DNA of 36,228 bases from an uncultured bacterium (GTDB lineage Bacteria; Planctomycetota; J058): contig CALDQK010000819.1 in NCBI GenBank assembly GCA_937911525.1, positions 1 to 36,228 of the forward strand, written 5' to 3'. The notes under the pieces are model-generated. The model ran no database searches, was not told the origin of the DNA, and worked only from the letters and a program-made list of their open reading frames with translations. The translations under genes were made by a program, and so were the position numbers. Position 1 is the first letter of the stretch; each line of letters begins with the position of its first letter. This document shows positions 1-36,228 of the stretch, in pieces.

Positions 1-2811
1 GAGGCCGAGACCCTCGCCGCGCGCCTCGAGCGCGAGGACACGCTCCCTCTGCGCGAGGCGCTCGAGCTGACCCGCGACCTGGCGGGCGCCATGGCCTACG
101 CCCACGGGCAGGGCGTGCTGCACCGCGATATCAAGCCCTCCAACGTGCTCCTGCACCCGCAGCGCGGCCCAGTCCTGATCGACTTCGGCCTCGCCAAGGG
201 CACGGGCGACTTCTCCCAGAGCCGGCTGACGGTGACCGGCGCCTTCGCGGGCACCCCGGGCTACGCCGCGCCGGAGCAGATCAACGACGCCAGCTCGGCC
301 GACGAGCGCGCTGACGTGTTCTCGCTGGGCGCGACCCTCTACGCGCTCTTGACCGGCAAGCCCCCCGCCCACGGCTGCAAGACCATGGCCGAGCTCCTCG
401 CGCGTCTGGCCCGCGGTAACTTCCCCCCGCCGAGCAAGCTGCGCCGCGGCGTGCCGCGCGCCGTGGACGCCCTGGTCCTCGACGCCCTCGCGCCGCAGCC
501 CGACGAGCGGATCCCCGACGCGCGCGCCCTCGCGCGCCGACTGAGCTCCCTCCTGGAGGGCGACCTCGAGCCGCGCTCGCTCCACGCGCTGGGAGCCGTG
601 GCGGTCGTGTTGCTGGCCTTCGGCGTCGGCGCGGCCATGGCCAACGCCGAGGGGCCACTCGCCCTCGCCTCGCCTTCGCCCTCGCAGACGCCTTCACCCG
701 CGCTCTCTCCCAGCGGGCCCGCCGCGACCCCCGCGGCCACCCCCAGCTACGACGAGGTCGCCGCCGAAGCCGCCGAGGCCTGGCGGCAGGTGGTCGCGCT
801 CCCCAAGCAGGAAGGCCAGGGGCCGATCCTGAGCGAGGCGGACGCGCGGGCCCGCGCCGAGCGCTTGACCCAGGCCCAGGAGCGCGCGATCGCGGCGCTG
901 AAGCTCGCCCTCGAGCAGGCGCCCAGCCCCGCCGACCGAGACGAGGTGCGCTGGACGCTCGGCTCGGCGCTCAACGCTGCCGGGCGCTACGACGAAGCGA
1001 TCGAGCAGCTCGAGCAGGTCGGGCGCGGGGACTACCTGGCGCGGGCGCGGCTGACCCTGGCCGCCAGCCACGAGGCGCGCGACGACCCCGAGCGGAGAGA
1101 CTCACAGTCCGCGCGCGAGGCCCTGCGCCGCGCGGCGGTCGCGGGGAGCGAGGCGCAGCCCAAGAGCGAGGAGCGGGTCGCGGGCCTCCTGGGCGAGCTC
1201 TCGCTCCAGGCCTACAGCGCCCCGGCCGAGGTCGGCGCCGTCGAGCGCCTGATCGAGCAGGTGCACGGGGCGGTCGCCGCCAAGGAGAGCCCCTACCCCT
1301 GGCTGGCGACGGAGGCCTGGTTTGCCCTGCTCCGTCTGCGCTTTCCGCAAGAGCCGCGCTTCTACCAGCACCTCGCCAACCGAGTCGCCGACGTGGAGGA
1401 CGAGGTCTCGCTCCCCTTCTGGAGCCAGGCTTGGGGCTACCGCTGGCTGCGCGGCTTCGGGGCCCGCTTGCCCGCGCCGGTGATCATGGCCCGGCTGGAG
1501 ACCCTGGCCACGGCCCAGCCGCAGCGAATCACGCACTTGCTCGCCAATACGGCTGCGCAGGAGGGGCTGCTCGCGACCCTCGAGCGCCTGGCCGCGCTGC
1601 CCCAGCCCCTGCCCGACACGAGCCTCAACCAGCAGTTGACCGCCGCGCGCCAGTTCTGCGAGCGGGTCACGGGTCCGATCGTGGCCGAGCTGGGCGAGGG
1701 CTACGCGCCGCTGGTCCTGCCGGTCGGCGCGGGTCAGGCCCACGTCTTGTTCCGCGTCCCGCCCGACGCTACGGCTTGGGAGTTCCGGGTCCGCGGGGCT
1801 CAGCTCGACCTCGACCTCCGCCTCCGCTACGACGGCGCCCCCGGCGAGCGCCAGCCGCTCCAGTTCGACTCGCACAGCATGGCCTTCGACGAGGCGGTCG
1901 GCGGCCCCTCGCCCGCCACGACCGGGGTTCACCAGGTGCTGATCCTGCGCCCCGCCTGGGCCGAGCCGGTCGCGCTCGCCCTCGAGCTGCGCGTCGCCCG
2001 CGGCCAGCGGCCTCTGGCCCGCTGGCGAGACGCGCGCCAGCTCTTCGCCCTCGACCTGAGCAAAGCGGCGACGGTGTCCGTCCGCCGCGCCCAGGCCGAC
2101 CTGGCCTTCGGACGGATCGAGGAGGCCTTCGCCGCCCTGGACCACCTCAGCGGCGACTCCCCCGAGCTCTTCCTGATCCGCGCGCTCTTCTGCGACTACG
2201 CCGGCCGCTGGCAGGCGCTGCGCCAGCTCTCGGTGCCCCCGGGCGCGCGCCCCGAGGCCCGCGCAGCCCTGGGGTGGGGCCAGGCCGAGGCCGCGCGCCA
2301 CGTCGCGCCCGAGCGCCTCGAGGTCGAGCTCGAGGCGCTGCTCGCCCTCGACCCCAGGGTCCTCTCGGCCCACGAGGAGCTGGCCGTGGCGCGCCTCCGG
2401 CGCGGCGCGCACGCCGAGGCTCGCCAGGCCCTGGACGTGCTCCTGCGCGAGGACGAGCGCCAGCCGACCCTGCGCGCGCTGCGCGCCGTCGCGCAGCTGC
2501 TCGCGGGCGGCGAGGGGAAGGGCCCCGCCCTCGCCCAGCTGAGCGCCCTGGCCGACCACCCCCGCGCCCGGCGCCTGGCCGTGCGCGCGCTGCTGCCGGC
2601 GCGCCCCGCCCTGGCCCTGCGGGTCCTGCGGCAAGCCGACTCGACCCTGCGCGTGGTCGCCGACGAGTTGCTCGAGGTTGAGGCGCTCCTCGCGACGGAC
2701 CAGCGAGCCGAGGCGCAGGAGCTCCTGCGCCGGCTGCGCGAGCGCAGCCTCTCTCCCCGCACCCGGTTCGCGCTCGAGGGGCTCGAGGCGCGGGCGGGAG
2801 GGGCGCGCTAG
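1..2811 (+). CDS. Membrane-anchored Ser/Thr protein kinase, 5' truncated
   Basis: The reading frame is open from base 1, so the N-lobe lies outside the window. The retained C-lobe has the catalytic loop HRDIKPSN (about residue 41 of the fragment), DFG (61-63), the activation segment GTPGYAAPEQ and the DVFSLG helix F motif. All key catalytic residues are present, so an active Hanks-type kinase phosphorylating Ser/Thr is expected. One hydrophobic segment (nt 580-645) follows, then an Ala/Pro/Ser/Thr-rich linker and about 690 residues rich in Ala, Leu, Glu and Arg. Within that region, parts such as nt 948-1020 look like TPR helices. The predicted topology is a cytoplasmic kinase, one membrane pass and a large extracytoplasmic repeat domain, the usual planctomycete receptor-kinase plan. 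The first Met at nt 91 is internal to the kinase domain and is not the start. The TPR assignment is inference from helix pattern. Confidence 0.93.
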   Translation, partial: EAETLAARLEREDTLPLREALELTRDLAGAMAYAHGQGVLHRDIKPSNVLLHPQRGPVLIDFGLAKGTGDFSQSRLTVTGAFAGTPGYAAPEQINDASSADERADVFSLGATLYALLTGKPPAHGCKTMAELLARLARGNFPPPSKLRRGVPRAVDALVLDALAPQPDERIPDARALARRLSSLLEGDLEPRSLHALGAVAVVLLAFGVGAAMANAEGPLALASPSPSQTPSPALSPSGPAATPAATPSYDEVAAEAAEAWRQVVALPKQEGQGPILSEADARARAERLTQAQERAIAALKLALEQAPSPADRDEVRWTLGSALNAAGRYDEAIEQLEQVGRGDYLARARLTLAASHEARDDPERRDSQSAREALRRAAVAGSEAQPKSEERVAGLLGELSLQAYSAPAEVGAVERLIEQVHGAVAAKESPYPWLATEAWFALLRLRFPQEPRFYQHLANRVADVEDEVSLPFWSQAWGYRWLRGFGARLPAPVIMARLETLATAQPQRITHLLANTAAQEGLLATLERLAALPQPLPDTSLNQQLTAARQFCERVTGPIVAELGEGYAPLVLPVGAGQAHVLFRVPPDATAWEFRVRGAQLDLDLRLRYDGAPGERQPLQFDSHSMAFDEAVGGPSPATTGVHQVLILRPAWAEPVALALELRVARGQRPLARWRDARQLFALDLSKAATVSVRRAQADLAFGRIEEAFAALDHLSGDSPELFLIRALFCDYAGRWQALRQLSVPPGARPEARAALGWGQAEAARHVAPERLEVELEALLALDPRVLSAHEELAVARLRRGAHAEARQALDVLLREDERQPTLRALRAVAQLLAGGEGKGPALAQLSALADHPRARRLAVRALLPARPALALRVLRQADSTLRVVADELLEVEALLATDQRAEAQELLRRLRERSLSPRTRFALEGLEARAGGAR

Positions 2812-2865
2812 CGGCGGGAGTGGTCGAATCGGGAGCGGACTGCCACGCTCGAGAGCAACCTGACC

Positions 2866-3393
2866 ATGTATCGCCTCTACCACTATGTCGGCCCTCCTGA
2901 GATCCGGGAGCGGGTGTCGAAGCAGCCGCCCGGGAGAGTCGTCTCTTCCGCCGCGGACGTGGTGCGCTGGATCGAGGACACCGAGCAAGCGCCAGGAGCA
3001 GAGGGCTACTACCTCGCGACCTTCGTTGTCGACCACGAGGGGGCCCTGCGGATCGAGGACTACGGGCACGAGCACGTCTCGTGCGCTGGTGGCGGTCCGG
3101 TTCGCTCTGCCGGCGTGGCCTGGTTCGACGTGGAGGGCGCTGTGGTCGAGGTGGCGAAGGTCAGCAACCAGTCCACAGGTTTCTGTCCTGAGCCCACGTC
3201 ATGGCCTGCGGTCGAGGAGAGCCTTGAGGCTGCTGGGCTCGAGCATCCGGGCGAGTTCACTCAGCCGATCGTGTTTCGGCTCTGCCCTCACTGCGGGCAA
3301 CGCAACATCGTGAAGGACGAATGGTATTACTGCGGCGTTTGTGACGGAGAGCTCCCCGCCGACTGGAACTTTCCGAGTCAGAGGACGGCGTGA
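2866..3393 (+). CDS. Hypothetical protein with C-terminal zinc ribbon
   Basis: A 175-residue soluble protein of unknown function. The last 40 residues contain CPHCG followed 14 residues later by CGVCDGELP, a classic four-cysteine zinc ribbon. The N-terminal 130 residues begin MYRLYHYVGPPEIRERV and look like a mixed alpha/beta fold with no motif I recognise. There is no signal peptide or membrane segment, so it is probably cytoplasmic. It starts 54 nt after the kinase stop, and its own stop overlaps the GTG of the next gene (GTGA), so the two are likely translated together. Third codon positions carry noticeably more A and T (for example GTT, GGT, TGT, TAT) than the flanking genes, which suggests separate ancestry. 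The function cannot be named. Confidence 0.85.
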   Translation: MYRLYHYVGPPEIRERVSKQPPGRVVSSAADVVRWIEDTEQAPGAEGYYLATFVVDHEGALRIEDYGHEHVSCAGGGPVRSAGVAWFDVEGAVVEVAKVSNQSTGFCPEPTSWPAVEESLEAAGLEHPGEFTQPIVFRLCPHCGQRNIVKDEWYYCGVCDGELPADWNFPSQRTA

Positions 3394-4061
3394 CGGACTC
3401 CCGACTCCGTGAGCTGGAGCGCCGCTTCCGCTCCACGGGAGCGGTGGTCGACGAGGCGGCGCGGCTGGCCGAGCGCGCCCGAGTGGGTGAGCTCCCCGTC
3501 GCCGCCCTCGACTTGGCGGCCTATCTCGGCTCCGTCGCGGCGCGGCTAGCCTTGGCGGGGGACGTGGCGCTCGCCCCAGAGAGCGAAGCCGAGTGGCTGA
3601 TCGGGCTCCATGATCGTGATCCTGTCCTCTGGGTCCGGGCGCTGATCGCTGCTGCTGGATTGGTGCTGACTCGCTTCCGGCAGGCTCGGCCCGGCGAGCT
3701 AGCCCCGCTACATGCGCTCGAGGCTGCAGAAGCATGGTGTATCCGTCCGTGCCTCGAGCACGCCGTCGCGGTCCTGGGGGGGCGAGGACTCTCCAGCTTC
3801 GCGACCGCGGACTACGGAGGGGCAGACGCCGCGCTGACACAGGCGGGCTGGGCCTTGGAGCATGCCGCCGCAGCGGCATGGCTGGTGGAGCAAGGCCGCT
3901 CTCCAAGCCCTCGGTACGGGCCCATGAACGTTCTCACGAGTCTCGAGTTCAACGGGATCAACCCTAGCGAGCTCCGCCAGGCAGTTGCCCAGGAGCTAAT
4001 CCCGTTCGTCCTTGGCGAGTCGGATGCCCTCAGGGCACGGGTGGAGAGCCGAGAGGCCTAG
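3390..4061 (+). CDS. Hypothetical helical protein coupled to the zinc-ribbon gene
   Basis: A 223-residue protein starting at GTG 3390, which overlaps the TGA of the upstream gene by 4 nt. The N-terminus is largely helical and charged (LRELERRFRSTGAVVDEAA, then ARLAERARVGELP). This pattern resembles an unnamed family I associate with Planctomycetota and Myxococcota genomes, in which a LRELERR-x-TG-x-V-x-DEAA opening is followed by an EAAEAW-x-PC-x-EH segment. Here the second segment is LEAAEAWCIRPCLEH, around residues 110-125. There is no signal peptide, no transmembrane segment and no catalytic motif I recognise. The 3' end overlaps the convergent HEAT gene by 32 bp. Codon use is less GC-biased than the surroundings, as in its partner. 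The family resemblance is from memory and the function is unknown. Confidence 0.8.
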   Translation: MTDSRLRELERRFRSTGAVVDEAARLAERARVGELPVAALDLAAYLGSVAARLALAGDVALAPESEAEWLIGLHDRDPVLWVRALIAAAGLVLTRFRQARPGELAPLHALEAAEAWCIRPCLEHAVAVLGGRGLSSFATADYGGADAALTQAGWALEHAAAAAWLVEQGRSPSPRYGPMNVLTSLEFNGINPSELRQAVAQELIPFVLGESDALRARVESREA

Positions 4062-5397
4062 GCCCCTCGCCCTTGTCCTCGTCCCAGGGCACGACCTCCT
4101 CTTCGCTTCCGCGGCCGAAGGTCGCGAAAACCCAGAGCCCGGGGAGGAGCGCGAGGAAGGTCGCGGAGAGCGCGTAGCTGAACCAGGCGGGCAGCACGGC
4201 CAGCCCTGGCTGCGGAAGGAAGGGCTCGAGCCAAGGATCGAAGCCGAGCCAAACCAGGACCAGGAACCCGAGCGTGCAGGCAGGCCCCCCTGCCAGGATC
4301 GTGCCGACCGCGTAGCGCAGGTTGGGGTCGTGGCCGACGCGGCGTAGCAGCCAGCCCATTAGGGCCCATGCGGCGCAGAGCACCACCCCCGTCAAGGTCA
4401 GCCAAGGCCAGTAGCGGCGGAGGGGCACCCACCACAGGGTCTGGCCGGCTGCGCGCGACTGGGCGCCGATCCGGTAGATCGCGCTCCAAGAGCTGCTCGC
4501 TCGGCGCCGCTGCGCGTCCCGGAGCAGTGCGCCCACGCCCGGGACGCCGGCGGCACCGAGGGCTCCCAACGCCAGGCGCGCCTCCTCGCGCACGTCGGCG
4601 TCCTCGTCCTCGAGCAGCGCGACCAATCCAACCAGCCCAGGCGCGGCGGCTGGCCCCATTCCGCCCAGCCACTCTGCCGCCAGGCGCCGCTGGCGCGGGT
4701 CGTCGTGCTCGAGGAGCGGCACGAGCTCGGGGAGGGCGGCCGCCCCGCGTGGGCCGAGCTCGTGGAGGACCTGAGTCAGCCACTCGCACAGCACCTGCCT
4801 GCGCTCGGGAAGGGCTTCGCGGCGCAGCGCCTGCGCCAGCTCCAGGTGCCCCTCGCCGACCGCTGGGAAGGGGCAACTCGCTGTCTCGCGCCAGCGCTCG
4901 AGCAGCAGCGGCAGGCTCGCGCGGAGCGGGCGAACGCAGGTCAGCAGGTTGAACAGATCGCGCCGCAGGTCGCCGTCGCAACGATCCAGCGCGGCCGCGA
5001 TCCCCGGCGCGCAGGAGGCGGGCACCGGCGTCGGATAGGGGAAGGTTTGCCACAGCGCGTTGACGGCGAAGATCCGCACCGAGCGGTCGGGGTCCACGAG
5101 CAGGCGCAGGCAGTCGTCCAGCGCCCCGCTCCCGTCCACTCGCACCAGGGACGAGATCGCGAGCGCGCGCAGGTTGGGGTCCTCGTCGTGGGTCGCCGCG
5201 CGCAGCGCCGAGGTGACCTCGGCCCGAGAGGCGGCCGTCTGAACGTGGCCCAACAGGTCGATCGCGTCCGAGCGGGCGCGCGCGTCGCCGTCGCGCAGCG
5301 CGACCAGGGCCTCGTCGATCTGCTTGGACTCCTGCGCAAGCGCTCCGCCCGCGAGTCCAATGAACAAGAGAGCCAGGACCGCGGCGCGCCGCTTCAC
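4030..5397 (-). CDS. Secreted/membrane HEAT-repeat protein
   Basis: A 455-residue protein. I place the start at GTG 5397, where GTGA overlaps the stop of the phosphatase gene and a clear Sec signal begins ([19 protein letters not shown], cleavage near ALA-QES). An upstream in-frame Met at 5658 would lie inside the phosphatase gene and is rejected. Residues of about 30-290 form HEAT-like helical pairs such as DPDRSVRIFAVNALWQ, DDPRQRRLAAEWLGGMG and DADVREEARLALGALG, normally a protein-binding scaffold. The C-terminal third has three hydrophobic segments (WLTLTGVVLCAAWALMGWLL, then GPACTLGFLVLVWLGF, then ALSATFLALLPGLWVFA) and ends in an acidic tail. The HEAT array is therefore likely extracytoplasmic and tethered to the inner membrane. 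Its partner is unknown. Confidence 0.87.
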   Translation of the reverse strand: MKRRAAVLALLFIGLAGGALAQESKQIDEALVALRDGDARARSDAIDLLGHVQTAASRAEVTSALRAATHDEDPNLRALAISSLVRVDGSGALDDCLRLLVDPDRSVRIFAVNALWQTFPYPTPVPASCAPGIAAALDRCDGDLRRDLFNLLTCVRPLRASLPLLLERWRETASCPFPAVGEGHLELAQALRREALPERRQVLCEWLTQVLHELGPRGAAALPELVPLLEHDDPRQRRLAAEWLGGMGPAAAPGLVGLVALLEDEDADVREEARLALGALGAAGVPGVGALLRDAQRRRASSSWSAIYRIGAQSRAAGQTLWWVPLRRYWPWLTLTGVVLCAAWALMGWLLRRVGHDPNLRYAVGTILAGGPACTLGFLVLVWLGFDPWLEPFLPQPGLAVLPAWFSYALSATFLALLPGLWVFATFGRGSEEEVVPWDEDKGEGPRPLGSPPVP

Positions 5398-6017
5398 TCC
5401 CCCGCTTCGCCTCCCAGCTCCAGGGCGCGCACCTCGGCCGGCGCCCAGTGCTCGCGCTCGCGGTGCGTCGCGGGCGACAAGCGCAAGAAGGCCGTCTGCA
5501 GCAGCTGCAGCGCGTCGCCGTGGCTGACCAGCACGAAGGTCTCCCCCTCGTGCTCCGCCTCCAGGCGCGCGACCAGGCCCGCCACCCGCTCGACCACCGC
5601 GGCCGCGCTCTCGACGCCCTGCTCCTCGTGCTCGGGGTCCTCGGCGTCGTGGGCCCACACGCGCTGGTAGTTCTCGTTGCTCGTGCCTTCCCAGGCGCCG
5701 AAGAAGCGCTCGCGCAGGGCGACCTCCAGCTCGACTTCCTCGACCCCGAGCACCTCGGCCGCGAGCTCCGCGGTCTCGCGGGTGCGCGTGAAGTCGGAGC
5801 TGAGCACGCGCGCCTCGCCGCCCAGCTCGCTCGCCGCGGCGGCCACGCTCTCGCGCACCTGCGCGCGGCCGCGCTCGCTCAGGCCGTAGCGCACGGTGCC
5901 CACCGCGGGGTCGCTGAGCACGATCTGGGCGAGGTTCGCCTCGCTCTCGCCGTGGCGCAGACCGAAGTAGCGATTGCGCAGAGCGTCATGCTCTCGCAAG
6001 GGATTTTCCCGTCTCAC
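5394..6017 (-). CDS. Histidine phosphatase family protein (phosphoglycerate mutase-like)
   Basis: A 207-residue cytoplasmic protein of the histidine phosphatase superfamily. The phospho-accepting signature LRHGES is at residues 20-25. The second arginine is in [12 protein letters not shown], the acid/base glutamate probably in [11 protein letters not shown], and the second histidine in LVSHGDALQ. Length and motif order fit the branch usually annotated as probable phosphoglycerate mutase; the real substrate cannot be read from sequence. The GTG start at 6017 is supported by a strong ribosome-binding site just upstream; a TTG a few codons in is the alternative. The gene is divergent from the malic enzyme across 65 bp, and its stop overlaps the start of the HEAT gene, so the two form an operon. 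Confidence 0.9.
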
Positions 6018-6021
6018 TCAG

Positions 6022-6031
6022 CCTCCCTCCT
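6022..6031 (-). promoter_or_regulatory. Ribosome-binding site fixing the phosphatase start
   Basis: On the minus strand AGGAGGGAGG lies 4 nt upstream of the GTG at 6017, giving a strong Shine-Dalgarno match. It favours this GTG over the internal TTG. Confidence 0.75.
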
Positions 6032-6052
6032 GCGATCACTCGCTCGGCTCCT

Positions 6053-6058
6053 TATGAT
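6053..6058 (+). promoter_or_regulatory. Possible -10 element for the malic enzyme gene
   Basis: TATGAT matches the sigma-70 -10 consensus at five of six positions, in a short AT-richer patch 24 nt before the ATG at 6083. No good -35 hexamer is visible 16-18 nt upstream, so this is tentative. Confidence 0.35.
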
Positions 6059-6082
6059 CCGCGCCCCTCAGAGGAGCGTCCC

Positions 6083-8428
<2,346 letters not shown>

Positions 8429-8459
8429 CGGCTCAGCTCGGTCCGGTGTTCTGCCTGTG

Positions 8460-9215
8460 CTAGCTGCTGCGTCTTGCGAGCCTGCGGTAGGTGCGAACGG
8501 TGGCGCCTGCCACGAAGCCGAGGCTCTCGTAGAGCGGTAGGCCCGCGGCCGAGGCCTGCAGGGTGACCCAGCGGCAGCCGCGGGCTCGGGCGCGCTCCAG
8601 CAGAGCGTGCATCAGCCGACGCGCGACGCCGCGCCTCCGGTGGGCGGGGACGACGCCGACCCAGTGGATCCCTGCGACCTCGTCCGTGACGAAGAGCACA
8701 GCGGTCCCGGCCAGTTCGCCTTCACGGCGAGCCGCGTGCAGCTCGGCGCGAGGGTCGGCCTGCAGGCGGCGCGCCGCCGCGGGGTCGAAGAGGTAGCCGA
8801 AGGCGGTCGAGAGGGCGGCTGACCAGGTCAGCAGCTCCGGCTCCTCGACCCGCGCGACGTCGGGGCTGGGGGGCCACCTCTGCTCGGGGTCGAGGCGCAG
8901 GCTCATGGCGACCTGGGTGGTGGTCACCGCGTAGCCGGCTTCGGCGAGGGCCGCGGCCTGCTCGGGCGTCGGAGGCTGCCAGAGCGGGAGGCGCAGGTCT
9001 TGGCCGGCGCGAGCGGCCTCGATCAAGGACAGCTCCTCTGGGTCGGGGGCCGCCCCCTCCGCCAGCCAGGCGCGGTCCGGCCAGCTCAGGGAGAGCGCGC
9101 CGCCGCGCTCGCTGAGCCCAGGGATCGGGCGCGCGCCGAGGGCGCCATAGAGCGCGCTCAGGTTCGTGAAGCCGAGTCGATCGAGGTCGTGGGTTTCGAG
9201 GGTCCAGTTAGCCAT
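8460..9215 (-). CDS. GNAT family N-acetyltransferase
   Basis: A 251-residue protein. The C-terminal half (about residues 135-245) carries the GNAT core. It has a beta4 strand ending in IHWVGVVPAH, then the acetyl-CoA pyrophosphate loop RRRGVARRL, then WVTLQASAAGLPLYESLGF, the typical motif B. The N-terminal 130 residues are variable and may be a degenerate second GNAT fold or substrate-binding part. It would transfer acetyl from acetyl-CoA to an unknown amine. The ATG lies inside the last codons of the upstream YdcZ-like gene (8-nt overlap), so it is the last gene of a four-gene operon. That context suggests, but does not prove, modification of a toxic small molecule. Confidence 0.88.
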   Translation of the reverse strand: MANWTLETHDLDRLGFTNLSALYGALGARPIPGLSERGGALSLSWPDRAWLAEGAAPDPEELSLIEAARAGQDLRLPLWQPPTPEQAAALAEAGYAVTTTQVAMSLRLDPEQRWPPSPDVARVEEPELLTWSAALSTAFGYLFDPAAARRLQADPRAELHAARREGELAGTAVLFVTDEVAGIHWVGVVPAHRRRGVARRLMHALLERARARGCRWVTLQASAAGLPLYESLGFVAGATVRTYRRLARRSS

Positions 9216-9660
9216 GGGTCACCAGGGTGGCGCCGCCCATGAGGAGCAGGGCGCCGAGGAGCTTGCGGGGAGTGAGGCGGGCGCGGGGCAGGTCGAGCCA
9301 GCCGAAGTGGCCCGCGAGGAGAGAGGTCAGCAGCTGGCCCACGAGGGCCAGGACGACGACGGCGTCCAGGCCGACTCGCGGCACCAGCGCGTAGATCAGC
9401 GCCAGGGCGACTCCCCCCAGCGCGCCGCCGACCAGCCACAGCGCGCGCGGCCGGACGGGTTGGCGCTCGGAGGCAGCAGCCCGGGCGGAGCGGGCCAGGA
9501 GCCAGGCCAGGGCCACGCAGAACGCCGCGCTCAGCGCGCCGACGCTCGCGGCCAGGAGGCTGCTCTGGGCGCGCAAGCCGAGCTGGGCGTTGAGGCCCGC
9601 CTGCAGCGCCAGGCAGGCGCCCGCCCCGAAGGCCAGCAGCGCGGCGGGGAGCCAGCTCAC
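9208..9660 (-). CDS. DMT-superfamily transporter subunit, YdcZ-like (DUF606)
   Basis: A 150-residue integral membrane protein with about five hydrophobic segments, beginning LPAALLAFGAGACLALQAGL and ending KLLGALLLMGGATLVTHG. The motif LNAQLG after TM1 and VGQLLTSLLAGHFGW in TM4 are typical of the YdcZ/DUF606 branch of the drug/metabolite transporter superfamily. The GTG start at 9660 overlaps the nitroreductase stop (GTGA), so a much longer upstream reading in this frame is rejected. The loop after TM2 is strongly basic (RSARAAASERQPVRPR), as is that after TM4 (RARLTPRK), predicting these loops inside. A second YdcZ-like protein is encoded two genes upstream, and the two may form a heterodimer. 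The substrate is unknown. Confidence 0.88.
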   Translation of the reverse strand: MSWLPAALLAFGAGACLALQAGLNAQLGLRAQSSLLAASVGALSAAFCVALAWLLARSARAAASERQPVRPRALWLVGGALGGVALALIYALVPRVGLDAVVVLALVGQLLTSLLAGHFGWLDLPRARLTPRKLLGALLLMGGATLVTHG

Positions 9661-10277
9661 GCGAGGGCCGCGGCGGGGGCGCTCAGGAAGAGCTCGTCGC
9701 GGCGAAAGCGCAGCTTGGGGCGCGGGGCGTCGGTCGCGCGACCGAGGGCGAGCAGCGCGCAAGGGACGAGGGTCTCGGGCAGCCCGAGCAGCTCGGCGTA
9801 GGCCGCGGGCCGAAAGCCCTCCATGGGGCAAGCGTCGAAGCCCAGAGAGCGCGCGCCGTTGAGGCCGTTGCCGAGGGCGAGGTAGGTCTGGCGCTGGGCC
9901 CAGGCCAGGCGCCCTTCGCCCAAGCCGGCGATCCAGCCGCGGGCCATGGCCGCGAAGTCCGCCGCCGACTCCGCGGGCGCACCTCCGGCGAGCAGTCGCT
10001 CCTCCAGGCGCTGGGCGAGCTCCTCGAGCGCCGTGTTGGCGCAGAACACGAGCAGGTGCGAGCAGGACTCGATCTGAGCCTGGCCCCAAGCAGCCTCGGC
10101 CAGGGCGGCCCGCTCGCTCCCGGGCGGAATCACGACCACGCGCCAGGGCTGGAGGTTGTAGGCGGTCGGCGCCATGCGAATCAGGTCGAGCAACCGCTCG
10201 ACCTCGGCGGCGGGCAGGGGCGTCCCGTCGAAGCGCTTGGCGGCGTAGCGGGTGGTCACGATCTCGACGAAGTCCAT
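9657..10277 (-). CDS. Nitroreductase family FMN-dependent oxidoreductase
   Basis: A 206-residue cytoplasmic flavoprotein of the nitroreductase family, reducing nitro or quinone compounds with NAD(P)H. The FMN-binding start TRYAAKRFD (residues 9-17), RMAPTAYNLQPWRVVV (about 35-50) and the C-terminal LGFDACPMEGF are diagnostic of the NfsB/YodC-like branch. Length is normal for the family. It starts at ATG 10277, 9 nt after the first YdcZ-like gene, and ends in a GTGA overlap with the second. Its position inside a transporter operon next to a MarR regulator suggests detoxification of electrophilic aromatic compounds; that is inference from context. Confidence 0.93.
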   Translation of the reverse strand: MDFVEIVTTRYAAKRFDGTPLPAAEVERLLDLIRMAPTAYNLQPWRVVVIPPGSERAALAEAAWGQAQIESCSHLLVFCANTALEELAQRLEERLLAGGAPAESAADFAAMARGWIAGLGEGRLAWAQRQTYLALGNGLNGARSLGFDACPMEGFRPAAYAELLGLPETLVPCALLALGRATDAPRPKLRFRRDELFLSAPAAALA

Positions 10278-10286
10278 GGAGAGCTC

Positions 10287-10733
10287 TCAATCAGGGTCGA
10301 AGGTCAGGGCGAACACGCCCACCAGGGCGCAGAGGGCGCCGAGGAGGGCGGCGGGGGAGAGGGGAGCCCGCGGCAGGCCGAGCCAACCGGAGCCGGCCGC
10401 GCAGAGCGAGGTGATCAGCTGGCCCGCGAGGCAGAGCGGGATCACGCGCCCCAGCCCCTGCTGGGGGATCAGCCAGCACAGGGTCGAGGTCGCCAGCGCC
10501 GTGAGCAGGCCGCCGCTCAACCACAGCCAGAGCGGAACCTCGGCCAGGCGCGAGCTGGGCGGCAGGCCACTGGCGAGGGTCAACGCGCTCAGGCCGAGGC
10601 CGGCCACGGCGAGGCCGACGCCAGCGGCGAGGAGCGGGTCGGCGCTCAGGGCGCCCAGGCGGGCGTCGCAGGCGGCCTTGAGCGCCAGGAGCGACCCCGC
10701 ACCGATCGCGCCCAGCGCGAGGAGGGGCGTCAT
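10287..10733 (-). CDS. DMT-superfamily transporter subunit, YdcZ-like (DUF606), first gene of operon
   Basis: A 148-residue, five-segment membrane protein related to the transporter encoded two genes downstream. TM1 is followed by CDARLG, comparable to LNAQLG in the partner, and TM4 reads CLAGQLITSLCAAGSGWLGL, matching GQLLTSLLAGHFGWLDL. In contrast to the partner, the loops after TM2 and TM4 are nearly neutral (PPSSRLAEVP; PRAPLSPAA). The two subunits could therefore have different membrane orientations. It starts with ATG 10733 and leads the operon facing the MarR gene across a 117-bp region full of inverted repeats. The transported compound is unknown. Confidence 0.87.
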   Translation of the reverse strand: MTPLLALGAIGAGSLLALKAACDARLGALSADPLLAAGVGLAVAGLGLSALTLASGLPPSSRLAEVPLWLWLSGGLLTALATSTLCWLIPQQGLGRVIPLCLAGQLITSLCAAGSGWLGLPRAPLSPAALLGALCALVGVFALTFDPD

Positions 10734-10750
10734 GGGGCGGCTCGCCGGAG

Positions 10751-10829
10751 TAGTTTGACGGAAAGTAGCTTCATGGCAAGCAATCTGGCGGCTGATTAGC
10801 TTGCTGTCAAGCTACTTGCCGGAAAACTA
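10751..10829. promoter_or_regulatory. Probable MarR operator: long inverted repeat with inner repeat
   Basis: A 21-nt arm at 10751-10771 (TAGTTT..CGG.AAGTAGCTT) is repeated in inverse at 10809-10829 with 3 mismatches. A second, inner pair, GCAAGCAATC (about 10776-10785) and GATTAGCTTGC (10794-10804), is nested between them with one extra base. The right arm contains CAAGCTACTTG, itself an 11-nt palindrome of the size MarR dimers bind. The element fills the divergent region between the transporter operon and the marR-like gene. MarR proteins usually autorepress from such sites, so control of both promoters is likely. It is also the most AT-rich patch nearby. Confidence 0.7.
10782..10810 (-). 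promoter_or_regulatory. Candidate promoter of the efflux/nitroreductase operon
   Basis: On the minus strand a perfect -35 hexamer TTGACA (10810-10805) is followed after 17 nt by CAGATT (10787-10782), a weak -10 match. Both lie inside the inverted repeats, so regulator binding would block RNA polymerase. Confidence 0.4.
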
Positions 10830-10850
10830 AGTGCCAGCTAGCCTAAGTCC

Positions 10851-11339
10851 ATGTCAGATCCCATTCAGGACGTGATCTCGGACTGGGCCCGCGAGCGGCC
10901 TGAGCTCGCCGCGGGCGCCATGGGCGTCGTGGGCCGCGTGCTGCGGCTCGCGAAGCTGTGGGAGCAGCGGCTCGCTCGCCTGCTCAAGGAGCACCGGCTC
11001 GGCGCTGGCGAGTTCGACGTGCTGGCGACCCTCCGTCGTCAGGGCGGCGAGTGCGAGCTCTCGCCCTCCCAGCTCGCGCAGGCGGCCATGCTCACCACGG
11101 GCGGCACGACCAACCTCCTCGACCGGCTCCAGAAGCGCGGCTGGGTGGCGCGCCGCCCCAACCCAGCCGACCGGCGCGGGACCTTCGTCCGCCTGACCGA
11201 CGCGGGGCGCGACCTGGTCGACGAGCTGATCGGCCCACGCCTCGCCGACGCCGACGAGTGCCTGGAGGCGCTCAACGCCAAAGAGCAGGCGCGCCTCGCC
11301 AAGCTGCTCGCGAAGCTGCTGAAGTCAGGGTCGGACTGA
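10851..11339 (+). CDS. MarR family transcriptional regulator
   Basis: A 162-residue winged-helix regulator. Helices around GEFDVLATLRRQG and LSPSQLAQAAMLTTGGTTNL form the helix-turn-helix. The wing reads ARRPNPADRRGTFVRLTDAG, the conserved DRR-x-x-x-V-x-LT signature of MarR proteins. Terminal helices would form the dimer interface. It is divergent from the YdcZ/nitroreductase/YdcZ/GNAT operon, with a large inverted repeat in between, so autoregulation and repression of that operon are the obvious roles. Derepression by a small aromatic or oxidising ligand is typical of the family but not visible here. No clear Shine-Dalgarno precedes ATG 10851. It ends 16 bp from the convergent kinase gene. 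Confidence 0.94.
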   Translation: MSDPIQDVISDWARERPELAAGAMGVVGRVLRLAKLWEQRLARLLKEHRLGAGEFDVLATLRRQGGECELSPSQLAQAAMLTTGGTTNLLDRLQKRGWVARRPNPADRRGTFVRLTDAGRDLVDELIGPRLADADECLEALNAKEQARLAKLLAKLLKSGSD

Positions 11340-11355
11340 CGCGCCCGGAGTGCCC

Positions 11356-14300
11356 CTACTCGGCGCCGAGGTCCCGGAGCAGCGATTGGCGCTGCTCCGT
11401 GAGCGCGTCCTTCAGCTCGAGCTCGGCCAGCGCCTCGATCCAGGCGTCCAGGTCGGCGGCCTGCACACGACCGACGCCGTGGCGGCGCAGGCGCGGCAGG
11501 AGCTTGAGCAGCAGCTCGTCGACGAGGGCTTGCTGTCGGCCGCTGTAGAACAGCACGTAGCAGGCGACCGCGAACACCAGACCCAGGCCCACCGAGGCAG
11601 GCGCGCCCTTCCACCAGAAGCCGAGCGTGCAGCCGCTGCAGAGCACCGCCGTCAGGGCGCAAGCCAGGGCTCCCGAGCGGGTGTCGAAGTCGACCTCCTC
11701 GCGGGCCTCTTTGAAGAGCTCGTCGAGGAGCTCTCGCCCCGAGAGGCGGGCGAAGCGGCGGGCCTCGGCCTCTTCCCGCGCTGAGGGGGCCTCCGTCTGG
11801 CGCCCACTCGCCGCCCGCTCTCGCGCCTGGCGTCCGCTGCGGGCCTGGGGCTTGCTCTCCTGCTCGGCCGTCCGCGAGACATCGAGCTTGAGCGGGCCGA
11901 CTCGCCGCTTGAGCTCACTCAGGGAGGGGCGCCCGACCCCGGCCCAGCCCAGGCGCTCGCGCAGGCGCTCGAGGTCGGCGTCCTCCCAGGTCGGGACCTT
12001 GCGGCGCCCGAAGAAGCTCGCGGCGCTCTCGGGGCTGAAGGGGCCCTGCGCCGGGGCTTCCTCCATGCGCGGCCGCTGCGCTTCGGCGAAGCGGCGCAGG
12101 AGAGGCTCCGCTCGCTTCCAGTCGACGGGGGGCTCCGGGTCGAGCTGCCAGTCGAGGTGCCACAGCTTCCAGCTGCCGTCGTCGGACCCCGTGACCAGGC
12201 GAGTTCCGTCGGGGGTTAGGGCCAGGCTCTTCGCGCCGCTGGGGGCGGGGACCTCGTGGACCACGTTCAGCTTGGGCAGCAAGCAGAGGCGCAGCCCGTC
12301 GTGCGCAAGGAGGGCCAGGTGCCGCCCGTCGGGCAGGAAGGCCAGAGCGTGCAGGCCGAAGGCCAAGCGCCGTTCGCTGGCGACCTCGGCACCCGTGCGC
12401 AGGTCCCACAAGCCGAAGGTCTGCCGGACGTCCTGGCCGCTGGCCGTCTCCTCACGCTCGTAGACCAGCCCCGCGACCCAGCGACCTCGTGGATCCAGAG
12501 CGCAGCGGCTCAGCTGAACGGGGAGGCTCAGCGCTTCGCTGTCCTGGGCTACGTCCCACAGCACTCGCCGGTGGGGGTCACGCTCGTGCAGGCGCAGGAC
12601 CAGGTCTCGCTCGGGCAAGAACACGGGGGGCATGCCGCTGGCGCGCTTACCCTGGAGGTAGGTCGGCGCGGGGCGCTTGCGCAGCAAGCGCCCGCTGGGG
12701 AGGTGCCACAGGTAGCGGGCGGGGCCGCTCGTGGCGAGGCGCCCGTCGCTGCTGATCCCGAGGGTCAGGACGGAGAGGGGCGGGTTCTCGAGCCGGCCTC
12801 GGTGGCGGCCGCTGCGCGGGTCGATCCGCAACAGGCCGAGCTGTAGCTCGCCAGCGGGCGTGAAGCGGACAGCGCCCGCCGGCGCGGCCGGCTGGGTCGA
12901 GACCTGCGCTCCGCTGGCCAGCTCCCACACCTGCACGCTCTGGGGGTGGACCGTCGCCAGGAGCTCGCCGCGGGGGTCGATCCGGCAGGCGTAGATCGGG
13001 TCGCCGGTCTGGACCGTGCGCGTCTCCCACAGCTCGCGGACGACGCGGCGCGGACAGACGCGGGCGAGCTCTTCGAGCACCTCGACCACCGCCTGGTGGC
13101 GGTCGAAGCCGGGCACGCGTCGAGCGAGCGCCGTCTCCCGCGCGGCCTCCGCGAGGCGCCCCTCGGTGAGGGCGGCCTGCGCGCGAGCCAGCCCCTCGCG
13201 CAAGGAGCGCTCCCGCTCGAGCGCCTGCTTGCTGTCGAGGGCTCGGCAGAGGGCCAGCGGCGCGTGATAGCGCGAGCGGAAGCAGGGGAGGTCGGCCAGG
13301 GCGAGGTCGCCCGGGCGCAGCTCACTGCTCCCGTAGTCGGCGGCGGCTATGGGGAGCGGGGTGCGGGCCTGGCGGGGAAAGGTGTAGAGGACGCGATCTC
13401 CAGGCAGCTCGTGGACGCGGTGTTTGCCCGGTTCGTTGCGTAGGTAGCGCGCGCCGTCCTGGCTGAGGCCGGTCTGGGCCCGGAACCAGCGGCGCTGGGG
13501 ACCGGGGGCGAACTGGTCCAGGCGCTCGGCGGCCCACGCCTCCCGGGTCGGCGCCTCGTAGGAGAGCGCGCCCTCGGCGCTCCAGCAGTAAGGCGCAGCG
13601 CGCCCGCGCTTGGAGTTGGCCCAGGCGTGCGCTGAGCCGTCGCTGGCGACGAGGAGCCGCGTGAGCGAAGTCGACTCGCTCGGCGCAGGGAAGGCGCGGT
13701 GCTCGCCCGAGCGCAGATCCCACAGGTGGAGGGCCATGCGCGGGTCTCCCAGCGCGCCGGTCGTGACCGTCCCCGCGGCGACCCAGCGCCCACAGGGCGA
13801 GGCGCCCACGCTGGCCAGCGGGAGCTCGGACCCTTCGAGCGCGCGCAGCTGCTCACCGCTGAGGGCGTCCCACACCCAGAGCGTCTTGCCGAAGCCCCCC
13901 GCCAGCGCGTGACCGGTGGGGTCGAGCAACGCGTGCTGAAACCAGCGCAGGCTGCGCAGCGAGGGACGCGCCAGGTCGCGCTTCGCCGCAGGCGGGACCT
14001 CCCCCAGGACGTGTACGAGCTCCCCCGTGACCCGCGAGCGCAGCTCGAGGCGCTCGCCCGCCTGAGTGATCTGCAGCGTGCGCTCGGGCGACCAGGACGC
14101 GGGCGCCGGCTCGAGCTGCTCGGGCAGGCCGAGTGAGCGCAGCTCCACCTTCCGCAGGCGCGCCAGGGAGAGCGCCTCTTTGACCTCGGCCCGCTCGCGC
14201 GTCTTCTCGGGGAGGGCCTCGAGCAGCTCCAGCGCCGCCGCCCCGTCCCCGCGCTCGAGGTGTAGCTGCGCCAGGAAGCGACCCTTGCGCCCGGTGCGCG

Positions 14301-15681
14301 AGCTGCGGGCCGTCTCGACTCGGGACAGGGCCTCGACGTCGCTCAGCTCGCCTGCGCGCCACCGGACCAGCGCCAGGTCGTAGGTGCTCTCGGGGTGTCC
14401 GCCCTCGGTCTCGAGGGCCTCCTCCCACACCCGGCGCGCTTCGTCGGAGCGGCCGAGGTCGAAGAGCGAGAGCGCCTGGTTGCAGAGGCCGGCGGCAGTG
14501 CGGGTGGGCAGGTGGGGCTCGGTGCGCGCGCTCGCTCCGCTCGCGGTCTCGAAGAGCTCGGACAGCAGCGCGCGCACGTCACCGGCGCGGGGTCGGGCGC
14601 GCGGATCTTTGTCCAGCAGGCGCAGCAAGAGCTCACCGAGCGCGGGGGGCAGGTCGGGCCGGAGCTCGCGCGGATCCGGGGGGCGCTCGAAGCGGTGGCG
14701 GTTGATAAGCACGTGGGCTGGCTCGCGCTCCTCGTAGCGGTCGAAGGGACGCCGGCCGCAGCAGAGCTCGAACAGAACGACGCCCAGGCCGTAGAGGTCC
14801 GCGGCCGGGGTCGCCTCGCCGGCGGCAGCCCACTGCTCAGGGGCGGCATACTCCGGCGTGCCCATGCCCTGGTCGACGAGGGTCAGGCCCGCGCCTCCCG
14901 AGCTGGCGCCGCCGCTGAGCTCCTCCTCGCCGGCCGTCTTGACCAGGCCGAAGTCGGTCACCTTGAGCTCGAGGTCCGGCGTCAGCAGGCAGTTCGCAGG
15001 CTTGACGTCGCGGTGGACCAGGCCGCGCTCGTGCGCGTAGGCAAGGCCGTCGAGGAGCTGCAGGCCCAGGTCGAGGGCGTCGGCCAGAATGGGCGCGCCT
15101 GCCTGACCTCGGATCCAGTCTTTGAGCGTCCCGCCGGGGATCCACTCGACGAAGATCCGCAGCAGCCCGTCGAGCTCGCGCACGTAGAAACACTGCGCGA
15201 TGTTGGGGTGGAGGCCGAGGCCTGCCCAGGTCTCGGCCTCGCGGCGGAAGCGCTCGAGCGAGAGTGGGTCCTGCACCAAGCGCGGGAGCGGCGTCTTGAC
15301 CGCGAGGTCGATCCCCCACTCGAGGTGGCGGACCCGGTAGACGGCGCCCATGCCGCCACGACCGAGCAGGGCCCGAACCTCGTAGCGGCGCGCGACCTTG
15401 TCGCCGATCTGCCACTCGGCGGGGACCTCGACCGTGGACTTGGGCGGGGCGGCCGCAGGAGCCGTGCCGGGAGGGCCGTGGCTGAGGGTGCCGCCAGCGG
15501 CGGGCACAGGGGCCGAGCCGGGGGGGCCGTGGCTGAGGGTGCCCTCAGCGGCGGGCGCAGGAGCCGTGCCGGGGGGACCGTGGCTGAGGGTGCCGCCCTC
15601 GGCGGAGGGCGGAGGAGTGGGCGCGCCGTGGGTGAGGGTCTCCTCGGGGCCCGCCGCCTCGTTCTCCTGGCCGTCGTCCAC
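11356..15681 (-). CDS. Large Ser/Thr protein kinase with TPR-like and WD40-like regions
   Basis: A 1441-residue protein. The start at GTG 15681 is set by GGAGGGAG 4 nt upstream; a longer in-frame reading would run into the divergent FHA gene. Residues 15-81 contain three exact-length 17-residue repeats starting TLSHGPPG and one degenerate copy (TLTHG). The kinase domain spans about 100-375, with glycine loop [10 protein letters not shown]129, HRDVKPAN (D225), DFG (243-245) and [10 protein letters not shown], so it should be active. Residues of about 385-520 look TPR-like. About 540-1230 form WD40-like blades (for example [20 protein letters not shown] followed by KLWHLDW). Near the C-terminus two hydrophobic segments ([35 protein letters not shown]) suggest a membrane anchor. 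The WD40 part probably binds partners. It lies 45 bp from the divergent FHA-kinase. Confidence 0.93.
15439..15639 (-). repeat. 51-bp in-frame tandem repeat encoding TLSHGPPG units
   Basis: Three copies of a 51-bp unit (15439-15591), whose GCTGAGGGTG core recurs at 15481, 15532 and 15583, encode 17-residue repeats beginning TLSHGPPG. A degenerate fourth unit (TLTHGAP) precedes them up to 15639. It lies in the disordered N-terminus of the WD40-like kinase. It is coding sequence, not a CRISPR array. Confidence 0.9.
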
Positions 15682-15685
15682 GAGT

Positions 15686-15693
15686 CTCCCTCC
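15686..15693 (-). promoter_or_regulatory. Ribosome-binding site of the WD40-like kinase
   Basis: GGAGGGAG on the minus strand sits 4 nt before GTG 15681 and decides this start. It occupies part of the 45-bp gap between the two divergent kinase genes, leaving little room for two separate core promoters. Confidence 0.7.
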
Positions 15694-15726
15694 GCGCAAC
15701 CCATCGTCGCATGTCACACTGGGACC

Positions 15727-17361
15727 ATGAAGGTGACTTTGCGTGTGCTCTCCGGCCCCATGGAGGGCAAGACCTTCGAGTTCGCGGAGCCGGATCGCTT
15801 CCTCTTTGGGCGCTCCGCAGAGGCGCGCTGCTCGCTGCCAGACGACCCCTTCGTCTCGAGCCTGCACTTCTTGCTCGTGATCGCGCCGCCCCACGTCAGC
15901 CTGCATGAGCTGGGCAGCAAGAACGGCACCTACGTGAACGGCGTCCGCTACGGCGGGAGGAAGCCGCCCGAGGAGGGCGTCCAGCAGGCCCCTGAGGGGG
16001 AGCGCGACGTGGCGCTCCAGCACGGCGACCGGATCGGCGTCGGCGACACGGTGTTCGAACTGCAGGTCGAGTCGGCGGACACGGGGACCCTCTCCCACGC
16101 GCCCCTCGCCGCGCAGGCGGCGGCGGCAGGATCGCAAGGAGGCAAGGTCGCGGCCGAGCCCGCGTCGACGCCCGCGCCCGCGTCGACGCCCGCGCCCGCG
16201 TCGACGCCCGTTCCGAAGCCGACGCCCGTTCCGAAGCCGACCCCTCCGCCGAAGCCGACGCCCGCGCCGAAGCCGACGCCCGCGTCGAAGCCGACCCCTG
16301 CACCCAAGCCAGGGGGACGGCGCGTCCTCGCGCGCGGGAAGCCCGCGGCGCTCGGGAAGCTCCCTCCCGCCGAGCTGTTGCGCAAGCTGCTCGAGGCCGC
16401 CGCGGCGGCGCGGGGTCGCGTCGACGGGCCAGCCTTGCCCAACTACGAGCTCCTGCGGGTGCTCGGCGAAGGCGGAATGGGCAAGGTGTTCTTGGCTCGC
16501 GACCAGCGGAGCGGAGAGCAGGTCGCGATCAAGGTCATTCTTCCGCGCGCCGCCGTCAGCGAAGGCGCGGTCGAGGCCTTCTTGCGCGAGACGAACCTCA
16601 CCCGCCAGCTACGACACCCCAACGTGGTCCGCTTCATCGACGGGGGCTGCGTGCAGGGGACCTTCTTCCTGGTGCTCGAGTTCGTGAAGGGGAAAGACCT
16701 GAGTCAGCTGGTGGCCTCGCGTGGCGGCAAGCTGCCCCTCGAGGTGGCGGGGCCGATCCTGGTCAACGCGCTGAGGGGGTTGGGGCACGCCCACACCGCT
16801 CAGCTCGAGGCCGAGGTGGTCGAAGGAGGGCAGAAGCGCAAGCGGCGCTTCAGCGGCTTGGTGCACCGCGACCTCAAGCCCCAGAACATCCTCCTCGAGG
16901 ACCTCGGCGGCGGCGCCTTCCGGCCCAAGATCGCTGACCTCGGTTTGGCCAAGGTCTACGGCTCAGCGGGCCTGACCGACTTCACCCAGCCCGGGGCGAT
17001 CGCGGGCACGCCCTTTTACTGGCCGCGCGAGCAGATCACCAACTATCGCTACCTCAAGCCGGCCAGCGACGTGTTCTCGATGGGCGTGATCCTCTACCAG
17101 CTCCTCTCGGGCGCGCTCCCGCGGGAGGGCTTCCAGCGCGCGGGAGGGCGCCTGAACTTCAACCGCATCTGCGCGGTGATCATGGGCGAGCCGATCGTGC
17201 CGATCACGCGCCGCGTGCCGGGACTCCCTGCGGGAGTCAGGAAGGTGATCGATCGTTCCCTGGCGGAGGATCCGGGCCAGCGCTACCCCGACGCCTCGGC
17301 TATGGGCGACGCGCTGCGCGCTGCCCTCGTCGACGCCGGCGTGGAGGTCCGCTACCGCTAG
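15727..17361 (+). CDS. FHA domain-Ser/Thr protein kinase fusion
   Basis: A 544-residue protein starting at ATG 15727. Residues 1-115 are an FHA phosphothreonine-binding domain with all signature groups: [20 protein letters not shown] and [17 protein letters not shown] motif (residues 120-126) and a Pro-rich linker of TPAPAS and KPTPAP units (147-196) follow. The kinase domain (about 240-540) has [10 protein letters not shown]269 and HRDLKPQN (D382). The metal-binding DFG is DLG (404-406), and the usual APE reads W-P-R-E. A basic insert [15 protein letters not shown] precedes the catalytic loop. DLG still keeps the essential Asp, so activity is plausible. There is no membrane segment, so it is probably cytoplasmic. 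The stop overlaps the convergent DUF1570-like gene by 4 bp. It likely reads phosphothreonines made by itself or by the divergent kinase. Confidence 0.95.
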
Positions 17362-18830
17362 CCGTGAAGCTGGACTCCGCGGACGAAGCGGAGCCACTCC
17401 TGCTGCATCTTGGCGCGGTCGACGCCGGGGAAGCAGGTCTCGAAGAGGTCGCTCTTGTCCTTCACCCGGTGAATGCGCTCGAGCAGCTTCGCGAAGCTGG
17501 CGCGGTACTTGCCCTGCTCGCCCTCGAGCAGGAAGTAGGCCAGGGTCGCGGCGACGTGGTAGTTCTCGACGCTCATGAACTCCTCGTGGCTGAGGCCCAT
17601 GAAGCGCTCGAGGGAGGGCAGGGACTCGACGTGGTTCTTGCAGTGGGCGAAGGGGCCCTCAATGAAGCCCTGGCCCATGGGGATCATGCGGGTGCGCTTC
17701 AGCGTCCAGCGCTCGCCGTCGAAGGAGTGGTAGCCCATGTAGTTGGCGATCGCCTCCACGGCCCAGAAGTGGTGGTGGACCTGGCGGGTCGCGTCGGCGT
17801 CGAACTTCGAATACTCGAAGGCGATCTGGTGGGTCACCTCGTGGGCCAGGGGGATCTGGATCTGCTCGAAGCGCTCGATCTTGAAGGTCCGGCCCGTGGC
17901 CTCCTTCGGCTCGTAGGTCACGAAGCAGGGGTTGAGCGAGCCCGTCGACTGCAGGTAGTAGGCAGCGCCCTGGATCTGGCCCGCCTGGCTCGCCGCCACG
18001 TCACCCGCCACGGCGCGGGTCTGCTCGACGAGGTCCTGCTGGGTCTCGGTCACGATCACGGGCAGCTTGCCCTTGGGCGCCTTCAGCTCCCACACGTCGC
18101 CGAAGCGCGCGAGGAAGTAGCGCCGGTAGGCGCCCACGTAGGCGAGGATCTGCTTGGCCTTGCGCAGGGAGACCGTGGTGCGGACCTCGTGGACCTCGTC
18201 CGAGATCACCCAGGGGTTGCTCCAGGTCGAGTGCTGGCGGTCGAGGTTCGCCACGGTCGCGGCGTCGAGCTGCTTGCCCTCGTGGAGCTCGCCGCCCGAC
18301 TCGAGCAGCTTCGCCTCGCGCCGGCTGACCCAGGTGTAGTAGTCCTTGAAGTAGACGAGGTCGAGGGCGTCGAGGGCCGCCTTGGTCGGGAAGCGGCGCT
18401 GGACCAGCTCGCGGTAGCGGCGGTAGCGCTCGGGGGCGCTCTCCTCGGCGGCGACGGCGGCCTTGGCCAGCTCGAGCGCGATCTCCTCGTGGGCCTCGGC
18501 CCGCTTGGCCTTCAGCTTCTCGGCCAGCGAGGGCGTGGGCTCCGCCTTGCGCTTGCGCTTGCTGGCGCGCTCGATCTTCTTCTCGAGCTTCTTGAGCTCC
18601 GACTTGAGCCGCTTGGACTCGGGCAGCACCTCGAGCCCGAGCTCGAGCTCCTCGAGCGCCGCCTCGAGGTCCTTGCCGCGGGCCGCGTAGCGGGCCAGGG
18701 CGATCAGCTCCTTCTCGACGCTCTTGAGCGCGTAGCGCTCGATCTTGGGGAGCAGCGGGCCCGCCAGGACCGGACTGGCCGGCGCGAGCAGGAGCAGGGC
18801 GAGCAGGAGGGGCAGGAAGCGCTGAGTCAT
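17358..18830 (-). CDS. Secreted DUF1570-like protein with HExxH zinc-peptidase motif
   Basis: A 490-residue protein. ATG 18830 begins a signal peptide (FLPLLLALLLLAPASPVLAG), favoured over an upstream in-frame Met without one. Residues of about 30-130 are charged coiled-coil helices rich in Lys and Glu. The C-terminal half contains LAHEVTHQIAFE (HEVTH at 330-334), and 25 residues on WAVEAIANYMGYH, where E359 would be the third zinc ligand of a gluzincin-type site. This arrangement matches the DUF1570 proteins common in Planctomycetota, thought to be extracytoplasmic metallopeptidase relatives; activity has not been shown for this protein. No clear Shine-Dalgarno is visible. The stop codon interlocks with the FHA-kinase stop (CTAG). 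Confidence 0.88.
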   Translation of the reverse strand: MTQRFLPLLLALLLLAPASPVLAGPLLPKIERYALKSVEKELIALARYAARGKDLEAALEELELGLEVLPESKRLKSELKKLEKKIERASKRKRKAEPTPSLAEKLKAKRAEAHEEIALELAKAAVAAEESAPERYRRYRELVQRRFPTKAALDALDLVYFKDYYTWVSRREAKLLESGGELHEGKQLDAATVANLDRQHSTWSNPWVISDEVHEVRTTVSLRKAKQILAYVGAYRRYFLARFGDVWELKAPKGKLPVIVTETQQDLVEQTRAVAGDVAASQAGQIQGAAYYLQSTGSLNPCFVTYEPKEATGRTFKIERFEQIQIPLAHEVTHQIAFEYSKFDADATRQVHHHFWAVEAIANYMGYHSFDGERWTLKRTRMIPMGQGFIEGPFAHCKNHVESLPSLERFMGLSHEEFMSVENYHVAATLAYFLLEGEQGKYRASFAKLLERIHRVKDKSDLFETCFPGVDRAKMQQEWLRFVRGVQLHG

Positions 18831-18939
18831 GTGGGAGCCTTTGGCCGGCGGCAGTTGCGCCGAGTTGCTCCCTTTACCCAGGTTCGGACGCCTTCGTTGG
18901 GCCAAAAACCGGATCAAACGCTCCTTGGGGGCGCTGCGT

Positions 18940-18957
18940 AGCGGGCGCTAGCCCGCT
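18940..18957 (-). terminator. Hairpin downstream of the TerB-like gene
   Basis: AGCGGGC (18940-18946) and GCCCGCT (18951-18957) form a perfect 7-bp stem with a GCTA loop. It lies about 60 nt past the last gene of the exporter/apaG/terB operon and upstream of the DUF1570-like gene. No T-run follows. The rest of the 189-nt gap (18831-19019) shows nothing else I can name. Confidence 0.35.
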
Positions 18958-19019
18958 CGCCGAGCGGCTTCGAGGGCGTCGCCTCGCGCTTCGAGGGCGC
19001 GAAGAATCCCGGCTGGGCG

Positions 19020-19412
19020 CTACTCCTTGGCCTTGAGGCGACGGGTGCCGGCCCGGGCGACGATCCGCTTGGCGAGGGCCTCCTGGTTGAGCCCGAAGGT
19101 CACGCCGAACTTGATCAGGCGCTCCTGCTCCTCGGTCGCGAGCACCCCGTCGACCATGACCATGTCGATCATGGTGTCGATCATGAGCTCGCGCTCGGCG
19201 TCGCGGCGGCCCACGCCGAGGCTCTGGCCCTCCTTGCCCTGGGCCTCGAGGGTCGCGGCCTCGTGGGGCTCGATCTGGAAGCGGTTGCGGGTCGCCTCGA
19301 GCAGCTTGCGCTCCAGCTCGGCGACCTCGCCGTCGCACCAGGCCAGGTTGCAGAGCACACGGTAGATCCGGCGCACGCCGTTGTGCGAGACGCCCTCGAT
19401 ATCTGCGTTCAT
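19020..19412 (-). CDS. TerB-like domain protein
   Basis: A 130-residue all-helical cytoplasmic protein of the TerB/DjlA N-terminal fold. The two diagnostic acidic repeats are present: LAWCDGEVAELE (about residues 23-34) and MVMVDGVLATEEQE (about 84-97). In the family these positions bind metal. Full length matches stand-alone TerB-like proteins, a group loosely tied to tellurite resistance and membrane stress but of unproven biochemical role. It starts 7 nt after the apaG stop, so it is the last gene of an operon with an MMPL exporter and apaG. No other ter genes are nearby, so a tellurite phenotype should not be assumed. Confidence 0.85.
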   Translation of the reverse strand: MNADIEGVSHNGVRRIYRVLCNLAWCDGEVAELERKLLEATRNRFQIEPHEAATLEAQGKEGQSLGVGRRDAERELMIDTMIDMVMVDGVLATEEQERLIKFGVTFGLNQEALAKRIVARAGTRRLKAKE

Positions 19413-19419
19413 GTCGTCC

Positions 19420-19839
19420 CTAGTTCAGGAGCTGGGGCACGAGGAGGGAGAAGGTCGCGACCTCCGCGTCGAACTGCGTCCCGTCGTCGCGGAGCATCCG
19501 ATAGCTGCCCTTCATGGAGCCGCAGGGGGTCGGCAGCGGGCAGAAGCTGCTGTACTCGTGCGACTCGCCCGGGAGCAGGCGCGGCTGGGCGCCGACGACG
19601 CCGGGGCCCTTCACGTGCTCGACGTGGCCCTGCCCGTCGGTGATCACCCAGTGGCGGCTGATCAGCTGGACCGGCTCCTGACCGACGTTGCTGATCCGCA
19701 CCCGATAGGCGAAGAAGAAGTGCAGGTCGTGAGGCGCCGAGTGCGTCGGGACGTAGCTCGCCTCGACCTCGACCCGCACGCCCTCGGTGTCAGCGACCGA
19801 GGTGCCAGGGAGGCCATGAATACCGAAGGGATCCGTCAT
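19420..19839 (-). CDS. apaG: ApaG family protein
   Basis: A 139-residue beta-sandwich protein. The family core is easy to see: FFFAYRVRISNVGQEPVQLI, SRHWVITDGQGHVEHVKGPG, VVGAQPRLLPGESHEYSSF and the C-terminal GSMKGSYRM. The G-x-G-x-x-G loop is GPGVVG. ApaG was linked genetically to cobalt/magnesium efflux and Ap4A metabolism, but its molecular function remains unclear. I choose ATG 19839 because it follows the exporter stop by 10 nt and leaves a normal N-terminus; an in-frame start 11 codons earlier would overlap that gene. It is the middle gene of the exporter-apaG-terB operon. Confidence 0.93.
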   Translation of the reverse strand: MTDPFGIHGLPGTSVADTEGVRVEVEASYVPTHSAPHDLHFFFAYRVRISNVGQEPVQLISRHWVITDGQGHVEHVKGPGVVGAQPRLLPGESHEYSSFCPLPTPCGSMKGSYRMLRDDGTQFDAEVATFSLLVPQLLN

Positions 19840-19849
19840 GGGGCGGATT

Positions 19850-22800
19850 CTAGGCAGCCGGGGGAGCAGCATCCACGCCCGAATCGGCCGGAGCGCCCCA
19901 GCCCGGTTCGCGGCCCACGAGCAGCAGGGCCGGCAGGGCGACCAGGTCGCACACCCAGGCGCTGAGGCAGGTCAGGGCGATCAGGGAGCCGAAGTAGCGG
20001 GTCGGGGCGAAGTCCGAGACCGCGAAGGCGCCAAAGCCCAGCGCGACGGCCGCCGTGGTGACCGTCACGGGGCGGCCGACCAGCCACAGGGTGTCGCGCA
20101 CGGCGGGCCCTGAGCTCACGCCGTCGCGGCGGGCCAGGTGGTGGTGGTGCAGGAGGTGGATCGTGTCGTCGACCACGAGGCCCAGCGCGATCCCGGCCAC
20201 GGTCACGGTCGCCGTGTTGAGCGGCACCCCGAACCAGCCCATGGCGCCCAGGGTGATCAGGATCGGCAGCACGTTGGGCAGGAGCGACACCAGGACCAGC
20301 CCCAGCGAGCGGTAGGCGAGCAGGAGCACGGCGGTCACGACCAGCAGCGCCAGCCCGAAGGAGCGCAGCTGGGTGTCGACCAGGAGCGCCTGGGTGCGCA
20401 CTAGGAGGGGGACCGCGCCGCTGAGTCGCAGGCTGGCGGGCTCCTCGCGGAGGGAAGCCGGGATCTCGCCGCGGAGGCGGTTCACCAGGCGGCCGAAGGC
20501 CTCCGAGCTGGTGGTCTGGCAGGCGAGCGTGATCCGCAGGGCGAGGGTCCCGTCCGGCAGCAGGCGCAGGTGGCTCTCGGCCACGCCGCGCACGTCGTCC
20601 TGCAGGCCCGCGCGCAGGAGCGCCGCCAGCGCGGCCGGCGAGAGCTGGTCCCAGCGCGGGTCGAGGCTGAGGGGCGAGATCACCTGCCCCACCAAGGGAT
20701 CCCGCCGCGCGTCGGCCACGAAGGCGCGCAGGTCGCCCAGGCGCTGGGCCCTGAGCAGCTCGTCCTTGGGTCCCTCCAGCCACAGCTCCAGGGGGGTGAG
20801 GCCCAGCAGGCGCTCCTCGACCTCGGCGTAGGCGCGCGGGAGGCGGTGCTCGGCCGGAAAGAACTGCAGGACGTGCGACTCGAAGCGCAGCCGGCGCGCG
20901 CCCTCGACGCCGACCCCGGCCAGGATCAGCGCCACCAGCAGGATCGGGAGCGCCCCGCGCCGCAGGGCCCGGGTCAGCCGCTCGGCGCGGGCCTGGCTCC
21001 AGCCGCTGGCGCGGGGCGCGGGGAGCGGGCTCGTGAGCAAGAGCGCGGGCAGCAAGCTGAACACCAGCCCGCAGGCGATCAGGGCGCCCGCGGCGGCGAA
21101 GATCCCCAGGTCGCGCACGGGCGGGATCTCGGAGAAGGCCAGCGAGCCGAAGCCGGCCGCGGTCGTGAGGGCGGTCAGGGCGCAGGGCGGCAGGGTCTCG
21201 CGCGCGGCGCGGGCCCAGAGCTCGCGCGGCTCGAGCTGCTCGGTGACCAGGGCCTGTCCGACCAGGGCCTGGGCCCGGCTGACGAAGTGCAGCGCGTAGG
21301 CGGTCGTGATCACGACCAGCACCGCGGGCAGGACGACCACGATCAGGTTGAGGGTCCGCCCCGCGGCGCCCAGGAGCCCGACCGTCCACAGGGCGGTCGC
21401 ACCCGCCGTGACCAGGATCGCGAGCGCGGCGCGCGGGGCGCGCAGGGCGGCGATCAGGACGCACACCATGAGCACCGCCACGAGCGGGAAGAGCAACCCG
21501 AAGGACTGCTGGCTGGCGACGTCGAGGTCGTGGGTGATCGCCTCGGGGCCCGCCAGCCACAGCCCACCCAGCTCGGCCTGGCGCTTCGCCAGCGCCGCTT
21601 CGATCCGGGCCACGAGCGCGGCGCGCGCGCCGGGATCCAGGCCGGGACGCGGCAGCACGAGCAGCCCTGCCATCTGGCGGTCCGGCCGCACCAGCAGGCG
21701 CCCGGGGAGCGAGCTGACCCACTCGGGCGCGCTCGCCACGGGCGGCAGCTCGATCGGGGCGGCGTCGTCGGGCGGGATCAGGCTCGCGGCGCTGGGGTCG
21801 GAGAGCAGCTCGCGCGCGCGCCGGCGCGCGACCTCGTCGGCCAGGCGGCGCGCCGGATCGGCCGGAGCCTCCGCGCTCGGCTCGAGCGCCTCGAGCAGCA
21901 GCTCGCGGAAGCGCTCGTAGGCCGCGCGCTGGGCCGCCAGCACCGCCTCGATCGACGAGCCGCGCGGAGTCGCGGCCAGGCTGGGCGCGAAGTGGCGGGC
22001 CTCGAGCACCCGCGCGAGCGGCCCGGCCAGCTCGCGCGCCGCCAGGAAGTGGGGCTCGGCCTTGCTGGGGTCGCCGCCCAGACCGCGCCCGAGGCTGGTG
22101 TAGCGGAGCGCGAAGTAGAGGCGCGGCCCCGCCCGCCGCCAGGCGGAGGCCTCCTGGGGCGTGTTCTCGAGCGCCCACCGCATGACGGCGTCGGTCCGGG
22201 GCAGGTCCCGCGCCAGGCGCACGTCACCTGGGTTGGCGCGCATCTCGGCGCCGCGGGCGAAGGCCCACCAGAAGAGCGCCTCGCGCTTCAGGCGCGCCGC
22301 GGCGTCGACCTGCTGCAGGGCGACGCCGAGGTCGCTCTCCTCGGCCCCGCTCAGCCGCTCGCCCAGGGCGGGGTCGGCCAGGGCGACCAAGGCGGCCGCC
22401 TGGGCGCGGCGGCAGCGCTGGCGCGTCTCCTCGCCGCGGGCGGGCAGGAGCAGGAAGGCCGAGCCGGCGCAGAGCTCGGCCTCGAAGAGCGCCAGCTCGC
22501 GGCGGGCGGTCGAGGTCGCGGGGTCCGCGCCGCTCAGGCTGGCTCGCGCGTCCCGGAGCGCGCTCAGGGCGGCGGGCAGCTCGGCCTTGGCCTGGGCCAC
22601 GAGGTCCAGCTCGGCCAGCGGCGACTGGACCTCGACCACGCCCTCGAGGGCGCGCAGGTCGTCGGCCAGCCCCGCGAGGGCCTGGCGGGCGGCGGGCGGC
22701 GTCAGCGGGCGCTCGCCGCGGGTCGCGACCAGGAAGAAGGTGTCCCCGCCGAAGCGGGCCAGCAGGTCCTGGTAGACGGCGCGGGCGGGGTCGCGGGTCG

Positions 22801-22924
22801 GGAGCCAGGCTTCGGGGCGGTTGTCGAAGCGGAGGCGCAGCCCAGCGGCGAGCGCGAGCGCGAGGGAGATCAGGGCCAGGCCGAGCAGGGTTCGGCGGCG
22901 GTGGGCGAGGAGCGACTCGATCAC
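19850..22924 (-). CDS. MMPL/RND superfamily exporter
   Basis: A 1024-residue inner-membrane protein with two RND halves. TM1 (RRTLLGLALISLALALAAGL) is followed by a large periplasmic loop of about 440 residues rich in Ala, Arg and Glu. A block of TMs around residues 465-640 comes next, then a second loop and a final block. The family signature VVDDTIHLLHHHHLARR lies in the second block, and VITTAYALHFVSRAQ at the equivalent place in the first. The two-fold layout and length fit MMPL-type exporters of lipids or other hydrophobic molecules driven by proton flow. The start is GTG 22924, with no clear ribosome-binding site. It heads a tight operon with apaG and a TerB-like gene. The substrate is unknown. 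Confidence 0.93.
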   Translation of the reverse strand: MIESLLAHRRRTLLGLALISLALALAAGLRLRFDNRPEAWLPTRDPARAVYQDLLARFGGDTFFLVATRGERPLTPPAARQALAGLADDLRALEGVVEVQSPLAELDLVAQAKAELPAALSALRDARASLSGADPATSTARRELALFEAELCAGSAFLLLPARGEETRQRCRRAQAAALVALADPALGERLSGAEESDLGVALQQVDAAARLKREALFWWAFARGAEMRANPGDVRLARDLPRTDAVMRWALENTPQEASAWRRAGPRLYFALRYTSLGRGLGGDPSKAEPHFLAARELAGPLARVLEARHFAPSLAATPRGSSIEAVLAAQRAAYERFRELLLEALEPSAEAPADPARRLADEVARRRARELLSDPSAASLIPPDDAAPIELPPVASAPEWVSSLPGRLLVRPDRQMAGLLVLPRPGLDPGARAALVARIEAALAKRQAELGGLWLAGPEAITHDLDVASQQSFGLLFPLVAVLMVCVLIAALRAPRAALAILVTAGATALWTVGLLGAAGRTLNLIVVVLPAVLVVITTAYALHFVSRAQALVGQALVTEQLEPRELWARAARETLPPCALTALTTAAGFGSLAFSEIPPVRDLGIFAAAGALIACGLVFSLLPALLLTSPLPAPRASGWSQARAERLTRALRRGALPILLVALILAGVGVEGARRLRFESHVLQFFPAEHRLPRAYAEVEERLLGLTPLELWLEGPKDELLRAQRLGDLRAFVADARRDPLVGQVISPLSLDPRWDQLSPAALAALLRAGLQDDVRGVAESHLRLLPDGTLALRITLACQTTSSEAFGRLVNRLRGEIPASLREEPASLRLSGAVPLLVRTQALLVDTQLRSFGLALLVVTAVLLLAYRSLGLVLVSLLPNVLPILITLGAMGWFGVPLNTATVTVAGIALGLVVDDTIHLLHHHHLARRDGVSSGPAVRDTLWLVGRPVTVTTAAVALGFGAFAVSDFAPTRYFGSLIALTCLSAWVCDLVALPALLLVGREPGWGAPADSGVDAAPPAA

Positions 22925-23247
22925 TATTGGTCGGCTTGAATTGGGTCTTGGAGTTTGGCTCGCGAGGCGAGGGCGTCGGGGCGGGGCGCTGAAGGAAGGA
23001 AAGCAGGAATCAAGGAAGGAGAGGAAGGCTGCGGCTGCCGGCCAGGCGAGAGCAGTCGCTCGAGGAGCGATGGCTAGAGCGAGAGGCTTCGCTCGTCTCT
23101 GCCGAGCTCGCAGAACCTGCCGATTTCCTGTCCTTCCTCATTTCTTGCTTTCCTTCCTAAATGCGCCACGTCAATCCGCCTGCAACCATCCTCGCGCCCC
23201 TCGGACGCCAGGACCGAGCTGTGACGGACGTCAGGGCCGAGGCTGCG
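22925..23247. other. 323-nt non-coding gap before the exporter operon
   Basis: This gap separates the exporter start from the thioredoxin stop; both flanking genes are on the minus strand. It contains the purine/pyrimidine-biased inverted-terminal-repeat element at 22991-23172. Outside that I see no hairpin or promoter I can defend. Several short open frames cross it in all directions but carry no ribosome-binding site or protein-like composition. Confidence 0.7.
22991..23172 (-). repeat. Intergenic inverted-terminal-repeat element, copy 1
   Basis: About 182 bp, in opposite orientation to the copy at 32647-32803. Read on the minus strand it begins GACGTGGCG (23172-23164). It then has a GGAAGGAAAGCA-type purine arm, an interior with GGCAG.TTCTGCGA.CTCGGCAG, then CGACTGCTCTCGCCTG, GGCAGCCGCAGCCTTCCT and a complementary pyrimidine arm ending TGCTTTCCTTCCTTC. 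The same blocks occur in the same order in copy 2. Copy 1 has roughly 30 extra bases in the middle, and its far end lacks a clear CGCCACGTC. The arms are complementary and would fold into a long hairpin. There is no coding potential. It is likely a MITE-like or structured-RNA repeat. Confidence 0.8.
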
Positions 23248-24282
23248 CTAGAAGGGGCGCGGCTGCTCCGGTTGCTCGGGCTGCTCTTCGGGCTCCTTGG
23301 CGGGAGCGGGCTCCGCGCGCAGGGCGTCGACGAGCTTCTTGAGGGCCTGGTAGTCGCGGTAGCCGGTCTCGCGGGCGCGGACGCGGCCCTGGCGGTCGAG
23401 GAAGAGCGTGGTGGGGAAGGCCTCGAGGTTGGGGACCTTGTTCAGGTCCTCTTGCTTGGTCAGCAGGATCATGGGGTAGCTCGCGCCGACCTCCTTGGCG
23501 AAGGCCTTGACCTTGGCGATCGTCTTGGCGCCGCCCTGGCCGCGCTCCCAGGTCATGCCGACCACGACCAGGTCCTCGTGCTCCTGGAGCAGCTTGACGA
23601 AGTGCGGGATCTCGGCGCGGCAGGGGCCGCACCACGTGCCCCAGTAGTCGACGATCACGACCTTGCCGCGCAGGTCGGCCAGCTTCAGCGGCTTGCCCTC
23701 GATCGTGGTTCCCTGGAAGTCGAAGGGGAAGAGCGCCTCTTCGCTCAGCTCGGCCTTGGCGGCCTCGACGGCTTGCTTGGCGAGCTTGGCCTGGATCCGC
23801 TCGAGCATGTTCACGAAGCGCGGGAGTTTGCGAAGGCTGGCCAGGTCTTCGTCCGCCTCGAGGCGAGCCAGGTCGCGGTAGCCGCGCTCGAGCGCCTGGC
23901 CGAGGGCCTTCAGCGCCGGGTCGGTCTCGCCGGCCCGGGCGCGCGCGCAGGCCAGGTTGTAGAGCACGACCCGCTCGGTCAGCGCGACGCGCGCGGCGAG
24001 CTTGGGCAGCTTGGCCAGCTCTGGGAGCAGCTGCAGCGCGCCCTCGTAGGCGGCGGCCGCCTGCAGGTAGCGCGCCTTGGCGCCCGCGGCCTGCTCGGGG
24101 TCGGCGCGCAGGCGGGCCGCGGCCTGCATGTGGTCGTAGGCCGCCACGAGCTTGGCGTCGACGGCGCGCTTCAGCGCGGCGGGGTCCTGCTCCTGCGCGG
24201 GGGCAGGCTCGGGCGCCTGGGCGAGGGCGGCGCAGCTGAGCGCGAGGAGGAGGGGCAGGACGAGGGGCAGGACTCGGGGCAT
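23248..24282 (-). CDS. Secreted TlpA-like thioredoxin-domain protein
   Basis: A 344-residue protein. The signal peptide is LPLVLPLLLALSCAALAQA, probably cut after ALA. Residues of about 35-165 are helical, with a TPR-like stretch (ERVVLYNLACARARAG, LASLRKLPRF). Residues 185-320 are a TlpA/ResA-type thioredoxin fold: GTTIEGKPLKLADLRGKVVI, then YWGTWCGPCRAEIPHF with the redox pair C218/C221, and the cis-Pro region in LEAFPTTLFLDRQG. It probably reduces or shuffles disulfides in the periplasm, or couples redox to maturation of another exported protein. The tail is a short EQPEQPEQP repeat. It starts at ATG 24282, divergent from the Pro-rich membrane protein. The client is unknown. Confidence 0.92.
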   Translation of the reverse strand: MPRVLPLVLPLLLALSCAALAQAPEPAPAQEQDPAALKRAVDAKLVAAYDHMQAAARLRADPEQAAGAKARYLQAAAAYEGALQLLPELAKLPKLAARVALTERVVLYNLACARARAGETDPALKALGQALERGYRDLARLEADEDLASLRKLPRFVNMLERIQAKLAKQAVEAAKAELSEEALFPFDFQGTTIEGKPLKLADLRGKVVIVDYWGTWCGPCRAEIPHFVKLLQEHEDLVVVGMTWERGQGGAKTIAKVKAFAKEVGASYPMILLTKQEDLNKVPNLEAFPTTLFLDRQGRVRARETGYRDYQALKKLVDALRAEPAPAKEPEEQPEQPEQPRPF

Positions 24283-24347
24283 GGGCGGCTCCTGGCCCGC
24301 ATGTTACCCGCCGCGCGCCCTGGCCCCAGGCAGGAGGCCAGGACCCC

Positions 24348-24377
24348 CTGACAGAGTCGAGCGGGTTCGCATAGAGT
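24348..24377 (+). promoter_or_regulatory. Candidate promoter for the Pro/Gly-rich membrane protein gene
   Basis: CTGACA (24348-24353), five of six matches to the -35 consensus, is followed after 18 nt by TAGAGT (24372-24377), four of six to -10. The expected transcript would start about 25 nt before ATG 24409. Just upstream, CCTGGCC (24319-24325) and GGCCAGG (24336-24342) form an inverted repeat that could be an operator. Confidence 0.35.
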
Positions 24378-24408
24378 GTTCGGCCTTCCGTCACCGCGAG
24401 GAGTAGAC

Positions 24409-25314
24409 ATGCAGCCCCCTGGCCCGCCCCCCGGCCCCCCCGGTCCCCCTCCTGGTATGCCCCCTGGTCCGCCTCCCGGCGGTCCCCCCGGTCCTCCGCC
24501 GGGCGGCATGCCCGCACCCGCGCCCGCCCCGGCTCCCGCGCCCGCCCCGGCCCCCGGGCCCACGCTGGGAGGTTTCCAGGCTGGCGCCGCCGCCTCGGCC
24601 GCTCAGGACGCCGCCGCGGCCGCGCAGGCCAAGATGCGCGCCGAGCTCGAGCAGCAGGTCAAGGGCAAGCCGCAGGTCGTCGTGGCCAAGCTGCTCTTCA
24701 TTCTGGGAATGGCCCTCTTCGCGAGCTGCACCTTCCTCAACAAGTGGAACAAGGTGAAGGCGCGCGCCGCCGAGTCCGAGATCCGCGCGATCAAGGCGGA
24801 CTACTGGGCCAAGCCGCTCAAGCCGATCCCCCCCGCCAAGCCGCCGAGCCCCAAGGCGGCGCCCTTCGACATGGCCTTCAAGATCTACGAGACCAAGGAG
24901 CTCCCCTCCGGCGGCTCGACGACGAGCGAGAAGACCGACGAGGAGGCGCTCAATGGCGAGATGGAGGCGCACGAGAAGCGCAAGACCGCAGCGGACAAGG
25001 CGCTCTTCGAGTATCGCCAGAGCGACCTGAAGGACTACGCGATCGAGGCCTACAAGTACGCCCTCGACACCTACGAGGACATGCCCTCGCGTCAGGCCGA
25101 GGTGCGCGATCTCGAGATCGCCGCCGAGAAGTACCGTCACGCGGCGACTCAGAGCTCGCTCGGCTACCTCGTGCGCTGGGCCGGCATGACCATGATGTTC
25201 CTGGGCATGTCGATCCTCGCGATCACGGGCGAGAAGAACGAGCAGCTCGTGGCGCTCCTGATCATGGGTCTCGGCCTGATCTGGCCGATCGTGAACCTGG
25301 GCATCGTCACCTAG
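24409..25314 (+). CDS. Membrane protein with Pro/Gly-rich N-terminus
   Basis: A 301-residue protein. ATG 24409 is chosen because GCGAGGAG precedes it at proper spacing; an in-frame Met 11 codons earlier lacks one. Residues 1-55 are almost only Pro, Gly, Met and Ala (PPGPPPGPPG units, then PAPAPAPAP), a disordered segment of the kind seen in eukaryotic WW or SH3 ligands. One TM lies near residues 88-108 (VVVAKLLFILGMALFASCTF). A charged helical region of about 150 residues follows, then two TMs at the C-terminus (WAGMTMMFLGMSILAI and VALLIMGLGLIWPIVNLGI). I do not recognise the family. A strong hairpin 28 nt after the stop separates it from the pseudokinase gene downstream. Confidence 0.85.
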   Translation: MQPPGPPPGPPGPPPGMPPGPPPGGPPGPPPGGMPAPAPAPAPAPAPAPGPTLGGFQAGAAASAAQDAAAAAQAKMRAELEQQVKGKPQVVVAKLLFILGMALFASCTFLNKWNKVKARAAESEIRAIKADYWAKPLKPIPPAKPPSPKAAPFDMAFKIYETKELPSGGSTTSEKTDEEALNGEMEAHEKRKTAADKALFEYRQSDLKDYAIEAYKYALDTYEDMPSRQAEVRDLEIAAEKYRHAATQSSLGYLVRWAGMTMMFLGMSILAITGEKNEQLVALLIMGLGLIWPIVNLGIVT

Positions 25315-25342
25315 CTTCACCCGGTCCCTTCGATCGAAGCGC

Positions 25343-25368
25343 AGCGCGGCCCCTCGCGGGGCCGCGCT
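25343..25368 (+). terminator. Strong GC hairpin after the Pro/Gly-rich protein gene
   Basis: AGCGCGGCCCC (25343-25353) and GGGGCCGCGCT (25358-25368) pair perfectly over 11 bp with a TCGC loop. A weak GTCATGT follows rather than a T-run. The location 28 nt after a stop codon and before a new gene start fits a terminator. Confidence 0.65.
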
Positions 25369-25385
25369 GTCATGTACGGACGGTC

Positions 25386-25397
25386 CTGTCTGGACAG
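25386..25397. promoter_or_regulatory. Short palindrome upstream of the pseudokinase gene
   Basis: CTGTC-TG-GACAG forms a perfect 5-bp inverted repeat about 40 nt before GTG 25438, within the only AT-richer patch (25396-25417). It could be an operator or part of the promoter. It is too short to be certain. Confidence 0.25.
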
Positions 25398-25437
25398 TGG
25401 TTTCAGTTAGGATTTTGCCCACGGAGGACCTCACCCG

Positions 25438-27510
25438 GTGCACAAGGGAGACGTGATCGCGGACCGCTATCGCATCGAGCGCCTGCTCGTGCGCCGGGGT
25501 ACGCATCAGGTCCACGAGGCGACCGACCTCGCCCACGAGGCGCCGGTCGCGGTCAAGGTCTCGACCCCTTCGACGGCCTACTACGAGCTCAGCGACCAGA
25601 TCCAGCGCGCGGTTCGGCTGGGGCGCGAGCTCGAGCGAGCCTCGGCCGGGATCGTGCGCCCCCTCGACGGGGGCGAGGTCGGTGACTCGCTCTACCTGGT
25701 CATGGACTACATCCACATGGCCGAGGACCTCGACCTCGCCGCGGACGGCGTCGACGAGCGCCTGGTTCGGCTGCGGCGCGCGGCGCTGCTCGTGCGCGAG
25801 CTGCACGCCCTGCGGGTGGTCCACCGCGACGTGCGCCCCGACAGCTTCCTGATCAGCGGGAGCGGCCGGGTCCACCTGACCAACTTCGGCCTGGGGCGCT
25901 CCCTCGACGACCGCCTCGACGACGCGGACGTGGGGCGCAGCGTGCTCGCCCTGGCCCAGGAGCACGGCTACCTCGCGCCGGAGGTGCTCGACAACGGCAC
26001 CCTCGACGTCGCCAGCGACGTCTACTCCCTCGGCGTGATGCTCTTCGAGCTGCTGACGGGCGAGCGGCCCTACCGGGGCACGCCGGACGACGTGATCGCC
26101 GCGCACAAGGAGGTCCTCGACGGCTACCAGCCGCAGCCGATCCCGAGCGACTTCCGCCCCAGCGTGGCGCCCGAGCTCGACGAGGTCGTGCAGTGGGCGA
26201 CGCACCCCGACCCGCTCCAGCGCTTCGCGACCGTCGACGAGCTGCTGGCGGCGCTCGAGGAGGTGGCCCCCGACCGCCCGGTCACGACCGGGCGCCGCGC
26301 TCACCCGCCGCGACGTCGCGCGCCGCCGCCTCCTCCCGTGCGCCACACCGAGCGAATGCAGGCTCCCCAGGTCGGCCCCGCGCCCGGGCCCGGGGAGCAA
26401 TACGTCTACCCCGAGGACCGCCACGACGAGTTCGAGTATCCGGAGGGCTACGACCCCGATGCCGGCTACGACGAGTACGGCGAGGCCTACGAGGCGGCGC
26501 CGGACGGCGAGGAGGCGGCCGCCCCGCCTGCGCCGGAGCCGCCTCCCGAGCCAGAGGTCGACCCCCTCCAGCGGGTCCTGGTCACCCTCCGCCGCACGCT
26601 CCCCCTGATCGCGGGCGGCGTGAGCCTCCAGATCGACGCGCACGAGGTGAAGTTCGTCTACTTCTCGGCGCAGGAGGACATCTCCGGCACGGTCGCGCTC
26701 AGCTATCGCGTCGAGGACCGCGAGGGTCGCTTCGGGCACGTCGAGCAGCGCGTGACCCTCGACCTCGCCGCCGCGCAGGGCAAGCCCTCGGGCGAGGCGA
26801 ACCTGCTCCTCGCGGCCAACGCGATCAACCTCTACGGGGACGGGCTGGCCTGCCAGTTCGGCGACGACCGGCTCCGCCTGCGGCGCTCGGTGCTCTTGGG
26901 CCCGACCGCGCCCCTCGAGCCCGACGACCTCCAGCGGCACCTCGACCTGCTCCTGCGCGTGTGGCCGCAGGTCTTCGCCGCCTTGCGCGACGTGCAGGAC
27001 GGCGCGCCCTGGAACGAGGCGCTAGCCTTCTTGCTGCGCCCGCCGGTCCCCGACTACGAGCGCCTCGAGACGCTCAAGGCCATGCTCGAGCGCGAGGGCT
27101 ACGCGATCAGCGAGCTCGAGGAGGGCGAGCAGATCGGGATCGGCACCGGCGACGATCAGGTCGAGATCGCCTGCTATCAGGAGCAGATCCTGGGCACCTT
27201 CCTGGTGCGCCCCTGGCAAGCCCCCAAGTCGGAGACGCGCGCGCTCAAGAAGAACAAGCACGCTCGCCAGACCGAGGCGATCCTGGCCGAGCTGAACCGC
27301 AAGAACCTCGAGTCCTTCTGCACCCTGGCCTGGGACCCCAAGCGCGGCGTGATCGCGACCGCGCCCCTGGCAGAGGTGGCCTTCGTCCCCGAGCGGCTCG
27401 ACCTCTTCTTGGGGCTGCTCCGCTCGGCCAAGGACGAGGTGTTCGAGTCCCTCGGCGAGGGCGAGGGCCAGGCCCAGCGGCGCAAGACGTGGATGTTCTG
27501 GCGCAAGTAG
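25438..27510 (+). CDS. Predicted pseudokinase with C-terminal region resembling YbjN
   Basis: A 690-residue protein starting at GTG 25438 after ACGGAGGAC. Residues 10-275 have a complete protein-kinase fold: the beta3 lysine AVKVS (K40), HRD, HGYLAPE and DVYSLGVMLFELLTGERPY. The catalytic elements are degraded, however. The glycine loop reads LVRRGTHQV, the catalytic loop is HRDVRPDSF (Lys to Arg at 133, Asn to Ser at 136), and DFG is NFG (149-151), losing the metal-binding Asp. It is therefore predicted to be catalytically dead. A Pro/Arg stretch and a Tyr/Asp/Glu-rich linker (320-352, nine tyrosines) follow. Residues of about 375-690 hold two alpha/beta units that remind me of YbjN / type III chaperone-like folds; that call is tentative. 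There is no membrane segment. It may act as a scaffold for the neighbouring kinases. Confidence 0.88.
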   Translation: MHKGDVIADRYRIERLLVRRGTHQVHEATDLAHEAPVAVKVSTPSTAYYELSDQIQRAVRLGRELERASAGIVRPLDGGEVGDSLYLVMDYIHMAEDLDLAADGVDERLVRLRRAALLVRELHALRVVHRDVRPDSFLISGSGRVHLTNFGLGRSLDDRLDDADVGRSVLALAQEHGYLAPEVLDNGTLDVASDVYSLGVMLFELLTGERPYRGTPDDVIAAHKEVLDGYQPQPIPSDFRPSVAPELDEVVQWATHPDPLQRFATVDELLAALEEVAPDRPVTTGRRAHPPRRRAPPPPPVRHTERMQAPQVGPAPGPGEQYVYPEDRHDEFEYPEGYDPDAGYDEYGEAYEAAPDGEEAAAPPAPEPPPEPEVDPLQRVLVTLRRTLPLIAGGVSLQIDAHEVKFVYFSAQEDISGTVALSYRVEDREGRFGHVEQRVTLDLAAAQGKPSGEANLLLAANAINLYGDGLACQFGDDRLRLRRSVLLGPTAPLEPDDLQRHLDLLLRVWPQVFAALRDVQDGAPWNEALAFLLRPPVPDYERLETLKAMLEREGYAISELEEGEQIGIGTGDDQVEIACYQEQILGTFLVRPWQAPKSETRALKKNKHARQTEAILAELNRKNLESFCTLAWDPKRGVIATAPLAEVAFVPERLDLFLGLLRSAKDEVFESLGEGEGQAQRRKTWMFWRK

Positions 27511-27529
27511 CGGAGGGGGCGCCCGATCC

Positions 27530-27655
27530 ATGAGCGCGAGTGACTCCCCGCCGGCCTCGGAGCCTGGGCCCTCCGCCAGGGTCTGGCACCTGGGCGTCGT
27601 CGCCGCGGTCGCCCTGTGGGGGCTCGTCTACTCCCTGTTGATCCCCTGCGCGTGA
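27530..27655 (+). pseudogene. 41-residue single-TM ORF, probable N-terminal remnant of a permease
   Basis: The ORF begins at ATG 27530, 19 nt after the pseudokinase stop, with CGGAGGGGGC upstream. It encodes a polar N-terminus and one hydrophobic helix (HLGVVAAVALWGLVYSLLIP), then stops. The helix and its ending LLIP-CA resemble the first TM of DUF318/ArsP-type permeases, which usually continue with an Ala-Asp-Trp segment. The TGA overlaps the ATG of a thioredoxin remnant. Families of this permease are often encoded next to a Thioredoxin_3 protein, so the two pieces look like the two ends of a deleted gene pair. The alternative is a genuine small membrane protein coupled to the pseudokinase. 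Confidence 0.5.
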
Positions 27656-27747
27656 TGTCCACGCCGGGCATTTCGATCGACGGCAAGTTCGTCCACACGG
27701 GCGGCCTCCCGGACGCGACCAAGCTCGAGGGCTGGCTGTCCGCGTAG
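27655..27747 (+). pseudogene. C-terminal remnant of a Thioredoxin_3 (MTH895-like) protein
   Basis: The 30 codons from ATG 27655 read MSTPGISIDGKFVHTGG, then LPDATKLEGWLSA. This is the conserved C-terminal third of small thioredoxin-like proteins (Thioredoxin_3): the cis-Pro motif (V)MSTP, strand x-I-D-G-K, then GG-x-P and a closing helix ending in WL. The expected N-terminal half with the CxxC motif is missing: the sequence before it is the permease-like ORF in another frame. It is therefore a fragment left by deletion. It has no ribosome-binding site of its own beyond the TGATG overlap. Confidence 0.65.
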
Positions 27748-27820
27748 TCGCTCTGCTCGCTGCCACGCCAGGGGACGCGCGCCCCTTGCGCGAGGCGGGG
27801 CCAGCGCCCACCGTAGAAGT

Positions 27821-30800
27821 GTGAGCGAGGACGCGAGGACCGGAGACGGGCGCTCCGCGGGGAAGCACCGCGCGCTCCGCCCCCCAGGCCCTCCACCCCC
27901 CAGCGGACGTGAACCCGCCGTCCCCCCTCCAGCGGCGCTCCCGGGAGGCGCGGCCCCTGAGGAGACCCTCGCCGAAGAGGGAGCCGCCGAAGCGGGCGCG
28001 GGGCGGGGACGCGAGACGGGTCCCCACGGGACGCTCCCGATCGAGGGGCCCCAGGCGCGCGGCACCGGTCGGCACGCCCAGGCGCAGGGGCGGCGGACCA
28101 CGGGCAGGCAGGCCGCGACCGGCGCGCGCCAGACGGGGCGGCGGACCACGGGGCGGCAGGCCGCGGCCAGCGGCCGCCAGAGCGGGCGGCGCGCCAGCGC
28201 GCGCCTGGACCCTCGCTCGACGGGGCGGCGCACGACGGGGCGCACGCGCTGGATCGGTCCGCTGCAGGTGCTGGAGAAGCTCGGCTCCGGGGCCATGGGG
28301 GACGTCTACCTCGGCTACGACCCGGGCCGGGACGAGCGCTGCGCGATCAAGGTCCTGGCGGGGGTCTACCAGGAGGACGAGGAGGCGCTGAGCCGCTTCA
28401 GCCGCGAAGTGGAGCTACTGCGCCAGCTGAGCGCCCACCCCGGGATCGTGCGGATCCACAGCGCAGGCAGGAGCGCGGGCGGGCGCCCCTACCTCTCCAT
28501 GGAGCTGGTCGAGGGCGACGACCTGCAGGTCCTGCTCCAGCAAGGGCTCGAGCCGCGCCGGGCGCTGCGCCTGATCGGAGAGGTGACCGCGGCCCTGGCC
28601 CACGTCCACGCCCACGGCTACGTGCACCGCGACGTCAAGCCGAGCAACGTCCTGATCGACCAGGCCGGGCACGCCAAGCTGGCCGACTTCGGGCTCGCGA
28701 CCGCGACGGGCGGCAAGCTCGAGCGGCTGACGGTGACCGGCCAGACGCTCGGGACGCCGGCCTACATGGCGCCCGAGCAGGTGACCAAGGACCTGGGCGA
28801 GATCGGCCCCTGGACCGACGTCTACGCGCTCGGCGCCATGATCTACCGCGCCCTGAGCGGGACGCCGCCCAACGGGGCGGACACCACGCTCGCGATCTGC
28901 GAGCGGCTGACCTCTGGGCGACCCCCCCTGCCCCTGCGCAAGGCGCGGCCCGACGCGCTCGGGCGCCAGCTCGACGCCGTCGTCATGCGGGCGCTCTCGC
29001 CGCGGACCAGCGAGCGCTACCCCGACGCGGGCCACCTCCTGCGGGCCCTCGAGGAGCGCGTGAGCGAGCTGGCCGGGTTGAGCTCGGCCTCGGGGCGCGG
29101 GCCGGCGCCGGGGCCCCGGCCGCGCAGCCCCTGGCGCGGGCCCCTGGGCGTCGGGCTGCTGATCGCGGGCTCGCTGGCGCCGATCCTGGTGGCCTTCGCG
29201 ATCCTGTTCGAGCAGGAGCCGCCCCACCGACGCGGCGGCGGGGGCGGAGTCGAGCTGGCGCTGCAGGCCTTTCGCGCGGGGGACCTCGAGGCCGCGCTGG
29301 GGGAGCTCCCGCGTGAAGAGCTCTCGCCCCAGAGCCGGCGGCGCTCGCGGGAGCCCGAGGTAGCGGAGCTCCTGGCCTGCGCGGGCGAGGCGCGCGCCGC
29401 CCTCACGCACCCCGGCGCCACCCCGGCGCTGCGCGCGCGCCTCGCCGCCGAGCTGGACGACGCGCGCGCCTGGGAGAGCGCCTGCCGGCAGCTCCCGCGG
29501 CAGCACGCCGAGGCCCTGGCGCTCGAGCTCGAGCGTCCGCTGCCCCGGCAGGTCGGCCCCGATCAGCCGGAGTGGGGCCCGCTCGCCGCGGGCGAACGCG
29601 CGCTGGCGGCGGGGGCCTTGGGGCTCGCGGCCGGCGACTTCGCGCGCGCCCGCGCGTCCGCTGACGCAGAGCTGCGCTTCGCAGGTGCGCTCGGTCTGCT
29701 GCGCGTCAGCGTCGCGAGCGGCGACCTGGAGTGGGCGCTGGAGGCCTGGGGCGAGGCCGCCGCGGACGCCGACGCGCCCCTGGCGCGAGCCCGCTGCGCG
29801 GCCTGGGCTGCCTACCTCGTGCGGGTCGCGCAGGCGCGCCTCCCGGTGGGGAGGCAGGCCAAGCCCAGCGAGCTGCCAGCGCGGCTGCGGGAGGCTCAGG
29901 CCAGGGCGGAGTCCTTCGCGCCGGGGCTGCCCCTGAGCGCGTTCGCGCGTCAGCTCACGCGCGCGGAGGCCCCCGCGCCGCCGCCGGAGCTGCGCGGCCC
30001 GTGGTCCCTCGCGCGCCGCCGCGCGCGCGGGCTGCTGGACCTGGCGCAGCGCGGGCTGGATCAGGCTGGGCTCGAGCAGGCCGCCCACCGGCTGCGCCTG
30101 GGCTGGCGCTGGGGCTGGCGCGAGCCCTTGGCCCTGGCGCGCGCCGCCAGCTTGCTGCGGGCCCCCGATCGGGCGCGCGCTTGGCTCGAGCTCGCTCCAG
30201 CGGGGAGCGAGCGCGACCTGCTCGAGCTGCGGATCGCGGGGCAGGAGCTCGACGCCGCCGGTGAGCGCCTCGACTACGGGCTGGGCGAGGACGAGGCCGC
30301 CCAGCGCTCCCTCGCGGAGCGCTGGCTGGACGTGGTCACCAAGGCGCGCGCGGCCCTCGCGCGCGCCAGCGCGCCGGCGCGCCCTCGGGTCGAGCTGGCC
30401 CTGGCGCGGGCCCTGCTCGAGCGGATTCGCCGCATGGTCGAGGCGCGCGCGGACCCCGACCCCAGCGAGCGTGAGGAGCTGGCCCAGCTCTGCGCGGGCC
30501 TGGGCGCGGACGTCGAGGTGGATCGAGTCGTCGGCGCGCGGCTCGGGCTCGGGCGCGCGCTCTGGCGCTCGGATCCCGAGCAGGTGGACGAGGCGCGGAT
30601 CTACATGGCTCGGGTCGTTCAGGCTTGGCGGGAAGCCCGACCCGAGCTGCCCTGGAAGGTGCGGCTCGGGGCGCTCCAGGTGCGGGCCTCGACCAACAGC
30701 CTCTCGCACGCCCTGACCCATATCGGCCTGACCGGCGACCGCCGCGCCCAGGCGCGCCTCTGCTTGCGGCTGGCCGAGGTCGGCCCCGCCAGCGAGGCGC

Positions 30801-32599
30801 TCGGACACCTGCGTCGGGGCCGCCAGCTCGCCCCCGAGGACGGGGAGCTCAGCCTGGCGCTGGCCTTGCGCGAGTTCCCCGGGGCCAAGCTGGCCAGCCC
30901 CGAGGCGCTGCAGCTCCTGGCCGCTGCCTTGATCGCGGCGCCCGAGCAGACCTGCGCGGTGGTGACCCTGCTGGGGTGCCTCGAAGTGCCCCCGGGCCCA
31001 GCCCCCACGCTGCCGGACCCCGCTCCGCCGGTCGCCTTGCTGGCGCGGGCCCTGCGCGGCGCGCTGGGAGCCTTCGCGGCGGGCCCGCTTCAGCCGGCCC
31101 AGCAGGAAGAGCTGCGGGCCGCCTGTCAGGCCGCGGCGCGCGCCGGCCTCGCCGAGCGGCCCCTCCCGGCGGCTCACCTGCTGCGGGTGCTCCTCGCGCG
31201 ACGCCTGCAAGGGGACCTCGAGCCGCGCGAACGGGACTTCGCCTTGGCCTGCGCGCGGGCGGGCATGCCCTGGAGCGCGGCCCCGCCGCGGGTGGGCCTG
31301 GTCCTGGGCTTGGACACCTCGAGCGCGCTCCTGGCGCGGGGAGCGCTCTGGAGCTTGCAGGACCCGGCCGCCCAGCTCGGGGGCCTCGGGCTGCTGGCGA
31401 TCCCGCCCCAGCGCGCGCGGGAGCTGGCCGCCACCCTCCAGGAGCGCCTCGCGCGCCGCGGACCGCCCCGCGACAGCGACGAGCTGGCGCTCCTGATCGG
31501 GCGCCTCCACCGGCGCCCGCTCGACCCAGCGGACGTCCGGCTGATCGAGTCCATGATCGCGGGGCGGCTGGCGCTCGACGACCTGCTCGTCGCAGCCGAG
31601 CCCGACCTGCGCCTCCGCGCCGGCGCGCGGATGCACCTCCTGGACGCCATGATCGGCCTGGCGGGCCCCGGCGAGGCCGCGCGCGTCGAGGCCCTGGCCG
31701 GCGGCGCCGTCGCGCGGGCGGTGTGGACCGTGCCCCTCGGCGGGACCCTCAGCCCCCCGCTGCGCAGCCCGCTGGAGTGCGGCCGGGGGCCCGACCTGGA
31801 GCGCCTGTGGGAGCCGAGGCTGCCCCAGCTCGCGGGCGTCGGCGTGCACGAGCCGCTGCAGTGGTGGGCCTCGCAATACGCCACCCGCGAGGGGGTCTCG
31901 GTCGCCTCGGGCCTCGAGCAGCTCTCGGCGGGGGCCTTCGGCTCGCGCCTCGGCCCGCTCCACCACTCGCGCGACGGGACCTTCGCCCTGCGCGGCCTGC
32001 ACGAGCTCGGCCTGCCCAACACGATCGAGGCCGACCGCCTCGAGCGTCGGCTGCAGCTCGAGCGGCACGTGGCCTTCGAGCCCGTCCGGCCCGCGGGGGT
32101 CGCGCTCCTCGACCGGGTCAGCGAGCTCCACTACCGACCGGCGCTCTGGAGCGAGGGCGAAGAGCGCAAGCGCTGCTGGAAGCGCTTCGAGGCGGCGCTG
32201 GCCCACACCGAGCGCTTGCTCGCGCCCGGGACGGAGCTGGCGACGCTGCACGGCTTGCGCGCGACGGCCTGGCTCGAGCGCGCCGGCCAGGCGCCCGGGC
32301 CGGCGGCGCGCCAGGCTCTGCTCGCCAAGGCCTGGCGCGAGAGCGACCTGGCCGAGGGGGCTCTGCCGGGGGATATCGAGCCCCCGATCTGGTGGGCGCT
32401 CCGCCGCGCCCGCGTGGCGGCCCTGCGCGACCGGGACGAGGCGCTCGAGGCGGCGGCGAAGGCCTTCCAGGAAGGCTGGGGCCCGCTCCCGCTGCCCGTC
32501 CAGAACCAGGTGCAGCGCGCCCTGCTGCACGACCCCTGGCTGGAGGAGCTGCGCGAGCGGCCGCGCTTCGCCGAGCTGCTGCGACTGGTGGGGGTCTGA
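27821..32599 (+). CDS. Giant transmembrane Ser/Thr protein kinase
   Basis: A 1592-residue protein, start GTG 27821 (weak ribosome-binding site; no better start before the kinase domain). Residues 1-143 are disordered, Pro-rich then Arg-rich, with three GRRTTGR motifs and one GRRASAR between 90 and 141. The kinase domain (about 146-415) is intact: GSGAMGDVY, K177, HRDVKPSN (D271), DFG (289-291) and GTPAYMAPEQ. A single TM (PLGVGLLIAGSLAPILVAFAILF, split around residues 441-464) follows. The remaining 1120 residues are Ala/Leu/Arg/Glu-rich and probably helical repeats of TPR type, though no clean repeat consensus is visible to me. The layout, with cytoplasmic kinase and huge extracytoplasmic part, repeats that of the kinase at the left edge. 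The ligand or partner is unknown. Confidence 0.93.
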   Translation: MSEDARTGDGRSAGKHRALRPPGPPPPSGREPAVPPPAALPGGAAPEETLAEEGAAEAGAGRGRETGPHGTLPIEGPQARGTGRHAQAQGRRTTGRQAATGARQTGRRTTGRQAAASGRQSGRRASARLDPRSTGRRTTGRTRWIGPLQVLEKLGSGAMGDVYLGYDPGRDERCAIKVLAGVYQEDEEALSRFSREVELLRQLSAHPGIVRIHSAGRSAGGRPYLSMELVEGDDLQVLLQQGLEPRRALRLIGEVTAALAHVHAHGYVHRDVKPSNVLIDQAGHAKLADFGLATATGGKLERLTVTGQTLGTPAYMAPEQVTKDLGEIGPWTDVYALGAMIYRALSGTPPNGADTTLAICERLTSGRPPLPLRKARPDALGRQLDAVVMRALSPRTSERYPDAGHLLRALEERVSELAGLSSASGRGPAPGPRPRSPWRGPLGVGLLIAGSLAPILVAFAILFEQEPPHRRGGGGGVELALQAFRAGDLEAALGELPREELSPQSRRRSREPEVAELLACAGEARAALTHPGATPALRARLAAELDDARAWESACRQLPRQHAEALALELERPLPRQVGPDQPEWGPLAAGERALAAGALGLAAGDFARARASADAELRFAGALGLLRVSVASGDLEWALEAWGEAAADADAPLARARCAAWAAYLVRVAQARLPVGRQAKPSELPARLREAQARAESFAPGLPLSAFARQLTRAEAPAPPPELRGPWSLARRRARGLLDLAQRGLDQAGLEQAAHRLRLGWRWGWREPLALARAASLLRAPDRARAWLELAPAGSERDLLELRIAGQELDAAGERLDYGLGEDEAAQRSLAERWLDVVTKARAALARASAPARPRVELALARALLERIRRMVEARADPDPSEREELAQLCAGLGADVEVDRVVGARLGLGRALWRSDPEQVDEARIYMARVVQAWREARPELPWKVRLGALQVRASTNSLSHALTHIGLTGDRRAQARLCLRLAEVGPASEALGHLRRGRQLAPEDGELSLALALREFPGAKLASPEALQLLAAALIAAPEQTCAVVTLLGCLEVPPGPAPTLPDPAPPVALLARALRGALGAFAAGPLQPAQQEELRAACQAAARAGLAERPLPAAHLLRVLLARRLQGDLEPRERDFALACARAGMPWSAAPPRVGLVLGLDTSSALLARGALWSLQDPAAQLGGLGLLAIPPQRARELAATLQERLARRGPPRDSDELALLIGRLHRRPLDPADVRLIESMIAGRLALDDLLVAAEPDLRLRAGARMHLLDAMIGLAGPGEAARVEALAGGAVARAVWTVPLGGTLSPPLRSPLECGRGPDLERLWEPRLPQLAGVGVHEPLQWWASQYATREGVSVASGLEQLSAGAFGSRLGPLHHSRDGTFALRGLHELGLPNTIEADRLERRLQLERHVAFEPVRPAGVALLDRVSELHYRPALWSEGEERKRCWKRFEAALAHTERLLAPGTELATLHGLRATAWLERAGQAPGPAARQALLAKAWRESDLAEGALPGDIEPPIWWALRRARVAALRDRDEALEAAAKAFQEGWGPLPLPVQNQVQRALLHDPWLEELRERPRFAELLRLVGV

Positions 32600-32646
32600 G
32601 CTCGGGTCTTGCCCGTGTGAGGCGCGAGGATCCTCGGGGGCGCCTG

Positions 32647-32803
32647 GACGTGGCGGTTTAGAAGGAAAGCAGGAACAGAGGAAAGGAGGAATTGGCAGGG
32701 TCTGCGATCTCGGCAGCAGTGCCCGCGACTGCTCTCGCCTGCCTGGCAGCCGCAGCCTTCCTATCCTTCCTCCTTTCCTGTTTTCCTTCTAAGTCGCCAC
32801 GTC
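32647..32803 (+). repeat. Intergenic inverted-terminal-repeat element, copy 2
   Basis: 157 bp bounded by inverted arms at 32647-32675 and 32775-32803. The 29-nt arms differ at only three positions and start GACGTGGCG, followed by a TTAGAAGGAAA purine tract. The interior (GGCAGGGTCTGCGATCTCGG, CGACTGCTCTCGCCTG, GGCAGCCGCAGCCTTCCT) matches copy 1 at 22991-23172 read in reverse. The element fills most of the gap between two convergent genes (kinase stop 32599, vWA protein stop 32886). It has no start codon with a ribosome-binding site and no protein-like frame. The arms would make a long stem in RNA or DNA. Its origin as a non-autonomous mobile element is inference. Confidence 0.82.
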
Positions 32804-32836
32804 GATCGGCCTCCGCCACGCGAGCTCCGGAACGCG

Positions 32837-32867
32837 AAGGAGCTGTCGCCGCCGGCGACAGCTCCTT
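32837..32867 (-). terminator. Perfect 14-bp hairpin after the vWA gene
   Basis: AAGGAGCTGTCGCC (32837-32850) pairs fully with GGCGACAGCTCCTT (32854-32867) around GCC. It lies 19 nt past the vWA gene stop on the minus strand and is a good terminator candidate, possibly bidirectional with the convergent kinase gene. T residues after the stem are few. Confidence 0.65.
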
Positions 32868-32885
32868 GCGCTTCCTACTCAGGCC

Positions 32886-34412
32886 CTAGCGGATCTGGGT
32901 GTAGCTCCCGCCGTTCTGGTTGGCGAGCTTCTTCATGAAGCCGCTCAGGCCGCCGCCCGCGCCGCCCATGGGGCCCAGGCCGCCGCCGCCGGGGCCGGCG
33001 CCGGTGCCGCCGCCGGCGCGACGACCGCCGCCGAAGCCGCCGCCGCCGGCCGGGGGGCCCGCGGCGTCGAAGCCGAAGGTGTCGATCACCATGCGCCGCA
33101 TGCGGTTCATGGCCTTGACCTTGTCGAGGATCTCGTCGCCGTTGAGCTGCTTGTTGGCCTTGACGTCGAAGTCGTTGGGGAAGCCGTCCGAGAGGAGGAT
33201 CACGGTGTCAGCGCCCACGACCTTGAAGGCGTGCATCAGCGCGTTCATGGTGAAGGTGCCGCCGTTGGCCTGCAGCCCCTTGACGAACTTCTTGGCGTCC
33301 TCCTTGGAGCGCGCGTTGGCGGGCATCAGCTTGGGCTTCCAGATCTTCAGCCACTCGAAGCCGCCCATCTTGGGGGGCAGCAGGTTGGGGTCGGCGCCGG
33401 GAGGGAGCTGGGGCTGGCCGCTCGGGCCCTGCACCAGCACGCCGCTGTAGGCCAGGATCGTGAAGCGGGCCTTGGCGGGCAGGGCGTCGATCGCCTGGAG
33501 CAGCTGGAACTTGGCGCGCTCGATCCGCACCCGGCTGTTGCTCTGGGCGGGCTTGGGCTGGGCGGGGCCGCCGCCGGTCTGCGGGCCGCGGGGGCTGCCG
33601 GTCGGGTTGCGCGTGCCGCCGGTCTGGGGGTCGGCCGCGGTCATGGAGCCCGAGGTGTCGATCACGAACACGAGGCGGTTCGACTTCAGCTCGCTGCCGA
33701 AGAAGCGGGGGCGCTTGCGCCGCATGGTCCCGCCGGGCGCCTTCTTGGCCGCGCCGGTGATCGGGCGGAAGCTCTGCTTGCGCGGCTCCCAGTAGTTCTT
33801 CCAGTCCGCCGCGACCTCGAAGCTCTCGCCGGTGATGGCGGTCAGGGTCTCCTGGACGAGCGAGTAGTTGAGCCCCTCCTTGTCCTTCTTCTCGAGGACC
33901 TCGAGCAGCTCGATCAGGCCGTCGACCGCGTGCTTCATCTTCTTGCGCTTGATCGCGCTGATCGCGGCGCGCTGCACCTCGGCCTGCTTGCTGGTGACCG
34001 CCTTGCCCAGCGCCTTGCCCGCGAAGGGGTCGTTGCGCTCGGCCATGGCGTCGACGAGCAGCATCTTCTCGACCGCCTTGCCGCTCTTCTCCATGAGCTT
34101 GAGGATCTCTTCCTCGACCTCGGCGGACTTCATGCTCGCCACCGCCTCCATGGCGGCGTTGTAGGTCTCGGCGTCGGGGATCTTTGCGAGCGAGCAGAGG
34201 AAGTCGAGCGCGCGATCGCTGTCGTCCTTGCCCATGTCGCGGATCTTGCCGGCGGCCATGGAGTACTGGCCCATCTTGAGGGCCTTCTTGATGTCCTTCT
34301 TCAGCCCGTTGAACTCGCCGCCCGAGAGGTTGGGGCGGGCGGCAGCGGGAGCGGCGAGGGCCAGGGACACGAGCGCCACGGAGAGGGAGGCGGCGGCGAG
34401 CTTTCGGAACAT
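32886..34412 (-). CDS. Secreted HEAT/vWA-domain protein
   Basis: A 508-residue exported protein. ATG 34412 follows AGGAGGAC at good spacing, and a signal peptide (LAAASLSVALVSLALAAPAA) ends near residue 25. Residues 30-200 are Lys/Glu-rich helices with HEAT-like features (AEVQRAAISAIKRKKM). A von Willebrand factor A domain starts at residue 246: LVFVIDTSGSM gives the MIDAS motif DxSxS (252-256), with later TILAYSG, GGTFTMNALMHAF and TVILLSDGFPND supplying the Thr and Asp ligands. A Gly/Gln/Pro-rich insert (260-290) interrupts the domain, and a Gly-rich low-complexity stretch precedes the end. It likely binds a metal-dependent protein ligand in the periplasm. It is divergent from argS and flanked by a hairpin. 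Confidence 0.9.
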   Translation of the reverse strand: MFRKLAAASLSVALVSLALAAPAAARPNLSGGEFNGLKKDIKKALKMGQYSMAAGKIRDMGKDDSDRALDFLCSLAKIPDAETYNAAMEAVASMKSAEVEEEILKLMEKSGKAVEKMLLVDAMAERNDPFAGKALGKAVTSKQAEVQRAAISAIKRKKMKHAVDGLIELLEVLEKKDKEGLNYSLVQETLTAITGESFEVAADWKNYWEPRKQSFRPITGAAKKAPGGTMRRKRPRFFGSELKSNRLVFVIDTSGSMTAADPQTGGTRNPTGSPRGPQTGGGPAQPKPAQSNSRVRIERAKFQLLQAIDALPAKARFTILAYSGVLVQGPSGQPQLPPGADPNLLPPKMGGFEWLKIWKPKLMPANARSKEDAKKFVKGLQANGGTFTMNALMHAFKVVGADTVILLSDGFPNDFDVKANKQLNGDEILDKVKAMNRMRRMVIDTFGFDAAGPPAGGGGFGGGRRAGGGTGAGPGGGGLGPMGGAGGGLSGFMKKLANQNGGSYTQIR

Positions 34413-34576
34413 GGGATGTCCTCCTGCGAACGGGGGGAAGGGTAGGAAATCGGGGGGGTTGCGACTGTCAGCCGGTCGTAAAAGGCCCCGATGGGAATCT
34501 GGGCCTCCAGGCCGGGGAAACTTGCCGCAGGAGGGCTTACCTGCTCTTCTGTGGCCCCTTTTCGCGTGACACCCAG

Positions 34577-34608
34577 CGCGTCATCGCTGCGTAAAGCCGA
34601 TTGACGCG
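34577..34608 (+). promoter_or_regulatory. Inverted repeat in the argS leader
   Basis: CGCGTCA (34577-34583) and TGACGCG (34602-34608) are inverted over an 18-nt loop, directly upstream of the ribosome-binding site AGGAG (34611-34615). It could be an operator or an RNA hairpin affecting argS translation. The rest of the 209-nt divergent gap (34413-34621) shows no promoter I can defend. Confidence 0.3.
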
Positions 34609-34621
34609 AGAGGAGCACCCC

Positions 34622-36228
<1,607 letters not shown>

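Follow-up and report, generated by a model that had tools for sequence, protein, structure and literature searches.

Introduction

Most of what is known about bacterial pseudokinases comes from their sequences, and few functions have been shown for them. A kinase fold is defined as a pseudokinase when at least one of the beta-3 lysine, the HRD aspartate and the DFG aspartate has been lost (PMC12599244). Bacterial kinase folds that are thought or shown not to transfer phosphate include EssB/YukC of the T7SSb, which acts by scaffolding, and chlamydial Pkn5 (PMC12599244, PMC5177608). A further bacterial pseudokinase family is DLHK, for which, as for ULK4, metal-independent ATP binding has been proposed (PMC12599244). 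Planctomycetes, YbjN and sulfatase-type fusions are not mentioned in that review. In another planctomycete, the KDD residues are kept in 525 of 610 putative kinases (PMC11032199), so pseudokinases themselves are not new to the phylum.

Fusions of a kinase with an FGE-sulfatase (DUF323/NirV) domain are known in Planctomycetota and Chlamydia (PMC11032199, PMC1262709). The structures of YbjN-family proteins have been likened to T3S chaperones (PMC5398634, PMC3575483), while peptide binding has been predicted for the TY-Chap families, of which TY-Chap2 has been described as two copies of the TY-chaperone domain (PMC9503650). Kinase–FGE fusions, bacterial pseudokinases and tandem domains of the YbjN fold are each known already. 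Here we analyzed a gene that joins a degenerate kinase-like domain to two predicted YbjN-fold units, and which is located in a 36,228-nt stretch of planctomycete DNA (the window), corresponding to contig C819 of a 10.2-Mb draft genome (G000).

Results and Discussion

Gene and domain layout

The gene consists of a single open frame on the forward strand, which encodes 690 amino acids, begins with GTG and has a GC3 value of 0.96. These properties, together with the upstream GGAGG and a full-length ortholog, confirmed that it is a real gene. The protein contains a degenerate kinase domain (residues 1–280), a proline-rich linker and two alpha/beta units. The features are as follows:

25438..27510, + strand, whole gene, 690-aa probable pseudokinase with a predicted tandem YbjN-fold C-terminus (open reading frame, GC3, ortholog, dN/dS)
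25423..25427, + strand, GGAGG, likely ribosome-binding site, 10 nt ahead of the GTG start (sequence)
25456..26277, + strand, kinase-like domain, residues about 7–280 (Pfam Pkinase; PknB structures by sequence)
25486..25512, + strand, degenerate glycine loop LVRRGTHQV, residues 17–25 (alignment with seven active relatives)
25822..25848, + strand, catalytic loop HRDVRPDSF, residues 129–137, with Lys replaced by Arg and Asn by Ser (alignment)
25882..25890, + strand, NFG in place of DFG, residues 149–151 (alignment, profile reading)
25900..25953, + strand, shortened and rebuilt activation segment SLDDRLDDADVGRSVLAL, residues 155–172 (16 of 18 residues common with the ortholog)
26293..26547, + strand, linker, residues 286–370 (RRAPPPP...ERMQ part conserved; Tyr-rich part, 26389–26511, not conserved)
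26563..26997, + strand, predicted YbjN/class I chaperone-fold unit 1, residues 376–520 (AF2, Foldseek; one relative touches TY-Chap1/YbjN here)
27055..27435, + strand, predicted YbjN/class I chaperone-fold unit 2, residues 540–666 (AF2, Foldseek)
27484..27507, + strand, basic Trp tail KTWMFWRK (KSWLPWRR in the ortholog; no active paralog has one)

Two orthologs of this protein are known: the window protein itself and L032, which is encoded in a genome of the same genus (G001, Planctomycetota MAG, isolate NORP233, JAESQQ010000829.1) that is separate from the window genome. L032 is 57% identical over its full length and has the same architecture. Hydropathy analysis predicted no transmembrane helix in the window protein, which also carries a chaperone-like C-terminus, and in these respects it differs from EssB, which is a membrane part of the T7SSb, and from Pkn5, which is exported. 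The linker had been described as tyrosine-rich, and such a stretch is indeed present in the window protein (seven Tyr in residues 318–358, a number reached in 59 of 5000 shuffles). It is missing from L032, and should therefore be dropped from the interpretation.

The kinase-like domain is most likely catalytically dead

The kinase-like domain belongs to the protein kinase superfamily (Hanks type), as indicated by a significant profile match across most of its length (Pfam PF00069, E = 3.3e-25, 89 bits, residues 24–264 against profile positions 14–253 of 263) and by the match of residues 7–280 to PknB structures in a sequence search. The motifs had been read correctly in the original prediction: the glycine loop is degenerate (VRRGTHQV), the catalytic loop is H129-R-D-V-R133-P-D-S136-F, and DFG is replaced by N149-F-G. 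An alignment with seven active-looking relatives of the same protein family showed that the pseudokinase state is common to both orthologs. In each of them the glycine loop, the helix-C Glu (E58A in the window protein, Ser in L032), the catalytic-loop Lys (Arg in both), the catalytic-loop Asn (Ser and Gln, respectively) and the DFG Asp (Asn and Gly) are lost. The corresponding motifs of L032 are AIRL, in which the beta-3 Lys is replaced by Arg, HRDVRPAQF and GFG. Thus, of the three residues whose conservation had been suggested as a check, R133 is the same in L032, and S136 and N149 are replaced there by other noncatalytic residues. The loss of the DFG Asp in both orthologs, and of the beta-3 Lys also in L032, places these proteins within the published definition of a pseudokinase (PMC12599244). 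The Thr and Gly residues of the activation and P+1 segments are gone in both orthologs as well. The identity of the rebuilt activation segment is among the better, though not the best, of the 18-residue windows of the kinase domain (mean of 11.9 identical residues). Since the metal- and phosphate-anchoring residues are gone and the activation segment is rebuilt, ordinary phosphotransfer is unlikely on the grounds of established kinase chemistry, and the domain is, as judged from its sequence, most likely catalytically dead.

The core of the domain is nevertheless kept. Among the 103 alignment columns that do not vary in the active relatives, both pseudokinases keep 57 and both have lost 24; the kept columns correspond to the structural core and include HRD, the APE Glu, D194 (the helix-F Asp) and R262. 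The kinase-like parts of the two orthologs are 65.7% identical.

The window protein retains K40 (the beta-3 Lys) and D131 (the HRD Asp, also kept in L032), which raises the question of whether the domain could be a nucleotide switch or an atypical enzyme, in which K40, D131 and R133 would help metal-free ATP binding, and which would signal by nucleotide-dependent shape or by unusual chemistry. These two residues, like the loss of the helix-C Glu, had gone unmentioned in the original prediction. Their retention and the identity of R133 in both orthologs are consistent with this explanation. The DLHK family also keeps the HRD Asp and a catalytic-loop Arg modelled as contacting ATP while the DFG Asp is lost, with the P. 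aeruginosa member reading Hrdlrpas and GFG (PMC12599244), which resembles HRDVRP in both orthologs. On the other hand, the glycine loop, the helix-C Glu, the catalytic-loop Asn and the DFG Asp are lost here, and K40 is Arg in L032. DLHK proteins, unlike the window protein, lack the beta-3 Lys yet keep the catalytic-loop Asn; they are also mainly proteobacterial and tied to helicase/DNA2 domains (PMC12599244). Taken together, a nucleotide switch appears unlikely. Membership in the DLHK family was rejected, in spite of the shared HRD Asp and Arg, given the replacement of the catalytic-loop Asn by Ser or Gln.

To place the domain among the other kinases of the genome, the catalytic positions of 148 kinase domains were read with the profile; these comprised 140 regions from the best 150 matches to the window protein, together with L005, the four remaining window kinases and three family members from this genome, while kinases more divergent than the best 150 matches fall outside of this survey. 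At the positions covered, 147 of the 148 domains are intact, the only exception being the protein at 25438–27510. As had been noted originally, the four other window kinases (91–2811, +; 11356–16137, −; the C-terminal part of 14395–17361, +; and 27821–32599, +) show no loss at the catalytic positions that they contain, the first of them being cut at the contig end.

The C-terminal units have a predicted chaperone fold

The original prediction likened the C-terminal half to YbjN or type III chaperone-like domains. The AF2 model of residues 365–690, calculated from an alignment of five rows (the window protein and four relatives), had a pLDDT of 77 and a pTM of 0.79, while a full-length model based on a four-row alignment (pLDDT 37) was set aside. 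The modelled topology consists of a helix, strands, a helix, two strands and a helix, repeated twice, which corresponds to the alpha-beta meander-alpha-beta-beta-alpha fold of YbjN and class I T3S chaperones. The top Foldseek matches in the PDB included Tll0839, AmyR, E. coli YbjN and DR1245, as well as the class I T3S chaperones CesT, SigE, SycE and Spa15. The probabilities of these matches were mostly 0.9–1.0, with TM-scores by target of 0.45–0.65 and modest E-values (0.003 and above); for YbjN, AmyR, DR1245 and CesT the probabilities were 0.92–1.0, the TM-scores by target 0.44–0.65 and the E-values 0.0067 and above. The matches were interspersed with some unrelated large proteins of low probability or low TM-score. 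Hence, the assignment of the predicted fold is good for both units, which share it with the YbjN family (E. coli YbjN, AmyR, DR1245) and with TY-Chap1/2/3 (PMC5398634, PMC3575483, PMC9503650).

The family assignment fared less well, because the sequence support was weak. The window protein had no match to YbjN (PF10722) or TY-Chap1 (PF22551) above the curated cut-offs, and a weak match was found in one relative only (G001:C896), with 23.4 bits to TY-Chap1 (E = 5.1e-5, cut-off 27) and an E-value of 0.037 to YbjN, both on unit 1. Neither the profile comparison between the two units nor that of each unit with standalone TY-Chap1 proteins was significant. No significant match was obtained when the PDB was searched by sequence with the C-terminal profiles, and a search of a viral structure library gave nothing useful. 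Five of the seven family genomes encode standalone TY-Chap1 proteins (PF22551; L190–L194); in G005 the match was weak, and the window genome had none. Peptide binding by the C-terminal units may be expected from their modelled fold.

The matches to CesT, SigE, SycE and Spa15 could also suggest a type III or flagellar export chaperone borne on a kinase scaffold, and a FlhA-type protein is encoded in three of the four family genomes tested, including the window genome. We consider this very unlikely, given that the draft genome G004 has the active fusion described below and no FlhA match, that no secretion genes were found among the window genes examined, and that YbjN shares the fold without evidence of a secretion role (PMC5398634).

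Active-looking paralogs share the C-terminal region

The C-terminal region was present in seven of 392 planctomycete genomes searched, all within the family of the window genome. In six of these seven (G000, G001, G002, G003, G004 and G006) it lies C-terminal to an active-looking kinase and an FGE-sulfatase domain; Pfam was run on five of these six proteins, the one from G004 being nearly identical to that from G006. Three more copies of the region are cut or near contig ends (G005, G001:C896 and G002:C234). Among the family genomes searched, the pseudokinase was found only in the two belonging to the window's genus, and both of these also encode an active-looking kinase–FGE–chaperone-like paralog. 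The window genome additionally encodes an active-looking kinase with a divergent C-terminal region and without FGE (G000:C1029, L031:1707–3890), in which the linker consists of repeated GTGKRPVASGRQPAADGR-like units ahead of that region.

In the central FGE-like domain of the active paralogs (L027, L022, L024, L025, L026 and L028), one of the two active-site cysteines of known FGEs is seemingly missing when read by eye, e.g., in GGAFRLSVDC, so this domain may bind or do other work rather than make formylglycine. In G006 and G004, the two genomes compared, a GMP synthase (guaA) gene follows the kinase–FGE–chaperone-like gene (L034:8081–12498 and L035:8105–13194).

The fusion of a kinase fold to the chaperone-like units is not peculiar to the dead kinase, but is shared with its active-looking paralogs. 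It was undescribed in the open-licence literature searched, where neither a fusion of a kinase to tandem YbjN-fold units nor a conserved dead copy was found. A tandem YbjN-fold tail was not found by term search in the reports of kinase–FGE fusions (PMC11032199, PMC1262709), and kinase fusions are undescribed in those of YbjN and TY-Chap (PMC5398634, PMC3575483, PMC9503650). The active paralogs are of the same kind as the known kinase–FGE (DUF323/NirV) fusions with an extra C-terminal module, while the pseudokinase, which appears to be derived from this kind, lacks the FGE domain, and its catalytic set is incomplete. Most likely, an active kinase–FGE–chaperone-like gene was duplicated, and one copy then lost the FGE-like domain and the catalytic residues; the most economical origin also includes the gain of the basic Trp tail. 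It is also possible that the pseudokinase was lost from the other genera of the family.

In the kinase tree the stem of the pseudokinase pair is long (0.96) and its end branches are of ordinary length; in the C-terminal tree the stem is 0.53. The trees did not resolve the branching order. A long stem with ordinary end branches would be produced if constraint had returned after a single burst of change.

Selection on the pseudokinase

Comparison of the window protein with L032 (NG86) gave a dN/dS of 0.35 for the whole gene; by part, it was 0.32 in the kinase-like domain, 0.28 in the linker and 0.37 in either C-terminal unit. The values are rough, due to high dS and biased composition, and no part appears neutral. 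Values of about 0.3–0.4 throughout indicate that the gene is not decaying. Although both genomes are draft MAGs, and that of the window is 90% complete with 6.4% contamination, a functionless decaying gene or an assembly chimera is highly improbable, and both were rejected on the basis of dN/dS well below 1 in every part, of the high GC3 of the window gene and of the intact full-length frame with the same architecture in the second, separately named MAG.

For the active pair that these two genomes encode (C276/C529), dN/dS was 0.24 over the kinase and 0.72 over the C-terminal region. The stronger constraint on the C-terminal units of the pseudokinase pair could mean that the kinase-like domain is a mere structural holder, and that the chaperone-like pair works alone in general protein stabilization, as suggested for YbjN, unrelated to the active paralog. 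The varied partners of YbjN-fold proteins (PMC3575483, PMC5398634) would agree with this. We regard it as improbable, however, because the kinase-like part is equally constrained, as seen from its identity and dN/dS, and its rebuilt activation segment is conserved.

A proposed client-binding role

As the kinase core and the chaperone-like pair are both under constraint, a binding role is suggested for each of them. The role of scaffold or decoy put forward in the original prediction is thus plausible, and the presence of an active-looking sister with the same tail in the same genome favors a scaffold or competitor for shared clients. We therefore tentatively propose, with somewhat less than even confidence, that the conserved, most likely dead kinase-like domain and the tandem chaperone-like module form a noncatalytic client-binding scaffold or a competitor of the active paralog. 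The chaperone-like pair, as a tandem, pseudo-dimeric module resembling peptide chaperones, would hold a client peptide or protein, while the kinase-like domain would dock onto a partner, the likeliest candidates being the active paralog and its substrates. The result would be scaffolding of, or competition with, the phosphorylation of the same clients, with no phosphotransfer by the pseudokinase, which probably works by holding proteins rather than by phosphorylating them.

This proposal is based on the loss of the same catalytic positions in both orthologs, where the replacing residues often differ and the core is kept; on the dN/dS values of the kinase-like part and the C-terminal units, in a genome where the other kinase domains surveyed are intact; and on the chaperone fold predicted for both units, the active-looking fusion in most genomes of the family, and the long stem with ordinary end branches. 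In a narrower version, which we hold to be rather doubtful, the dead duplicate would capture the same clients and would control, by competition or in heteromers, which of them the active paralog phosphorylates. If true, this would be a bacterial counterpart of paired kinase/pseudokinase regulation. Since an active sister bearing the same client-binding-like tail can be identified in the genome of the dead copy, the role of a dead kinase can here be addressed directly. Counted against the scaffold or competitor role are the retained K40 and D131, which could allow nucleotide binding, the number of orthologs, which is two, and the differences between their gene neighbors.

Gene neighborhood

A search for a conserved operon was negative, as the neighbors differ between the two orthologs. 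A single-protein scan of the genome contigs gave no match. The window gene is preceded on the same strand, at a distance of 123 nt, by a gene for a membrane protein with a very Pro/Gly-rich N-terminus (24376–25314, +), which had no Pfam family above the cut-off and no match in G001; its only relative is in G005 (33%). The divergent neighbor of the ortholog in G001 (L032:1–1560, −) encodes a protein with a Macro domain and a CHAT protease, relatives of which (52–56%) are present in G000, G003, G004 and G006, with the G000 copy located on contig C887, away from the pseudokinase. Elsewhere in the window, the gene at 19850–22924 (−) encodes an MMPL/RND-type membrane protein, between whose membrane halves a TRAP transporter T-component (TAtT) domain is inserted.
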